From assembly GCA_024403995.1 (NCBI GenBank), contig JAKSQT010000006.1:1-62307 (forward strand): DNA of 62,307 nt, given 5' to 3'. Both the position numbers and the translations under genes were made by a program. Under the pieces are notes generated by a model, which searched no databases, was not told the DNA's origin, and worked only from the letters and a program-made list of their open reading frames with translations. Below are positions 1 to 62,307 of this stretch, piece by piece. The stretch is from Ruminococcus sp. GTDB taxonomy: Bacteria > Bacillota > Clostridia > Oscillospirales > Ruminococcaceae. The number at the start of each line of letters is the position of its first letter. Position 1 is the stretch's first letter.

Positions 1-11
1 CAGGGGATTTG

Positions 12-37
12 GGGACGTCGAGGACGCCGTCCCCTAC
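12..37 (+). repeat. REP-like 26-bp unit (copy identical to those inside the RAYT gene)
   Basis: This imperfect hairpin begins GGGACGTCGAGGACGCC and ends in CCCCTAC, so read on the other strand it starts GTAGGGG. The same 26 bases recur exactly at 16392-16417 and, inverted, at 16212-16237. A GTAG tetranucleotide at the foot of a hairpin is the hallmark of REP sequences processed by RAYT transposases in enterobacteria. Its role here is inferred from that resemblance. Confidence 0.7.
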
Positions 38-269
38 AAATACATTTACGAAGAACAGCAATAGAAAAATAAACTTCAACTATGCATAACGAGGAGCAGA
101 ACACCTGACAGCACCGTCAGCAAAAAATATATTTAAGATGGACTTGCTTTCAGGGTGTACATGCGTACCGATGGCTATAATTCGGCAAAAATGGCGTACC
201 AAAAGGTGTACCGCAGATGTGCTCCCCTCAGTCTGTTGAAAAAGTCGAAATTATTTCGTTAAGTGACAA

Positions 270-348
270 GGGAGTCCGAGGGCGGACTCCCCTACGTCAT
301 ATTAATATCCCGACACAAAAACGTAGGGGATGCCGCACTCGGCATCCC
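270..348. repeat. Inverted pair of REP-like units (REPIN-like)
   Basis: Two 26-bp hairpins face each other, 270-295 (GGGAGTCCG / CGGACTCCC then CTAC) and 323-348 (GTAG then GGGATGCCG / CGGCATCCC), separated by 27 bp. Both end in the same CTAC/GTAG tetranucleotide as the copy at 12-37 but have different stem bases. The pair lies just downstream of carB and could also help end its transcription. Nothing else is seen in positions 1-365. Confidence 0.65.
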
Positions 349-365
349 CCATTATCATGCATATT

Positions 366-3300
366 TTACTTGATATCTGCGTGATGAGCCTGTAATGACT
401 TAACGCCGAGGTGAGTATTGTTCTTGATAGCCTTGATACCCTCTGCGCTTGCCTTAGCAGCAGCCATTGTTGTCATATACGGTACTCTGTGCTTGATAGC
501 TGCCTTACGGATATAGCTGTCGTCATGAGCACTTGTCTTGCCGGCAGGTGTATTGATTATCATCTGAATTTCGCCGTTTGCGATTTCATCAGCGATATTC
601 GGTCTGCCCTCATATATCTTGTATATCTTCTCGCATGGGATACCGGCAGCCTTTATCATCTCATAGCTTCTGCCTGTAGCGATTATCTTGAAGCCTATCT
701 CATGGAATGACTTTGCAATGTCAACGAGTTCAGGCTTGTCTCTCTCGCAAACGCTGAGGAGAACTGTACCTTCGAGAGGGAGCTTAGTCTGTGTAGCTTC
801 CTGAGCCTTGAAGTAAGCCTCGCCGAATGAATTTGAAATTCCGAGTGCCTCACCTGTTGAACGCATCTCAGGTCCGAGAACAGGGTCAACCTCAGGGAAC
901 ATATTGAACGGGAATACAGCTTCCTTTACGCCGTAGTGTGTGATAGTCTTGTCTTTAAGCTCAGGAACAGGTGACGGCTTGCCTGTGAGTGATGATGTGA
1001 TAATTTCCGTGGCAATTCTTACCATGTTGATATCGCATACCTTTGAAACAAGCGGAACTGTTCTTGATGCTCTCGGGTTAGCTTCGAGAACATAAACTGT
1101 ATCGCCCTCGATAGCGTACTGCATATTCATAAGACCGCATACATTCATCTCAACGGCAATTCTCTTTGTATAGTCCTTGATAGTAGCTATCTGCTTTTCT
1201 GTCAGGTTCTTTGAAGGAAGGATACAAGCCGAGTCGCCTGAATGAACGCCTGCAAGCTCGATATGCTCCATAACGGCAGGAACAAAGCAGTGCTCGCCGT
1301 CTGATATAGCATCAGCCTCACACTCTGTAGCGTGGTTGAGGAAACGGTCGATGAGGATAGGTCTGTCAGGTGTTACACCTACTGCGGCTGACATATAAAC
1401 TCTCATCATTTCGTCATCGTGAACTATCTCCATGCCACGTCCGCCGAGAACGTATGAAGGACGAACCATTACAGGATAGCCAATTCTGTTTGCGATCTCA
1501 AGAGCCTCGTCAACATTTACAGCCATACCCGACTCAGGCATAGGAACGCCGAGCTTATCCATCATTGCACGGAAGTGGTCTCTGTCCTCAGCAAGGTCGA
1601 TAGTCTCAGGAGTTGTACCGAGAATATTTACGCCGTACTTTTTAAGGTCATTTGCAAGGTTAAGAGGAGTCTGACCGCCGAACTGTGCGATAACTCCGAC
1701 AGGCTTTTCCTTTTCGTGGATAGAGAGAACATCTTCAAGAGTAAGAGGTTCAAAGTAGAGCTTGTCTGATGTATCATAGTCAGTAGATACTGTTTCAGGG
1801 TTGCAGTTTACGATGATAGACTCAAAACCGAGCTTTTTGAGAGCGAGAGCAGCATGAACACAGCAGTAGTCAAATTCGATACCCTGACCAATTCTGTTAG
1901 GGCCGCCGCCGAGTATCATTATCTTTGGCTTGTCGCTTGCAGTGCTCTTGTCTTCGTCAAGATTATATGTTGAATAGTAGTAAGCAGCGTCCTTTGTACC
2001 GCTTACGTGAACGCCTTCCCAAGCTTCCTTGATGCCGAAGCCGATACGTGCGTTTCTTACTTCTTCTTCTGTAACTTCAAGGAGAGAGCTGAGGTAACGG
2101 TCAGAGAAACCGTCGCACTTAGCCTGTTTGAGAACGTCCTTAGACGGTACCGAACCCTTCATTGTGAGGAGCTGTTCTTCTTCCTCAACGAGTTCCTTCA
2201 TCTGCTCGATGAAATAGTGCTTTATCTTTGTAAGCTCATAAATTTCGTCAACAGTTGCGCCCTTGCGAAGAGCCTCATACATGATGAACTGTCTCTGGCT
2301 TGTCGGGAAACGGAGCATATTGAGGAGTTCTTCCTTAGAGAGTGAGTTGTAATTCTTTGCAAAGCCAAGACCATAGCATCCTGTCTCAAGGCTTCTGATA
2401 GCCTTCTGGAAAGCTTCCTTGTAGGTCTTGCCGATGCTCATAACTTCGCCGACAGCTCTCATCTGAGTGCCGAGCTTATCCTCTGCGCCCTTGAATTTCT
2501 CGAATGCCCAGCGAGCGAACTTGATTACAACATAGTCGCCGTCAGGAACATACTTGTCAAGAGTACCGTACTTGCCGCATGGGATATCCTTTAATGTAAG
2601 ACCGCAGGCGAGCATTGCTGAAACGAAAGCGATAGGGAAGCCTGTAGCCTTTGAAGCAAGTGCAGAAGAACGTGAAGTTCTCGGATTGATCTCGATTACG
2701 ACAATTCTGCCTGAAACAGGGTCGTGAGCGAACTGGCAGTTACAGCCGCCGATAACCTGAACAGCCTCTACTATCTTATATGCCTGTCTCTGGAGTTCAG
2801 CCTGAACGTCCTCGGAAATAGTAAGCATTGGAGCAGAGCAGAATGAGTCACCTGTATGAACGCCGATAGGGTCGATATTTTCGATAAAGCATACTGTGAT
2901 GATGTTGTTGTCGGCATCACGTACAACTTCGAGTTCGAGTTCTTCCCAGCCGCTGATACATTCTTCAACGAGTACCTGTCCTACGAGACTTGCCTGAAGA
3001 CCTCTTGCACAAACGACTTTGAGTTCATCAACATTGTAAACCATGCCGCCGCCTGCGCCGCCCATAGTATATGCAGGACGGAGAACAACAGGATATTTGA
3101 GCTTTTCAGCGATCTTTACAGCTTCGTCAACGGAGTATGCAACTTCACTGCGAGCCATTTCGATGCCGAGCTTATCCATAGTGTGCTTGAATTCGATACG
3201 GTCTTCGCCACGTTCGATAGCATCGACCTTAACGCCGATTACCTGAACGTTGTACTTTTCAAGAACGCCTGCCTTGTCAAGTTCTGAGCAGAGGTTAAGA

Positions 3301-3584
3301 CCTGACTGACCGCCGAGGTTCGGAAGGAGTGCATCAGGACGTTCCTTGTCGATTATCTGAGTAAGTCTCTCTACGTTGAGAGGTTCTATATAAGTGATAT
3401 CAGCTACGTCCGGGTCTGTCATGATAGTTGCAGGGTTTGAGTTTACGAGAACGATCTCATAACCCAACTGGCGGAGTGCCTTGCAAGCCTGAGTACCTGA
3501 GTAGTCGAATTCGCAGGCCTGACCAATAATAATAGGACCTGAGCCTATGATCATGATTTTATTGATATCTGTTCTTTTTGGCAT
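366..3584 (-). CDS. carB: Carbamoyl-phosphate synthase, large subunit
   Basis: CarB makes carbamoyl phosphate from bicarbonate, ammonia delivered by the small subunit CarA, and two ATP, feeding pyrimidine and arginine synthesis in the cytoplasm. The protein is about 1072 residues, the usual length. It has two homologous ATP-grasp halves, each opening with a GGGP/GSGP-type nucleotide loop (IMIIGSGPIIIGQACEFDYS near the N-terminus and IMILGGGPNRIGQGIEFDY near residue 550), and a C-terminal MGS-like allosteric domain. The start at 3584 is chosen because a GGGAG ribosome site sits 6 bases upstream and the MPKRTDINK start fits the family; a 19-residue in-frame upstream extension is unlikely. carA is not next to it. 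The flanking genes are unrelated. Confidence 0.97.
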   Translation of the reverse strand: MPKRTDINKIMIIGSGPIIIGQACEFDYSGTQACKALRQLGYEIVLVNSNPATIMTDPDVADITYIEPLNVERLTQIIDKERPDALLPNLGGQSGLNLCSELDKAGVLEKYNVQVIGVKVDAIERGEDRIEFKHTMDKLGIEMARSEVAYSVDEAVKIAEKLKYPVVLRPAYTMGGAGGGMVYNVDELKVVCARGLQASLVGQVLVEECISGWEELELEVVRDADNNIITVCFIENIDPIGVHTGDSFCSAPMLTISEDVQAELQRQAYKIVEAVQVIGGCNCQFAHDPVSGRIVVIEINPRTSRSSALASKATGFPIAFVSAMLACGLTLKDIPCGKYGTLDKYVPDGDYVVIKFARWAFEKFKGAEDKLGTQMRAVGEVMSIGKTYKEAFQKAIRSLETGCYGLGFAKNYNSLSKEELLNMLRFPTSQRQFIMYEALRKGATVDEIYELTKIKHYFIEQMKELVEEEEQLLTMKGSVPSKDVLKQAKCDGFSDRYLSSLLEVTEEEVRNARIGFGIKEAWEGVHVSGTKDAAYYYSTYNLDEDKSTASDKPKIMILGGGPNRIGQGIEFDYCCVHAALALKKLGFESIIVNCNPETVSTDYDTSDKLYFEPLTLEDVLSIHEKEKPVGVIAQFGGQTPLNLANDLKKYGVNILGTTPETIDLAEDRDHFRAMMDKLGVPMPESGMAVNVDEALEIANRIGYPVMVRPSYVLGGRGMEIVHDDEMMRVYMSAAVGVTPDRPILIDRFLNHATECEADAISDGEHCFVPAVMEHIELAGVHSGDSACILPSKNLTEKQIATIKDYTKRIAVEMNVCGLMNMQYAIEGDTVYVLEANPRASRTVPLVSKVCDINMVRIATEIITSSLTGKPSPVPELKDKTITHYGVKEAVFPFNMFPEVDPVLGPEMRSTGEALGISNSFGEAYFKAQEATQTKLPLEGTVLLSVCERDKPELVDIAKSFHEIGFKIIATGRSYEMIKAAGIPCEKIYKIYEGRPNIADEIANGEIQMIINTPAGKTSAHDDSYIRKAAIKHRVPYMTTMAAAKASAEGIKAIKNNTHLGVKSLQAHHADIK

Positions 3585-3661
3585 ACTGATCTCCCAACCT
3601 GTACAAAAAATGTACATAATTTTTTTGCCATCATTCGTCATGGCTTAATTTCTTACCTTTT

Positions 3662-3690
3662 ATAATAACACAATTCGAGATGAAATGCAA
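3662..3690 (-). promoter_or_regulatory. Probable sigma-A promoter of carB
   Basis: On the minus strand, TTGCAT (3685-3690) and TATTAT (3662-3667) are separated by 17 bp. The leader before the carB start includes a small TGTACA...TGTACA hairpin of unknown importance. Confidence 0.55.
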
Positions 3691-3881
3691 GATTTTTTTC
3701 CCTTTTACAGCAAAGATTGTATGCTATAAGAAACGCAATTTTTTGTGAGATATGACGGAATTTTATATGCGGCTGTGTACATACTGCATGATATGGGACG
3801 TGAGACGCATACAGAGCATTTCGTCACGCAGTGTATGTATATTATGCCCAATACAATTCTTTACGATACGTTTCGTCATTT

Positions 3882-4110
3882 TAACAGTGTTTTCCATAAG
3901 AATGTCACAGATCCCATTCCACATATGCGTTGACAAACTTTCAACATAGTGTTGAAACTCGTGTGGATATAAAGCCCGTATTGTTGAAAACTCGGTGGAA
4001 AAAGTGGAAAACATACGCATAATACAGTTTTTTACAACACGAAAAAGTTGAAAACTATGTGGATAAAGTTTAAAAGACTGCAAATAATAAAAAAGCATTG
4101 TGGAAAACGT
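3882..4110. other. Cluster of DnaA-box-like sequences away from oriC
   Basis: This stretch contains one perfect consensus box TTATCCACA on the minus strand (4059-4067). It also has several relaxed versions of the kind seen in the oriC gaps: ATATCCACA (3962-3970), TTTTCAACA (3982-3990) and TTTTCCACA (4099-4107), plus further TTTTCCAC-type matches between. No protein gene explains 3642-4145. It may be a DnaA-binding cluster controlling initiation or the downstream gene; that role is inference. Confidence 0.5.
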
Positions 4111-4145
4111 TCTCACAATGACTTCTGGAAAAGGATTTGATATGC

Positions 4146-4481
4146 ATGAAAAAGCATACTCTGATGTGTTCGGCATTGTTACTTGTTTGTGCAGTTTTTA
4201 CTGGCTGCGGTGATAATATGAACAGCTCTGATGTTGAAAATGACGGCGGAAAAGTATCTGCCGATGAACCATACGAAAGCAATTTTGAGCATAATGACGA
4301 AAAAACAAATGATGCAGGTGACTATGTAAGCGGCGTTATCGAGGGCGTGGAAGATGCCGGCGAGGATATCGCCGAGGGCGCAGGTGATGCCGCAAGTGAC
4401 GTTATTGACGGTCTGGACGGAGATAAATCTACAACTTCAAAGACTGCAACGACTGCAAAGACTTCTAAATCTCACAGATAG
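4146..4481 (+). CDS. Small secreted lipoprotein, acidic, function unknown
   Basis: The N-terminus MKKHTLMCSALLLVCAVFTGC is a signal peptide ending in a lipobox (VFTGC), so the protein should be lipid-anchored outside the membrane after cleavage before Cys. The mature part, about 90 residues, is acidic and low in complexity, with a repeated Gly-Val-Glu-Asp-Ala-Gly-Glu-Asp pattern followed by a Thr/Lys/Ser-rich tail. Such short repeats resemble spore- or envelope-associated lipoproteins but identify no family. The ATG at 4146 is preceded by AAGGA. A TTG three codons upstream is possible. The DnaA-box-like cluster lies directly upstream. Confidence 0.7.
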   Translation: MKKHTLMCSALLLVCAVFTGCGDNMNSSDVENDGGKVSADEPYESNFEHNDEKTNDAGDYVSGVIEGVEDAGEDIAEGAGDAASDVIDGLDGDKSTTSKTATTAKTSKSHR

Positions 4482-4645
4482 CCGCTGAGTGAGAGGCGGC
4501 GCTTGTCACGCTGCGCTCGTAAACTCACTTACTCTGTACGGGGCGGAAAGTCTGCTTTCGCTCGCTTGCACAAATGCGAATATAAAATAGGAGCATAAGG
4601 ACGTGCTCACCTATGGTTCGGGTCGGTACTCTGAATCGTTCTGAC

Positions 4646-4674
4646 AAATAAAAACGGGCGACCAATAGTCGCCC
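4646..4674 (-). terminator. Rho-independent terminator after rodA
   Basis: On the minus strand, a GGGCGAC...GTCGCCC stem (4656-4674) is followed by GTTTTTATTT. The same stem sequence recurs in the hairpin after thrS (33804-33825). Confidence 0.8.
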
Positions 4675-4681
4675 ATACATA

Positions 4682-5842
4682 TTAATTTTCGTCCTCGTCC
4701 TCATCATAAAAGACGTTGTAATTCTTCGCACGGTGGCTGTAGGTACTAAGAACAAGCCCTATCACCGCATACATACTTATCATAGCCGTGCCGCCTGCGC
4801 TGAGGAACGGAAGCGGTACGCCGATTACAGGCGCAACCTTCAGCACCATGCCGATATTCATGATACAGTGCGAGAAGACAAGTCCGAATGCTCCCATGCA
4901 GATATATTTTCCGAGATGGTCACGGGTAACACGGCTGTCTCCGAATATCTTCAGGCATATGTACATAAGCACGATGAGCAGTCCCATCGAGCCGACAAAG
5001 CCGAATACCTGTCCTGCATAGGTATAAATGAAGTCGTTGTGCATTTCAGGAACTGCGATATACTCCTCGTTTCCCGAAAACAGTCCCTTGCCGAAAACTC
5101 CTCCCGATTTCAGAGCCGCAAGTCCGAGGTCCTGCTGATACTCGATATACTCAGGGTCACTTCCCGGATGGAACAATATAAGGATACGCTTTTTGTGCTC
5201 AGTGCCAAGCAAAAAGAACCACATCGCCGCTATTCCTGCCGCTATGACAAACGGCGCTGCAAGCAGATATTTCCATGATATATTCGCCGAGCATATCATG
5301 AATGCAAAAATTGCCGCAAATACTATGGCAGTTCCGTAGTCGCCCTGCAATCCGACAAGCCCTATCGGCAGCAACCCGTGTGCAATCAGAAGCGCCATAT
5401 GGGACGGCTTGTTCATCTCCTCCTCGTCACGTGAAAGGTGATAGCTGAATGTCAGTATAAACACAAGCTTCATTGTCTCGGACGGCTGGAACATGATAAA
5501 TCCGAGGTTGAGCCACGCCTTATCGTCCGCACCCTCTCGCTGATAGCCGAGCGAGGTGAACGTCAGCGCCACAAGAAGCAGCGCCGCAGGTGCATATATG
5601 AACCAGAGCTTCACAAGCTTATGATAGTCTATGAATGACATTATCACTGCGCCGACTACTCCCACGCCCATTGAGAAAAGCTGGGTTTTCCAGTAGCTTG
5701 AACCTATTCCGTCAAGCACCTTGTTTTCAACTATGGAATATATCAGCAGCGAGCTTATCGCCGCACACAATGTAACCGCAAAAAGCAGACCGATATCGAT
5801 GCTGTGCTTTTCTGCCGGCAGTTTTTTGAATGCTGATCTCAT
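4682..5842 (-). CDS. rodA: RodA/FtsW/SpoVE-family (SEDS) peptidoglycan glycosyltransferase
   Basis: SEDS proteins polymerise lipid II into glycan strands in the membrane, working with a class B penicillin-binding protein. This one has 386 residues and about ten hydrophobic segments. The C-terminal family signature reads PVIGVPLPFLSAGGTAM (about residues 330-350). The conserved loop motif QPSE is near residue 120 (FQPSETMKL), and an LQGDYGTA match to the catalytic Asp region lies near residue 165. RodA is favoured over FtsW or SpoVE because of the short cytoplasmic tail and absence of division genes, but the three cannot be separated with certainty here. The tail ends in an acidic DEDEDEN stretch. 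It is followed by a terminator; the next gene upstream, yifB-like, ends 12 bases away, so the two may be co-transcribed. Confidence 0.88.
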   Translation of the reverse strand: MRSAFKKLPAEKHSIDIGLLFAVTLCAAISSLLIYSIVENKVLDGIGSSYWKTQLFSMGVGVVGAVIMSFIDYHKLVKLWFIYAPAALLLVALTFTSLGYQREGADDKAWLNLGFIMFQPSETMKLVFILTFSYHLSRDEEEMNKPSHMALLIAHGLLPIGLVGLQGDYGTAIVFAAIFAFMICSANISWKYLLAAPFVIAAGIAAMWFFLLGTEHKKRILILFHPGSDPEYIEYQQDLGLAALKSGGVFGKGLFSGNEEYIAVPEMHNDFIYTYAGQVFGFVGSMGLLIVLMYICLKIFGDSRVTRDHLGKYICMGAFGLVFSHCIMNIGMVLKVAPVIGVPLPFLSAGGTAMISMYAVIGLVLSTYSHRAKNYNVFYDEDEDEN

Positions 5843-5854
5843 TTGTTCTCCTTA

Positions 5855-7381
5855 CTATTCTGACCAGTATTTGCGGTCAAGACTTCTGTATTGTGCCGCC
5901 GCCGCAACGTGCTGTTTCTTTATTACTTCGGAATTATCTATGTCAGCTATCGTTCTTGCGACTTTGAGTATTCTGTCATACGCTCTCGCACTAAGTCCGA
6001 GTTTGTCAAATACGCCCTTCATGAGCATCTGTGCAGGCTCGTCCATAGGACACATTTCCTGCAATTTATCGGGAGTTATAAGCGCATTGCAGGTTATATC
6101 AGTACCCCTGAAACGCTCCTCCTGTATCTTTCGTGCAGCGATCACACGTTTTCTCACCTCTGCCGAGGACTCCTCCTTTGCCGTTGAGGAAAGGTCTGCA
6201 TATTCAACAGGCGAAGCCTCGATATGAAGGTCAAATCTGTCAAGCAGAGGCCCTGATATTTTGGACAGATAAGATGTCACCTTTTGTTTCGAGCATATGC
6301 ATTTCCTTTTCGGATGGCCGTAATATCCGCACGGACAGGGGTTCATCGCTCCTATGAGCATTATCGTACACGGATAGCTTACAGTTCCTGCCGAACGTGA
6401 TATCGTAACTTTTCTGTCCTCAAGGGGCTGACGGAGAATTTCAAGCGTCCGCCTGTCAAATTCCGCAAGCTCATCAAGGAAAAGCACGCCGTTATGTGCA
6501 AGCGAGACTTCTCCGGGATGTGGGATAGTACCTCCGCCTGCAAGACCTGCCGCAGATATCGTATGATGAGGTGAGCGGAACGGTCTTTTTGTGATTATCG
6601 GCTCGTCTTCTGTAAGAAGTCCCGATATTGAGTGTATCTTCGTAGTTTCAAGCGACTCCTCAAAAGTCAGCGGCGGAAGTATTGAGGGTATTCTTTTTGC
6701 AAGCATACTCTTTCCGCTTCCGGGTGAGCCTATCAGCAGAGCATTATGTCCGCCTGCCGCTGCAATTTCAAGTGCTTTTTTAGCAGACTGCTGTCCACGC
6801 ACGTCCGCAAAATCTATGGTTTCATTGTATGCCGTTTCGGGCGGCATATAGTGGCTGCACGGCTGTATTCTCCGTTCATTCCTGAAATGTGCTATAAGCT
6901 GTTCTGCGCTTTCAACGGGATATACATCAACTCCGTCAACGACAGATGCCTCGGAAGCATTGCCGCACGGCACGAATACCGATTTTATACCACATTCACG
7001 GGCAAGCAGAACCATCGGCAGAACGCCGTTTATCCGCCTCATATCGCCATTCAGTGAAATTTCCCCGATAAATGCACAGCCGTCAGTATCAACGCTTATG
7101 AGCTGCATTGCTTTCAGGACTGCCATAAATATCGCCATATCATGAACAGAACCGCTTTTTTTCGTATCGGCAGGCGCAAGGTTCACCATAACGGACGCAA
7201 CAGGGAAATTTATGCCGCATGAACGGAGCGCTGAACGTATCCTCTCACGGCTCTCTCTTACGACAACATCGGTCATTCCGACAATTTCAAACATCGGATT
7301 TCCTCTGCTGATATCAATTTCAACATCGACCTGAAATGCATTCAGTCCGAAAAGTCCGAGACTTGCCACCTTTGCAAACAT
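5855..7381 (-). CDS. YifB/ComM-family Mg-chelatase-like AAA+ ATPase
   Basis: This family includes ComM, a hexameric helicase that helps branch migration during natural transformation, and is often annotated as magnesium chelatase subunit ChlI-like. The N-terminal ChlI-type domain (about 1-170) contains SRGNPMFEIVGM. The AAA+ core has Walker A GSPGSGKSMLAKR (about 220) and Walker B GVLFLDELAEF (about 300). A four-cysteine patch, CPCGYYGHPKRKCICS (about 355), precedes the sensor region, as in the family. The ATG at 7381 is preferred because AGGTG lies 7 bases before it; a GTG three codons earlier overlaps that ribosome site. Length (about 508) is typical. Confidence 0.9.
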   Translation of the reverse strand: MFAKVASLGLFGLNAFQVDVEIDISRGNPMFEIVGMTDVVVRESRERIRSALRSCGINFPVASVMVNLAPADTKKSGSVHDMAIFMAVLKAMQLISVDTDGCAFIGEISLNGDMRRINGVLPMVLLARECGIKSVFVPCGNASEASVVDGVDVYPVESAEQLIAHFRNERRIQPCSHYMPPETAYNETIDFADVRGQQSAKKALEIAAAGGHNALLIGSPGSGKSMLAKRIPSILPPLTFEESLETTKIHSISGLLTEDEPIITKRPFRSPHHTISAAGLAGGGTIPHPGEVSLAHNGVLFLDELAEFDRRTLEILRQPLEDRKVTISRSAGTVSYPCTIMLIGAMNPCPCGYYGHPKRKCICSKQKVTSYLSKISGPLLDRFDLHIEASPVEYADLSSTAKEESSAEVRKRVIAARKIQEERFRGTDITCNALITPDKLQEMCPMDEPAQMLMKGVFDKLGLSARAYDRILKVARTIADIDNSEVIKKQHVAAAAQYRSLDRKYWSE

Positions 7382-7403
7382 ATTTATCACCTGCCGTTAA
7401 ATA

Positions 7404-8117
7404 TTATTTTCTTAAATCAATTCTTCCTGTGTTTGATAATGTATCCGATACTTCCGTAAAATCAATTACCTTGTTTGCTGTGCCCTTGTTCAGGTTTATT
7501 CCGCCGACTGACGGAAGGTCATCCATATAACCATTCGCATTGTTCTGTGCGGAAACGACAGGGATATCGTCCATATTTGACTGTGCGCCCCTGTAGACCT
7601 CTTTTGTCGGAACATATTCAGGGTGATCGTCATGTCGTCCGAGATACTCACAGAACAGAGGAAATCCCTCTGTTTCATAAAGCTGTTTGTAGTCCTGATA
7701 TGCCCCTATCGCCCCGAATGAGACCACTGCACCTCCGACACTTACCAAAAATATGAAAACAGCCGTCACATCATGGAGTGTAAAAAGCCCGAACAGCGAC
7801 ATCAGCACATATACCACAAACACTATCACATCGCACAGATAATTTTTCATATAACCCAGTACCGTAAGCGCAAAAATCGCAATGACTGCGGCAATATCGA
7901 TAAGATGCATTGCAACAAATTCGCCGTTCATAAGCTTTGAGACAAATGTCAGGAAAGGCAGAGTATCGCCGTTCATAGCCTTTACAAACAGATATATTCC
8001 TGACAGGAATGAATATACAAGCATTCTTACCGACAATGACTTTATCTGGAGCATTCGTGCATGACACGCCGAATAATGCATATGGTCAGGCTGTTCCATA
8101 AGTGACTGATTTTTCAT
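7404..8117 (-). CDS. Hypothetical membrane protein with four hydrophobic segments
   Basis: I do not recognise this 237-residue protein. Four hydrophobic stretches lie at about residues 30-47, 70-88, 93-112 and 115-135. After them comes a polar C-terminal half rich in Asn, Asp and Gly. The layout suggests an integral membrane domain with a cytoplasmic tail. A ribosome site AAAGGGG precedes the ATG. It lies between a lipoprotein gene and the yifB-like gene on the same strand with short gaps (12 and 22 bases), so the three are probably one transcript. Confidence 0.75.
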   Translation of the reverse strand: MKNQSLMEQPDHMHYSACHARMLQIKSLSVRMLVYSFLSGIYLFVKAMNGDTLPFLTFVSKLMNGEFVAMHLIDIAAVIAIFALTVLGYMKNYLCDVIVFVVYVLMSLFGLFTLHDVTAVFIFLVSVGGAVVSFGAIGAYQDYKQLYETEGFPLFCEYLGRHDDHPEYVPTKEVYRGAQSNMDDIPVVSAQNNANGYMDDLPSVGGINLNKGTANKVIDFTEVSDTLSNTGRIDLRK

Positions 8118-8129
8118 ATTTTACCCCTT

Positions 8130-8798
8130 TCAGCTCATTTTCGTGAGCTTTTCTGTATCTCCGCTTTCACTTTTTATTTCAAGCTTGCCGTCCTTGATGC
8201 TGTATTCGGAGCTTATCTTACCGTTTTCGTCAGCAGAACCAAGGAACGATGCCCAGCCTGATATCTCGATTTTTTTCTTGTCAGCCTTATAGTCGAACAC
8301 GTCATTATAGGTCATTTCGGTCTTTTTGCCGTCAATTCCCATAACAACACTGAGGTCTTCCTTTTTCATTTCGTCGTTGCCTTCAAGAATGCCGCTTACT
8401 ATCTGGTCATAGAGCAGACCGCTGATGAGCTTGTATTCGCCGTCATATGTGGAGCTGTCCTCTTTGCCTGTTCTCTCCATAGTCAGCATATCGTTGTCGT
8501 TTACGTTTACTTTCAGTGTCTTTCCGTCAAACTCAACGAACTTTTCCTCAAACACAAATGCATCATCGCCCTCGCCGACATAGATGTCCTTATCTTCGGC
8601 ATGGATAATGCTTGATGTATCCATGAAAAGCGAACCCTTGCCGCCTTCCTTGAATTCAAGTCCGCCGCAGTCCATTCCTGCCTCGGAAAGGCTTGGCATT
8701 TCCCATTTTCCTATAAGTTCCTTTTCAGGACTTGAACATGATACAGCCATGCACATACACATTGCAGAAGCTGCAAATAATGATAAAAACTTTTTCAT
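8130..8798 (-). CDS. Secreted lipoprotein, function unknown
   Basis: The N-terminus MKKFLSLFAASAMCMCMAVSC is a lipoprotein signal peptide with lipobox AVSC, so the mature protein should be anchored by Cys21. The body (about 200 residues) begins ELIGKWEMPSL, the GKWE start common in small extracellular beta-rich lipocalin-like proteins of Clostridia, and alternates charged and aromatic residues. GGAGGAAAT lies just before the ATG. The membrane protein gene follows 12 bases downstream on the same strand. A ligand-binding or envelope role is possible but not shown. Confidence 0.8.
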   Translation of the reverse strand: MKKFLSLFAASAMCMCMAVSCSSPEKELIGKWEMPSLSEAGMDCGGLEFKEGGKGSLFMDTSSIIHAEDKDIYVGEGDDAFVFEEKFVEFDGKTLKVNVNDNDMLTMERTGKEDSSTYDGEYKLISGLLYDQIVSGILEGNDEMKKEDLSVVMGIDGKKTEMTYNDVFDYKADKKKIEISGWASFLGSADENGKISSEYSIKDGKLEIKSESGDTEKLTKMS

Positions 8799-8988
8799 TT
8801 AATTTCCTCCGGAATTGATATACTGTATTATCAATACTTATTCTGACATCAGAACAGTACTGCATACGCTCAATTACGGCACTGCCCATAGGATATCATT
8901 TTAATTATAGCACATAAACATGATTATTTCAAGATATATTCCGAAAAATCCGCAAAAAGCAATTTTTGATATGTCAGAATATTTGTTG

Positions 8989-9017
8989 TTGACATTGCAA
9001 AGGGAATGTGATATAAT
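8989..9017 (+). promoter_or_regulatory. Consensus sigma-A promoter of the antitoxin RNA
   Basis: TTGACA (8989-8994) and TATAAT (9012-9017) are separated by exactly 17 bp, a perfect consensus. No long reading frame follows, only the short RNA ending at the 9064-9096 terminator. Confidence 0.85.
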
Positions 9018-9023
9018 ATATAT

Positions 9024-9096
9024 AACCACGAATGAGAATGTGTTCATGGTGACACACAAACGAAAAACCCGGGAGTTGCAGCTCTCGGGTTTTTCT
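9024..9096 (+). ncRNA. Putative antisense antitoxin RNA (RNAII-like) of a par/Fst-type module
   Basis: A roughly 70-nt transcript is predicted from the consensus promoter to the hairpin at 9064-9096. It carries ACGAATGAGAATGTG (9028-9042) and TCATGGT (9044-9050). Both recur in the same orientation over the start of the convergent toxin gene (9177-9191 with one mismatch, and 9196-9202). Because the two genes point at each other, the RNA can therefore pair with the toxin mRNA around its start codon and codons 4-8, as RNAII does in the par system of plasmid pAD1. The call rests on layout and complementarity, not on a sequence match to a known RNA. Confidence 0.7.
9064..9096. terminator. Bidirectional terminator shared by toxin and antitoxin RNAs
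   Basis: The stem is CCCGGGAG...CTCTCGGG, flanked by AAAAA on the left and TTTTTC on the right, so it can stop transcription from either side. A shared bidirectional terminator is characteristic of par/Fst loci. Confidence 0.85.
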
Positions 9097-9103
9097 TTTC
9101 GGG

Positions 9104-9199
9104 TTAATTGTCGGACTTATGACTGTCTAACCACTTGCATAAATAGTGACCAACTATACGTGCCACGATAGTCACTACGAATGAGAATATGTATGTCAT
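9104..9199 (-). CDS. Small hydrophobic type I toxin-like peptide (31 aa)
   Basis: The peptide begins MTYIFSFVVTIVARIVGHYL and continues with CKWLDSHKSDN: one membrane-spanning segment (about residues 4-20) followed by a short charged tail with Trp-Leu-Asp, the form of Fst-type toxins that insert in the membrane. It has a very strong ribosome site, GGAAGGAGG. That site is held in an 8-bp hairpin (minus strand, 9209-9228, loop GTCA), which would keep translation low until relieved, again as in Fst. The convergent antisense RNA is complementary to its start region. No database comparison was possible. Confidence 0.75.
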   Translation of the reverse strand: MTYIFSFVVTIVARIVGHYLCKWLDSHKSDN

Positions 9200-9242
9200 G
9201 GTTTCCACCTCCTTCCTGACGGAAGAAGCCGACAATGTAATC

Positions 9243-9271
9243 ATTATATCATGTAATTATAGCTTCTGCAA
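9243..9271 (-). promoter_or_regulatory. Promoter of the toxin mRNA
   Basis: On the minus strand, TTGCAG (9266-9271) and TATAAT (9243-9248) have a 17-bp gap. The predicted leader is about 37 nt and contains the hairpin that hides the ribosome site. Confidence 0.7.
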
Positions 9272-9386
9272 TAGTTTGCCACGATAATTCTGCAATACAG
9301 TCGTTTTGTACAGCACAGGCAATGAAATATTTCCCCTCATTCACAAAATCCCGACCTGCGGAATATAGTATCGTGAGGTGATTCAG

Positions 9387-9998
9387 TTGACAGAAGAAAT
9401 TTTCCTTGCGGTAACAGTCAGCATCGACATTTACTTAGCCGCCGCCGCTTTCTGCAATGACGGGATACGAATACCCTTTGTCTCTGCGGCGGTCATAAAC
9501 CTGATATGTTCTGCAATTCTCGGTATATCCACGAAATTCTCGCTCATTATAAGCAATATTGCTCCGCCGGAGCTGTTCCATGACCTTAGCATGGCGGTAC
9601 TTATCACCATCGGCATATTAACGATACTTAAAAGCATCGCCCGTATCACTGCCCGACACATAGCCGAAAGGGGAGAACTTTCGCTTAAACTCGGCAAAAC
9701 TCCGCTTGCAGTCAAACTTTATCTTGATGATACCGCCGCCGACAAAGACCATTCTCTGATACTGAGTGCAGGTGAGGCAGTCTCTCTTGCGCTTGCAAGC
9801 TCATTTGACTGCGCCGCCATGGGGTTAAGCAGCGGTTCAGCCGATATTTCGCCGATTTTAGCCGCTGTCTGTACGTTTGTCTGTGGTTTTGCGGCACTTT
9901 TCCTCGGCTCAGTGACGGGACGAAAAATCTCCTCCCTTAACCACGATTTCTCATGGACGGGAGGAGTTATGTTAATTATTTTTTCGTTTATGCTATAA
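9387..9998 (+). CDS. ytaF: YtaF-like sporulation membrane protein (MntP/DUF204-related)
   Basis: This 203-residue membrane protein has about six hydrophobic segments in two homologous halves. Each half carries an acidic residue in its first helix (SIDIYLAAAAF near residue 12 and SFDCAAMGLSSG near residue 140), the pattern of YtaF and MntP-type transporters. YtaF is found in spore-formers, but its exact job is unknown. The start is TTG at 9387 because GAGGTG lies 6 bases before it; the GTG inside that site, three codons upstream, is not the likely start. Its last 6 bases overlap the end of the convergent metallophosphoesterase gene. Confidence 0.8.
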   Translation: MTEEIFLAVTVSIDIYLAAAAFCNDGIRIPFVSAAVINLICSAILGISTKFSLIISNIAPPELFHDLSMAVLITIGILTILKSIARITARHIAERGELSLKLGKTPLAVKLYLDDTAADKDHSLILSAGEAVSLALASSFDCAAMGLSSGSADISPILAAVCTFVCGFAALFLGSVTGRKISSLNHDFSWTGGVMLIIFSFML

Positions 9999-10790
9999 AT
10001 CGTATATCACTATTTCAGGCAGATTGAACAGTCTCAGCTTGCCAAGACCGCCCGAAACACAGAGCTTTCCGTGTTTCATTCCATAAATGCCCTTTGCATT
10101 TTTGGGAAACATCTTTCTTTCGGGAGACAGCATAGCCACGCCGAAAATCCGTACAATTCCGCCATGAACGTGACCGCTGAACGTATACTCAGCGCCCCAT
10201 TCATCATAAACTTCGCCAAAAAACGGATTATGCGCCATAAGCAGAACCTCGCCGTCGGGACATTCCCCGAGCAGTCGGACAATTTCAGCCCTGTCAAGCA
10301 CGTCAAGGTCTTTATAGCCGCCGTTTTTCTTGTATACTTCAAGCTTTTCGTCAAGCCCGTAAATTTTCAGCTCACGGTCTTTCACCCTCAGCACATCGCT
10401 GTCATTTCTCAGCAGTTTTCCGCCGTTTTCGGCTATAATTCGCTGATATTCAGCAAACACCCGAGGTTTCAGCTCCTTTTCATGGTTACCCATTATGACA
10501 TATATCGGAGCTGTGCCGCAAAGCTCATGCAGAAGTGACTCCGCATTGCTGATATCCGTCATGCTTCTTGAAACAAGGTCGCCCGTAATGAGGATAATAT
10601 CAGGCTTTTCACGCTTTATCCTGTCGGCAAGCCGCTTATTTCCATTTCCGAAACATCGCTTGTGCAGGTCGGAGATATGGGCTATCCTGACATTTCCGCC
10701 GAAATTCTCACGCCTTGTCCGAAGAAAGAGCCTGTTCTCAGCAAACGCATAAACGGCAAAAGCCACGCAGATAAGCAGTATATACTTCAC
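9993..10790 (-). CDS. Membrane-anchored metallophosphoesterase (YaeI/YkuE-like)
   Basis: This 265-residue protein has an N-terminal hydrophobic anchor (residues 1-18) and then the full set of calcineurin-like phosphoesterase metal-binding motifs: ISDLH (about 40), GDLV (about 70), GNHE (about 100), MAHNP (about 185) and GHVHGG (about 205). Family members hydrolyse phosphoester bonds, in some cases of UDP-diacylglucosamine-like lipids; the substrate here is unknown. Its start directly abuts the gyrA stop, so it is the last gene of the dnaN-gyrA transcript. Confidence 0.9.
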   Translation of the reverse strand: MKYILLICVAFAVYAFAENRLFLRTRRENFGGNVRIAHISDLHKRCFGNGNKRLADRIKREKPDIILITGDLVSRSMTDISNAESLLHELCGTAPIYVIMGNHEKELKPRVFAEYQRIIAENGGKLLRNDSDVLRVKDRELKIYGLDEKLEVYKKNGGYKDLDVLDRAEIVRLLGECPDGEVLLMAHNPFFGEVYDEWGAEYTFSGHVHGGIVRIFGVAMLSPERKMFPKNAKGIYGMKHGKLCVSGGLGKLRLFNLPEIVIYDL

Positions 10791-13418
10791 TTATTCGTCG
10801 TCCTCGTCGCCTTCCTCGGCTTCAATAACTACTTCGTTTGCTTCTTCAAGTTCAGCTTCTTCCTCGGCAGCTTTGAGCTGTTCATCGGTAAGCTGTTCAA
10901 CTTTTTCGGTCTCTGCGCTGTCGTCATGTTCTGCACGGGTGAAGGCAACGACCTTTGCGCCCTCGTTAACACGCATTACACGAACGCCCTTTGCGATACG
11001 TCCCATAATTCTGATATCGCTTGCAAGAATTCTTATGATTATGCCGTCACTTGATACAAGGATAACGTCGTCCTCGTCGTCAACGATCTTGATGCCGCAG
11101 ACCTTTCCTCTTATCTCGTCAACCTTGTAGTTTGTAAGACCATAGCCGCCACGTCCCTGTATTCTGTAGCTGTCAATAGCAGTTTTCTTGCCGAAGCCGT
11201 TGTCAGTAACAGTCAGGAGAGATGCACCCTCACGTATCTTAGCTATGCCTACAACATAGTCGCCGTCACGGAGTTTTATTGCACGAACGCCATGTGCTGA
11301 ACGTGACATTGTACGTATCTTTGATTCCTCGGTACGCAGAGCCATACCGTTTCTTGTTGCAACGAAAAGCTGCTGATTGCCGTCAGTCATACGAACGCCT
11401 GCGATCTCGTCGCCCTCATCAAGACCGATAGCGATAAGACCATTTTTGCGGACATTTCTGTAAAGTGAAAGATTTGACTTTTTGATCTTGCCGTTCTTGG
11501 TGACAACTGTGATGAACTTATCGTCATTGAAGTCGGCAGTTTTTATCATAGCCGTAATTCTCTCGCCCTCTGTAAGCGGCAGGAGATTTATCAGGTTAAA
11601 GCCTCGTGAAGCCTTTGAGCCGTCAGGTACTTCATAGCATTTAAGCTTATACATGATGCCCTTGTTGGAGATGAACAGGATATTGTCATGGCTTCCACAG
11701 ATGAACATTTCCTCAACGAAGTCCTCCTCACGCTGTTTCATGCCTGTGATGCCACGTCCGCCACGGTGCTGTGTCTTGTATTCAGCAAGAGGCATACGCT
11801 TGATATAGCCGTTGTTTGTGAGTGTAACAACGCAGTCTTCCTCCGGTATAAGGTCTTCTATATCAACTTCACCGCTGACATTTTCGATATCAGTACGTCT
11901 TGGGTCACTGAACTTTTTGCGGATAGCGTTGAGATCGTCCATGATAATTCCGTAAACACGGTTAACATCGGCAAGGATATTCTCATAGTCTGAAATTTTT
12001 GTGAGAAGTCCGAAAAGTTCATCGGTTATCTTCTGTCTTTCGAGACCTGTGAGCTGTCCGAGACGCATCTGGACGATAGCTTCAGCCTGTTCAGCGGAAA
12101 GACCTGTCTGCTGTTCAACATGGAGACCTGTGAAATCATACTGGGCACGGTCAAGAAGTGCGGACATATCCACGTCCTTGAAACGCTCCATCATGCGCTC
12201 CTTAGCCTCCTGAACGGTTGCGCTGGCACGGATTATTGCGATAACCTCGTCAATATAATCAGCCGCAAGCACAAAGCCCTGTAAGATATGTGCCCTTTCG
12301 AGAGCTTTTCTGAGGTCAAAGCGTGTACGTCTCTGTATAACATCTACCTGAAAATCCAGATAATTGCGGAGCATCTGTTTCAGTGTGAGGATCTTCGGCT
12401 CATTGTTTACAAGAGCAAGCATGATTATGCCGACTGTATCCTGCAACTGTGTGAGCGCAAAGAGCTTGTTGAGCACTATTTCAGGCATTGCGTCCTTTTT
12501 CAGCTCGATAACAACACGCATACCGTCCTTGTCGGACTCGTCACGGAGGTCATAAAGACCCTCGATACGCTTATCCTTTGCAAGCTGATTGATGCTCTTG
12601 AGAAGTCTCTCTTTACGGAGCATATAAGGTATTTCATCGATAATGATGCAGTTTCTTCCCTTTATCTCCTCGAAATGAGTACGGCTTCTGAGGATTATCT
12701 TGCCACGTCCTGTAGCATAAGCGGCACGGATGCCTGCCTTGCCCATGATTATGCCGCCTGTCGGAAAATCAGGGCCTTTGATGTGTTCCATAAGCTGTTC
12801 AAGTGTACAGTCAGGGTCATCAATGAGGAGCTGTAAAGCATCAATTACCTCACCGAGATTGTGAGGAGGGATATTTGTAGCCATACCTACGGCAATACCC
12901 ACAGAACCGTTTACCAGAAGGTTAGGGAAACGTGACGGGAGCACAACAGGCTCCTGAAGACGGTCGTCGTAGTTAGGCATGAAATCAACGGTTTCCTTGT
13001 TGATGTCAGTGAGCATATCGAGAGTAAGCTTTGACATCTTAGCCTCGGTATAACGGTAAGCGGCAGGGCCGTCGCCGTCGATAGAACCGAAGTTTCCGTG
13101 ACCGTCAACGAGAGGGTATCTCATGGAAAAGTCCTGTGCAAGACGAACAAGAGCGTCATATACAGAAGCATCGCCGTGTGGATGATAGCGTCCGAGTACA
13201 GCACCGACTGTATCGGCACATTTTCTGTACGCCTTATCAGGAGTAAGTCCGTTTTCGTGGAGCGTATAGAGAATACGCCTGTGAACGGGCTTTAGTCCGT
13301 CTCTTACATCGGGAAGTGCTCTCGATACGATTACCGACATTGCATAGTTGAGCATGGAGTTTTCCATTTCGTCAACAAGTTCGGTATTTATAATCTTGGA
13401 ATTATCGTTATAAAGCAT
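10791..13418 (-). CDS. gyrA: DNA gyrase subunit A
   Basis: GyrA breaks and rejoins DNA in the A2B2 gyrase that adds negative supercoils. The breakage domain carries the catalytic Tyr in [10 protein letters not shown] (about residue 123), and the C-terminal beta-pinwheel carries the GyrA box QHRGGRG (about residue 560; consensus QRRGGRG). The 875-residue length fits gyrase A, ending in an acidic tail (AEEGDEDDE). In the quinolone-determining region the sequence is [12 protein letters not shown], so the position usually occupied by Ser or Thr (E. coli Ser83) is Ala, with Ser at the next residue. The downstream metallophosphoesterase gene abuts it. Confidence 0.97.
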
Positions 13419-13479
13419 TTTTTCCTCCTGTGAAAATTTTTAAATCAGATTATTTTGTCGGTCATTCAACTGTATTGAT

Positions 13480-13505
13480 GGAATGCCGAGGGCGGCATCC
13501 CCTGC
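13480..13505 (+). repeat. REP-like 26-bp unit between ycxB-like gene and gyrA
   Basis: The hairpin GGAATGCCG...CGGCATCCC followed by CTGC has the length and shape of the other REP units, but with CTGC in place of CTAC. It lies in the 122-bp gap between gyrA and the upstream gene, in a transcript that appears to read through. Confidence 0.55.
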
Positions 13506-13540
13506 AAATTGTGATAATACACATTCGGCGTTGCCTATGA

Positions 13541-14074
13541 TTAATTGCGTATTAATTCCAGTTCAGCATCAGTAAAATTCTTCTTCGGCAGCACATAAAG
13601 CGATGCTCTGTCGGGAAGTATCAGAAAATACTTGTCATATTCAAGAAGCTGATACTCATCAGAACGCTGTATTCTGGTCTTTTCGGGCAGAGGCTCAATC
13701 TCGTCCTCATCATTTTCAGGCTTCACTTTATCGTCCGAAACTGTAGATATATCGAAAAATCCGTCCGCAACGCCTATCTTATACACAGGCTCACCAAGTT
13801 CACGTACCGAGTCACATATACTGCGGCGCATTTTTTTCGGATTGTACCATTCTCTCGCCGCAAATGCAAGACACGCAAGCGCTCCCACATACGGCAGATA
13901 ATTTGACGTATTATTCACTGCAATGCCGATAAAGACCACTGCAATGACACAGAATATCCCCATGAAAAGGTTGTGCTTAGGACAGATGAACTGCTTCTGG
14001 AATGAAGTATACGCCTCTCTGAAAACATCGATAGGAATGGTATACTCTTTTTCAAGCTTGTAGTTTTCTTCCAT
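13541..14074 (-). CDS. YcxB-like membrane protein
   Basis: This 177-residue protein has two adjacent hydrophobic segments (about residues 38-55 and 60-75). A soluble C-terminal domain ends LYVLPKKNFTDAELELIRN, the typical ending of YcxB-like proteins, preceded by the family's YFLILPDRA-type strand. Function is unknown. It lies between gyrB and gyrA in the origin operon, 10 bases from the gyrB stop. An acidic loop (PENDEDEIEPLPEKT) separates the membrane and C-terminal parts. Confidence 0.75.
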   Translation of the reverse strand: MEENYKLEKEYTIPIDVFREAYTSFQKQFICPKHNLFMGIFCVIAVVFIGIAVNNTSNYLPYVGALACLAFAAREWYNPKKMRRSICDSVRELGEPVYKIGVADGFFDISTVSDDKVKPENDEDEIEPLPEKTRIQRSDEYQLLEYDKYFLILPDRASLYVLPKKNFTDAELELIRN

Positions 14075-14083
14075 TTCTGCTCC

Positions 14084-16012
<1,929 letters not shown>

Positions 16013-16015
16013 TTT

Positions 16016-16537
16016 TTACCTCCATGTATTCTGATCAAATATATTATTCAGCCAATTTATCGGGTTATTGTCAATATATCTGCATATTTCGGTGTATTCC
16101 TTTTCACTGCGGATAATTCTGTCGTAATATGAACGCTGCCATATTGAGAAACCTGTTTTCTTGTTTGTAAATCTTTTAAATGCTGAAATCAATGACGGAA
16201 TCGCAGAATTTGTAGGGGACGGCGTCCTCGACGTCCCGCCCGCTGATGCATTTTCATGGCATATAAAAACAATCATATGCACATGGTCAGGCATAATTAC
16301 AAATTTTTCAATTTTAATATCATGATAAACGAAATTAATTTCATTTATCTGGTCATTTACAATTTTTCCGATATCCGTTAATATTACATTTGGGACGTCG
16401 AGGACGCCGTCCCCTACGCCTTTTATTTCCGACAAACAATAATTTTTATCCGCCGTACAGACCGTAATGAAATATCTGCCATTGCGTGAATAATCGTAAT
16501 TTTTAAGGCGGATATCCTTTCGTTCAGGATGGTTCAT
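16016..16537 (-). CDS. REP-associated tyrosine transposase (RAYT, Y1/HUH family) inside the gyrase operon
   Basis: This 173-residue single-strand DNA transposase-like protein has the IS200/Y1 layout: YSRNGRYFITVCT near the start, the HUH metal motif in FVIMPDHVHMIVF (about residues 79-91), and WQRSYYDRIIRSEKEY (about residues 134-149), which supplies the catalytic Tyr. RAYTs act on REP hairpins with a GTAG foot. Two exact 26-bp REP-like units lie inside this gene in opposite orientations and are translated in frame (GVGDGVLDVP and GGTSRTPSPT). Its ATG overlaps the remB stop (ATGA), and its TAA lies in the gyrB ribosome site, so it is fitted into the operon without spare bases. remB and gyrB are normally neighbours in Firmicutes. 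Confidence 0.88.
   Translation of the reverse strand: MNHPERKDIRLKNYDYSRNGRYFITVCTADKNYCLSEIKGVGDGVLDVPNVILTDIGKIVNDQINEINFVYHDIKIEKFVIMPDHVHMIVFICHENASAGGTSRTPSPTNSAIPSLISAFKRFTNKKTGFSIWQRSYYDRIIRSEKEYTEICRYIDNNPINWLNNIFDQNTWR
16212..16237 (-). repeat. REP-like 26-bp unit inside the RAYT gene (copy A)
   Basis: On the plus strand it reads GTAGGGGACGGCGTCC and ends CGACGTCCC, the exact reverse complement of the units at 12-37 and 16392-16417. In the RAYT frame it encodes GTSRTPSPT, between the HUH motif and the C-terminal helix. Confidence 0.8.
16392..16417 (+). repeat. REP-like 26-bp unit inside the RAYT gene (copy B)
   Basis: It is identical to 12-37 and inverted relative to copy A. Read in the RAYT frame it encodes VGDGVLDVP, upstream of the HUH motif. 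The spacing between the two copies is 154 bp. Confidence 0.8.
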
Positions 16538-16797
16538 TCCATACCGCCGCCCGATTGAAGCCTTTTTCTCAGCGTAGATGCAGAAAGCTGCGAAATATAG
16601 ACCTTTTCCCTGCCGTTTTTCATGATGATTATGAAGCTTTTCGGCATTTCGTATGTAGTATAGACACAGCGTTTTTCCTTCTCGACACGTTCAAGAAGTT
16701 TTTTTGTGCATTTTTCGACCGTGGTATTCTCGATATCGAAAATCCCGACAATATCCCTTGTATCCACGGAATAGCTGTTGCCGATGTGCAGGTACAT
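16534..16797 (-). CDS. remB: RemB/YaaB-like protein (DUF370)
   Basis: This 87-residue protein matches the DUF370 family: MYLHIGNSYSVDTRDIVGIFD at the N-terminus and KSFIIIMKNGREKVYISQLS in the second half. The family includes RemA (a DNA-binding matrix activator) and RemB (YaaB) of Bacillus; remB sits between recF and gyrB there as it does here. It is one base away from the recF stop and overlaps the start of the RAYT gene by 4 bases. Confidence 0.85.
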   Translation of the reverse strand: MYLHIGNSYSVDTRDIVGIFDIENTTVEKCTKKLLERVEKEKRCVYTTYEMPKSFIIIMKNGREKVYISQLSASTLRKRLQSGGGME

Positions 16798-16798
16798 T

Positions 16799-17923
16799 TC
16801 AAGCCTCCTCGGATATCGTTCCTCCGCTTACACGCAGAATTTTTCCCTTTATTTCGGGAAGAAGGGCACTTTCATTCGGAGTGGTCACAAAGACCTGCAT
16901 ATCCTTTATCATATCAAACACAAACCGCTGACGGTTCTCGTCAAGTTCACCCATAACGTCATCAAGAAAGACAACGGGCGCATCTTTTGACTTTTTCATA
17001 TATATTTCAGCCTGTGCAAGCTTCATGACGAGTGCGGCGCTCTTTATCTGTCCCTGTGAGCCGTAGTCCCTTGCGCTTACACCGTTTATTTTTATGATTA
17101 TCTCATCACGGTTAACGCCCGAATGGGTACTGCCTGTGCGGATATCATATTCGGCTGTTTCACGAAGTTTGCGGTAATACTGTTCATAAGCCGCCTCACC
17201 GCACGGATTTTCAAAATCCTCGGCTTTATAGACATTCGACTTATATTCAAGCGTCAGCTCCTCTGTACCGCCCGACACGGTTTTATAGAGCCTTCCGCAT
17301 ATTCCGTTTATTTTCGTGATATATTCGTTGCGCATCCACGAAATGAGCGCACCTTCACGGGAAGCCTGTCTGTCCCATACTTCAAGGATATCTGCGTTTC
17401 CGCCGTACTGCGGGATATTTTTCAGCAGAGCATTCCGCTGGTTCATAATGGCATTGTTCTTGTTCAGGTGCATGACGAACACAGGATTTAGCTGTGAAGC
17501 CGCCATGTCCACGAAATTCCGCCGTTTTTCAGGTGATCCCTTGATAATTTCGGTATCATCAGGGATAAAGGCAATACACTTGAAAACGTCGAAAAGCGCC
17601 CGTGTTCCACGCTGTTTCACGCCGTTGAGCTGAATGAGTTTCTGCGGATTTGAGCCGCCTGTCATTTCAAAGCTTATCTTCTGTTCTCTCACGCTGTCAA
17701 GAATTTTCACGGCAGAGGACATACGGCTGCCGCCGAGACATACGTAGTCCTTTTCCTTTGAGCCACGGAAGCTGCGGCATCCCGACAGTATCCACATCGC
17801 TTCAAGGAGGTTTGTCTTGCCCTGTGCATTTGCTCCCACGATAATATTGTACTTGGGGTCAGGTGCGAAAGAAACTCCCGAAAGATTGCGGAATCCATCG
17901 ATTTCGGCATAGGTGACTATCAC
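16799..17923 (-). CDS. recF: DNA replication and repair protein RecF
   Basis: RecF is an SMC-like ATPase that loads RecA at single-strand gaps with RecO and RecR. The 374-residue protein has Walker [14 protein letters not shown] (about residue 30), an ABC signature region with [19 protein letters not shown] (about residue 285), and Walker [18 protein letters not shown] (about residue 315). The start is GTG, overlapping the yaaA stop as GTGA, which implies coupled translation. Confidence 0.95.
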
Positions 17924-18129
17924 TCTACCGTTACCTCATGACCGTCCAGTGAAACTGTATCGCCCGGACGTATCTTTTTGCCTCTCATGGTGCAGACTTC
18001 GCCGTTTACGAAAACTTGTCCCTCCTGAATGAGAGTTTTTGCCTCTCCGCCTGTATCGACGAGTGCGGCAAATTTAAGGAGAGCGTCAAGTTTTATAAAT
18101 TCAGTTGTAATGCTGATTTTTTCAGACAT
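17920..18129 (-). CDS. yaaA: S4-domain RNA-binding protein YaaA/RlbA
   Basis: This 69-residue protein consists of a single S4 fold: [22 protein letters not shown], then [28 protein letters not shown]. The gene lies between dnaN and recF in most Firmicutes; the protein probably binds structured RNA, perhaps in ribosome assembly. It is 14 bases from dnaN and overlaps recF. Confidence 0.9.
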
Positions 18130-18143
18130 GGTAAAACCTTCTT

Positions 18144-19247
18144 TTAATTTTTAAGCTGTATCGGCATGATAAGGAAGATGAAGCTTTCGCTTTCAAGCGG
18201 AAGAATCTCAATTACCTTCATAGCGCCGTTGAATCTTATGCGTACCTTATCGCCCTCAGCGGCTCTGAGAGCTTCGAGAATGAGCTTGTTGTTGAAGCCT
18301 ATGGTCACGGTCTCACCTGAGATATCGGCTGAAATAGAGTCGTTTATCCTGCCTATGCCTGTCTTGCAGCTTATTTTTACAGCACCGTCACCGACTTCAC
18401 AGCGGATAGGAGCTTTGTTTTTATCGTCAATGAGCAGAGAACAGCGTTCAAGACAGGTCGAAAATTCTCTTTTGCTGATTATTACTTCTGTTTTGAAGCC
18501 GTTCGGGATACTCAGCTTATAGTTATGGAAATTGCCTTCAAGAAGTCTTGATATAACGAAAACTCTGCCTATCTCGAAAATGATATGGCGGTCGTTTGTG
18601 AAGATGGTGCACATCTTGTCGGACTCGTCCTTAATAAGTGTCGAAACTTCAAGGAGAGCCTTTTTCGGTACGACAAAGTGATATTTTTCAGGACATTCAG
18701 TTGTTTCATTCCTGATAGCAAGTCTGAAGCCGTCAATTGCGACCATATTGAAGCTTCCGTCCTCGATGTCGAAAAGTTCGCCTGTAAGGACAGGTTTGCT
18801 TTCGTTCATTGAAGCGGCATAGCTTGTCATATTTATCATTGATTTGAGAACGTTCTGCTTAACGGTGAAGCTTCTTCCTGAATCAACGGTCGGAAGCTCA
18901 GGAAATTCTGTTGCAGACATTGCAGGAAAGCTGCACTCTGTAGCTGAGCAAGAGATGTTGATAAGAAGATTTTCGTCGATATCAAATGAGATCTCCTCAC
19001 CTGACATACGTCTTGTGAATTCGCTGAAAAGTCTCGGACTTACGACAAATTCACCTGAACCATCAGTTGAAGCGTTGATAGAAGTACGGATACCCATTTC
19101 GAGGTTATAGGCAGTAAGCTCGACGGTATTTTCAGAAACTGCGATCTTTATGCCTTCAAGTGCAGGGATGGTAGACTTCTGTGAAACTGCTCTTGAAACG
19201 TTGCCTAAAGCTTCACTGAGTTCGGTTTTGTTGCATATGAACTTCAT
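18144..19247 (-). CDS. dnaN: DNA polymerase III beta subunit (sliding clamp)
   Basis: DnaN forms the ring that tethers the replicative polymerase to DNA. The 367-residue protein has the three-domain clamp layout, starting [20 protein letters not shown] and ending in a clamp C-terminus, [20 protein letters not shown] (the family usually ends PMRL/PVRL). The ATG at 19247 is chosen because GGAGG lies 8 bases before it; an in-frame ATG at 19262 sits within that ribosome site. It is the first gene of the leftward operon that runs on to gyrA. Confidence 0.96.
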
Positions 19248-19262
19248 GTAGATTTCCTCCAT

Positions 19263-19822
19263 TGCAGGTCAGACCTGCGCTTTATGAAAACTCAGACAGG
19301 ATTTTTTCAAAAGATATCTGAGATAAGAAAAATTCAAAAAGATAAGTAAAGATAAGATATATTTATTTGTTGTTGTTGTTGTGTCGGTTGAAATGTTAGG
19401 ACAGGCAGTTTTCAACGAATCTATGAGGAAAACTCGTCCACAAACGGCTGTTGTGAAATTCTTGATAATTGTGAACAACTTTTCAGACGGCATATTTTGT
19501 GTTGATAAGGTTGAGAATTGTGGAGTTGATGTTTGTGGAATGTTCAGAAATTTGTTGAACTGCGGAATCGGCTTGATTTTTTTACAAAATCTTTCAAGAA
19601 TCTGTGGATTGTTGAAAACTCAAAACTGTGGAAACAGGATTTTTGATGCGAACAAAGTTTTCAACAATACTCTCCGTATATAGCTGGAATCAGGACTGAT
19701 TCTTTTTCCACCGGCTTTTTAACATGGTGTTGAAAACTCTGTTGAAAGCCTGTGGTATTAACATTTTTGACACTGAAAGTGAGTTGACTGCTGTTGATTT
19801 CTGTTCAGTCAGTCTGTGCGGC
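19263..19822. other. oriC, dnaN-dnaA part: AT-rich DnaA-box region
   Basis: This 560-bp gap has no supported gene. Its left end has an AT-rich run with GATAAG-type repeats and a TTGTTG repeat (about 19340-19382), a candidate unwinding element. The rest holds many DnaA-box-like motifs: TTTTCCACC near 19703, TTTTCAACA near 19656, TGTTGAAAACTC near 19731, and several TTNTCCACA or TGTGGA matches. Together with the dnaA-rpmH gap this looks like a bipartite origin as in Bacillus subtilis. The boxes depart from strict TTATCCACA, so the exact set cannot be fixed by eye. Confidence 0.75.
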
Positions 19823-21193
19823 TCAGACCTTGCTCTTGTCCTTGATGTTCTTGATGATGTCGAGGACGAGGTTTTTGAGGTTAGAGTCCTTTTCCATAGC
19901 CTCGGATACGCTTGTTACCGAGTAAACGATGGTTGAATGGTCACGTCCGCCGAATTCGGTGCCAATTGAGGCAAGCGGCATCTGGGTGATCTCTCTTACC
20001 ACGTATATAGCCACTTTTCGTGCAATTGATATCTGTGCAGAACGCTTATTTGAGCGCAGATCATCAGGAGAAACGCCGTAAACGGTCGATACTTCGGAAA
20101 TTATTTTCTCAACGGTTATCGGGATAGGCTGTTCGTCGGTGAGAACGTCCCTGATGACGCTCTGAGCCATAGAAATGGTTATCGGGCTGCCTGCGAAATG
20201 GTTGAGAGCCTTTAATCTTACGACTGCGCCTTCAAGCTGACGGATATTGGATTTCAGGCGGTTTGCCATGAATTCTGCAACTTCGGCAGGCATTTTGAGT
20301 TCAAGAAGCTCGGATTTTCTGTTGATGATAGCGAGTCTTGTTTCATAGTCAGGTGCAGAAATATCGGCAATAAGTCCGCCCTCGAAACGTGTTCTGAGAC
20401 GTTCCTCAAGGGTAAGAAGCTCTTTTGGCGGCTTATCAGAGGTGATAACTATCTGTCTGCCTTCCTGATGCAGTTTATAGAATGTATGGAAAAATTCCTC
20501 CTGCATACGTTCTTTTCCTGAGAAGAACTGGATATCGTCGATGAGGAGTATGTCAGCATTTCTGTATTTTTCGTGGAAATCGGAGATAAGGTTAGTATTG
20601 AGAGCGTTGATAAGGTCACTGCCGAAGGTTTCGCTTGTAACATAAACGATATTGAAATTCGGATGATTTTTTCTGACTTCGTTTGCGATAGCGGTGATAA
20701 GGTGGGTCTTGCCCATTCCTGACGGGCCGTAGATAAACAGCGGATTATAGTCTGAAACAGCCTTTTCTCCGCAGTTTTTCGCAACTGATTTACTGCAGGC
20801 GAGTGCAAATTCGTTTGATCTGCCTTCGATGAAGGTATCGAAAGTGTACTCATATTTTGCGAATTTATAGGACTGTTCAAGCTCGGCGTGTTTCATTTCA
20901 AGCTCGGCATCAGTCGGAACTGATATCTTTTCAGGCTCGTCGGATTCAACATTTATCACGATGTTGACATTGAGTCCGTAGACATTGAGGAAAGCGTCCT
21001 TCAGAACATTGTCATATGTTGACATGACGATGTTTTTCTGAAACTCGGTCTGTACGCTGAAAACTGCGTTTGAGCCGTCAAAGCTTACAGGAACAAGACG
21101 GTCAAGCCATGTCTTTATGGCTATTTCAGGTACTTTTCCACTGTCAAGGCAATAGGTCTTGACGCTTTCAAAAACTTCTTCAAATGAATTCAT
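19823..21193 (-). CDS. dnaA: Chromosomal replication initiator DnaA
   Basis: DnaA binds oriC and opens the duplex. The 456-residue protein shows the standard four parts: an N-terminal interaction domain, a linker (about 90-115), an AAA+ core with Walker A GPSGMGKTHLI (about 155) and Walker B ILLIDDIQFFSGK (about 215), and the DNA-binding domain with GGRDHSTIVYS (about 420). GGAGG precedes the ATG. A promoter with 17-bp spacing lies about 130 bases upstream, within a DnaA-box region, so autoregulation by DnaA is expected. Confidence 0.97.
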   Translation of the reverse strand: MNSFEEVFESVKTYCLDSGKVPEIAIKTWLDRLVPVSFDGSNAVFSVQTEFQKNIVMSTYDNVLKDAFLNVYGLNVNIVINVESDEPEKISVPTDAELEMKHAELEQSYKFAKYEYTFDTFIEGRSNEFALACSKSVAKNCGEKAVSDYNPLFIYGPSGMGKTHLITAIANEVRKNHPNFNIVYVTSETFGSDLINALNTNLISDFHEKYRNADILLIDDIQFFSGKERMQEEFFHTFYKLHQEGRQIVITSDKPPKELLTLEERLRTRFEGGLIADISAPDYETRLAIINRKSELLELKMPAEVAEFMANRLKSNIRQLEGAVVRLKALNHFAGSPITISMAQSVIRDVLTDEQPIPITVEKIISEVSTVYGVSPDDLRSNKRSAQISIARKVAIYVVREITQMPLASIGTEFGGRDHSTIVYSVTSVSEAMEKDSNLKNLVLDIIKNIKDKSKV

Positions 21194-21780
21194 TTTTAAC
21201 CTCCGAAATGATAATGTATGAGCAGAAGCAGCAGAATTCCCGTTTTGCCGCTTATTTTATGCAGTAATGCTCAAATTTTCTGCACAGAGGTCATCTGTGC
21301 AGCACTGAATACATATAATATAAGTACATTATAACATATATGGCTGTTGAAATCAAGTGAATTTAGTTGTTCAATCAAGAGAAAATAAACGTCTTTTCCA
21401 CACCTTAATTGACACATTGTTGAAAACTGTGTGGAATCAACCTCCGGAATCTTGAAAAGCTGTTGGAAATACAGATGAATCGTCATCCGTGAGCTGTTGA
21501 AAACTATGATTCCTGCATTTTTTGACAGCATTTTCCATTGTTTCAACAGCTTATTTTCCACATTTGAGTTGAAAACAATGTGGAAAGTTGATTCGTTTTC
21601 AACATCTGTTAGTCTGCAAAAAATAAGTAACGAAATTTTTTATATACCCTTTTTTCTCCTTATCTATGGGAAGAATCAACTTTCTGCCGCTCATTTCTCA
21701 CGAGATTTTGACGAATCATTATCTGTGCGGCTCGTTATTTCAGAAAATATTGTGAAAATACACAATTTTTCACAAATGAC
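21194..21780. other. oriC, dnaA-rpmH part: DnaA-box cluster
   Basis: The divergent gap between dnaA and rpmH contains repeated DnaA-box-like sequences in both orientations between about 21393 and 21605. They include TTTTCCACA (near 21393 and 21553) and TTTTCAACA-type matches (near 21418, 21494 and 21597). An AT-rich stretch with TATATAA-like bases (about 21305-21345) contains the dnaA promoter. No protein gene is supported here. Confidence 0.8.
21328..21356 (-). promoter_or_regulatory. dnaA promoter
   Basis: On the minus strand, TTGATT (21351-21356) and TATAAT (21328-21333) are 17 bp apart, and T-G precedes the -10 box. It lies at the edge of the DnaA-box cluster. Confidence 0.75.
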
Positions 21781-21809
21781 TTGACATAGAGGGCTTTTTA
21801 TTATATAAT
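21781..21809 (+). promoter_or_regulatory. rpmH promoter
   Basis: TTGACA (21781-21786) and TATAAT (21804-21809) have a 17-bp spacer, a perfect sigma-A match driving rpmH. Confidence 0.88.
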
Positions 21810-21901
21810 GTTTTAGTGTAATACGGATTTGTCCGTGTTCTGATATGCTTGACAGGAGTATTTTTACTCTTTTATACATTCGCAGAGAGGAGGAACTGAA
21901 T

Positions 21902-22036
21902 ATGAAAAGAACATATCAGCCAAAGAAGCTCCACAGAAAGAAGGAGCACGGTTTCATGAAAAGAATGGCTACTAAGAACGGCAGAAAGGTTTTAGCTCGT
22001 AGAAGATCTAAGGGCAGAGCAAGATTAACTCACTGA
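21902..22036 (+). CDS. rpmH: 50S ribosomal protein L34
   Basis: The 44-residue basic protein begins [18 protein letters not shown] and has the family core [18 protein letters not shown]. The start at 21902 follows GAGGAGG. L34 stabilises the large ribosomal subunit. It marks the right border of the origin and is followed by its own terminator. Confidence 0.97.
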
Positions 22037-22043
22037 CGAGGCT

Positions 22044-22075
22044 GACCACAAAATCTTTATTTTGTGGTCTTTTTT
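22044..22075 (+). terminator. Terminator after rpmH
   Basis: GACCACAAAA...TTTTGTGGTC stem (22044-22069) followed by six T. It separates rpmH from rnpA, which is unusual for this otherwise compact cluster. Confidence 0.85.
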
Positions 22076-22076
22076 G

Positions 22077-22256
22077 TTAAGGCAACACCGCACAAAGATT
22101 GTGCGGCAGAAACGCAGTTAGATTTTTCGTCAGATTGTACAGAAATTTTGCAGGCATACTGTCGTATGGCAAAGAATTTCTGTGCAAGATGACGGAAAAG
22201 ATACAAGTTTATGACGTACAAAGTCGTCAGACGTGCTTTGTGCGGTGTTGTCTTAA
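22077..22256. mobile_element. 180-bp foldback MITE, copy 1 (rpmH-rnpA gap)
   Basis: The element starts TTAAGGCAACACCGCACAAAG and ends with its near-exact reverse complement (one mismatch). It contains a second internal imperfect palindrome centred near 22163, with CAGAAATT/AATTTCTG arms. A second copy of the same 180-bp length lies at 55475-55654 and differs at only three bases. It codes for nothing recognisable. TTAA at both ends may be the target site. Such terminal repeats without a transposase define a MITE mobilised from elsewhere. Confidence 0.8.
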
Positions 22257-22365
22257 GACAGCATTTATGTCTGCCTTAACGCCGAACGTATTCAGTATGC
22301 CGACACAGGCAGCCGCTTGATGCTTGATAAGCTCTGCGGCACAACTATCATCAACAGGTGTTATT

Positions 22366-22734
22366 ATGCTTTATACTGAAATTATGAACGACAACAAAGA
22401 TTTCCTTACCCTTTACAAAAAAGGAAAATATTCAGCCTCGAAATTTTCTGTTATCTATGTCAGACCTAACGGCAGCCCTTTTAACCGCCTCGGTATCACC
22501 GCAGGCAAAAAAGTCGGAAACGCCGTCTGCCGAAACAGAGCAAAGAGACTCATAAGACTCGCTTACCGTCAGGCTGAAGCATTTCTTCCCGTTGGTATGG
22601 ATATAGTCATTGTCGCAAGAAGCTCCATATGCACCATCAAATCACAGGAATTCTGCGGCTATATGGAGAAATACGGAATTGCCGAAATCAACCGTATGTT
22701 CCGAAGCTTTTCCGAGGGTAAACAAAAGGTATGA
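22366..22734 (+). CDS. rnpA: Ribonuclease P protein component
   Basis: RnpA helps the catalytic RNA trim tRNA 5' ends. The 122-residue protein has the basic signature GKKVGNAVCRNRAKRLIRLAYR (about residues 52-73). The ATG at 22366 is preceded by AGGTG; a longer in-frame form beginning at 22324 lacks a ribosome site. The last bases overlap the yidD start (ATGA). The gap to rpmH is enlarged by the MITE. Confidence 0.93.
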   Translation: MLYTEIMNDNKDFLTLYKKGKYSASKFSVIYVRPNGSPFNRLGITAGKKVGNAVCRNRAKRLIRLAYRQAEAFLPVGMDIVIVARSSICTIKSQEFCGYMEKYGIAEINRMFRSFSEGKQKV

Positions 22735-23012
22735 AATATATTTTTCTTGCCCTGATAAAATTTTATAAGAAGTTTATTTCTCCGCTCACTCCGCCTAAAT
22801 GCAGATATTATCCCTCGTGCAGTACGTATGCCGTCGATGCGGTCACAAAATTCGGTGCTGTCAAAGGGCTTTATCTTGCCGTTCTGAGAGTTTTCAGGTG
22901 CAATCCATGGTCTCCCGGCGGAATTGACTATGTTCCCGATACCTTTTCATTAAGAGTTAAGAAAATAGGTCGTTACAGTGTGCATGACACCACTAATTTC
23001 AAGGACAATTAA
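22731..23012 (+). CDS. yidD: Membrane protein insertion efficiency factor YidD
   Basis: The 93-residue protein shows the family features: an N-terminal amphipathic or hydrophobic segment, then PPKCRYYPSCSTYAVDAV with the conserved YxPSCSxYA motif, and CNPWSPGGIDYVPD. It assists insertion of membrane proteins with YidC, whose gene follows 17 bases later. Confidence 0.92.
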   Translation: MKYIFLALIKFYKKFISPLTPPKCRYYPSCSTYAVDAVTKFGAVKGLYLAVLRVFRCNPWSPGGIDYVPDTFSLRVKKIGRYSVHDTTNFKDN

Positions 23013-23028
23013 TTAAGAGGTAAATATT

Positions 23029-24138
23029 TTGAATTTTCTTTACGATGTTTTTGGTATCCCTTTCGGATACCTCATGCGAATTATCAATTCACTGTTCCCG
23101 AATTATGCAGTGTCTATAATCATCTTTACTTTGGTTACTAAGCTTGTTTTTATCCCGTTCAACTACAGTATGCAGAAAAATGCGGCAAGAACGAGACTTC
23201 TCAATCCTAAGCTTGAAAAGCTGAAGAAAAGCTATGCAAATAACCCTACAAAACTTCAGGAGGAACAGCAGAAGCTCTATCAGGAGGAAGGACTTAATCC
23301 GATGTCCTCTTGTCTGCCTTCTCTTATTCAGATGATACTCCTTTTCGGCGTTTTAGACGTTGTTTATAAGCCTTTTACCCATATTCTCGGATTTTCCAAG
23401 GAGGTCAGAAACGAAGCTGTCGGCATTGCAGGCACTAATCTCAAAAATCTCAGATGTGAACTTATCACTATGGAGAAACTTAACGAATTAGCCGACAAAT
23501 TCAAGAATCTCGGTGAGGATTTCTATAACAAAGCTGTCGAGTTTGCCCAGAACTTTACCATTTTCGGCGCAAATCTCGGAAAAGCACCTACACTTCACCC
23601 TGAAGTATGGAACAAGGAAGCTGTTATCCTTGCCGCTATCCCGTTCCTTGCAGGTCTTGCACAGTTCGTTTCATCAGTTTACACTCAGAATTACCAGAAG
23701 AAAAATAATCCGGCTATGCAGGGCGGCGGCTGTATGACTGCCATGATGTTCTTGGCTCCTGTGCTTTCAATAATCTTCGCTTTCGGTCTCCCCGCAGGTA
23801 TCGGTTTTTACTGGATATGGTCATCACTCTTTACTTTTGTTATTACCTATGTGCTCAATATCTACTTCGACAAGAATATCGACAAGATAAATGAAAAGGA
23901 AAAGGCTAAGGCTCTCGCTTATGCCGCTAAACATCCTGAAAAGAAAACTTTCATGCAGAAAATGCTTGAACAGCAGCAAGCTCTTGAACAACAGCAGAAT
24001 GGTACTCCAAGTACTAAAACCAATCTTTCAAAATCTGAAAAAAATAAGATCAATCGTGATGCTCTTAAAGATGCCAGAAAGAGAATGGCAGAAAAATACG
24101 GCGACGAATATGATGAAAATGAAAATGATGACGATTGA
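23029..24138 (+). CDS. yidC: Membrane protein insertase YidC/OxaA
   Basis: YidC inserts and folds membrane proteins, alone or with Sec. This 369-residue protein has the Gram-positive layout: five main hydrophobic segments, the hydrophilic-groove helix (residues about 10-40) and a cytoplasmic coiled-coil with NPKLEKLKKSYANNP (about 65-80), then LNPMSSCLPSLIQM. The start is TTG at 23029 after AAGAGGTAA. The C-terminal tail (about 300-369) is very hydrophilic, with Gln-rich and Glu/Asp-rich stretches. No lipobox is seen. It probably shares a transcript with rnpA, yidD and jag. Confidence 0.93.
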   Translation: MNFLYDVFGIPFGYLMRIINSLFPNYAVSIIIFTLVTKLVFIPFNYSMQKNAARTRLLNPKLEKLKKSYANNPTKLQEEQQKLYQEEGLNPMSSCLPSLIQMILLFGVLDVVYKPFTHILGFSKEVRNEAVGIAGTNLKNLRCELITMEKLNELADKFKNLGEDFYNKAVEFAQNFTIFGANLGKAPTLHPEVWNKEAVILAAIPFLAGLAQFVSSVYTQNYQKKNNPAMQGGGCMTAMMFLAPVLSIIFAFGLPAGIGFYWIWSSLFTFVITYVLNIYFDKNIDKINEKEKAKALAYAAKHPEKKTFMQKMLEQQQALEQQQNGTPSTKTNLSKSEKNKINRDALKDARKRMAEKYGDEYDENENDDD

Positions 24139-24158
24139 TTCGTCAGGGAGGTATAATT

Positions 24159-25400
24159 ATGACTGAAAACTTTACTGCAAAATCGGTAGACGAGGCTAAG
24201 GCTCTCGCCGCTAAAAAATTCGGAAAAAATATCAGTGAGATCAAATTTGAAATTGTCGATGAAGGAAAAAAAGGCGGTTTTCTTGGTCTCGGCGCAAGAG
24301 ATGCCGTTGTAAAAGCTACCTATACTCCCGCAAATGCTCCGCTTAAAAAAGCAGATACTTTTGTTTCTGCACCAAAGTCTGAACCTGAAAAGGCTGAGAC
24401 TCCTGTCGTTACTGCTCCTGCAAAGGAAGAAACTCCTGTAACAGCCGCACCTGTAAATGATGCTCCTGTTGCTACGACCGAAACAAAGGCAGAAGCTCCT
24501 ATAACTGCTGAGTCTCTTATCGCTGAATATATCGACGTTAAGCCTGAAAAGAAGGCTGAAAACGAAACTCCTGTTATCGCTCCTGAAAAGAAGGAGGCTG
24601 CTCCAAAGGCTGAAAATGCCGCTGATGCTCATGAAGATGACGAGGAAGATTATTCCCTTGATAACTTCACTCTTATTGAGGACGAGTCCCTTGAAAATGC
24701 AAAGGTAAAGCTTGCAAAGGACTATATCACAAGCATTCTCAATGCTATGGACGTTGACGTTACTTTCACTGTTTATCAGAATGAGTCAGGTGCGATAATC
24801 AACCTTGACAGCAACAATAACGGTACTATTATCGGCAGACGTGGCGAGACTCTTGATGCTCTCCAGTATCTCTGCTCGATCATCGCCAACAAGGGCGACA
24901 AGGATTATTTCCGTATCACTATTGATTGTCTCGGTTATCGTGCAAAGAGAAAGGATACTCTTGAACAGCTTGCAGCTAAGGTTGCAAAGACAGTCCTCAA
25001 GACAGGCCGTTCACAGCCGCTTGAGCCGATGAATCCATATGAAAGACGTGTTATCCATTCAGCTATATCCAAGATAGAGGGCGTTTCCTCACGTTCTGTT
25101 GGCGAAGAACCATACAGAAAGATAATCATTTCTTCCACAAATGCAAGACCAAACAACAGAAGACGTGACGGCGGCAGACGTGATAACAACAATCGCCGTG
25201 ACGGTGCAGGACGTGGCAGAAATGACAACAGAAGACGCAATAATAACCGTAATAATAACAACAGAAATCGTGACAACAACAGGGAAGTAAACATGGAGCG
25301 CCGTTCCGTTGACCTCTCAACAAGCTTTGAAAAGGACTACAAAAGACCAAAGCCGGAGGACACCATGGAGGGCGGTCTCTACGGAAAGATCGAATTTTAA
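24159..25400 (+). CDS. jag: RNA-binding protein Jag/KhpB (EloR), with long linker and Arg/Asn-rich tail
   Basis: Jag/KhpB binds RNA with KhpA and affects cell elongation. The Jag-N domain (TENFTAKSVDEAKALAAKKF, residues 2-50) leads into an unusually long Ala/Pro/Glu linker (about 60-165). Then come the KH domain with the GXXG loop IIGRRGETLDALQYL (about 220-235) and the R3H domain ending GVSSRSVGEEPYRKIII (about 315-330). After it is a 45-residue low-complexity tail rich in Arg, Asn and Gly. At 413 residues it is nearly twice the usual length. The ATG at 24159 follows AGGGAGG. Confidence 0.93.
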   Translation: MTENFTAKSVDEAKALAAKKFGKNISEIKFEIVDEGKKGGFLGLGARDAVVKATYTPANAPLKKADTFVSAPKSEPEKAETPVVTAPAKEETPVTAAPVNDAPVATTETKAEAPITAESLIAEYIDVKPEKKAENETPVIAPEKKEAAPKAENAADAHEDDEEDYSLDNFTLIEDESLENAKVKLAKDYITSILNAMDVDVTFTVYQNESGAIINLDSNNNGTIIGRRGETLDALQYLCSIIANKGDKDYFRITIDCLGYRAKRKDTLEQLAAKVAKTVLKTGRSQPLEPMNPYERRVIHSAISKIEGVSSRSVGEEPYRKIIISSTNARPNNRRRDGGRRDNNNRRDGAGRGRNDNRRRNNNRNNNNRNRDNNREVNMERRSVDLSTSFEKDYKRPKPEDTMEGGLYGKIEF

Positions 25401-25414
25401 TTGAAATTTACAGA

Positions 25415-25443
25415 AACAACGGCAGCTTTGCCGTTGTTTTTTT
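25415..25443 (+). terminator. Terminator after jag
   Basis: AACAACGGCA...TGCCGTTGTT stem followed by a T run that continues into TTTTTT. The mnmE ribosome site follows within 10 bases, so some read-through is likely. Confidence 0.8.
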
Positions 25444-25457
25444 AGGAGTGATATATT

Positions 25458-26819
25458 TTGTCAACTGTTGCAGCTATCTCTACCCCAAATGCGGCAGGCG
25501 GAATTGCCGTGATACGTATTTCGGGAGAAAATGCAATTAATGCTGCCGCCTCAGTTTTCCGCCCTTTCGGCAGCAAAAAGGTCACGGAAATGGAAGGCTA
25601 CACCTGCGCTTACGGTACGGCATATGACGGCGATGAACGGCTTGATGACTGTATCCTCACCGTGTTCAGAGCGCCTCACAGCTATACGGGCGAGGACACG
25701 GCGGAGATATCGTGCCACGGCGGTCTGTACGTCTCAAAGCGTATTCTCAGGGCTATTCTGAAGAACGGCGCTGATAATGCTGAGGCAGGTGAGTTTACTA
25801 AACGTGCATTCCTCAACGGCAAGCTTGACCTGACTCAGGCGGAGGCGGTCATGGATATAATTTCTGCCCGTGGTGAACAGGAACTGAAAATGGCTGAGTC
25901 TCTCCGTGAGGGAGCGGCTTTCAAAAAGGCTGAGCGCTGTTCGGATAAGCTTATGAAGATGCTGGGTGACCTTGCGGCATGGGCTGATTATCCTGATGAG
26001 GATACTCCGGAGGTCAAGCCTGAAAATCTTATTGCTGAATTGCAGGTCGTGCGTGATGAATTGCAGTCGCTCATTGCAAATTATGACTGCGGCAGGATCG
26101 TCCGTGAGGGCGTTTCGGCGGCTATTATCGGCAGACCGAATGTCGGCAAGTCCACGCTGTTCAATTGTCTGAGCGGCTGTGAGAGAAGTATCGTTACAGA
26201 TATCGCAGGCACTACCCGTGATGTTGTTGAGGAGAGCGTGAAGCTTGGTGACATAACGTTAAGGCTTTCTGACACCGCAGGCATTCGTGAGACCGATGAC
26301 ATTATCGAGGGCATTGGTGTTGATATTGCTGAAAAGATACTTAAATCATCGGAGCTTGTAATTGCTGTTTTCGACGGAAGTTGTCCTCTCACGGCGGACG
26401 ATTTGAAATTAATTAATAAAATTGACAATAAAAAATCAGTGGCTGTAGTCAACAAATCCGACGTTGGTCAGGAGCTTGATGAGAAGCAGTTGACAGAATA
26501 TTTTAAACATATAGTATATCTTTCTGCCAAGGAAAATACCGGCGTTGACTTACTTGAACGTGAGATAAAAGACATATTTGAGATAAATGAGCAGACTATC
26601 AATAATGTTTCGGCTGCTAATGAGAGACAAAAAATGTGTATTGAGAATGCACTTCGTTCAGTAAATGAAGCTATTGAAGCACTTTCGTGTGGTGAATTGC
26701 TTGATGCTGTGAATGTGCTAATAGATGAGGCGGAACAATCAATTCTGAGTCTTACCGGAAAAAAAGTAACGAATGAAGTTGTTGATGAAGTCTTCTCAAG
26801 ATTTTGTGTAGGAAAGTGA
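25458..26819 (+). CDS. mnmE: tRNA-modification GTPase MnmE (TrmE)
   Basis: MnmE with MnmG adds the 5-carboxymethylaminomethyl group to wobble U34. The N-terminal folate-binding domain holds NAAGGIAVIRISG. The G domain has P-loop GRPNVGKSTLFN (about 222), switch DIAGTTRDVV (about 245), DTAG (about 273) and NKSD (about 335). The protein ends in the expected CxGK motif, FCVGK. The start is TTG at 25458 after TAGGAGTG. A parS site begins right after the stop. Confidence 0.96.
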   Translation: MSTVAAISTPNAAGGIAVIRISGENAINAAASVFRPFGSKKVTEMEGYTCAYGTAYDGDERLDDCILTVFRAPHSYTGEDTAEISCHGGLYVSKRILRAILKNGADNAEAGEFTKRAFLNGKLDLTQAEAVMDIISARGEQELKMAESLREGAAFKKAERCSDKLMKMLGDLAAWADYPDEDTPEVKPENLIAELQVVRDELQSLIANYDCGRIVREGVSAAIIGRPNVGKSTLFNCLSGCERSIVTDIAGTTRDVVEESVKLGDITLRLSDTAGIRETDDIIEGIGVDIAEKILKSSELVIAVFDGSCPLTADDLKLINKIDNKKSVAVVNKSDVGQELDEKQLTEYFKHIVYLSAKENTGVDLLEREIKDIFEINEQTINNVSAANERQKMCIENALRSVNEAIEALSCGELLDAVNVLIDEAEQSILSLTGKKVTNEVVDEVFSRFCVGK

Positions 26820-26835
26820 TGTTTCACGTGAAACA
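26820..26835. promoter_or_regulatory. parS site 1
   Basis: The perfect palindrome TGTTTCACGTGAAACA lies in the gap between mnmE and mnmG. It is the ParB/Spo0J nucleation site used by ParB for origin segregation. Confidence 0.95.
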
Positions 26836-26852
26836 TTTAAGGAGGAATTAGT

Positions 26853-28748
26853 TTGACATATAAAATGGGAGAATTTGACGTTGCAGTTGTTGGTGCAGGT
26901 CATGCAGGTGTAGAAGCTGCACTTGCCGCCGCACGACTTGGCTGTAAGACTGTAATGTTTACTATATCGCTTGACCAGATTGCGAATATGCCCTGTAATC
27001 CGTCAATCGGAGGCACTGCAAAGGGACACCTTGTACGTGAGATTGATGCACTTGGCGGTGAAATGGGCAAGGCTGCTGATGAATGTTTCATTCAGAGCCG
27101 TATGCTCAACAAGGGAAAAGGCCCTGCCGTTCATAGTCTGAGGGTGCAGGCTGACCGTGTAAAGTATCATAATTACATGAAAGATGTCTGTGAAAAGCAG
27201 CCGAATCTTTATGTAAAACAGGCTGAAATCGCTGATGTTATTATCCAAGACGGAAAAATCACAGGTGTCCGTACATCGCTTGGTGCAGAGTATGCTGTAA
27301 AAGCTGTTGTAATTGCAACAGGTACATATCTCAAAGGAAAAATCCATGTCGGTGAAGTATCATATGAAAGCGGCCCTGATGCGGCATTGCCAAGTAAGTA
27401 TTTATCAAAAAGCCTGATTGAAAATGGTGTTGAGATACGCCGTTTCAAGACCGGTACACCATGTCGAGTTAATAAGCGTAGTATCAATTTTGATGCAATG
27501 GAACGACAGGATGGCGATGAAGATATTGTACCATTTTCATTTGATACAGACAAGTCAAAACTTGAAAATGTAGTAAGCTGTTATGTTACATATACAAATA
27601 GTAAAACACATGAAGTGATACTTTCAAACCTTGACAGATCACCATTATACTCAGGCAGAATAGAGGGAATCGGCCCAAGATACTGTCCGTCTATCGAGGA
27701 CAAAATTGTAAGATTCTCAGATAAACCACGTCATCAGCTTTTTGTTGAGCCAATGGGATTATCAACGGAAGAATACTATTTACAGGGAATGTCATCATCA
27801 TTGCCGGAGGACGTACAGCTTGCATTTCTCAGAACAATAGTAGGACTTGAAAACGTTGAGATAATGAGACCGGCATACGCAATTGAGTACGACTGCTGTA
27901 ATCCTAATCAACTTTTGCCTACACTTGAATTCAAGATGATAAGCGGACTTTATGGTGCAGGGCAGTTCAACGGCAGTTCAGGCTATGAGGAGGCAGGTGC
28001 TCAGGGACTTGTTGCAGGCATCAATGCTGCTTTGAAGGTTCAGGGGCGTGAACCTCTTATTCTTGATCGTGCAAGTTCTTATATTGGCACTCTTATTGAT
28101 GATTTAGTTGTAAAGGGCTGTTCTGACCCGTATCGAATGATGACTTCACGCAGTGAATATCGTCTAATTCTTCGTCAGGATAATGCAGACCAGCGTCTTA
28201 TGCCATATGGACATAAAATCGGACTTATATCTGATGAGCGTTTTGAGCGCCTTAACAAGAAAATTTCCCTTATTGAGGCTGAAATTGAGCGTGTCAAGCA
28301 TCTGAATATTGCTCCAAGTGCTGAAATCAATGCATTTCTTGAGGAAAAGGGGACTGCATCTCTCACAACAGGCTGCAAACTTGCTGATCTGATACGCCGT
28401 CCACAGATATCTTACTCTGAACTTGCACCTTTTGATGTTTCACGTGAAACATTGGATGCTGATGTGTGCGAACAGGTTGAACTGCAAATTAAATATGAAG
28501 GCTATATTTCCAAGCAGCTTGAACAAATCGAACAGGTTCGCAAGCTTGAATCTAAGAAACTTCCGCAGGATATCGACTATAATACAATAAACGGACTTCG
28601 TCTTGAAGCTGCTGAAAAGCTGAACAAGATAAAGCCTGTCTCGATAGGTCAGGCATCCCGAATTTCAGGCGTTTCTCCGGCAGATGTTTCAATGCTTGCT
28701 GTTTGGCTCCACCACGAGAATGGAGGTAATAATGCTCCCGAATTATGA
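26853..28748 (+). CDS. mnmG: tRNA U34 carboxymethylaminomethyl transferase MnmG (GidA)
   Basis: MnmG is the FAD-dependent partner of MnmE. The FAD-binding GAGHAGVEAALAAARLG lies at about residue 14. The family signatures GPRYCPSIEDKIVRF (about 270) and GLYGAGQFNGSSGYEEAGAQG (about 367) follow. The 631-residue length is typical. The start is TTG at 26853 with GGAGG 8 bases upstream. A parS palindrome is embedded in the coding sequence at 28436-28451 (translated as DVSRETL). The 3' end overlaps rsmG by 17 bases. Confidence 0.96.
   Translation: MTYKMGEFDVAVVGAGHAGVEAALAAARLGCKTVMFTISLDQIANMPCNPSIGGTAKGHLVREIDALGGEMGKAADECFIQSRMLNKGKGPAVHSLRVQADRVKYHNYMKDVCEKQPNLYVKQAEIADVIIQDGKITGVRTSLGAEYAVKAVVIATGTYLKGKIHVGEVSYESGPDAALPSKYLSKSLIENGVEIRRFKTGTPCRVNKRSINFDAMERQDGDEDIVPFSFDTDKSKLENVVSCYVTYTNSKTHEVILSNLDRSPLYSGRIEGIGPRYCPSIEDKIVRFSDKPRHQLFVEPMGLSTEEYYLQGMSSSLPEDVQLAFLRTIVGLENVEIMRPAYAIEYDCCNPNQLLPTLEFKMISGLYGAGQFNGSSGYEEAGAQGLVAGINAALKVQGREPLILDRASSYIGTLIDDLVVKGCSDPYRMMTSRSEYRLILRQDNADQRLMPYGHKIGLISDERFERLNKKISLIEAEIERVKHLNIAPSAEINAFLEEKGTASLTTGCKLADLIRRPQISYSELAPFDVSRETLDADVCEQVELQIKYEGYISKQLEQIEQVRKLESKKLPQDIDYNTINGLRLEAAEKLNKIKPVSIGQASRISGVSPADVSMLAVWLHHENGGNNAPEL
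28436..28451. promoter_or_regulatory. parS site 2 (inside mnmG)
   Basis: A perfect TGTTTCACGTGAAACA palindrome lies within the mnmG coding sequence, about 300 bp before its stop. Confidence 0.93.
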
Positions 28749-29436
28749 TTATTGTAAGGCTGAATTTGAAAAATATGGGCTTGAATTGAGTGAAAAATTG
28801 TATTCCAAGCTTGATATTTATGCTGATTTTCTCGTTGAATACAATGAAAATGTTAATCTTACTGCTATTACTGAGCCTGATGAAATTCTTCATAAACACT
28901 TTATTGACAGCATTCTTATGCTGAAATATGCCGAGATTCCACAGGATTCCACACTTATCGATGTTGGAACGGGCGCTGGATTTCCGTCAGTTCCAGTGAA
29001 ATTGTATCGTGAGGATATTCAGCTTACACTTCTTGACAGTCTGAATAAACGAATTACTTTTCTTCAATTGTTGTGTGAAAAACTTGATATTAAGGCTGAT
29101 TTTGTTCATGGACGTGCGGAAGATATTGCAAAAATGCCTGAATATCGTGAGCAATTTGACTTTTCATGTGCTCGTGCTGTTGCAAATATGGCACTTTTAA
29201 GCGAATATTGTATCCCTTTTGTTAAGGTCGGAGGCTCATTTATTGCTCTGAAAGGGCCGAATGAGGACATAAGCCTCGGTAATAATGCAGTGAAACTTCT
29301 TGGCGGAATTGTTTCACGTGAAACAAATTACTCTGTCGATGATGAACAGCGTAAGATAGTTCTTGTAAAAAAAATATCGCAAACTTCGACAAAATACCCC
29401 AGAAACAGCAGTCAGATAAAGAAGAAAACGCTCTGA
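28732..29436 (+). CDS. rsmG: 16S rRNA G527 N7-methyltransferase RsmG (GidB)
   Basis: RsmG methylates G527 of 16S rRNA using S-adenosylmethionine. The SAM-binding motif is LIDVGTGAGFPSVPVKL (about residue 75), and the RsmG-type motif NVNLTAITEPDEI (about 38) precedes it. The ATG at 28732 has GGAGGT upstream. The length of 234 residues is normal. The coding sequence contains parS site 3 (29310-29325) and one Spo0A-box-like sequence near its 3' end. Confidence 0.95.
   Translation: MLPNYDYCKAEFEKYGLELSEKLYSKLDIYADFLVEYNENVNLTAITEPDEILHKHFIDSILMLKYAEIPQDSTLIDVGTGAGFPSVPVKLYREDIQLTLLDSLNKRITFLQLLCEKLDIKADFVHGRAEDIAKMPEYREQFDFSCARAVANMALLSEYCIPFVKVGGSFIALKGPNEDISLGNNAVKLLGGIVSRETNYSVDDEQRKIVLVKKISQTSTKYPRNSSQIKKKTL
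29310..29325. promoter_or_regulatory. parS site 3 (inside rsmG)
   Basis: A perfect TGTTTCACGTGAAACA palindrome, read in the rsmG frame as IVSRETN. Confidence 0.93.
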
Positions 29437-29486
29437 ATTTGTCATTCTTTGTCGAGCAATGTCTTTTCTTGTCGAATTTTGTCGAT
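29385..29486. promoter_or_regulatory. Cluster of Spo0A-box-like TGTCGA motifs upstream of noc
   Basis: Four copies occur within 102 bp: TGTCGAA reversed at 29385-29391, TGTCGAG at 29450-29456, TGTCGAA at 29470-29476 and TGTCGAT at 29480-29486. Spo0A of spore-formers binds TGTCGAA. The cluster lies just before the noc promoter. Binding is inferred from the motif only. Confidence 0.45.
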
Positions 29487-29495
29487 TTTTTCTTG

Positions 29496-29524
29496 TTGAT
29501 AATATTTCCGACTGATGATAGAAT
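29496..29524 (+). promoter_or_regulatory. Probable noc promoter
   Basis: TTGATA (29496-29501) and TAGAAT (29519-29524) are 17 bp apart, 75 bp before the noc start. Confidence 0.55.
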
Positions 29525-29598
29525 ATTATCAAGGCAGCAACATTACGTTCAGTCAGCCTTGAGGAGTTAACTCCAATTCTATCAAAAGAGGTTATAAT

Positions 29599-30423
29599 AT
29601 GGCAGGTTTTTTAAATTTTACTAAAGAAAAGCAAATCACTAAGATCATTGAGGTCGATATACATAGCATTATCCCAAATCCACATCAGCCACGGACTGTA
29701 TTTTCGGATTCAGAAATTGCTTCGCTTGCGGATTCAATTGCACAGAACGGTATTCTCCAGCCGCTTACTGTACGCAAAATCGGTGAAAATTACGAGCTTA
29801 TCGCAGGCGAACGCCGTCTCAGGGCCGCAAAATGTTGTGGATTCTCGACTGTTCCATGTATTGTATATGACATTAGTGACCGTAATTCGGCGATTCTTGC
29901 ACTTGTTGAAAATATTCAGCGTGAGGATCTATCCTTCTTTGACGAGGCTATCGCTATTGAAAAACTCATTACATATTATGGCATGACTCAGGAAGATGCG
30001 GCGGCAAAACTTGGCAGGGCACAAAGTACTATTGCTAATAAGCTTCGTCTGCTGCGCCTTTCGGAGGATGAACGCAAACTGATTACACAATATAATTTGA
30101 CAGAACGACACGCAAGAGCTCTGCTTAAACTCGGAAGTATTGAGGACAGGCTCAATGTCCTTGAAAAAGTTATACATAATAATCTTAATGTTGAGCGTAC
30201 TGAAAAGTTGATTGAGGATTATATCGGCTGTCAGAAACAGAAAAACAGCTACAAAAAACGCTCACGTGTTTTTCAGAATGTGAAGATTTTTATTAATACT
30301 ATTAATAAGGCTGTCGAAACTATGCAGGCGGCAGGTATCTCTGCTGACTCGAAAAAAATACAGAATGAGGATTATATTGAATATAGAGTGAGAATTCCAC
30401 TGCAAAATAAGCAGACTGTATAA
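29599..30423 (+). CDS. noc: Noc-like nucleoid occlusion protein (ParB family)
   Basis: Noc is a ParB paralogue that keeps the division septum off the nucleoid. This 274-residue protein has the ParB N-terminal CTP-binding part, with the box GERRLRAAK (about residue 72) and ENIQREDLSFFDEA (about 107). A helix-turn-helix region (MTQEDAAAKLGRAQSTIANKLRLL, about 128-151) and a C-terminal dimer region ending EYRVRIP follow. The order rsmG-noc-parA-parB matches Bacillus. A second origin ParB is also possible, since no Noc-binding palindrome was found by eye. Confidence 0.85.
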   Translation: MAGFLNFTKEKQITKIIEVDIHSIIPNPHQPRTVFSDSEIASLADSIAQNGILQPLTVRKIGENYELIAGERRLRAAKCCGFSTVPCIVYDISDRNSAILALVENIQREDLSFFDEAIAIEKLITYYGMTQEDAAAKLGRAQSTIANKLRLLRLSEDERKLITQYNLTERHARALLKLGSIEDRLNVLEKVIHNNLNVERTEKLIEDYIGCQKQKNSYKKRSRVFQNVKIFINTINKAVETMQAAGISADSKKIQNEDYIEYRVRIPLQNKQTV

Positions 30424-30438
30424 GCTTTTTCTCCAAAT

Positions 30439-30499
30439 TGTTTCACGTGAAACATTCCAAAAGAGTGTTTTGCGTGATTTTTTTGTTTCACGTGAAACA
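30439..30499. promoter_or_regulatory. parS sites 4 and 5 (noc-parA gap)
   Basis: Two perfect TGTTTCACGTGAAACA palindromes at 30439-30454 and 30484-30499, 45 bp apart centre to centre, lie just upstream of the parA promoter (TATAAT at 30560-30565). ParB bound here could also influence parA transcription. Confidence 0.95.
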
Positions 30500-30594
30500 T
30501 TTTCTGCAAAAAAATGAAAAAATCTGCCGCTATGTATTTACTTTTGAATTCAAAAGTGATATAATAGTAAAAGTAAAAAAGAAAGGAAGATACT

Positions 30595-31419
30595 ATGGGT
30601 ACGATTTTTGCTGTTGCTAACCAGAAAGGCGGCGTAGGAAAAACTACTACCGTCATCAACATTTCCGCTTATCTCGGCTCTCGTGGATTCAAAGTGCTGT
30701 GCGTTGACTCTGACTCTCAGGGCAATACGACAACAGGTTTCGGTATAAAAAAGAAGTCTGTAAGCTCGTCTACATATGACGTTCTCACCGGCAAAACACG
30801 AATTCAGGATGCGGTTATCCCTACAGAATACGATAACGTTTTTATCGTACCGGCTACAGAAGCTCTCGCAGGCTGCGAAATCGAGCTTGCTTCAAATGAA
30901 AACAGAGTCAATCGCCTTAAAATGCAGCTTCTTACTGTTAAGGATGAGTATGACTATATCTTCATAGACTGCCCGCCTGCACTCGGCATTAACACCATTA
31001 ACAGCCTTGTTGCTTGTGATAAGGTGCTCGTTCCGATGCTCGCTGAATTCTATGCTCTTGAAGGTCTCTCTCAGCTTGTAAATACAATAAAGATAGTTAA
31101 AAGTAACTACAATACTTCTCTCGAAATCGGCGGTATCATTTTCACAATGTTCGACGGCAGACTTAAAGTCGCAAATGACGTTGTTGCTGAGGTAGAAAAA
31201 TATTTTCCCGATAAGGTATTCAAAACCAAAATCCCGAGAAATGTCCGTATTTCCGAAGCCCCAAGCCATGGCAAGCCTATATTCTATTACGATAAGACAT
31301 CAAAAGGTGCGGAATGCTATGAACTGCTCTGCCATGAATTGCTTGGCGAACCACTCGAACTGCCTAAGAAAAAACGCAGAGGTATCTTTTCTTTTAACAA
31401 AAACAGCGGAAAGGAGTAA
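30595..31419 (+). CDS. parA: Chromosome partitioning ATPase ParA (Soj)
   Basis: ParA uses ATP-dependent DNA binding to segregate origins and, in Bacillus, regulates DnaA. The deviant Walker A motif KGGVGKTTT lies at residues 11-19 (ANQKGGVGKTTTVINIS), and the Walker B-like region YIFIDCPPALG is at about 118-128. The length of 274 is typical. A weak promoter (TTTACT, 17 bp, TATAAT) lies directly upstream, after the two parS sites, and GAAAGGAAG precedes the ATG. Confidence 0.95.
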   Translation: MGTIFAVANQKGGVGKTTTVINISAYLGSRGFKVLCVDSDSQGNTTTGFGIKKKSVSSSTYDVLTGKTRIQDAVIPTEYDNVFIVPATEALAGCEIELASNENRVNRLKMQLLTVKDEYDYIFIDCPPALGINTINSLVACDKVLVPMLAEFYALEGLSQLVNTIKIVKSNYNTSLEIGGIIFTMFDGRLKVANDVVAEVEKYFPDKVFKTKIPRNVRISEAPSHGKPIFYYDKTSKGAECYELLCHELLGEPLELPKKKRRGIFSFNKNSGKE

Positions 31420-31444
31420 TTCGGTTATCCGAATGACGTAAGCT

Positions 31445-32287
31445 ATGGGTTTAGGTGGATTAGGTGCAGGTCTTGACTCGCTTTTCAGCGACAATACTAA
31501 CGAAATTCAGGTGAAAAAAACTCTCAGAACTTCCGAAATTGAGCCGAACCGTGACCAGCCAAGAAAGAATTTTTCAGATGAGGCTATTGCTGCCCTCGCA
31601 GATTCTATCCGTGAACACGGTATGCTCCAGCCTATTCTTGTTCGTCCTATTTCAGGCGGATATCAGATAGTCGCAGGCGAAAGAAGATGGCGTGCGGCTC
31701 GTATGCTCGGTCTCGATGAAGTTCCTGTAAATATACGTGAGTTGTCTGACCTCGAAACAATGCAGATAGCCATTATAGAGAATTTGCAGCGTGAAAATCT
31801 TAATCCCGTTGAAGAAGCGTCAGGCTATAATGACCTTATCGAAAAATACGGCATGACTCAGGAAAAAGTCGCTAAAATGGTAGGTCGTTCACGCTCGGCT
31901 GTTGCAAATGCAGTCCGTCTGCTTTCACTTCCTGAACGTGTGCTGAAAATGCTCGAAAACGGCGATATTACAACAGGTCACGCCCGTGCTCTCCTCGGTT
32001 TTGACAATGAGGAGATGCTCATCGCTACTGCTCTTAAAGCGGCTGACGGCAGTCTCACAGTTCGTCAGGTCGAAAAGGCTGCTCAGAAATCTTCTGAGGA
32101 CGATGCGACAGAAGTTAAATCAAATAAAAAAATCGACAACTACTTTGTTGAAATGGAGCTTTCTCTCAATGAAAGACTCGGACGTAAAGTAAAAGTCGAT
32201 TACGGTAAGAATAAGGGTGCGCTTATTCTCGAATTTTATGATAAAGATGACCTTGCGGCGCTTGCTGATAAGCTCGCAAAGGATTAA
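31445..32287 (+). CDS. parB: Chromosome partitioning protein ParB (Spo0J)
   Basis: ParB is a CTP-dependent clamp that loads at parS and spreads, organising the origin. The N-terminus MGLGGLGAGLDSLF is the ParA-stimulating tail seen in Spo0J. The CTP-binding motif is GERRWRAAR (about 78), followed by ENLQRENLNPVEEA (about 110) and the HTH MTQEKVAKMVGRSRSAVANAVRLL (about 137-160). The C-terminal dimerisation part follows a Ser/Glu/Asp-rich linker. The gene starts 25 bases after parA. Confidence 0.95.
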   Translation: MGLGGLGAGLDSLFSDNTNEIQVKKTLRTSEIEPNRDQPRKNFSDEAIAALADSIREHGMLQPILVRPISGGYQIVAGERRWRAARMLGLDEVPVNIRELSDLETMQIAIIENLQRENLNPVEEASGYNDLIEKYGMTQEKVAKMVGRSRSAVANAVRLLSLPERVLKMLENGDITTGHARALLGFDNEEMLIATALKAADGSLTVRQVEKAAQKSSEDDATEVKSNKKIDNYFVEMELSLNERLGRKVKVDYGKNKGALILEFYDKDDLAALADKLAKD

Positions 32288-32302
32288 TAAGGAGTAATAT
32301 AA

Positions 32303-33634
32303 ATGATAGATATTAAAGTTTTAAAAGCAGATCCTGAAGCTGTTAAGGAAAATATCAGAAAGAAATTTCAGGCTGGAAACAAGCTTGACGAAAACGGAAA
32401 TCCCGGAGTAAACAAACTTCCTCTCGTTGACAAGGTAATAGAGGTTTATGATGAATACTGCAAGGTAAAGCTTGAAGGTGATAATCTCAGAAACTTCGTC
32501 AATGTCAAGAGCAAGGAAATAGGCGCTCTTATGGCAAGCGGCAAGAAAGAAGAAGGTAATAAGCTCAGAGAAGAAGTCAAGAAGGGCAAAGAAAATCTTG
32601 CTTCTCTTGAAGAACAGGAAGCTAAGCTTGAAAAGGAATACCGAGAAATAATGTTAGTTATTCCTAATTTTATCGATGATACCGTTCCGATAGGCAAGGA
32701 CGACAGCGAAAATGTCGAGGTAGAGCGTTTCGGTGAGCCTTTTGTACCTGAGTTTGAAGTTCCTTATCATATTGATATAATGGAAAAGGTAAAAGGCATC
32801 GACATCGACAGCGCAAGAGACAAGACAAGCGGCAACGGCTTCTATTATCTTCTCGGAGATATCGCACAGCTTCATAGCTGCATTCTCTCTTATGCAAGAG
32901 ATTTCATGATCGACAAGGGCTTTACATATTGTATTCCGCCTTTCATGATTCGTTCAAACATTGTAACAGGTGTTATGAGTTTTGCTGAAATGGAAGGCAT
33001 GATGTACAAGATAGAAGGTGAGGATCTCTACCTTATCGGTACTTCTGAGCACTCTATGATAGGCAGATTTATTGATACTATCACACCCGAAAAAGAACTT
33101 CCAAAGACACTTACAAGCTATTCTCCATGTTTCCGTAAGGAAGTTGGCGCTCACGGAATTGAGGAGCGTGGCGTTTACCGTATCCATCAGTTCGAGAAAC
33201 AGGAAATGATAGTTGTCTGCAAGCCTGAGGAGTCTATGGACTGGTTCCATAAGCTTTACAGCTATACAGTTGAATTCTTCCGTTCACTTGATATTCCTGT
33301 ACGTACACTTGAATGCTGTTCAGGCGACCTTGCTGATCTCAAGGTAAAGAGTATCGACGTTGAGGCATGGTCACCTCGTCAGAAGAAGTATTTCGAGGTC
33401 GGAAGCTGTTCAAACCTCGGTGATGCACAGGCAAGAAGACTCGGCATCAAGGTCAAGGGTGAGGACGGCAAGAAGTACCTTGCACATACTCTTAACAATA
33501 CAGTTGTTGCTCCTCCGAGAATGCTTATCGCTTTCCTTGAAAACAATCTCAACGAGGACGGCTCTATTCGTATTCCAGAGGCTCTCAGACCTTATATGCG
33601 TAAGGATATTATCAAAGTGCCTGAAAAGAAGTAA
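32303..33634 (+). CDS. serS: Seryl-tRNA synthetase
   Basis: SerRS charges tRNA-Ser. The N-terminal coiled-coil arm spans about residues 25-120 and the class II core follows: motif 2 FRKEVGAHGIEERGVYRIHQ (about 275-294) and motif 3 NNTVVAPPRMLIAFLENN (about 395-413). Several core positions, for example EVGSCSNLGDAQARRLGIK and the Pro-Pro in motif 3, differ from the common bacterial wording, which suggests a divergent SerRS subtype rather than a damaged gene. The gene is intact, with 443 residues. A partial decayed copy of its 3' half lies inverted at 37120-37404. Confidence 0.94.
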   Translation: MIDIKVLKADPEAVKENIRKKFQAGNKLDENGNPGVNKLPLVDKVIEVYDEYCKVKLEGDNLRNFVNVKSKEIGALMASGKKEEGNKLREEVKKGKENLASLEEQEAKLEKEYREIMLVIPNFIDDTVPIGKDDSENVEVERFGEPFVPEFEVPYHIDIMEKVKGIDIDSARDKTSGNGFYYLLGDIAQLHSCILSYARDFMIDKGFTYCIPPFMIRSNIVTGVMSFAEMEGMMYKIEGEDLYLIGTSEHSMIGRFIDTITPEKELPKTLTSYSPCFRKEVGAHGIEERGVYRIHQFEKQEMIVVCKPEESMDWFHKLYSYTVEFFRSLDIPVRTLECCSGDLADLKVKSIDVEAWSPRQKKYFEVGSCSNLGDAQARRLGIKVKGEDGKKYLAHTLNNTVVAPPRMLIAFLENNLNEDGSIRIPEALRPYMRKDIIKVPEKK

Positions 33635-33651
33635 TAATATATTGGATTTAA

Positions 33652-33675
33652 GGGACAGTTTCGGCTGTCCTTTTG
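33652..33675 (+). terminator. Terminator after serS
   Basis: GGACAGTTTCGGCTGTCC stem followed by TTTTGTTTTT. The same GGGACAG...CTGTCC stem recurs at about 37081-37106 beside the serS fragment and at 40003-40033. Confidence 0.85.
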
Positions 33676-33796
33676 TTTTTGTATATGATTGATAAAAATA
33701 TAACGATCTATGCGTGTATATGGGCGCATTCAGTGTGTCAGGTATGAAACAAAATACAAATGTGATACGTTATGCGGGCGATCACTGGTCGCTCCT

Positions 33797-33825
33797 TAAA
33801 AAAGGCGACCAAATTAATGGTCGCC
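33797..33825 (-). terminator. Terminator after thrS
   Basis: On the minus strand, GGCGACC...GGTCGCC (33804-33825) is followed by seven T. The 33675-33859 gap holds nothing else I can identify. Confidence 0.82.
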
Positions 33826-33859
33826 TAATCAAAATCTATTCTGTTGTTCGGATTAAAAA

Positions 33860-35806
33860 TCAGCGAACCTTGTTGGCAATGTCATCAATAAGCTTGTTGA
33901 GGAGGTCGCACTGGGTCATTGAACCGAGGTCGCCCTCACGTCTTGAAGTAACTGAAACAGTCTCGCTCTCAACTTCCTTGTCGCCGACTGTTACCCATAC
34001 AGGCAGTCTTTCGAGACGTGCATCACGTACCTTCTTGCCGACTTTTTCAGCTCTGTCGTCGATTGTTGCACGGATTCCTGCGGCTTCAAGTTTTGCAAGG
34101 AGCTTGTCACAGTATTCGATATGACGGTCAGCAACAGGAATTATTCTTACCTGTTCAGGTGCGAGCCACAGAGGCATTGCGCCGTTGTACTTCTCGATGA
34201 GGTATGCAAGTGTACGCTCATAGCAGCCGAGAGATGTTCTGTGAATGATGTAAGGACGCTTCTTAGTGCCGTCCTCGTCAACGTATTCCATGCCGAATCT
34301 TTCAGCAAGGAGCATATCTATCTGGATAGTTACGAGGGTATCTTCCTTGCCGTAAACGTTCTTATACTGAATGTCAAGCTTCGGACCATAGAATGCAGCT
34401 TCGTCGATACCGATTGTATACTCAACTCCGAGGTGGTCAAGAATCTTAGCCATAACAGCCTGTGCAGTCTCCCACTGTTCAGCAGTACCCTCATACTTGT
34501 TCTTCGGGTTTGCAGGATCCCACTGTGAGAAACGGAATGTACAGTCCTCAAGAAGTCCTACTGTATCAAGCATATACTTTGCAAGTTCGAGACAATCTCT
34601 GAATTCTTCTTCGAGCTGGTCAGGACGGAGAACAAGGTGTCCTTCGGAAATAGTGAACTGACGAACACGGATAAGACCATGCATTTCACCTGAATCCTCG
34701 TTACGGAAAAGAGTTGATGTTTCACCGAGACGCATCGGAAGATCACGGTATGAACGCTGTCTGTTGAGGTAAACCTGATACTGGAAAGGACAGGTCATCG
34801 GACGGAGCGCAAAGCATTCCTTTGTTTCATCATTAGGATCGCCGAGGACGAACATACCGTCAAGGTAATGATCCCAGTGACCTGAAATTTTATAAAGCTC
34901 TCTCTTTGCAACGAGAGGAGTTTTTGTGAGGAGATAGCCGTGCTTCTGTTCTGTATCTTCGACCCAGCGCTGGAGGAGCTGAACGACTCTTGCGCCCTTT
35001 GGGAGCATGATAGGAAGTCCCTGACCGATAAAGTCAACAGTTGTGAAGTATTCAAGTTCACGTCCGAGCTTGTTGTGGTCACGGAGCTTAGCTTCTTCAC
35101 GCTGTTTGAGGTCAGCTTCAAGGTCAGCAGCCTTTGGATAAGCAGTAGCATAAACTCTTGACAGCATCTTGTTCTTTTCAGAGCCTCTCCAGTAAGCACC
35201 TGTGCATGAGATGAGCTTGAATGCCTTTACAGGAGCAGTTGTCATGAGGTGAGGACCTGCACAGAGGTCAACAAATTCGCCCTGTTTATAGAATGAGATA
35301 GGCTCGCCCTTGTCAGCGTGTTCCTGACAGAGTTCAACCTTGTAAGGTTCGCCCATTTCTTCAAGCTTTGCGATAGCCTCGGCAGGGGACAGCTCAAACT
35401 GTTCAAGAGCAATTCCTTCCTTGACGATAGCCTTCATTTCAGCCTCGATTTTTTCGAGTTCTTCAGGAGTGAAAGGCTTTTCGAGGTCAAAGTCATAGTA
35501 GAATCCGTTGTCGATTGCAGGGCCGATCGCAAGCTTAGCCTGAGGATAGAGTCTCTTTACAGCCTGAGCAAGAATGTGTGAGCCTGTATGCCAGAATGTC
35601 TTTTTGCCCTCGATAGTATCGAATGTGCATACTTCAAATTCGCAGTCACTGTCGATAATTGTTCTGAGGTCTTTAACCTCGCCGTTTATTTTGACACAGC
35701 AAGCGGCTTTGTAAAGTCCCATGCCGATGCCCTTGATGATCTCTGCTGCGGACTGAGCGGCTTCAATTTCTCTGATGCTGCCGTCCTTTAATGTTAATTT
35801 TATCAT
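33860..35806 (-). CDS. thrS: Threonyl-tRNA synthetase
   Basis: ThrRS charges tRNA-Thr and edits mischarged serine. An N-terminal TGS domain (1-60) precedes the editing domain, with zinc-type HTGSHILAQAVKRLYP (about 72-87) and a GPHLMTT loop (about 175). The class II core follows, with motif 2 FRNEDSGEMHGLIRVRQFT (about 365) and motif 3 GCYERTLAYLIEKYNGAMPLWLAPEQV (around 525-550, just before the anticodon-binding domain). The length of 648 is standard. AAGGAG precedes the ATG. The gene lies downstream of a T-box leader, with one small gene between. Confidence 0.96.
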   Translation of the reverse strand: MIKLTLKDGSIREIEAAQSAAEIIKGIGMGLYKAACCVKINGEVKDLRTIIDSDCEFEVCTFDTIEGKKTFWHTGSHILAQAVKRLYPQAKLAIGPAIDNGFYYDFDLEKPFTPEELEKIEAEMKAIVKEGIALEQFELSPAEAIAKLEEMGEPYKVELCQEHADKGEPISFYKQGEFVDLCAGPHLMTTAPVKAFKLISCTGAYWRGSEKNKMLSRVYATAYPKAADLEADLKQREEAKLRDHNKLGRELEYFTTVDFIGQGLPIMLPKGARVVQLLQRWVEDTEQKHGYLLTKTPLVAKRELYKISGHWDHYLDGMFVLGDPNDETKECFALRPMTCPFQYQVYLNRQRSYRDLPMRLGETSTLFRNEDSGEMHGLIRVRQFTISEGHLVLRPDQLEEEFRDCLELAKYMLDTVGLLEDCTFRFSQWDPANPKNKYEGTAEQWETAQAVMAKILDHLGVEYTIGIDEAAFYGPKLDIQYKNVYGKEDTLVTIQIDMLLAERFGMEYVDEDGTKKRPYIIHRTSLGCYERTLAYLIEKYNGAMPLWLAPEQVRIIPVADRHIEYCDKLLAKLEAAGIRATIDDRAEKVGKKVRDARLERLPVWVTVGDKEVESETVSVTSRREGDLGSMTQCDLLNKLIDDIANKVR

Positions 35807-35879
35807 TTTGGTTTACTCCTTTATAAATAATTCATCATTTTCCCAATTCATGGGATTATTTTCAATTATCGCATGATGC

Positions 35880-36257
35880 TCAGACCCATCCGACAGCTTC
35901 AAAAAGTTCGCCGTAAAGTTCCATTTTGACCATACCCTGCATATAGCCGTCGTCTGTGCCTGTTTCAAAGCAAGCAACGATCTCGTCCTCGTCTATGTCA
36001 ACGTAGACGTTATTTATTTTCAGTATTTTTGCAAGTGCATCAGCATTGCCGCCCTCATACCAGCCTTCATCTATAAGAAGTGCAGCAATCTGAGTTTTGC
36101 TTTCGTCAACCTTTGCAAGTTTTTCGGCTATCACGGAAAGGTTATTCATTATCTCGGATTCTTCCTCGACATAGAAGCGGACAGTCTGGGTATTGCCCCA
36201 TATCTTGTACGGAAGTTCAAAAGCTTCTTCATGCTCGTTATACTTGATATTGCTCAT
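35880..36257 (-). CDS. Small hypothetical protein between the T-box and thrS
   Basis: I do not recognise this 125-residue acidic protein. It begins MSNIKYNEHEEAFELPYKIWGNTQ, has a VRFYVEEESEIMNNLSVIAEKLA helix, and ends with several Asp/Glu-rich strands (YVDIDEDEIVACFETGTDDG). It vaguely resembles DUF2004/DUF2262-type cytoplasmic proteins with polar, beta-rich cores. The ATG at 36257 follows AGGAGGTGAG. A 73-bp gap separates it from thrS. Because it sits between the T-box and thrS it should respond to the same tRNA. Confidence 0.7.
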   Translation of the reverse strand: MSNIKYNEHEEAFELPYKIWGNTQTVRFYVEEESEIMNNLSVIAEKLAKVDESKTQIAALLIDEGWYEGGNADALAKILKINNVYVDIDEDEIVACFETGTDDGYMQGMVKMELYGELFEAVGWV

Positions 36258-36264
36258 AAGCTCA

Positions 36265-36512
36265 CCTCCTCTGTGAGAATAAAAAAAGCCCCTTATACCG
36301 ACAATTCGGCTAAGGGACGATAGTATCGTGGTTCCACCCTGATTCACACGGATATTCCGTATCTCATTGGCTCTGTAACGGGAGCACCCGTCGTTTATTG
36401 GACGCACTCGGAGGCGGTGTGCTTGTTATTCCTTCCATTGCAGTCTCGCACCATACGACTGCTCTCTGAAAATATCGGGAAAAGCCTTCCTCGTCATTGT
36501 TTTATATTATTA
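36265..36512 (-). promoter_or_regulatory. T-box riboswitch leader, probably threonine-responsive
   Basis: On the minus strand the leader contains GGTGCGAG (stem I distal loop), the T-box sequence AGGGTGGAACCACG (36327-36340), and the terminator CCCTTAGCCGA...GGGGCTTTTTTT (about 36281-36316). Uncharged tRNA binding should favour the antiterminator. The downstream thrS argues for tRNA-Thr; ACA in GAATAACAAGC is a possible Thr specifier, but the specifier loop was not resolved. Confidence 0.9.
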
Positions 36513-36519
36513 CTGTTTT

Positions 36520-36548
36520 ATCTTAGCACATTTTTTTTGGTTTGTCAA
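36520..36548 (-). promoter_or_regulatory. Promoter of the T-box/thrS transcript
   Basis: On the minus strand, TTGACA (36543-36548) and TAAGAT (36520-36525) have a 17-bp spacer, just upstream of the T-box leader. Confidence 0.75.
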
Positions 36549-36735
36549 GCTAAAAAATTAGTGAGATATTTTATTTTTTCTAACAGCATTCACAAATAGC
36601 GACACTTTTTCTTGTGCCTTTGTACAATATTTATAGAAATATAATAAATATTTATATTTTTGTGTATAATAAAAATATACATATAGATAATATATACAAT
36701 ATATTCAACAATAATAAAATAAGGAAAAGGTAGCT

Positions 36736-37005
36736 ATGAAAAAAGAGTATAAACCATATTCATTAATTGAAGTTTTTAAAAAATGTAAAAATCCTTTTTT
36801 TAAAAAAAGCATGCCTCGTGACGAGAAAATAACCAAAATCTTTTTATTTTCTATTATTGTGTATCCTCTTGTATTTGCATTCTGGATATGCTATGTTATT
36901 GGTTATACAATTTGGTGGGGCATATCCTGTTTACTGTCAAAAAAAGAAGAAAGCAATTCATTAGAAGATGATGATAATGGTAATATTGATGAAGCAATTC
37001 AATAA
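36736..37005 (+). CDS. Small membrane protein, unknown
   Basis: The 89-residue protein has a basic N-terminus (MKKEYKPYSLIEVFKKCKN), one long hydrophobic stretch (about residues 36-68, possibly a helical hairpin) and an acidic C-terminus (LEDDDNGNIDEAIQ). AAGGAAAAGG precedes the ATG. Its region is much more AT-rich than the neighbours, which suggests a foreign or fast-evolving gene. I know no family for it. The gap before it (36549-36735) is AT-rich with no other feature. Confidence 0.55.
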   Translation: MKKEYKPYSLIEVFKKCKNPFFKKSMPRDEKITKIFLFSIIVYPLVFAFWICYVIGYTIWWGISCLLSKKEESNSLEDDDNGNIDEAIQ

Positions 37006-37119
37006 TGTTCATAGAAGTATTTAATTAACGATATTTGACATCGTACTCAATCTCACCCAATCAATTTCTATGTAATTTAAAAGGGACAGTCCGCAAACTG
37101 TCCCTTTAATCATATACTC

Positions 37120-37404
37120 TTACTTTTTCTCAGGCACTTTGATAATATCCTTGCGCATATAAGATCTGAGAGCCTCAGGGATACGGATAGAGCCGTCCTC
37201 GTTGAGGTTATTTTCAAGGAAAGCGATAAGCATTCTCGGAGGAGCAACAACAGTATAGCTGTAAAGCTTATGGAATCAGTCCATTGACTCTTCAGGCTTG
37301 CAGACAACTATCATTTCCTGTTTTTCAAACTGGTGGATACGGTAAACGCCACGCTCCTCAAGACCGTGAGCGCCTACTTCCTTACGGAAACATGGAGAGA
37401 ATAA
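37120..37404 (-). pseudogene. Decayed partial copy of serS with internal deletion
   Basis: The minus strand is closely similar to the last third of the intact serS (33120-33634). It lacks the 5' two thirds. A Trp codon is changed to a TGA stop (GACTGATTCC at about 37277-37286), and an extra pair of bases lies near its 5' end. About 234 bp are lost between two TACAGTTG-like repeats (serS 33265-33272 and 33499-33506). It still ends at the matching stop, followed by a copy of the serS terminator (about 37081-37106). It cannot encode a working synthetase. Confidence 0.85.
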
Positions 37405-37529
37405 CGGCGGTACTCATATAGAAGTTTTTACTTCCACATGGGTATCAATGTTAAACAGGGGGGATTTTTCCGTATATCTTCACAAAATCGTAATTCAAGA
37501 AAAAAATATTGAAAAACGATAATTTGCTA

Positions 37530-37558
37530 TTGACAAATGATGTTTTATGTGTTATACT
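37530..37558 (+). promoter_or_regulatory. Promoter of the DUF2975 operon
   Basis: TTGACA (37530-37535) and TATACT (37553-37558) are 17 bp apart, 31 bp before the ATG at 37590. Confidence 0.75.
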
Positions 37559-37589
37559 ATAATCACCAAACATAAAGGAGCTCAATTTT

Positions 37590-38048
37590 ATGTGGAATAA
37601 AAACAAATCACTCTTTCTGTCCAGAACACTGACCTATATCGGCGCAGTCATCACTCTGGTCGTTATGGTCGTTACGCCCGATATTGCCTCATGGTATGAT
37701 ACATACATCGAGCCTTACGGTCTTATAAAGGGGTCTATAATGGTGCCGTTTTCGCTTACTATCTACTTTTGCGGCGTTATGATCATCGGCATTACTGTAT
37801 CGCTTTACAGACTGCTCACTAATATTAAAAACGACAGAGTTTTCGTCAAAGAGAATACAAAATGCCTCAGACGCATCTCATGGGAATGTATGCTTGCAGG
37901 TCTTGCACTTGTTATTTTTGGTCTCTGGAGATATTTTTTCTTCGGCTTTGCTTTCGCCTTTGTTTTTATGGGACTTATCATGCGTGTTCTCAAAAATGTC
38001 TTTGAAAAAGCCGTTGAGATCAAGTCGGAAAACGACTTTACTATCTGA
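37590..38048 (+). CDS. DUF2975-family membrane protein
   Basis: The 152-residue protein has four hydrophobic segments at about 10-30, 48-70, 95-113 and 115-135, with a conserved-looking RVFVKENTKCLRRISW loop before the third (FVxxNxxxLRxIxW is typical of DUF2975). The family is regularly encoded beside a YozG-like HTH regulator, as here. Function is unknown. AAGGAG lies before the ATG. Confidence 0.8.
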   Translation: MWNKNKSLFLSRTLTYIGAVITLVVMVVTPDIASWYDTYIEPYGLIKGSIMVPFSLTIYFCGVMIIGITVSLYRLLTNIKNDRVFVKENTKCLRRISWECMLAGLALVIFGLWRYFFFGFAFAFVFMGLIMRVLKNVFEKAVEIKSENDFTI

Positions 38049-38061
38049 ACGGAGGTGCTGT

Positions 38062-38274
38062 ATGCCAATAATTGTAAATCTCGATGTTATGATGGCTAAG
38101 CGGAAGGTCTCCTCGATGGATCTTGCGGAACGTGTCGGAATTACCAATGCAAACCTGTCCATTCTAAAAACAGGAAAGGCTAAGGCTGTAAGATTTTCAA
38201 CTCTTGAAAAAATCTGCGAGGAGCTTGAATGTCAGCCCGGAGATATTCTGGAATTCAGAAAAGAGCAGACCTGA
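38062..38274 (+). CDS. YozG-like XRE-family transcriptional regulator
   Basis: The 70-residue protein is nearly all one helix-turn-helix domain: MPIIVNLDVMMAKRKVSS, LAERVGITNANLSILKTGKAKAVRFSTLEKICEEL, and CQPGDILEF. This matches the small YozG type, which usually regulates its own operon with a DUF2975 partner. GGAGGTG precedes the ATG. It lies 13 bases after the DUF2975 stop and 38 bases before the next membrane gene. Confidence 0.88.
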   Translation: MPIIVNLDVMMAKRKVSSMDLAERVGITNANLSILKTGKAKAVRFSTLEKICEELECQPGDILEFRKEQT

Positions 38275-38312
38275 CAGGATCACTGAACCTGTCTCACGGA
38301 GGTTTAGTCTTT

Positions 38313-39962
38313 ATGAATGAAACAAATGAAAATATTCCGCAGAATAATGCGGAAAATATAACCCTACAGAACAATATTCCGCAGGATAACGGCGGAAATA
38401 CGGCTGAAAAATCAATAAATCAGCCATGCATTCAGGGAGCTTATCCCCAGTATACTGCAAACTGGACAAATTCACCGCAGATGATGGGCGGATATGTTTC
38501 ATCATATTATACTGCAAAAAAAGAAGCACCGTTATATAAAAGAGGCGAATGTGTTCTTGCTCTTATCGTTGCTCTGATGTCAGTATTTTTCGTGAGACTC
38601 GTCCTGTTTGTGAATATTGGTCTGTTTGCCACGATTTTCTGCATGATAATGCTCACAACAGAGATAATTTATCTGAAATCAAGGGGACTTCATGTCAAAG
38701 GCTTCAACAAGCTGTTTGCCGTTGCACTCTATATATTCGGAACTGTTTTCGCCATTACCGACAACCTTACAGTAAAATGGCTTGATATGCTGTTTATGAT
38801 AGGGGCAGATGCCTATTTTGTCTACTCGGTCGGCGCACAGAAAAACGATATCGAGAAGTATTTGCCATATGCGATGATAAAGGCGCTTTTTGCCTATCCT
38901 TTTGAGAAATTCGACGCTCAGGCAAGGATATCCTCGGACAGATTTTCAAAGTCAAACGGCGGAAAAAATTTCAAGGGTATTCTTGGAGGTCTGCTTCTTG
39001 CTGTACCGCTTACGGTCGTTGTAGGAAGTCTGCTCATGTCGGCTGATGAAGGCGTTGAGCATATTATGTATATTATCGGAGAATTCTTCGCTTCAGAAGG
39101 TGTCTGGAGCTGGACAGGTTATCTTCTTCTTGCACTGCCGGTATCGTGCTATATTTTCGGTATGCTCTATAGAAATGCCGTTCGTAACAATATCAGGGAG
39201 CTTAACAGCGAAGAATGCATTGAAAGCATGAAAAGTTTCCGTTTTATCAGCAATATCGTGCTGTATACCGCTGTAACACCGATAATTCTTCTTTATATCG
39301 TGTTCTTTTTCTCACAGGCAAGCTACTTCCTTTCGGCATTTTCAGGTACACTTCCCGAGGCTTTCAGCTATGCTGAATACGCAAGAAAGGGATTTTTCGA
39401 GCTTTGCACCATCGCCGTGATAAATCTTGCGGTCATCATCTTCATGAACGTCACAGCAAAGAAAAGCGGCGAGGAAAGAACTGCCGCACTCAAAATATAT
39501 ACATCAGTCCTCAGCGTCTCCACACTCATTCTTATTGCCACGGCAATGAGCAAGATGATAATGTATATCGACACATACGGCCTCACGGAACTCAGAGTGT
39601 ACACAACATGGTTCATGGTGCTCACAGCTTATATTTTCGTGCTGATACTCGTAAAGCAGTTCAAGCGTGGTCTTGGCATTGCGAAATTAGTGTCCATAGG
39701 ATTTACCGTAATGTTTGCAATTCTCTGTTTCTCACGTCCGGAAGTAATTATTACAAAGTACAATATAAGGATGTACAACGCAGGCTATTTAAATGAACTT
39801 GATATGAACTCAATAGAGGATATGTCGGATGATGCGCTTCTTGCGGCTGTTGACGAAGGAGTGCTCGATGTTCAGAAAGCACAGGAAATAAGCTCGGTCT
39901 GCCATGGGGAAGAAACTATAAATCAGCTTAATCTTTCATCTCTCATTCTGAAAAATAAGTAA
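38313..39962 (+). CDS. DUF4173/DUF4153-like multipass membrane protein
   Basis: The protein (about 549 residues) begins with a polar Asn/Gln-rich tail (MNETNENIPQNNAEN...) and then has about twelve hydrophobic segments from residue 75 to 480. It ends in a soluble acidic tail (LNELDMNSIEDMSDDALLAAVDEG). Proteins of this type follow DUF2975/YozG pairs in Clostridia, and the DUF4173 label comes from that layout and the RVYTTWFMVLTAYIF motif near 430. The start at 38313 follows ACGGAGG. Function unknown. Confidence 0.72.
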   Translation: MNETNENIPQNNAENITLQNNIPQDNGGNTAEKSINQPCIQGAYPQYTANWTNSPQMMGGYVSSYYTAKKEAPLYKRGECVLALIVALMSVFFVRLVLFVNIGLFATIFCMIMLTTEIIYLKSRGLHVKGFNKLFAVALYIFGTVFAITDNLTVKWLDMLFMIGADAYFVYSVGAQKNDIEKYLPYAMIKALFAYPFEKFDAQARISSDRFSKSNGGKNFKGILGGLLLAVPLTVVVGSLLMSADEGVEHIMYIIGEFFASEGVWSWTGYLLLALPVSCYIFGMLYRNAVRNNIRELNSEECIESMKSFRFISNIVLYTAVTPIILLYIVFFFSQASYFLSAFSGTLPEAFSYAEYARKGFFELCTIAVINLAVIIFMNVTAKKSGEERTAALKIYTSVLSVSTLILIATAMSKMIMYIDTYGLTELRVYTTWFMVLTAYIFVLILVKQFKRGLGIAKLVSIGFTVMFAILCFSRPEVIITKYNIRMYNAGYLNELDMNSIEDMSDDALLAAVDEGVLDVQKAQEISSVCHGEETINQLNLSSLILKNK

Positions 39963-40002
39963 GGGGATTTCGGAATATTTGTTAAAAATCAAAAGATAAT
40001 GT

Positions 40003-40033
40003 AAAGGGACAGTCAGTGCGGCTGTCCCTTTTG
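40003..40033 (+). terminator. Terminator after the DUF4173-like gene
   Basis: AAAGGGACAG...CTGTCCCTTTTG stem and T run, of the same family as the serS terminator. Confidence 0.8.
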
Positions 40034-40042
40034 TGTTAACAT

Positions 40043-40089
40043 AAAAACGAAAATACCCTTGCCGACCGTGAGTTGTCAGCAAGGGTATT
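40043..40089 (-). terminator. Terminator after rpsT
   Basis: On the minus strand, AATACCCTTGC...GCAAGGGTATT is followed by TTCGTTTTTAT. Confidence 0.78.
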
Positions 40090-40110
40090 ATTAAGAACTA
40101 TGTTAAGGGA

Positions 40111-40371
40111 TTAGTCAGCAGCGTTGAGCTTCTTAGCGAGCTGTGACTTCTTTCTTGCAGCCTTGTTCTTATGCATAAGACCGTGAGCGCAAGCCTGATC
40201 AACCTTCTTGATAGCAACCTTGATTGCTTCTTCCTTATTAGCAGCGTTATCAGCAGCAGCTAATTCAGCCTTCTTGATAACAGTCTTGAGATTTGACTTT
40301 CTTGCCTTGTTAGCTTCAGCCTTTGTGGCGTTAACCTTTACTCTCTTCTTAGCAGATTTAATGTTTGGCAT
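40111..40371 (-). CDS. rpsT: 30S ribosomal protein S20
   Basis: The 86-residue, Lys/Ala-rich protein begins MPNIKSAKKRVKVNATKAEANKARKS and has GLMHKNKAARKKSQLAKKLN at its end, both S20 signatures. It binds 16S rRNA in the small subunit. AAGGAGGTG precedes the ATG. It is divergent from gpr, an arrangement common in spore-formers. Confidence 0.97.
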   Translation of the reverse strand: MPNIKSAKKRVKVNATKAEANKARKSNLKTVIKKAELAAADNAANKEEAIKVAIKKVDQACAHGLMHKNKAARKKSQLAKKLNAAD

Positions 40372-40492
40372 TCAAATGCACCTCCTTGAAGTATACAGAC
40401 GAATAAACCGCCTGAAAATAGAAATAATATAAGCGAAACGTATTTATCGCTTGCGGCAGATGCAACGCACACCTACCTACTGAGACTAAATT

Positions 40493-40521
40493 ATTATACC
40501 ATTTCAGGAAGATTATTTCAA
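40493..40521 (-). promoter_or_regulatory. rpsT promoter
   Basis: On the minus strand, TTGAAA (40516-40521) and TATAAT (40493-40498) are separated by 17 bp. Confidence 0.75.
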
Positions 40522-40593
40522 TAGGCATTTTTTAAATATTATGTTATACATTATGTCTGAAATTGGAGCATTTTGCACAATCGGGAGGATCAT

Positions 40594-41439
40594 ATGATAA
40601 GAACAGACCTTGCACTTGAAAACGTGGCTATGGACAGTCTGCCTGAATATGTCCATATTGAGCACCGTGGGAAGGCATTTTCCATAACTGAGATAATTAT
40701 TGATGATGATGATGCACTCGAAACCATAGGCAAAGGCAGAGGGAGATATATCACCCTTGAATGTGACGGTCTGAGCCGTTTTTCCGCAGAATACAGCGAA
40801 ATGGCGGAGGAGCTTGCGGCTGAACTGCGTAAATTTATACCTGACGGCGATATTCTTGTGGCAGGTCTTGGAAATGCCGATATCACGCCTGATGCACTTG
40901 GGCCGCAGACTGTTTCACGGATACTTGCTACACGTCACCTGCGGAGTGAACTTGATAACTCCGAGGAGGAATTTCTCTGTTCGCTGAGACCTGTTTCGGC
41001 ATTTGCAGGAGGCGTACTCGGTCAGACAGGCATTGAGACTGCCGAGGTGATACGTGCGATATCTGCCGAAATAAAGCCGTCTGCGATAATTGCTGTTGAT
41101 GCGCTTGCCTGTTCGGATATAAGCCGTCTTGGGACTACTATTCAACTGACTGACACGGGCATCTCACCGGGGAGCGGCGTTGCAAATGCACGGCATGAAC
41201 TGAGCGGCAGTGTTATGGGCATTCCCGTGATAGCTGTGGGCGTGCCGACTGTTGTGGATATGCATACCATTGTACGCAGTCTGACCGACCGTGATGCTGA
41301 GCCATCGATGCCGAATATGATGGTCACTCCCAGAGATATCGACCGCCTTACTGAACGTGCCGCACAGCTTCTTGCTTTCGGCATAAATCTTGCTTTGCAG
41401 CCTACTCTTGGTTTTGAGGATGTCAGGGGGCTGTTTTGA
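40594..41439 (+). CDS. gpr: Germination protease GPR
   Basis: GPR degrades the small acid-soluble proteins that protect spore DNA, at germination. The start MIRTDLALENVAMD is the usual GPR prosequence region (residues 1-15). ILVAGLGNADITPDALGPQ (about 95-112), VRAISAEIKP... IIAVDALA (about 165-180) and ISPGSGVANARHELS (about 200-214) are family motifs. At 281 residues it is shorter than Bacillus GPR (about 370). The start at 40594 follows GGGAGGATC. Its presence argues for a spore-forming lineage. A forespore sigma-G-like promoter was not clear. Confidence 0.93.
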   Translation: MIRTDLALENVAMDSLPEYVHIEHRGKAFSITEIIIDDDDALETIGKGRGRYITLECDGLSRFSAEYSEMAEELAAELRKFIPDGDILVAGLGNADITPDALGPQTVSRILATRHLRSELDNSEEEFLCSLRPVSAFAGGVLGQTGIETAEVIRAISAEIKPSAIIAVDALACSDISRLGTTIQLTDTGISPGSGVANARHELSGSVMGIPVIAVGVPTVVDMHTIVRSLTDRDAEPSMPNMMVTPRDIDRLTERAAQLLAFGINLALQPTLGFEDVRGLF

Positions 41440-41458
41440 GAGAATCATAATGAAAAAC

Positions 41459-41480
41459 GGGGGGCAATGGTCGCCCCTAC
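41459..41480. repeat. Hairpin with CTAC end (possible REP relative) after gpr
   Basis: GGGGCAATGGTCGCCCC followed by TAC, giving the same GTAGGGG start on the other strand as the REP units but with a shorter stem. It lies between the convergent gpr and GIY-YIG genes and may serve as their terminator. Confidence 0.4.
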
Positions 41481-41488
41481 ACAATATA

Positions 41489-42031
41489 TCAGCCGTTTCC
41501 ACGGGTTTTGTTATAGCCTTTTGTATACGCATTATATCGTAATATAGCGTCCTTTTCAAGCTTATTGAGTGAACTGAAGCCGCTGTTTTTTAGTGCAATC
41601 ATTCTTATGGTGAAATTATCGCCGCTTCTGTAGTCAAAGTATACATCAGCGTTTCCCTTGCCTGTAAAATGGCTGTTTACACGGTCGAGAACCCTGATAG
41701 ACTGTCCGACATAGTGCTTATCTTTGTCAATGTTATGCAGAATATAAATGCCTTCAAAGTTTTTGGCATGGGCATAAAATTCTTCATATTCAGCACTGTA
41801 TAATCGTTTATTACGCATATCCATAAATTCTTTTGGGGACATGGCAAGAGAGCCATCTGTAAGTTTGTCGATTTTTTCTTCAAGTTCTTGTCTAATTTTT
41901 TGTTTTTGTTCAAATTCAAGCTGTTGTTTAAGGGCAAATTTTTCATCATATTTTTTTAACAAATATGTAATTAATATAATTGCAATCGTACATGGAATCA
42001 AAAACAATAATATTTCGATAAAAATGTCCAT
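41489..42031 (-). CDS. Membrane-tethered GIY-YIG nuclease-like protein
   Basis: The 180-residue protein has an N-terminal hydrophobic segment (about residues 5-24), a charged coiled-coil (about 28-60), and a C-terminal GIY-YIG domain. The domain begins FEGIYILHNIDKDKHYVGQSIRVLDRVNSHF, with the Tyr pair in GIYIL and HYVGQS, then the Arg in RVLDRV and the metal-site Glu in LNKLEKDAILRYNA. A membrane anchor plus GIY-YIG is seen in small restriction or repair-like proteins; its target is unknown. ATG at 42031, with GGAAG upstream, is preferred over a GTG three codons earlier. Confidence 0.82.
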   Translation of the reverse strand: MDIFIEILLFLIPCTIAIILITYLLKKYDEKFALKQQLEFEQKQKIRQELEEKIDKLTDGSLAMSPKEFMDMRNKRLYSAEYEEFYAHAKNFEGIYILHNIDKDKHYVGQSIRVLDRVNSHFTGKGNADVYFDYRSGDNFTIRMIALKNSGFSSLNKLEKDAILRYNAYTKGYNKTRGNG

Positions 42032-42086
42032 ATTTTTCACTTCCTTTCAAACTGTAAATCCCTTATTTTTCAGAGGTTATACCTCT

Positions 42087-42116
42087 GCTAATATTATAGG
42101 ACAAATAATCCTAAAT
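42087..42116 (-). promoter_or_regulatory. Promoter and operator-like palindrome of the GIY-YIG gene
   Basis: On the minus strand, TTGACA, a 17-bp spacer and TATAAT form a consensus promoter. The spacer region contains AGGACAAATAATCCT (plus strand 42098-42112), which resembles the site at 42254-42268. A leader hairpin AGAGGT...ACCTCT follows. Confidence 0.65.
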
Positions 42117-42253
42117 GTCAAGCATTTTTCATAAAAAATAAATCGTTTAACATTCTTTGTAAATGGCTTTAAATAGGCAAAAATCCGTTATGCATATTCT
42201 GCTTTTTCAAGTTTGCGGTCGAAAATTATTCATATAAAAATCGTTGTGATTTT

Positions 42254-42268
42254 AGGACACATAGTCCA
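42254..42268 (+). promoter_or_regulatory. Operator-like palindrome upstream of the XRE regulator
   Basis: AGGACACATAGTCCA matches 12 of 15 bases of the sequence in the GIY-YIG promoter. A TTGAAT...TATAAT promoter lies immediately downstream. This suggests one regulator acting at both promoters. The rest of 42117-42350 holds no other feature. Confidence 0.5.
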
Positions 42269-42350
42269 TAATTCTTGAATAATATTCTCTCTGATTTATA
42301 ATAATATTAAGACACAGAAAGTGGTGATATCACCAAAGCGGAGGGAACAT

Positions 42351-42566
42351 ATGTTCATCAGGATAAGAAATCTGCGTGAGGACAGCGACAGGACACAGCG
42401 TGAGGTCTCGGAATATTTGTTCTGTGACCAGTCGCTCTACTCAAAATATGAGCGTGGCGTGCGTGATGTGCCTGTGGATGTAGTCATAAAGCTTGCGGAG
42501 CTTTACGGCACGAGCACCGACTATATTCTCGGACTTACAAACGAAAAGCGCCCATACAAAAAATGA
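42351..42566 (+). CDS. XRE-family helix-turn-helix regulator
   Basis: The 71-residue protein is a single Cro/C1-type domain, MFIRIRNLREDSDRTQREVSEYL, then CDQSLYSKYERGVRDVPVDVVIKLAELYGTSTDYILGL. GGAGG precedes the ATG. It probably represses its own promoter and the divergent GIY-YIG gene, since both carry a similar palindrome (inference). Confidence 0.9.
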   Translation: MFIRIRNLREDSDRTQREVSEYLFCDQSLYSKYERGVRDVPVDVVIKLAELYGTSTDYILGLTNEKRPYKK

Positions 42567-42597
42567 CCGTTCCTTATTCGGGAAACGGTCATTTTTA
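42561..42597. terminator. Terminator between the XRE gene and xth
   Basis: AAATGACCGTT...AACGGTCATTT stem, with TTT on the right, ending the XRE transcript. The flanking A run lets it act for the convergent xth as well. Confidence 0.8.
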
Positions 42598-42615
42598 TTA
42601 ACATATTTAGTTATA

Positions 42616-43362
42616 TTATTTTACTGTAAGTTCAACAGGGCAGTGGTCGCTGCCGAAAACGTCTGTAAGTATCGCTGAATCGGCAACTCTCTCCATGAAA
42701 CGCTCCGACACCACAAAATAGTCAATACGCCATCCTGCATTCTTCTCACGGGCTTTGAAGCGGTAAGACCACCACGAATATACAACTTTATCCGGATAAA
42801 GCGCCCTGAAAGTATCCTTGAAGCCTGCGCCGAGAAGCTCCGTGAATTTTCCACGCTCCTCGTCAGAAAAGCCTGCGTTGCCCTTGTTGGTTTTCGGATT
42901 TTTTAGATCGATTTCATTATGCGCCACATTCAGGTCGCCGCAGTATACAACGGGCTTTTTCTTGTCCAGCTCGCTCAGATAGCCACGCATTGCGTCCTCG
43001 AACTCCATGCGGTATTCAATGCGCTTCAAGCCGTCCTGTGCATTCGGAACGTAACAGCACACGAAATAGAAGTCCTCATATTCGCACGTTATCACACGTC
43101 CCTCGTCGTTATGACCGCCGTTTATGCCGTAAGACACGCTTATCGGCTCTTTTTTGGTGTATACGGCAGTACCCGAATAGCCTTTTTTAACTGCGCTGTG
43201 GAAGTATTTATGGTAGCCTTCGGGCGAGAAATCCGCCTGATCGGGCTGCATTTTTGTCTCCTGCAAGCAGAATATATCAGCATCAGCCTGTGCGAAAAAA
43301 TCGGCAAAACCCTTTTCCAGACAAGCTCTGAAGCCGTTCACGTTCCATGATATGAATTTCAT
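42616..43362 (-). CDS. xth: Exodeoxyribonuclease III / AP endonuclease
   Basis: This Mg-dependent enzyme cuts at abasic sites and degrades 3' ends. The 248-residue protein shows ISWNVNGFRA (Asn7 region), LQETKMQ (Glu34), GYSGTAVYTK, CGDLNVAHNEIDL (Asp/Asn pair, about 141), and GWRIDYFVVS with SDHCPVEL at the end (catalytic His). It resembles ExoA of Firmicutes. It is transcribed towards the XRE gene. The stop is followed by the shared terminator. Confidence 0.95.
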   Translation of the reverse strand: MKFISWNVNGFRACLEKGFADFFAQADADIFCLQETKMQPDQADFSPEGYHKYFHSAVKKGYSGTAVYTKKEPISVSYGINGGHNDEGRVITCEYEDFYFVCCYVPNAQDGLKRIEYRMEFEDAMRGYLSELDKKKPVVYCGDLNVAHNEIDLKNPKTNKGNAGFSDEERGKFTELLGAGFKDTFRALYPDKVVYSWWSYRFKAREKNAGWRIDYFVVSERFMERVADSAILTDVFGSDHCPVELTVK

Positions 43363-43615
43363 TTTGTCCCTCCGTATCGTTTTATTATTGCTCCACCAAC
43401 TAAATCTTGAATTTTTCTGCTTGTCCTGAAGAAGAAATTCTGCGTCAGAAAACCTTGAAATACGTCAGTATTCCTGCGGCTTTCTTCCTTGACTTTCTTC
43501 TTCATTACTTCGTATAAAATATTCAAGACTTAATTGGCGGAGCAATAGCAATAATGATTATATCATATTTTTCGCTGTTTTTCAAGTGAAATACAAACGT
43601 CATAGTCCGCATAAA

Positions 43616-43776
43616 ATGAAAATCGGGTGCTGTCAACAGTACCCGATTTCGAGGATGATTCAAATAGAACTGGATTTCATTACTTTGTTCTGAAAAAAGG
43701 TGAGAGGGTATTCAGAACATTTCAGAGAGTTGTATCCTGTGATTAATATGTTACCACAATATGAACATTTTGACAA
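43616..43776 (-). ncRNA. Possible short transcript, unclear
   Basis: The 43363-44170 gap has no confident gene. Within it, on the minus strand, TTGTCA (43771-43776), a 17-bp spacer and TAACAT (43748-43753) form a weak promoter. About 125 bp on lies a strong hairpin AATCGGGTGCTG...CAGTACCCGATT (43621-43648), followed on the minus strand by TTTTCATTTT. The enclosed RNA has no good reading frame. It may be a small RNA or just a leftover promoter and terminator. The rest of the gap (43777-44170) includes C-rich runs near 43960 but no recognised feature. Confidence 0.3.
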
Positions 43777-44170
43777 CTCATTTTTTGCGGATTTGGTGGA
43801 CTTTTTGATGAAAAATTGTATAACCACTTGCGAAAAACTTTTGTTATATATAACTATGAATATGCACTTTGTCTTTTGATATTGCAAAAGCCAATATTTC
43901 TGCCTATATGTCAAATTCAACAAAGGGAGTGGGGGATACGCCTCCTCTCCTGTTGCATAATTACCCCCTCTCCCCCTCCCCTACTACGAAGAACAGGCAA
44001 ATTCTCTTTGCAGTCAATATGCCACGAATTAGCAAATAATAATATGTAATAACTTAATATGGACAAATATTTTCCTTTAAATTTGTTGCATTTGCCGCTT
44101 TTATCTGACCATATTTTGTGATATAATAGATATATAAAAATTTGCCAAACGCAAAACCGGAGGTATAATT

Positions 44171-44503
44171 ATGGCTGAAATAAATATTACAAAAGAAAAT
44201 TTTGACGAAGAAGTGAGAAACTATAAGGGGATGCCTGTGCTGCTCGACTTCTGGGCAGGCTGGTGCGGCCCGTGCATGATGCTGTCGCCTGTAGTTGCAG
44301 AGATCGCCGGGGAGCTTGACGGTCAGGTGAAGGTCGGCAAGGTCAATGTTGATGAACAGCCTGAACTCGCCGCCGCATTCAGAGTGGAGAGCATTCCTCT
44401 CCTCGTTGTGGTAAAAGACGGCGTTATCCACAAACAGGAACTTGGCTACCGTTCAAAGGAAGATATCTTTGATATGCTTGGAATTTACCCTGATATTAAG
44501 TAA
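44171..44503 (+). CDS. trxA: Thioredoxin
   Basis: The 110-residue protein has the active-site motif WAGWCGPCMM (Cys pair at about residues 34 and 37) and the cis-proline loop VESIPLL (about 74-80). It reduces protein disulfides in the cytoplasm using thioredoxin reductase, which is not in this window. GGAGG lies before the ATG. A TATAAT box is seen about 40 bp upstream with a poor -35. No operon partner. Confidence 0.95.
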   Translation: MAEINITKENFDEEVRNYKGMPVLLDFWAGWCGPCMMLSPVVAEIAGELDGQVKVGKVNVDEQPELAAAFRVESIPLLVVVKDGVIHKQELGYRSKEDIFDMLGIYPDIK

Positions 44504-44621
44504 AGCACAAAGCACAGAAAAAAATTTTGTGACATATTGCACAAGAAAAACAGAAAAAATTCATAATTTGTTGACAAATTCGTGCTTGTTTTGTGGTATA
44601 ATATATTCAGGAGGGAGATAA

Positions 44622-45368
44622 TTGAACGAACAAACCAGCAAACTAAAAGTCCTGAACCGTGACATGATAAAATATATCGCAATTATCCCCATGTTTATCG
44701 GCCATTTCGTCAGCTATATATTCGGCGAAAAACTCAGTGATAAGCCGCTGATAATAAACTTTCTTGCGGCATCGGCATTAATTGCGCCGCCCATATTCTT
44801 CTCATTCATAGCGGACGGCTATAAGTATACCCGCTCACGGAAAAAATATGCACTGCGGCTGTTCATTTTTGCCTGCATAACGCAGATCCCGTTCATGCTT
44901 GCAAACAAAATGAAGTTTTCGGAGTTTCCCGATGAGTTTAACATATTCTTCACGCTGTTCCTCGGACTTATGGCAATTATCGTCTGGGAAAGCAAATGGA
45001 AACTGCCGTTAAGAATAGGTGCTGTAATACTCATAGATGCCCTGACAGTGGCTTTTTACACAGAGTGGATGATTTTCGGAGTACTCATTATCCTCGGATA
45101 CCACATCTTCCGTGAAAAGCCGAAAATACGCTTTATATGGTTCACTGTGCTGATACTGATATGGAGTGCGGTACAGTTCATTGCAGGCGGTGTAAGTCTG
45201 CCGTATGCTTTATGCATGGTATTCTTCACGGAGCTTTCATTCTTTATCGTGACCATGTGCTGTAACGGCAAAAAGGGAAGTCACCCGACTTTTTCAAAGT
45301 GGTTCTTCTATATCTTCTATCCGGCACATCTGCTGGTCATATGGGGCGCACAATTGCTCATCGGCTGA
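44622..45368 (+). CDS. TraX-family membrane protein
   Basis: The 248-residue protein has about eight hydrophobic segments. It begins with the TraX-type pattern LNRDMIKYIAIIPMFIGHFVSYI (residues 10-32), with conserved Lys and His. TraX proteins acetylate pilin in F-plasmids; chromosomal relatives probably act on unknown envelope substrates. The start is TTG at 44622, with GGAGGGAG 5 bases upstream. An extended -10 promoter (TGGTATAAT) ends at about 44602. Confidence 0.8.
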   Translation: MNEQTSKLKVLNRDMIKYIAIIPMFIGHFVSYIFGEKLSDKPLIINFLAASALIAPPIFFSFIADGYKYTRSRKKYALRLFIFACITQIPFMLANKMKFSEFPDEFNIFFTLFLGLMAIIVWESKWKLPLRIGAVILIDALTVAFYTEWMIFGVLIILGYHIFREKPKIRFIWFTVLILIWSAVQFIAGGVSLPYALCMVFFTELSFFIVTMCCNGKKGSHPTFSKWFFYIFYPAHLLVIWGAQLLIG

Positions 45369-45415
45369 GTGTAACAAATCACCAAAATCGGGCATAATAT
45401 GTCTGAGGTGATGAT

Positions 45416-45544
45416 ATGCTTTATTTTATATTCGGTTCGATGTTCGGCGGCACGGTCGGAGTTGTGATGATGTGTCTGTGTACTGCGGCTAAAAATTCAG
45501 ATGATTTTCTGAACAAAAATAATGCCGTTCACAGAAAAAAATGA
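45416..45544 (+). CDS. Small DUF3789-like protein (42 aa)
   Basis: The peptide begins MLYFIFGSMFGGTVGVVMMC and goes on LCTAAKNSDDF, a single hydrophobic segment with GGxxGVxxM followed by a Cys and an A-K/N acidic tail. That is the pattern of DUF3789 proteins found in Clostridia and their phages and elements. GAGGTG lies 6 bases before the ATG. It follows the TraX-like gene by 47 bp. Function unknown. Confidence 0.6.
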   Translation: MLYFIFGSMFGGTVGVVMMCLCTAAKNSDDFLNKNNAVHRKK

Positions 45545-45622
45545 CCATTTTTGACCATTCACTCTCAAATAGGCACACTTCACTCGATAATTGTTTATTT
45601 TTGCTTTGAGTGGTGTTATAAT

Positions 45623-45790
45623 ACAGTTGTTGTGGAAATCATAACAATGTATAGACGCTAAAGGTGCAGACTGAAATTTCAGACACACCTGATGTAACTA
45701 TAACAACCTCACCTAACAAATACTATTTTTACTTTATTTCTGTCATTTGTATGATATCAAAAAAGCGGCACTTATGTGCCGCATTTTTTT
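45623..45790 (+). ncRNA. Candidate structured small RNA upstream of the calcium ATPase gene
   Basis: A TGTTATAAT extended -10 box (45617-45622) is followed by about 160 bp with no reading frame. This stretch contains a hairpin AGGTG-CAGA-CTGAAATTTCAG-ACA-CACCT (about 45660-45689) enclosed by outer GTTGTT/AACAAC arms. It ends at GCGGCAC-TTAT-GTGCCGC plus seven T (45765-45790), which also serves the convergent ATPase gene. I do not recognise a known RNA family. Confidence 0.4.
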
Positions 45791-45793
45791 GTT

Positions 45794-48409
45794 TTAACGG
45801 CTGAACGAGGACAACAACGGTACGGCAATGCTGAATATCAGAGCGATAAGCAATTGCTGTGCTGTCGGAAGAACAGTCTCGAAAACGACCTGAAGCTGTG
45901 GAACTGCAACAGCCGCCGCAAGTGCCGCAAATGATATCAGAACAGCTAAAAACAGCTTTATATTGCCGAACGGGTTCATTCCGAAAAGCGACCTTGTTTC
46001 AGAACGGCACTCAAAAACGTGGATAAGCTGTGACATGACAAGAGTTATCAGCGCACAGGTACGGCAAGCCGCTGAACTTCCGCCGAAATGCATGACAGTG
46101 CTGAATGAAGCAAGCGTGGACAGAGCAATAAAAATGCCCCTGAAAATGATCATACTCATAAGACCGCCCGAAAAGAAGCCTTCCGTGGATTTTCGAGGCG
46201 GTTTTTGCATTATATCGGTTTCGGGCTGTTCCATGCCGAGTGCGACCGCAGGCAGACCGTCAGTCACAAGGTTGACAAGCAGAATTTGTACGGGCAGTAA
46301 AATAACAGGCATACCAAGTATAATTCCGAGAAACATTGTCAGCACTTCACCGATATTGCACGAAAGGAGATAACGCACAAACTTCCGTATATTGGCATAA
46401 ACACAGCGTCCCTGTTCAACGGCGCTTACGAGGGTCGCAAGGTTGTCGTCAAGGAGTATCACATCAGCCGCCTGTTTTGTGACATCAGTGCCCGTCAAGC
46501 CCATAGCTACGCCGACATCAGCCTCTTTAATTGCAGGTGCATCGTTTACGCCATCGCCCGTCATGGTGACTATCTCGCCACGCCGCTTGAAGCTTCTGAC
46601 AATTCTCAGTTTGTGGACAGGCTCGGTACGTGCAAAAACTGTGTAGTTGCCGATTATACGGTCAAGTTCGTCATCGGAAATGCGGTCAAGCTCTGCGCCT
46701 GTCATGACCTTTCCGCCTTTCAGCAGTCCGGCTTTTTTTGCAATGGCGGCGGCAGTTTTCTTGTGGTCGCCTGTTATCATGACGGTCTTTACCGAGGCGG
46801 CGGCGCATTTTCTTATGGCTGTTTTAGCCTCCTCACGGGGAGGGTCAGTCATGCCTGCAAGTCCCAGAAATACGAGGTTTCCACGTTCTGCATCAAGCTT
46901 ATCCGACACGCAGAAGGCAAGTGAAAGAACTCTCAGGGCATTGTCGGACATCTCTCCGACACGGCGTTCAAGTTCATTGCGAATTACAGTATTCATGGGC
47001 AGAATATCGCCGTTTGTGCCGATATACTGTGAACAGCGTGGGAGAATGACCTCTGCCGCTCCTTTATAATAAGTACGTTCCTCGTTTCCGACAGTGCAGT
47101 GAACAGCCATGAAACGAGACTCACTGTCAAATGGAAATTCGGCTTTTTTGCGGTAATTCAGCGATTCACGGGTAACTCCCGACTTAGCCGCCGCAACAAG
47201 GAGTGCTGCTTCGGTGGGATCGCCTGTTACCTTCCATTCTCCGCCGCCTGTGAGAGTGCCACGCTTTCTTGATTTTGGCTGTATATCGGCGGATATTTCG
47301 GCAGTGGAGCATATGACACCGCACTGTACAGCCTCGCAGAGCGGTTTTTCGTAACGTGGATTTATCGGGGTATTATCAGTACCCTTGCTGACAGAGCCGT
47401 TTATGTGATAGCCCATGCCGCTGAAAAAATAGCTGTTTCCGACGGTGTGAAGCTCGGTCACGGTCATTTTGTTTTCGGTGACAGTACCTGTTTTGTCGGT
47501 GCATATCACAGTTGTACAGCCGAGAGTTTCAATGCTGTGGAGCTTGTTGACAAGGGCATTCTGTTTCAGCATACGCCTTACAGCAAGTGCAAGGGCGATG
47601 GTCACGGTTGCAGGCAGACCTTCGGGAATTGCGGCAATGGCAACGGTTATGCCTGTCAGGAGCATCTCAAAAACATTTTCGCCACGGAGTACGCCTGCCC
47701 CGAAAACTGCGGCACAGACGAACAGGCAGATAATGGCGATGACCTTTCCAAGCTCTGCAAGCCGTTTCTGGAGTGGAGTAAGCTCCTTGTCGATGTCGGA
47801 GAGCATCTCGGAGATCTTGCCCATTTGAGTATTTTTTCCCGTGGCGATGACAACTGCGGTACAGCTTCCCTTGACGGCTGACGTGCCGCAGTAGACGATA
47901 TTCGGCTTATTCGGGGAATTGTCCCTGTCGTTGGCATCGCCTGCGGATTTGGCAGCAGCCACCGACTCACCTGTGAGCAGCGACTCGTCAGCAAAGAAAG
48001 CGGCAGAGCTGATAATTGCGCCGTCCGCAGGTATTCTGTCACCTGATTCCAGTTCGATGACATCGCCTGTTACGAGCAGAGCAGCATCTATCTCACGGAG
48101 TTTTCCGTCACGGCGGCATTTTGCAGTCGGGGCAGTCATAGCCCTGAGCGCTTCAAGTGTATGTTCGGTGCGGTATTCCTGCACAAAGCCCAGAACTGCA
48201 TCGAGCAGAACGATAAATATGATGGCGACGGCATCGGAAATTTCGCCGAGTAAGACGGAAACTGCCGATGCAGCAAGAAGTATCATCACCATAACATCTC
48301 TGAACTGCCCGAAAAAAATACCGGCAGCGCTTGGTCTGCGGCTTTCACCGATAACATTTTCGCCTTCGGCTTTCAGTTTTTCAGCCGCTTCTTTTTCTGT
48401 AAGTCCCAT
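45794..48409 (-). CDS. SERCA-type calcium-transporting P-type ATPase
   Basis: This 871-residue P-type ATPase has phosphorylation motif DKTGTVTENKM (about 305), TGES (about 145), and hinge TGDGVNDAPAIKEADVG (about 615). Its ion-binding residues match the SERCA calcium pattern: helix 4 has AAIPEGLP, helix 5 NIGEVL, and helix 6 NLVTDGLPA, with Asn, Thr and Asp in the calcium sites. It should export calcium from the cytoplasm. The ATG follows GGGTGAG. Ten transmembrane helices are expected. No regulator is next to it. Confidence 0.93.
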   Translation of the reverse strand: MGLTEKEAAEKLKAEGENVIGESRRPSAAGIFFGQFRDVMVMILLAASAVSVLLGEISDAVAIIFIVLLDAVLGFVQEYRTEHTLEALRAMTAPTAKCRRDGKLREIDAALLVTGDVIELESGDRIPADGAIISSAAFFADESLLTGESVAAAKSAGDANDRDNSPNKPNIVYCGTSAVKGSCTAVVIATGKNTQMGKISEMLSDIDKELTPLQKRLAELGKVIAIICLFVCAAVFGAGVLRGENVFEMLLTGITVAIAAIPEGLPATVTIALALAVRRMLKQNALVNKLHSIETLGCTTVICTDKTGTVTENKMTVTELHTVGNSYFFSGMGYHINGSVSKGTDNTPINPRYEKPLCEAVQCGVICSTAEISADIQPKSRKRGTLTGGGEWKVTGDPTEAALLVAAAKSGVTRESLNYRKKAEFPFDSESRFMAVHCTVGNEERTYYKGAAEVILPRCSQYIGTNGDILPMNTVIRNELERRVGEMSDNALRVLSLAFCVSDKLDAERGNLVFLGLAGMTDPPREEAKTAIRKCAAASVKTVMITGDHKKTAAAIAKKAGLLKGGKVMTGAELDRISDDELDRIIGNYTVFARTEPVHKLRIVRSFKRRGEIVTMTGDGVNDAPAIKEADVGVAMGLTGTDVTKQAADVILLDDNLATLVSAVEQGRCVYANIRKFVRYLLSCNIGEVLTMFLGIILGMPVILLPVQILLVNLVTDGLPAVALGMEQPETDIMQKPPRKSTEGFFSGGLMSMIIFRGIFIALSTLASFSTVMHFGGSSAACRTCALITLVMSQLIHVFECRSETRSLFGMNPFGNIKLFLAVLISFAALAAAVAVPQLQVVFETVLPTAQQLLIALIFSIAVPLLSSFSR

Positions 48410-48822
48410 ATTCTCACCCTTTCAGTGGTTGTTGTCTTCAGGCAGCAATGCACAAATACGCTGTGCTGCAGCCTTTACAGATTATGCGGCGGGAAATGTT
48501 TTTATACATACAGAATGTGATGCTGAAATGGTATCTGTAGGCTCCTATTACAAGTTGTATAATATTTCAAATGCGCAACAAATTGTTTAATACAGACAAA
48601 TAGCGGCAGAAAAAGTATACAAAAGATGATATATGTACTATGGCACGTTTAACGAATATTGGTTAAATTTAGTAAATAATATGATTTTTCGTTGACAAAT
48701 ATGAAATACACAGATATAATATACATATAGCACGTTATGCAGGAAAAGAACAGCCACAAGCTGATATACAATTTGTAATATTATTGACAGCTTATAATTT
48801 TTGTAATATAAGGAGCAGAAAT
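48410..48822 (+). promoter_or_regulatory. Pilus operon promoter region
   Basis: A consensus promoter, TTGACA (48692-48697), 17 bp, TATAAT (48715-48720), starts the pilus transcript about 105 bp before the first gene. The remaining sequence has no supported gene. A reading frame ending at 48590 (...VSVGSYYKLYNISNAQQIV) has no start or ribosome site and could be a gene remnant, too weak to annotate. Confidence 0.75.
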
Positions 48823-49269
48823 ATGACGGACAAGGAGTTCAAACGGTTAAAGCGAAGTGAGCTGCTTGAAATAATCTATGAGTTTCAGAAACGTGAACAG
48901 GTGCTGAACAACGAAATAAACAGGCTGAAAAGCGAAATACAGCTCAGAGATATGAAAATAGCAGAGTCAATGTCGGTTACAGAAGCAGTCGAAAAGCTCA
49001 ATTCCGTCCTTGGCAGTACATTAAGCTCATCAGAAAAATATCTTGACGAAGTCAGGGCATTCTGTTCGGAAAACGAGAAAAGATCGGCGGAAATGCTCGA
49101 AAATGCCAGAAGGGAAGCCGAAAAGATAATCACTCAGGCTAAAGGTGAAAATGCGGAAACACATGAAATGCATTTTCCACCCTCGAAGCATACTAAAAGA
49201 AAGCTGAATATCAATTATGGAAGAAAACACTCAGAGCACGGTTCAGATACCTTCTATAGAACAGGTTGA
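48823..49269 (+). CDS. Coiled-coil protein at the head of the pilus operon
   Basis: The 148-residue protein is almost entirely charged helix: residues 5-60 (EFKRLKRSELLEIIYEFQKREQ) and 75-115 (EVRAFCSENEKRSAEMLENA), both heptad-like. A basic tail follows (KHTKRKLNINYGRKHSEHG). Similar DivIVA-like coiled-coil proteins precede signal peptidase genes in clostridial pilus loci, where a scaffold role is plausible but unproven. AGGAG precedes the ATG. Its last 53 bases overlap the signal peptidase gene in another frame. Confidence 0.75.
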   Translation: MTDKEFKRLKRSELLEIIYEFQKREQVLNNEINRLKSEIQLRDMKIAESMSVTEAVEKLNSVLGSTLSSSEKYLDEVRAFCSENEKRSAEMLENARREAEKIITQAKGENAETHEMHFPPSKHTKRKLNINYGRKHSEHGSDTFYRTG

Positions 49270-49813
49270 AAATGAACTTAAAAGTATAAAATACAGAAAG
49301 ATCTTCAAGAAAACCCTTGTCAGCACAATTGCGATACTTACCGTTGTTGCCGCTGTTGCAGTGCTTATATCAACGATATTTTTCCCCGTGATACAGGTAT
49401 CGGGCAGCAGCATGGAGCCAAGTCTCAATGACGGCGATATCATAGTGCTGATGAAATCGGAAAAATGCAAATACGGCGAGCTTTGCTGCATATCATGGCA
49501 GAATAAGCTCCTTCTGAAACGCATAATCGGAATGCCAGGTGACAGCATCTCAATAGATGAAAGCGGCAATGTATTTGTAAATGATAAACTTTTAGACGAA
49601 CCATACGTAAAAGAAAAAAGTCTCGGCATCTGCGAAATTGAATTCCCATATAAAGTACCTGAAAATAAGGTGTTTATCCTCGGTGACTACAGGGATATAT
49701 CCGTTGACAGCAGAAGTGAAGCTATCGGCTGTATCGGCACCGACCAGATAATCGGACACGTTATGTTCAGAGTATGGCCTTTTGAGCAGATCGAATCTAC
49801 AGCAAAGGGATGA
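49217..49813 (+). CDS. Type I signal peptidase, pilus-associated
   Basis: The 198-residue membrane serine protease probably trims pilin signal peptides. A hydrophobic anchor (about 35-57) leads into the catalytic Ser in VSGSSMEPSLNDGDI (about 62-76) and Lys in LLLKRIIGMPGDSI (about 97-110), with GDYRDISVDSRS (about 155) as the late conserved box. Residues 1-30 are a cytoplasmic tail. Dedicated peptidases of this type are typical of sortase pilus clusters. The start overlaps the preceding gene and the ribosome site is weak, suggesting coupling. Confidence 0.9.
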   Translation: MEENTQSTVQIPSIEQVENELKSIKYRKIFKKTLVSTIAILTVVAAVAVLISTIFFPVIQVSGSSMEPSLNDGDIIVLMKSEKCKYGELCCISWQNKLLLKRIIGMPGDSISIDESGNVFVNDKLLDEPYVKEKSLGICEIEFPYKVPENKVFILGDYRDISVDSRSEAIGCIGTDQIIGHVMFRVWPFEQIESTAKG

Positions 49814-49820
49814 GAAATGA

Positions 49821-52800
49821 ATGACAAGATATATCGATGTTTTCTGGGAAAAACTGAAACAGCAGACCAAGAAACGAAGGCGTGCCATTTCAATAATGCT
49901 CGTCCTTTCGCTGGCCGTCTCATCAACGGTCGTCTGGTCACTCCACGGAACAGGCATTACTATGGTAAACGAGGAGCTTTGCGGTCTGGAACTTCATTCG
50001 CATACTGATGAATGTTATTCCGACGTTCTTGTATGCGGACTTGACGAGGCTGACGGGCATACCCACACGGCTGAATGCTATGAGCGGCAGCTTACCTGTA
50101 CGCTCCCCGAACATATCCACACTTCCGACTGCTATATCGGCATGAAGCCTGACCAGTCAGCAAAATCAGCAGAAGAACCTCTCGGCGATGCAGAGGCGAT
50201 AGGCGCTGAAATTGTCGGCGATGAAAATATCATGAAAATGAGCAGTGAAACGGATAATGCTGACGGCGATGAAAAACTTTCAGATGATGAAGAAATTGTT
50301 GATGCTGATCTGTCTGAAATGGGAATTTCGCCTGATACTGTTCAGCTGTTGGGCGAAACAAGCACTGAGCCTCTTGCTCCGCTTACAGGACTGCCTGATA
50401 CACGTAAAGACGGAATTGTTATCAATCTTTTCGATTACGACCAGACAGGTTCAAACGGCGGACTTGGCGTACTTGATGTTCCGGGAAATACTAAAAGCAG
50501 AAACCTTATATTTGAAAGTATTAACAGCGGAAGAACAGAAAGCAACGATATTCTGTTCCAGGGTCAAGGCATAAATAGCGGAAGCGGTAAAAATGACTTT
50601 TCCGGCGGTCATTATCCTATTCAGGGAATCGTAAACAAAAAGCTTGAAAACGGTTATCCTACGGTAGCAGGTTCTAATAAATCGCTTGAATATCTGTTCA
50701 GCCCTGAACCTATTGATAACGGTGTAAAAATCGTTTATTCAGATGTCGGAAATCTTCTTCAAAAGAATGAAGATGGATATTACTTTTATGACAGTGACAA
50801 GAATTATGCTTATTATAATACTGATACAAGTGTTAATCCGGACAAAAATTTTATTATCTATAATAAGACATTCGGCATAATAAGTGATACTCACCATGAT
50901 AAAGGTGACCCGAAAATCGATGGAAGCGGAAATTATGATTCAACCAAAGACCCGATGAGAATTGGATTTTTCCCGTTTAATGATTATAATAACACCAAAA
51001 CAAATCCTAACGTAAATTACAATTCATATTATAATCATCACTTCGGAATGACGCTTGAAGCAACTTTTGAGATACCTCAAAGTTCCACAATGCAGTATCA
51101 GGGAAAAGATGTTATATTTGAGTACAGCGGCGATGATGATATGTGGGTTTTCGTTGACGGAATACTTGTGCTTGACGTTGGCGGTATTCACAGACCTGCG
51201 GCTGGTAAGATAAATTTCTCAAAAGATAAAATTGAATTTCAGACAGATTTAGACAAGAATAATAATATTATCTGGGATTCAAGCGGCTCGCTTACTAAGG
51301 CTTATTCAGCGGCAGGAGGCAAATGGGAGCCGGAAAAAGAACATCATATCCAGATGTTTTATCTTGAGCGTGGAGGATGTAACTCTAACCTTACAATGAT
51401 GTTCAATCTTCCTACGATACAGACGGTCAAGGTATCAAAAAAGGTTGATAAAGGAACAAATTATACTTCTGAATATGACAATCAGACATATTCATTTCAG
51501 CTTTATTCAAAGTCAGATGCAGCATCAGATGATGATGAGCTTTATACAGGTTCATATGAATATAAAGGAAATTATATTAAGCTTGGTGATGACGGTATCT
51601 TTACCGTAAATCCTAACGAAAGCGTTTCTTTCCACGGTCTTGACAAGGAAAGATACTATTATGTCAAGGAACTGGAAGTCGATTCTTCTGATTATTCTGA
51701 TGTTTTAATAAACGGAGAAGATACTGAGCTTCCATGGGGAAGCGGTACACATGAAGTTTCTTCATCTATTCACCCGCTCAGCGAATGCCTGAACTATGAT
51801 TTCGTCAACAAAGTAGGCGAGGAAACGATCGATATCAATGTCACAAAGCAGTGGGTCGAGACACCAAGCAAGAACCACAGCGGAGACAAGGTATTGTTCC
51901 GTATTATCCGTACAGATGAGAACAATGTAAAGAATTATATGGTAATAAACAAGAGAAAGACATTTGTTCTCAGCGATGATAATAACTGGAGCATGAGCAT
52001 TGATAACCTCGTTACACGCTATGGTACGCACTATTATAAATATGATGTCGAGGAAGTCAGCGAATTTGCAGATTATACCAAGAGCGTTGAAAAGAATACG
52101 CTCAGTGACGGTACAGTGCAGTATATCTTAAAGAATGTTTCAACAAGCAAAGTTGAGATAAATGTCAAAAAGCAGTGGCTTGATGCATTCGGAAATGAAC
52201 TTGAAGCGCATCCGTCAGAAATAACTGCTAAGCTTGAAAGACATTATTATGAATACGGCAATCCGCAGAGAACTTCACTTAATGTCAAACTGCTTGATAC
52301 GGATGGAAATGTCATAAGCGACAAAACAACATCAGCTGCTTATATAGACGGAAGCATTGAATTTATGCCTGATGTTCCCGAAAGTGCAGTGTTTGTATCA
52401 GCTTCTTCCGATAATTGCAGCATTTCTGAAGCAGACGGAGTTTTTGAAGCTTCGGCAATTAAAAGCGACGCAGTTGTTGAGCTTACTTTTGATAATTTTT
52501 CAGGAGTTACCGAATATGCTCACAGTTCATTCACAAGCGATCTCGGAGGCTGGACAGGAAAAAGCGGTGCTAAGGTTCAACTTGGAAATACGTATGGAAA
52601 CTCTCTTTTGGCAACAAACAGATCAAGTGATGTATCTTCAGGCCCTAAATATGTATTTGCTTCAAATTTGTTGAAATTAAATACATCCTATGGTATTAGT
52701 GTAAAAGCCTGTGCATATAAAGTAAGACATTATTCATTTGTTCTTAATTACCGTGATAAAAATAATGGTGAACATAATGTAACTATCAGTGAAAAAGACG

Positions 52801-53396
52801 GAATTGCAGATAAGTGGATACAGCTTTCTGATCTGGATTTTACACTGCCAAGTGACTGTGATCTGTCACGTGAAATATCAGTTTATGTCAGAACAAATGA
52901 TGGCGGTGACTTTTATATTGATGACTTTGTTGTAATTAACGGTGGTTATGATACCGTGGACATTGACTCAAACGACAATGTAATAGTGTCCCCGACACCT
53001 GAGATATCCTTCTTTGAGGATACAGCAATTGCTGAACCTGTTCCTACAGGACAGGGCGATGAAACCGTAACACCATCTTTCACTTTGAATTCATACAATA
53101 ACTGGTCTAAAAAGTGGGAGAAAAAAGACCTGAATGAAATATCAGGCAGAAAATATGTTTACAAGGTAACAGAAATAACAAATGACCCGAAATACCTTGT
53201 AACGTATGAAGACAACAATGTCTCCTCAAATTCAGAGGAACATCCGATAATCATCAAAAACACAGAGAATATGTATGAGCTGCCTGCAACGGGCGGCATC
53301 GGAACAAAACGCGTAGTTTTCGGCGGAACGTTCCTTATTCTTATCAGCTTGCTGAGCGGATACTGTGTTGCAAAACGTGAAAGGAGGAAAGAATGA
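49821..53396 (+). CDS. Pilus tip adhesin: fibro-slime/Cna-B protein with LPATG anchor
   Basis: The 1191-residue protein is the largest in the operon. A basic signal-anchor (about 18-45) is followed by three copies of an HTHxxCY pattern (HSHTDECY, HTHTAECY, HIHTSDCY; about 58-108). Next comes a fibro-slime/PA14-like domain (about 380-540) with FEYSGDDDMWVFVDGILVLDVGG and HHIQMFYLERGG. Repeated Cna-B-type beta domains (VTKQW, VKKQWLDAFG) then run to about 1150. LPATGG at 1154-1159, a membrane helix and a RERRKE tail make it a sortase substrate. This size and position suggest the pilus tip. Confidence 0.9.
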   Translation: MTRYIDVFWEKLKQQTKKRRRAISIMLVLSLAVSSTVVWSLHGTGITMVNEELCGLELHSHTDECYSDVLVCGLDEADGHTHTAECYERQLTCTLPEHIHTSDCYIGMKPDQSAKSAEEPLGDAEAIGAEIVGDENIMKMSSETDNADGDEKLSDDEEIVDADLSEMGISPDTVQLLGETSTEPLAPLTGLPDTRKDGIVINLFDYDQTGSNGGLGVLDVPGNTKSRNLIFESINSGRTESNDILFQGQGINSGSGKNDFSGGHYPIQGIVNKKLENGYPTVAGSNKSLEYLFSPEPIDNGVKIVYSDVGNLLQKNEDGYYFYDSDKNYAYYNTDTSVNPDKNFIIYNKTFGIISDTHHDKGDPKIDGSGNYDSTKDPMRIGFFPFNDYNNTKTNPNVNYNSYYNHHFGMTLEATFEIPQSSTMQYQGKDVIFEYSGDDDMWVFVDGILVLDVGGIHRPAAGKINFSKDKIEFQTDLDKNNNIIWDSSGSLTKAYSAAGGKWEPEKEHHIQMFYLERGGCNSNLTMMFNLPTIQTVKVSKKVDKGTNYTSEYDNQTYSFQLYSKSDAASDDDELYTGSYEYKGNYIKLGDDGIFTVNPNESVSFHGLDKERYYYVKELEVDSSDYSDVLINGEDTELPWGSGTHEVSSSIHPLSECLNYDFVNKVGEETIDINVTKQWVETPSKNHSGDKVLFRIIRTDENNVKNYMVINKRKTFVLSDDNNWSMSIDNLVTRYGTHYYKYDVEEVSEFADYTKSVEKNTLSDGTVQYILKNVSTSKVEINVKKQWLDAFGNELEAHPSEITAKLERHYYEYGNPQRTSLNVKLLDTDGNVISDKTTSAAYIDGSIEFMPDVPESAVFVSASSDNCSISEADGVFEASAIKSDAVVELTFDNFSGVTEYAHSSFTSDLGGWTGKSGAKVQLGNTYGNSLLATNRSSDVSSGPKYVFASNLLKLNTSYGISVKACAYKVRHYSFVLNYRDKNNGEHNVTISEKDGIADKWIQLSDLDFTLPSDCDLSREISVYVRTNDGGDFYIDDFVVINGGYDTVDIDSNDNVIVSPTPEISFFEDTAIAEPVPTGQGDETVTPSFTLNSYNNWSKKWEKKDLNEISGRKYVYKVTEITNDPKYLVTYEDNNVSSNSEEHPIIIKNTENMYELPATGGIGTKRVVFGGTFLILISLLSGYCVAKRERRKE

Positions 53397-53470
53397 TGTA
53401 ACCCTTTTTACAGCAATCACCACACAGCATCCGATCAAAACAAATAACACACGAAATGGAGGATCAATTT

Positions 53471-55396
53471 ATGAAAAATACTAAAAAATTAACAGCCATG
53501 ATGCTTTCAGGCGCAATGGCACTCTCACTCTCACTTTCACTCGTTTCACCTCTCGCAGCTTTTGCCGATGACCCACCGTCACCAAGCATTACTATTAATG
53601 CAGATGAGGCAGGTCATACATTTACAGGATATCAGATTCTCAAAGGTACACTTACAGACGGACAGTTATTTAATACAGCATGGGGCGCAGATATCTTAGC
53701 AACAGGTGCTACAAGTCCTACTGATTTGCTTGCTGCATTGAAGGCGGATACAGCTTTCGGAAGCGGTGCATCAAATCTGTTTTATAATGTAACTACTGCA
53801 CCTCAGTTTGCAGACGTTATCAGCAAATTTACAGCTGACTCTGATAAAGCTGTTGAACTTGCAAAGGTAATTGCAGATACTGTTAAAGGCAGCGGAAAAG
53901 CAATTTCATATGATTCTGAAACAAGTAAATACAGCAGCGGTGATATTGATACAGGATATTATCTTGTTGTTGATGCAACTGCCAACACCGGAACAGCTAA
54001 AGTTGTAAAATCACGTTACCTTCTTGAGGTCGCAGATACGGTTGAGGTCAATGCAAAAGTTGTTAAGCCTACTCTTGATAAGAATATCGTTGTAGGAACA
54101 GGTACAGACGCAACAAAAGTTAAAGCCAATACCGCAGGCATGGATGATACTGTAAACTTTGAGCTTTCATCAGCAGTTCCTGATATGACAGGCTATTCAC
54201 AGTATTATTACATTATTGAAGATACTCTTTCACCCGGATTTGTATTCAATGATGACGTAGTGATCACTATAGGCACGGATACTCTGACAGAATTACCAAC
54301 TTCAACAACTTCAACAGATCCACCAACGGGCGACTACAGTGTTTATACAAAAACTGTTAACGGTGCAACTAAGATAACTATCGTTTTCAGAGACTTCTAT
54401 GACAAGTGGAATGATGATACAAATGATGCCATTACTGTTGAATACAGTGCAAAAGTTGATACCGATGCTGACTGCACAACGGCAGGCAACCCGAATACTG
54501 CACAGCTTATCTATTCAAATGACCCGAATTACAAGGGCAGAGGCGATGGTAAGGACGACGGCGAAGGTTCAGAAAATGACGCTGATGATCCTGACGATCC
54601 CGGTTCAGATGATACAGGCAAAGGCGGCGGTACAGGCGGTCCGGGTTCAGGCGATGACAAGGATATCCCCGGCGAGTACGGCGGCTCAGAAACTAAAGAC
54701 GGTGAGAACGGCTATGTTTCTGAAACTGCTCAGGTAGAAACAAAAACATACCTCACATCTGTCAAGATCAATAAGGTAGATGAAAGCAATATCGCACTTT
54801 CTGGCGCTGAATTCTCAATCAAGGGTACTAAGGAGAACAAGACTCTTGTAACAGGTATAGAATTTGTAGCTGCTACTGACGGTACTTACTACAAGCTCAA
54901 GAATAACAAGGGCTATACAACTACAGCTCCTACAGACGCTACTGCGGCTGATTACGAAAGCACTACACAGAAGTATAAGAAGCAGGCTCTTAACGAAGCC
55001 GAAACCTATTCTTCCACAGTAGAAGCAAAGGGCTATGTTGATGACAATGGTGTTCTTACATTTGCAGGTCTTGGTGACGGTACATACACTATTACCGAAG
55101 TTACTGCACCTGAAGGCTATAATCTGCTTAACAGCGCTATCACAGTTGTTGTCAAGGGCACAATAGGAACAGATAATTCAGTTACATGGTCTGTCGGAGA
55201 GGGCAGCTCAGATTTAGTAAAGCTCAGCACTGACCAAAACGGCTATGAATTAACAGTTGTAAACAAGAAGGGCACACTTCTCCCGACAACCGGTGGTATC
55301 GGTACTACTATATTCTATGTAGTCGGCGGTCTTCTCGTTTCAGCATCAGCAATATTCATAATCACTAAAAAGAGAACATCAAACGCAGTTGAATAA
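53471..55396 (+). CDS. Major pilin, SpaA/isopeptide-forming type, with LPTTG anchor
   Basis: This 641-residue pilin has a signal peptide (MKNTKKLTAMMLSGAMALSL to about residue 35, cleavage near AFADD). It has an N-terminal domain with GYQILKG, a VKPTLDKNI segment carrying a candidate pilin Lys (about 200), and a Cna-B-type domain with the E-box YTITEVTAPEGYNLLNS (about 545-562). LPTTGG sits at 604-609, followed by a membrane helix and KKRTSNAVE. Between the two structured parts is an Asp/Gly-rich linker (about 355-415) that includes RGD. The start at 53471 follows TGGAGG. Confidence 0.92.
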   Translation: MKNTKKLTAMMLSGAMALSLSLSLVSPLAAFADDPPSPSITINADEAGHTFTGYQILKGTLTDGQLFNTAWGADILATGATSPTDLLAALKADTAFGSGASNLFYNVTTAPQFADVISKFTADSDKAVELAKVIADTVKGSGKAISYDSETSKYSSGDIDTGYYLVVDATANTGTAKVVKSRYLLEVADTVEVNAKVVKPTLDKNIVVGTGTDATKVKANTAGMDDTVNFELSSAVPDMTGYSQYYYIIEDTLSPGFVFNDDVVITIGTDTLTELPTSTTSTDPPTGDYSVYTKTVNGATKITIVFRDFYDKWNDDTNDAITVEYSAKVDTDADCTTAGNPNTAQLIYSNDPNYKGRGDGKDDGEGSENDADDPDDPGSDDTGKGGGTGGPGSGDDKDIPGEYGGSETKDGENGYVSETAQVETKTYLTSVKINKVDESNIALSGAEFSIKGTKENKTLVTGIEFVAATDGTYYKLKNNKGYTTTAPTDATAADYESTTQKYKKQALNEAETYSSTVEAKGYVDDNGVLTFAGLGDGTYTITEVTAPEGYNLLNSAITVVVKGTIGTDNSVTWSVGEGSSDLVKLSTDQNGYELTVVNKKGTLLPTTGGIGTTIFYVVGGLLVSASAIFIITKKRTSNAVE

Positions 55397-55474
55397 TTTA
55401 AGTTCTGATATTTTAAATTGAATTATAATTAACTGCAATGCAGTGGGGGATGTATTTCTCCCACTGCATTAGTC

Positions 55475-55654
55475 TTAAGGCAACACCGCACAAAGATTGT
55501 GCGGCAGAAACGCAGTTAGATTTTTCGTCAGATTGTACAGAAATTTTGCAGGCATACTGTCGTATGGCAAAGAATTTCTGTGCAAGATGACGGAAAAGAT
55601 ACAAGTTTATGACGTACAAAGTCGTTAGACGTGCTTTGTGAGGTGTTGCCTTAA
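55475..55654. mobile_element. 180-bp foldback MITE, copy 2 (before the sortase gene)
   Basis: Same length and sequence as copy 1 (22077-22256), with three base changes, all in the last 32 bp (position 55626, and two in the right end). The left end is intact (TTAAGGCAACACCGCACAAAG); the right end has CCTCACAAAG in place of CCGCACAAAG. It lies between the pilin and sortase genes, 17 bp before the sortase start. Confidence 0.8.
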
Positions 55655-55671
55655 AGAAAGGGCTCCGGCAG

Positions 55672-56553
55672 ATGAAGAAAAAAAGTGCTGCAAATATAAT
55701 ACTTGTTATTACATTGCTTATAGGCATAGGTCTGCTGCTGTATCCTTCTATAAGCGAATATATCAATTCAAAAAATCAGTCAAAGGTCATCGAAAGCTAT
55801 AACGATGCCATTGAAAATATCTCGGAAGAAAAAATGAAAGACGTTATCGCAGAGGCTCACAGATATAACGAAAAACTTGCCGCAACCAAAGACGCTTTCT
55901 ATAAGCCGTATCTTGTTGACGGCTATTACAGTGCTCTTGATGTGGACGGAACAGGCGTTATGGGATATGTCTCTATCGACAAGATAAAAGTTGAGCTTCC
56001 GATATATCATACCGTAGACGAAAACGTGCTCCAGATAGCCGCAGGTCATCTTCCCGGTTCAAGCCTGCCTGTTGGCGGTGAAAGCACTCACGCCGTTATT
56101 TCAGGACACCGTGGACTTCCGAGCGCAAAGCTTTTTTCAGACCTCGATAAGCTTGAAATAGGCGATACGTTCCGTATAACAGTTCTCAATGAGATATATA
56201 CATATCAGGTTGACAAGATAACGACCGTCCGCCCTAATGAGGTGGAAGAACTGCAAATTAAGAACGGCAAGGATTATTGCACGCTGTTTACGTGTACGCC
56301 ATACGGAATAAATACTCACCGTCTGCTGGTGCGTGGCGAAAGAATTGCCAATATCGAGGAGAAAAAGGTCTATGTGGCAAACGATGCATTCTATATTTCG
56401 CCGTTTATCGTAACTCCGATAGTGGCTGCACCGATGCTTCTCGTTCTGCTGATAGTCATGCTTGTCAACGGTGCAAATGCCAAGAAACGCAGAGAAAGAA
56501 ATCAGATAAAGCGCATTCTTGCAAATGATGAAAATAACGAATTTCATGAATAA
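55672..56553 (+). CDS. srtC: Class C sortase (pilus polymerase)
   Basis: The 293-residue sortase has an N-terminal anchor (about 8-27) and a C-terminal membrane helix (about 243-263), both normal for class C. The catalytic His is in ISGHRGLPSAKLF (about 143-155) and the Cys in TLFTCTPYGINTHRLLVRG (about 200-218, with the Arg near 213-217). It joins the pilin through its Lys to the Thr of LPxTG. A flexible lid is expected near residues 75-95; no clear DPW/DPF motif is seen. It is the only sortase in the cluster. Confidence 0.94.
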   Translation: MKKKSAANIILVITLLIGIGLLLYPSISEYINSKNQSKVIESYNDAIENISEEKMKDVIAEAHRYNEKLAATKDAFYKPYLVDGYYSALDVDGTGVMGYVSIDKIKVELPIYHTVDENVLQIAAGHLPGSSLPVGGESTHAVISGHRGLPSAKLFSDLDKLEIGDTFRITVLNEIYTYQVDKITTVRPNEVEELQIKNGKDYCTLFTCTPYGINTHRLLVRGERIANIEEKKVYVANDAFYISPFIVTPIVAAPMLLVLLIVMLVNGANAKKRRERNQIKRILANDENNEFHE

Positions 56554-56590
56554 ATCCCCACGAAACGTTTTGTTCCGAGGGGATTTTTTT
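56553..56590. terminator. Terminator between sortase and anti-sigma genes
   Basis: AATCCCC...GGGGATT stem and seven T at 56583-56590 on the plus strand. A short A run on the other side may serve the convergent gene. Confidence 0.75.
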
Positions 56591-56605
56591 CGGTGTTGCC
56601 TATAA

Positions 56606-57757
56606 TCAATCCTCATGCACAATAACATCAAGATCATAAAGTCCGCAGTTTATCCTCTGTGTTCCGTCAGGACGTATCTCCTCACATTTAAGCATGATAC
56701 CTGTTTCGATATCGGTATAAACAGTAAACTCATCTGATTGGTAAGTACCCTTTATGACGGCGCAGTTCCTTCCAAGCATTTCTTCCGTGCCGACAATGTC
56801 CCATGCATCAAAATCAGCAAGCCGTGAGAGTGCTATATCCTGCGGAAAAAGCACATTTGATGCCATCGGGAGATTTGTCCAGTCCGTTCTGAAATTATGA
56901 TATTTTTCTCCGCCGTATACATAGATCCTGTAATTATCGACAGGATATCGTATGATCGTATCAGGCTGATAACTGCAAACTATGTTCCCTCTGTCATCCT
57001 TTTTCGGCGGCATATCGGGATGATATTCATGTTCTTCAGTAAGCTCGCCGTTATAGTAAATTTCCTCGGAGGCAGTCTGCTCTAACAGATCGGTTTTGAA
57101 TTCGACCTGCGTTTCCTCAAACCAGCCTTTGCCCTCAGCCTCATCAAAATAGTCTACGCTGTTCAGCATCATGTGGCGGATATAGCTTTTGTTGGTGATA
57201 TCCGAAAGATTTTCGGCATCAGACGTGAGAAGCCTGTCCATATAATATCTGCGGTCAACGCCTTTTCTGTTGTATAAGTCCTGAACCGCAACAAGTCCGT
57301 CATTTTCCTCATCGGAAAGGTCAAGGTCATACTGCAAAACAGGTATATCCTCATAAAGTTCAAGCTCAATGTACTGCTTTTCCTCGGGAATAAATTCCGT
57401 AACAGTCTCCGTCAGGGGGTCAGCCGTTTCGGATGTTATTTCGGTGATATTTTCGGATAATTCATCAAGAGGATCATCCGGTGCATTTTGTGTATGCCTG
57501 AAAATCAGCACACCGCCTGCACAAATGCCCATAGTCAGCAGAAGTACAGACGCATATGAAAGTATTCTGTGCCATATTGGTCTGTGGTATTTTTCGGCAG
57601 TGCCTGTCTCATATGATGCGGATGTATCTGCACCGCTGTATTTTCTGGCAGTCAGCCTGCGAACTCTGTCGGCAGGTGTTTCGTGACAATACTCCGAGAT
57701 ATCCTCCAGAAGCTCATCATCGGCATTTTCCAGTATTTTCAGTTCAAAATTTTTCAT
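56606..57757 (-). CDS. Membrane anti-sigma-like protein
   Basis: The 383-residue protein has a cytoplasmic N-terminal part with an anti-sigma-like helix (LEDISEYCHETPADRVRRL, residues about 16-36), a single membrane helix (about 68-88) and an extracellular C-terminal domain rich in acidic and Tyr residues. The extracellular part ends in beta strands (TVYTDIETGIMLKCEEI). It resembles proteins that hold an ECF sigma factor, with an RsiV- or RseB-like external sensor. Its start overlaps the end of the sigma gene by 4 bases. The signal sensed is unknown. Confidence 0.75.
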   Translation of the reverse strand: MKNFELKILENADDELLEDISEYCHETPADRVRRLTARKYSGADTSASYETGTAEKYHRPIWHRILSYASVLLLTMGICAGGVLIFRHTQNAPDDPLDELSENITEITSETADPLTETVTEFIPEEKQYIELELYEDIPVLQYDLDLSDEENDGLVAVQDLYNRKGVDRRYYMDRLLTSDAENLSDITNKSYIRHMMLNSVDYFDEAEGKGWFEETQVEFKTDLLEQTASEEIYYNGELTEEHEYHPDMPPKKDDRGNIVCSYQPDTIIRYPVDNYRIYVYGGEKYHNFRTDWTNLPMASNVLFPQDIALSRLADFDAWDIVGTEEMLGRNCAVIKGTYQSDEFTVYTDIETGIMLKCEEIRPDGTQRINCGLYDLDVIVHED

Positions 57758-58287
57758 AGCATATCCTCCTCATGCATATTCAGCTTGTCTTTCAGCTTTT
57801 TCAGCGCACGGCTCTGTCTTTTTCTCACAGCGGACGCTTTCATACCGAGCATTTCCGCAATTTCCCCTGAAGTTTTGTTATAGTAAAAACTCTGCATGAT
57901 TATCGTCGCATCAGGCTCGCCGAGTGACTTAATGTTCTGAAAGACGATGTGCTGCATCTCACGGCGTTCAGAGTCGGACTCGATATTCAGGTCATCGGGA
58001 ATGTTCTCTGTATGCTCGTCATCAAGCGTGAACGTTCTGTGCCTGTGACCTGTGACGGCATTGAACATATCGGATGATTTATGCTTTGCGATACCGAATA
58101 TCAGGTTTTTCATGCTGTCAGACTTTTTCCCGCTGTCAAGAAAGCGGAACAGCGCAACAAATACCTCGCTTACACAGTCCTCGATATCTTCTCTTTTTGC
58201 ACAGCCTCTCAGCCTGTTGTATACTATCGCATAGACATAGCTGTAATATTCGTCAAATAATTTGCTGTAATACTCGTTTTGCTCCAT
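57754..58287 (-). CDS. ECF-type RNA polymerase sigma factor
   Basis: This 177-residue protein has sigma region 2 (YYSKLFDEYYSYVYAIVYNRL and DIEDCVSEVFVALFRFLD, about 5-62) and region 4 (ATIIMQSFYYNKTSGEIAEMLGMKASAVRKRQSRALKKL, about 124-162), with a short linker between. The ATG at 58287 follows GAGGTG; an in-frame extension upstream is not supported. It is followed by its anti-sigma-like partner. It lies next to, and converges on, the pilus operon, so envelope stress or pilus control is possible, with no binding site seen. Confidence 0.87.
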   Translation of the reverse strand: MEQNEYYSKLFDEYYSYVYAIVYNRLRGCAKREDIEDCVSEVFVALFRFLDSGKKSDSMKNLIFGIAKHKSSDMFNAVTGHRHRTFTLDDEHTENIPDDLNIESDSERREMQHIVFQNIKSLGEPDATIIMQSFYYNKTSGEIAEMLGMKASAVRKRQSRALKKLKDKLNMHEEDML

Positions 58288-58535
58288 TCTATCACCTCGG
58301 TGTATTGCTCTCAATATATTAGTCTGTTTATCGGTCTGATTTGTGACATAACGGCGGAAATTTTCTGAAAAATTGCTTATGATATGCATAATATCTTGCA
58401 AAATGCAGTATCGAAATCAAATATCGGTTTGTATTTTTGTTTCATACGCCGAATTTGAAAAAATGCTATTGACATTTCTCCGTTTTCGGTATATAATATT
58501 TAAGTCGCAGGGGATTACTCACGACAACATGAAAT

Positions 58536-58612
58536 GGCGGCATAGCTCAGTTGGCTAGAGTACTCGGTTCATACCCGATTGGTCGTTGGTTCGAATCCTA
58601 CTGCCGCTACCA
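58536..58612 (+). tRNA. tRNA-Met (anticodon CAT)
   Basis: A 77-base cloverleaf with acceptor GGCGGCA/TGCCGCT, D-loop AGCTCAGTTGGCTAGAG, anticodon loop TTCATAC, T-loop GGTTCGAATCC and encoded CCA. Since Ile-CAU also reads CAT before modification, the identity as elongator Met is likely but not proven. Confidence 0.9.
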
Positions 58613-58617
58613 TTTAA

Positions 58618-58692
58618 GGCCCGTTGGTCAAGAGGTTAAGACATCGCCCTTTCACGGCGGAATCATGGGTTCAATTCCCGTACGGGTCACCA
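58618..58692 (+). tRNA. tRNA-Glu (anticodon TTC)
   Basis: A 75-base cloverleaf with acceptor GGCCCGT/ACGGGTC, anticodon loop CTTTCAC (anticodon TTC), T-loop GGTTCAATTCC and encoded CCA. It is 5 bases from tRNA-Met and followed by a terminator at 58702-58740. The integrase gene lies right after it, so its 3' end is a likely attachment site. Confidence 0.92.
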
Positions 58693-58701
58693 TTCAATGT
58701 T

Positions 58702-58740
58702 CTCGGAAACAGCGTAATATCGCCGTTTCCGAGTTTTTCT
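58702..58740 (+). terminator. Terminator after the tRNA pair
   Basis: CTCGGAAAC...GTTTCCGAG stem (58702-58733) followed by TTTTTCTTTT. A further GAGCCG...CGGCTC hairpin with TTTTTT (58801-58834) overlaps the integrase 3' end. Confidence 0.8.
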
Positions 58741-58810
58741 TTTATATGGAGAATCCGCTTTGTTCTTTATCTGTTCTTTATTTTGAAAATGCGGAGGTTT
58801 GAGCCGTGGG

Positions 58811-60001
58811 TCAAGCACCCTTCGGCTCTTTTTTCTTGCCTGAGAAATCGAGTGCCGAACTGACGGCATCGGAGACTTTCGCTCTGGATTCTTCCAACAT
58901 ATGACAGTAGATATTACTTGTTGTAGAAACCGTCGAATGTCCTAACGCTCCCGAGACTGTCACGATGTCTACGCCCTGGTTGACGAGAAGTGAAGCGAAC
59001 AAGTGTCTGAAACTATGTAATCCATAGAACGGAAGGTCGTGCTTCTCACAGAATTCACCGAGCCAGAAATAAGGTGTGCCGTTCTGCATGGGCAGTCCGT
59101 TCCACTTGGTGTAGAGCCTGTCTGTCTCCACCCACTTGTCACCGCATTTGAGAGCCTGCATATCCTGTTCGTCCTTATATTCACGGAGCATATCCATTAT
59201 CTCCTGTGGGAATTTCAGTGTTCTCTGCGACTTGCGTGTTTTGGTGGTGTCGGTGTAAACGCCTTTCTTCGCCGTGTAGTTGCTTGTGCGGCGGACACTG
59301 ATGATGTTGTTCTCGAAATCCACGTCTTTCCATTCCAGACCGAGCATTTCACCACGGCGAAAACCGCTGTAGATCATCAGGTTGAAGAAAGTGCGGTACT
59401 TCAAGGGTTCATCGTTCAGCAGAGAAAGAAATCTTTGCACCTGTTCGGGCGTGTAGATCTTCTTTTCAGTCTGCTCGTTCTTCGGCAGTGTGACCTTTGC
59501 ACAGGGATTGTCGCTGACCACCCCCATTTTCACGGCGTAGGCGAACACATCGGATACGAAACTGAGGTTATGCCTTATGGTCTTTGGAGCGAGGGGCTTG
59601 CCTGTACGCTCGTTTGCACCGTCCTTTGAGAGCGAGTTGACGAAAGCCTGAATTTGTCTCGGCGTGATTTTGTCCATCCGCATATGACCGATAGCCGAGT
59701 ACACCCTCTTGCGGAGTTGAAGCATACGCTCATAAGTTGTGTTGCGGAGATTGGGTTTTGCATATTCTTCAAACCATTCCTCAGCAAACACTTCAAACTT
59801 TATTGCCTTGGACTGAAAACCATGATTACAAGCTTCTTCAAACATGACCGCCTGTCTGTTCAATTCTTTTTCGATTTGCTTCTGTGTCATTTTCGGTTCA
59901 GGCTTCCATGTCATAGACTGAATTACCTGTTTGCCTGTACTGTCATAGCCACAGCTTACTCTGATTGAGTAGCTGTCACCACGTTTCTGTATTGTAGCCA
60001 T
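58811..60001 (-). CDS. int: Tyrosine recombinase integrase of a mobilizable element
   Basis: The 396-residue protein has an N-terminal AP2-like arm-binding part (TIQKRGDSYSIRVSCGYDSTGK), a SAM-like core-binding domain (about 75-175) and the catalytic domain. Catalytic residues are Arg in FRRGEMLGLEWKDVD (about 215), His-x-x-Arg in LHSFRHLFASLLV (about 322), and the Tyr in VSTTSNIYCHMLEESR (about 358). It integrates and excises the element next to tRNA-Glu. The start follows AGGAGG. A promoter flanked by inverted repeats lies just upstream. Confidence 0.93.
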   Translation of the reverse strand: MATIQKRGDSYSIRVSCGYDSTGKQVIQSMTWKPEPKMTQKQIEKELNRQAVMFEEACNHGFQSKAIKFEVFAEEWFEEYAKPNLRNTTYERMLQLRKRVYSAIGHMRMDKITPRQIQAFVNSLSKDGANERTGKPLAPKTIRHNLSFVSDVFAYAVKMGVVSDNPCAKVTLPKNEQTEKKIYTPEQVQRFLSLLNDEPLKYRTFFNLMIYSGFRRGEMLGLEWKDVDFENNIISVRRTSNYTAKKGVYTDTTKTRKSQRTLKFPQEIMDMLREYKDEQDMQALKCGDKWVETDRLYTKWNGLPMQNGTPYFWLGEFCEKHDLPFYGLHSFRHLFASLLVNQGVDIVTVSGALGHSTVSTTSNIYCHMLEESRAKVSDAVSSALDFSGKKKEPKGA

Positions 60002-60026
60002 AATATAAAAACCTCCTGTTTTACAT

Positions 60027-60088
60027 CACAGCATACCTTCCGATGATAATTGTAGCGCATTTGCTACTGCTTGTCAAGGTATGCTGTG
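60027..60088 (-). promoter_or_regulatory. Integrase promoter bracketed by 13-bp inverted repeats
   Basis: On the minus strand, TTGACA (60072-60077), 17 bp, TACAAT (60049-60054). The arms CACAGCATACCTT (60027-60039) and AAGGTATGCTGTG (60076-60088) are perfect inverted repeats on either side, the right one overlapping the -35 box. They could be paired operator sites or form a hairpin in the leader; either would control int expression. Confidence 0.6.
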
Positions 60089-60115
60089 TTTTTTCACCTT
60101 TTGTTCTACTCTATA

Positions 60116-61393
60116 TTATTCCAGTCCCCACAATTTTTTCTTTTTGGTGACGGACTGCTGTATTTCCTGTTCATGAATATGTTCCTGTGTCTGTCTGACC
60201 TCAGCATATTTCTGAGGTTCATAGCGTTTCAACAGGCTCACAAATTCAGTCAGATCATCAACCTGAGTTTTCAAAGCTGAATTACTGCGGCGAAGCTCAT
60301 TGCATTCTCCCGAAGTCTGCTTCAAACGCTGACGAACATCATCGCATTCTTTTTGTGTGGCATCGAGCTTTTCGTGGAGCGAATAAATCGTATTTCCTGA
60401 CTTGTAAGCGTTGTCGTTGACCTTTTTAACGAGCTTGCAGAGCTTTTCAACTTTTGCGATAATATCGTCCTTATGCTTCATGATAGACAGCTTTCCGTCA
60501 AGCAAATCTTTCAGCTCCCTGGAAATCTGCTGACACTCGTTCTCAATCTTATCCTCTTTATCATAATCGGGAATATAGTTGAGAATGACATTGACCTGAG
60601 CGAGCTTTTGCTCAATTTCTTTATCAAGTGATTCACTCTTGCATTGTTTCTCAGAAATGTCCGCCGCTATCCGAGCATTCTGCTCCGCCAGCTCATCAGC
60701 CTGCCTACGTTGCTCTTTATATTCAGCAACTTCAAGTGTACCTCTGGACTTCTCAGGAATAGTCGGCTGAATATCGTGTTCAAGGCAGATTTTTTTGAGG
60801 ACTTCAACCTCAGAAGCTCTCCACCTTGCGATAGCATTTTTACCCTCACCAAATCCCATTTCTTTGAGTGCCTGAGCGATACCGTTTTGAGTGTCCTGAC
60901 CTCTTTTATAGTGCCCGACAGGAATGTAATCAATGTGCAGGTGCGGAGTGGCTTCGTCCATGTGGAGTACAGCGTTGAAAACGTAAAAATTCGGACTGCG
61001 TTTCTGAAAATCAGCCATGTACTCTTTCAGGCATTCCGCAACAAGCTCAGCGTCCTCAGTTCCGATGCCCGAATCTTCTTTTTTGCCTATTTGAACACAC
61101 ACTTCATAGAAGCTTTTCTGGTCAAGTGCATTTACCTTGACTGTGCTGCAAGGCTTGCACTCAAAAAGATGCTCATAGTAGTTGGAAATTTTCCTGTCGT
61201 TACGTTTCTGCTTGGCGTTATATCTTGCTGTTGCTTCACCGAAAAGCAGCTCATACGCCTCTGCTATCGGCTGACGAATAAACGTCACGTTATTTTGCAT
61301 TCGATTGCGGTCAACATTCTCCGCAATGAACTCTCGATTATTGTGAGCAAGTGAACCCTTTCCCTGACCAAAAGATATACTTTTTTCTTTCAT
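60116..61393 (-). CDS. mobV: MobV-family relaxase (Pre/Mob plasmid recombination protein)
   Basis: This 425-residue relaxase nicks an origin of transfer to let the element be mobilised by helper conjugation machinery. The N-terminal catalytic domain (1-200) holds SFGQGKGSLAHNNREF and NVTFIRQPIAEAYELLFGEA. The metal-binding HxDE...PHxH motif reads HMDEATPHLHIDYIPVGHY (about 157-175). A long charged coiled-coil (about 235-395) follows. The candidate oriT lies directly upstream. No conjugation genes are in view, so the element is mobilizable rather than self-transmissible as far as can be seen. Confidence 0.9.
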   Translation of the reverse strand: MKEKSISFGQGKGSLAHNNREFIAENVDRNRMQNNVTFIRQPIAEAYELLFGEATARYNAKQKRNDRKISNYYEHLFECKPCSTVKVNALDQKSFYEVCVQIGKKEDSGIGTEDAELVAECLKEYMADFQKRSPNFYVFNAVLHMDEATPHLHIDYIPVGHYKRGQDTQNGIAQALKEMGFGEGKNAIARWRASEVEVLKKICLEHDIQPTIPEKSRGTLEVAEYKEQRRQADELAEQNARIAADISEKQCKSESLDKEIEQKLAQVNVILNYIPDYDKEDKIENECQQISRELKDLLDGKLSIMKHKDDIIAKVEKLCKLVKKVNDNAYKSGNTIYSLHEKLDATQKECDDVRQRLKQTSGECNELRRSNSALKTQVDDLTEFVSLLKRYEPQKYAEVRQTQEHIHEQEIQQSVTKKKKLWGLE

Positions 61394-61439
61394 ATTTTCG
61401 CCTTTCTTTTTCGTTGGATTTGCTTCTCTCTGTCTATGA

Positions 61440-61580
61440 AATCCAATCAGATTTTACATGAGCATCACTTCCTTTCCTGACCGCTGAAGCGGAGTTAGCC
61501 CTCTTGGGCTTCGATGTGCAAGCACAGTTTACAACAGCGAATGCGCTGTTTGTAACTCCATAGTACTTCCGACAGCCCTG
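61440..61580. other. Candidate origin of transfer (oriT) region
   Basis: The 399-bp gap between mobV and the next gene has clustered inverted repeats: CCGCT-GA-AGCGG (about 61481-61492), AGCCC-TCTT-GGGCT (about 61497-61510), and an imperfect 13-base pair of arms GTTTACAACAGCG (61527-61539) and CGCTGTTTGTAAC (61544-61556). Multiple inverted repeats directly upstream of a MobV gene are typical of oriT. The nick site cannot be placed. The rest of the gap (61581-61792) shows no feature. Confidence 0.5.
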
Positions 61581-61792
61581 ACAGTCTATCAGAAGAACTA
61601 TGTCGCTCTGCGAGGCTTTTATAAGCCAAAAATGTGGGCGCAAACATACAAAAATCTGCACTACAATTTTTCAAAATCAGCTTTGCAAAAATAAAAAATT
61701 CAAGCATGATTTACTGCTCAAAATTGAACTGCTGTCTGCGCCTATATGGGCATCTGAACTCGGACAAAAATGTCCATGTTTGATTTTCTGAA

Positions 61793-61975
61793 TCAGAATG
61801 GAGGTTCTTCTTCAACACCAAAAGCTTCAAGCAGATATTCAATCTCATTTTTATAAAAATAGCTCTCATAACCGTTGAGGTAGTGAATGCTGCGAGTAAC
61901 AGCTTCACGGACATCAAGACCGCTTCTTTCTTCAAGGATAGAAGTCAGCGCTTTTACCTTTTCCATATCGGGCAT
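61793..61975 (-). CDS. Small hypothetical protein of the mobilizable element
   Basis: The 60-residue, mostly helical and acidic protein begins MPDMEKVKALTSILEERSGL and ends LLEAFGVEEEPPF. It starts 3 bases after the HTH gene stop, so the two are probably co-translated. A small accessory factor, for example for excision or transfer, is possible. I know no family for it. Confidence 0.5.
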   Translation of the reverse strand: MPDMEKVKALTSILEERSGLDVREAVTRSIHYLNGYESYFYKNEIEYLLEAFGVEEEPPF

Positions 61976-61978
61976 ATC

Positions 61979-62275
61979 TCACGCCCCCTTTCCCTGAAAA
62001 TACTCCACAAGGTCAGCCTTGTTGACGAGTATTTTTCCGTTCCTGCCTGCACCTGTTCTTACAGACTTCACTTTGCCCTGCTTCACAAGCTGGCGGACGG
62101 TGTGTTCGGAAAGACCGCTGATAAGTGCGGCGCTCTCCTTGATCGTGAGCATCTCCACCTTGTCGGCGGTCGATGCTTTGGCGGACTGCGGAGCGGAGTT
62201 CTCTCCGTCCTCGGTGAGCTGAATGAGCAGCTCCAGAATGTTGTCTACGATGGCTTTCTTTTCTGTTGTATTCAT
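61979..62275 (-). CDS. Excisionase-like helix-turn-helix protein
   Basis: The 98-residue protein has a winged/MerR-like DNA-binding domain in its second half: LTIKESAALISGLSEHTVRQLVKQGKVKSVRTG, then NGKILVNKADLVEYF. This is the pattern of excisionase-type HTH_17 proteins encoded with tyrosine integrases. An Asp/Glu-poor N-terminal region of about 40 residues precedes it. GAGAGAGG is seen before the ATG. It probably directs excision with the integrase. The window ends just upstream, so its operon may continue. Confidence 0.8.
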   Translation of the reverse strand: MNTTEKKAIVDNILELLIQLTEDGENSAPQSAKASTADKVEMLTIKESAALISGLSEHTVRQLVKQGKVKSVRTGAGRNGKILVNKADLVEYFQGKGA

Positions 62276-62307
62276 AGTAATAAACCTCTCTCTTTCTCGG
62301 TTTTATG

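Follow-up and report, generated by a model that had tools for sequence, protein, structure and literature searches.

A clade of RAYT transposase genes with an inverted pair of REP units inside the coding sequence

In a clade of REP-associated tyrosine transposases (RAYTs) from Ruminococcus and many other Clostridia, the transposase gene contains two inverted copies of a REP unit within its own reading frame. The position of this pair is conserved in the clade, and both arms keep GTAG and the stem and change together between lineages. RAYTs, REPs and REPtrons with flanking REPs are already known; our literature search found no description of a RAYT with an internal cognate REP pair. The explanation that we prefer, and consider probably right, is a domesticated single-copy RAYT with its cognate REP pair in its own coding sequence, in REPIN geometry around the HUH segment.

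The RAYT gene of the window and its REP units

The window is the whole stretch of 62,307 nucleotides of Ruminococcus sp. DNA that was analysed. The features discussed here, in window coordinates, are:

16016..16537, (-): RAYT (Y1/HUH REP-associated tyrosine transposase), a single ORF of 173 aa, on homology evidence
16392..16417, (-): REP unit 1 inside the RAYT gene, the earlier of the two in gene order, with its GTAG on the coding strand; translated as VGDGVLDVP
16212..16237, (+): REP unit 2 inside the RAYT gene, inverted but identical to unit 1, with its GTAG on the template strand; translated as GTSRTPSPT
16277..16285, (-): HUH motif codons (H85-V-H87), between both REP units; H85 and H87 invariant in 55 aligned homologues
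16076..16078, (-): codon of Tyr154, presumably the catalytic tyrosine; invariant in the 55 homologues and aligned with Tyr115 of 4er8
16534..16797, (-): upstream gene, which we take to be remB/DUF370; its stop overlaps the RAYT start (ATGA)
14084..16012, (-): ORF that we name gyrB from its sequence; begins 3 bp past the RAYT stop codon
12..37, (-): third exact copy of the unit, near the contig edge; no ORF of at least 100 aa found through it
270..295, (-): unit resembling a GTAG-hairpin, its stem of another family
323..348, (+): likewise resembling a GTAG-hairpin with a stem of another family, and lying tail to tail with 270..295

An earlier note had called the gene a RAYT, and this was borne out: among PDB entries the family profile matches E. 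coli TnpArep best (4er8, E 9.5e-13), with the runner-up at 9.8e-5. The window protein itself scores 22.1 bits with PF01797 (Pfam Y1_Tnp; cut-off 23) and 65.6 bits with NF047646; because the curated cut-off of 80 for the latter is missed, we regard it as a divergent RAYT member whose name rests on the remaining criteria. NF047646 matches 55/55 homologues and transpos_IS200 only 13/55, and judged by sequence the window protein is nearer to TnpAREP than to IS200/IS605 transposases. An IS200/IS605 insertion sequence was rejected as an identity for the locus, the gene being single copy with its hairpins inside the ORF. The genome of the window gave one RAYT match, so this is the sole copy found there; some other genomes of the genus have at least two. 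gyrB adjoins the RAYT in 17 further homologue loci, marking a stable locus.

The 26-mer GTAGGGGACGGCGTCCTCGACGTCCC is exact at both internal positions and at 12-37. GTAG faces outward at both internal units, with the HUH codons between them. The earlier note had described this translated, exactly inverted pair, the third identical unit and the two units with different stems, and all five were recovered. The tail-to-tail dimer at 270-348, near the window start, consists of members of other REP families. The window contains 7 GTAGGGG sites where 1.63 would be expected, and 0/100 shuffles reach 7.

The reading of the units as insertions depended on their being repeated outside the window, and they are. 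We counted 43 exact copies of GTAGGGGACGGCGTCCTCGACGTCCC in the 2.58-Mb genome (0 for the backwards control), possibly a lower bound since several contigs of the assembly end at or beside a REP unit (window 1-37; L009, L025, L026) and the repeats probably broke the assembly. Only 6 additional places lie within 3 mismatches of the unit. Folded as ssDNA, GTAGGGGACGGCGTCCTCGACGTCCC gives GTAG and a hairpin (-9.8 kcal/mol, z -3.0) whose stem includes one G.A mismatch, and each of eight different units of the clade folds with GTAG ahead of an 8-9 bp stem (z -3.0 to -5.6). With GTAG, a hairpin, many copies and mostly intergenic positions, the window units are, by these sequence features, REPs. At 17/30 unit loci of the same genome a similar partner lies about 54 bp away, tail to tail. 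When 30 of the 43 copies were taken as loci, 6 were too close to contig ends; of the 24 copies that could be tested, 0 lie inside an ORF of at least 100 aa. The RAYT is thus an exception among the tested copies and not one of many tolerant hosts, and the suggestion of the earlier note that units spread into tolerant protein loops generally finds no support at these loci.

Conservation and joint change of the internal pair

Our genus search gave 47 RAYT matches in 27/60 genomes, of which 30, the window included, were taken. The pair is present in 25 of these 30 ORFs and in all 24 of at least 450 nt (a few of them with an in-frame stop). Of thirteen further genus matches, 10 have two GTAG units that are spaced as expected and belong mostly to other families, and the remaining 3 are fragments that lack the pair. 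The 80 named loci are mostly from Clostridia, with single members from other phyla. They were ranked by similarity to a query that holds the loops, so the 60/80 with an inverted pair scoring at least 14 (2/800 among codon-shuffled ORFs) probably overstate the frequency of the pair. Fragments counted, 85 of the 110 ORFs examined have the pair. Among the named loci is the RAYT of Ruminococcus flavefaciens SAb67 (L062), with 74-89% of its 16-mers common to two genus RAYTs, an overlap that by itself points to Ruminococcus as the probable genus.

Twenty of the 80 named RAYTs have no clear pair, so the pair is dispensable in places. By eye, these loci include some with no recognisable unit (e.g. L103, L105, L107, L113, L128), some with a single unit (e.g. 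L125, L133, L136, L140) and some with two diverged units (e.g. L082, L089, L109, L124); the others are ambiguous cases and one broken frame, L131. Had RAYTs without REPs kept the same protein segments, the insertion reading of the earlier note would have failed; by eye, those without a recognisable unit have other peptides at those places. Aligned at the 26-bp edges, pairless relatives show loops that are shorter or unrelated, with no exact edge.

Within the 85 paired genes the arrangement is uniform: the HUH motif lies between the arms in 85/85, both arms occupy the same two loops in 81/81 alignable genes, both start with GTAG in 80/85, and the usual reading frame is used by 83/85 first arms and 77/85 second arms. 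The arms are spaced 131-245 nt apart (median 155). No unit was found within 500 bp outside the gene for the window RAYT, which rules out flanking REPs as the real ends there; where that flank was available, 72/85 paired genes likewise show no outside copy within 500 bp, and 13/85 have one.

Other RAYT groups are built differently. In a phylum sample searched with a general RAYT model, 91/249 genomes matched, and among 30 loci from the matches listed the internal pair was found in 0/30 (highest score 12); 12/30 have an inverted repeat scoring at least 20 whose arms flank the gene. In other Bacillota, the longer RAYTs (L143-L168, of about 210-350 aa) are often bordered by inverted repeats containing GGGGAC, similar to those reported for TIRYTs. 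Inside the E. coli rayT ORF we found no GTAG, no CTAC and no inverted pair.

Several genus loci merit separate description. L045, L047, L049 and L050 form a second genus RAYT group with its own unit families, U5 and U6, and a stable housekeeping neighbor downstream, which we take to be a threonyl-tRNA synthetase gene. In L053 and L054, with U3 units, the reading frame is lost at or soon after the second unit. The second RAYTs of genus genomes, L221-L230, ten matches in all, have paired GTAG units, most of other families, e.g. GTAGGGGCGCATTCCGTGCGCCC; several RAYTs, each with an internal pair of its own, can therefore be present in one genome.

The main rival to the preferred explanation is passive insertion, in which REPs entered two tolerant loops by chance or because the enzyme acts near its own gene, were homogenised by gene conversion with genomic copies, and have no function. 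Homologues with zero units, one unit or decayed units exist, pair presence changes at least 18 times (a minimum count) on a quick 100-row tree, 2/85 first and 8/85 second arms are off frame, and REPs inside many unrelated ORFs are listed in the accessible part of PMC3733652, all of which fit such a history. It would not readily produce the same two positions and the inverted orientation in proteins about 40% identical, the retention in every genus ORF of at least 450 nt, or the absence of units from other ORFs of at least 100 aa at the 24 testable genomic loci. The recurrence at the same two places in those 24 genus ORFs and in 60/80 named loci means that the pair is not a recent accident, and we consider passive insertion rather unlikely.

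The arms also change together. Across the 85 paired genes, the two arms of one gene match at 22.98/24 positions and arms of different genes at 13.68; the within-gene sum is 1953 against a maximum of 1288 in 10,000 permutations, and 1907 against 1276 in 5,000 permutations once 3 near-duplicates are dropped (83 genes). The units form 22 clusters, and a quick tree from which the loop columns were left out shows at least 27 cluster changes (again a minimum). Arm-to-arm mismatches number 42/335 in the apical loop, 38/1436 in the stem and 4/340 in GTAG. In the second RAYTs L223 and L227 the arms differ by paired changes that preserve each hairpin.

Mismatches of this kind bear on the molecule in which the hairpins would act. 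Under mRNA-level autoregulation, the translation or decay of the RAYT transcript would be controlled by units that fold within it or pair with each other across it. That REPs form structures in RNA is known, and both arms lie in coding sequence, where pairing over 26 nt would be possible. On the GTAG strand the stem wobbles, G.T to A.C, stand at 12/2 in arm 1 and 14/1 in arm 2, with G.A and a few others besides, in a scoring that penalised A.C above G.T equally in both arms and with shared arm descent as a second caveat. An mRNA hairpin would predict the reverse bias in arm 2, whose GTAG strand has G.T and not A.C, so that A.C would stand in the mRNA; the pattern fits ssDNA of the GTAG strand rather than mRNA. 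The clustering of mismatches in the apical loop of each single hairpin and the retention of a single unit in some genes likewise speak against pairing in a transcript. Control at the mRNA level therefore seems unlikely to us, and a presumed nuclease substrate encoded within its own enzyme gene remains the preferred reading.

Cognate units in genomes and exchange at the gyrB locus

Genomes usually, not always, carry the unit found in their own RAYT. Any of U1, U2 and U4 was present in 25/27 RAYT-positive and 5/33 RAYT-negative genomes of the genus. Among the 27 RAYT-positive genomes, in which related genomes are not independent, carriers of a unit exceed non-carriers (Mann-Whitney, U1 p 0.03, U2 p 0.007, U4 p 0.0004; the U2 test counts G032 as a non-carrier, though its second, broken RAYT has a U2 pair). 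U4 counts are 110, 72, 60, 42 and 24 in genus carriers and at most 27 elsewhere. The share of a genome's tested units that belongs to its own RAYT is 0.55 against 0.27 permuted (19 genomes, p 5e-5). Counts in 48 of the 80 genomes behind the named loci gave 6/6 carriers against 3/42 others for a first pattern, and 7/7 carriers, two of them with decayed or one-armed pairs, against 8/41 others, one with 32 copies, for a second. All named-genome carriers have at least one copy outside their own RAYT.

The enrichment in RAYT-carrying genomes that the earlier note proposed to look for was seen for five of six unit patterns and failed for U6, where carriers are not clearly above non-carriers (p 0.07, 27 RAYT-positive genomes only): outside the RAYT, the carriers G010, G031 and G032 have 1, 3 and 4 copies and the non-carriers G017 and G012 have 26 and 18. 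Single genomes are exceptional too. U2 (39) exceeds the own U1 (32) in G044, U4 (22) exceeds the own U2 in G057, and G045 has just 1 U2 outside its own RAYT. Second RAYTs were considered as the source of the excess units in G012, G044 and G057 and rejected, the ones fetched carrying still other units. G017, G044 and G034 hold dozens of copies of units absent from their examined RAYTs. Such orphan units may have been left behind by earlier RAYT alleles, or may be the substrates of a RAYT that escaped detection.

Gene conversion between the two arms only, unrelated to RAYT specificity or genomic REPs, could by itself account for arm-to-arm identity. It leaves unexplained that the internal unit belongs to the genomic REP family enriched in carriers, and for that reason we hold it to be very unlikely as a full account.

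The gyrB locus, aligned for 17 homologues, shows what is exchanged. L032 (U1) and L035/L037 (U2) are 95-97% identical in their flanks and 52-53% in the RAYT core, identity persisting to the start codon and resuming for the final 114 nt of the gene. At this one chromosomal locus the RAYT core has been exchanged together with its pair. In 16 alleles, unit distance tracks core distance given flank (partial r 0.76, p 1e-4), in part through linkage since the units lie inside the core, and does not track flank distance given core (-0.17, p 0.97). The genome counts are independent of this physical linkage. For the swapped cassettes, genomic U1:U2 is 22:1 in G047 and 10:15 in G043, as expected (p 4e-5), and 4:1 in G045, contrary to expectation. 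U1 arms are 96-100% identical and the segment between them 67-76%. Selection on the two loop peptides, with DNA identity incidental, is barely credible in view of this difference: the frame common to 83/85 first and 77/85 second arms would suit it, yet the two peptides, encoded by opposite strands of the unit, are unrelated, so that protein selection cannot easily couple the arms, which still vary in step.

We compared 14 elements of G047 with G043 and G045 in 24 comparisons. U1 is kept in all three genomes at L187, and at L181 a pair is kept in G043, not G045. At several other sites the G047 element is missing and a different sequence stands in its place; none of the eight comparisons printed base by base showed a clean empty site. 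At L179, G043 has U2 where G047 has U1, but within a different element. At two sites the element is shared but its unit differs, at 3/26 positions that are the same in both cases; one of these units stands beside a near-identical right flank, and both have a short insertion or deletion immediately to their left. These sites hint, weakly, at in-place change of units. G047 has head-to-head REP dimers with GTAG outside. Many of its U1 copies (L171-L190) have a common long right flank, as in a larger element, and others are joined head to head to a different unit, either GTAGGGGACGCCGCCCTCGGCGTCCC or GTAGGGGCTGGCGTCCTCGACAGCCC.

Comparison with known systems and the proposed role of the pair

Palindromic inserts read in frame are known from the RPE of Rickettsia, where they occur in many unrelated genes. 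The clade units resemble these and other ORF-internal REPs, as covered in the accessible part of PMC3733652, in being palindromes that are translated; unlike RPE-type inserts, they occupy two fixed sites in the gene of the cognate transposase and co-vary as a pair. As far as the accessible sections of PMC8266576 and PMC2817692 go, RAYT/TnpAREP REPtrons are single copy and housekeeping-like, with enzyme and REP co-evolving. The clade shares with them, as in E. coli rayT and its GTAG REPs, a Y1/HUH protein, a single copy and GTAG-hairpins genome-wide. It departs from them in the place of the pair, which is inside the ORF, whereas the REPtron's REPs are described next to the gene (PMC8266576, PMC3733652) and none lies within 500 bp of the window gene. 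TIRYTs and TIRtrons, in the same portion of PMC3733652, also combine a RAYT-like protein with an inverted pair, but their terminal repeats flank the gene. REPINs, according to the accessible text of PMC3116915, likewise have two inverted REPs as their unit; the clade pair differs in spanning the HUH-coding segment of a transposase and in being translated. Nor is the segment from unit to unit of the RAYT dispersed as a REPIN would be, since it has one match in its own genome.

With the REPs inside the gene and no copy within 500 bp outside it in 72/85 cases, the simplest account is that the gene carries a matched copy of its own substrate. The RAYT locus can be read as a REPtron turned inside out, with enzyme and cognate REP pair in one heritable cassette. 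By analogy with its family, the RAYT would bind and cut GTAG-hairpins as ssDNA. Keeping the pair within the gene would couple enzyme specificity and substrate in that cassette, and whenever an allele was swapped or specificity had drifted, dispersal or exchange of REPs by the RAYT would bring the genomic REPs and the internal pair back into agreement. Self-cutting or self-binding may also limit RAYT expression. The pair may serve in self-targeting, in autoregulation or as a master copy. The last is a tentative proposal that we think possible and on balance doubtful: a new cassette would bring both specificity and target, the enzyme would then rewrite or reseed the genomic REPs, and the older layers would record past swaps.

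According to PMC8266576, the way in which TnpAREP spreads REPs has yet to be worked out. In this clade the presumed substrate is internal, and the pairing of enzyme and REP becomes legible from sequence in many Clostridia, giving a natural cross table of enzyme alleles against substrates in which change of REP family can be set against a fixed locus, gyrB. The pair also offers a clean case in which one stretch of DNA is both protein code and, presumably, a nuclease hairpin, on both strands of one gene. It may help to explain how RAYT-type enzymes and their scattered target repeats stay matched.
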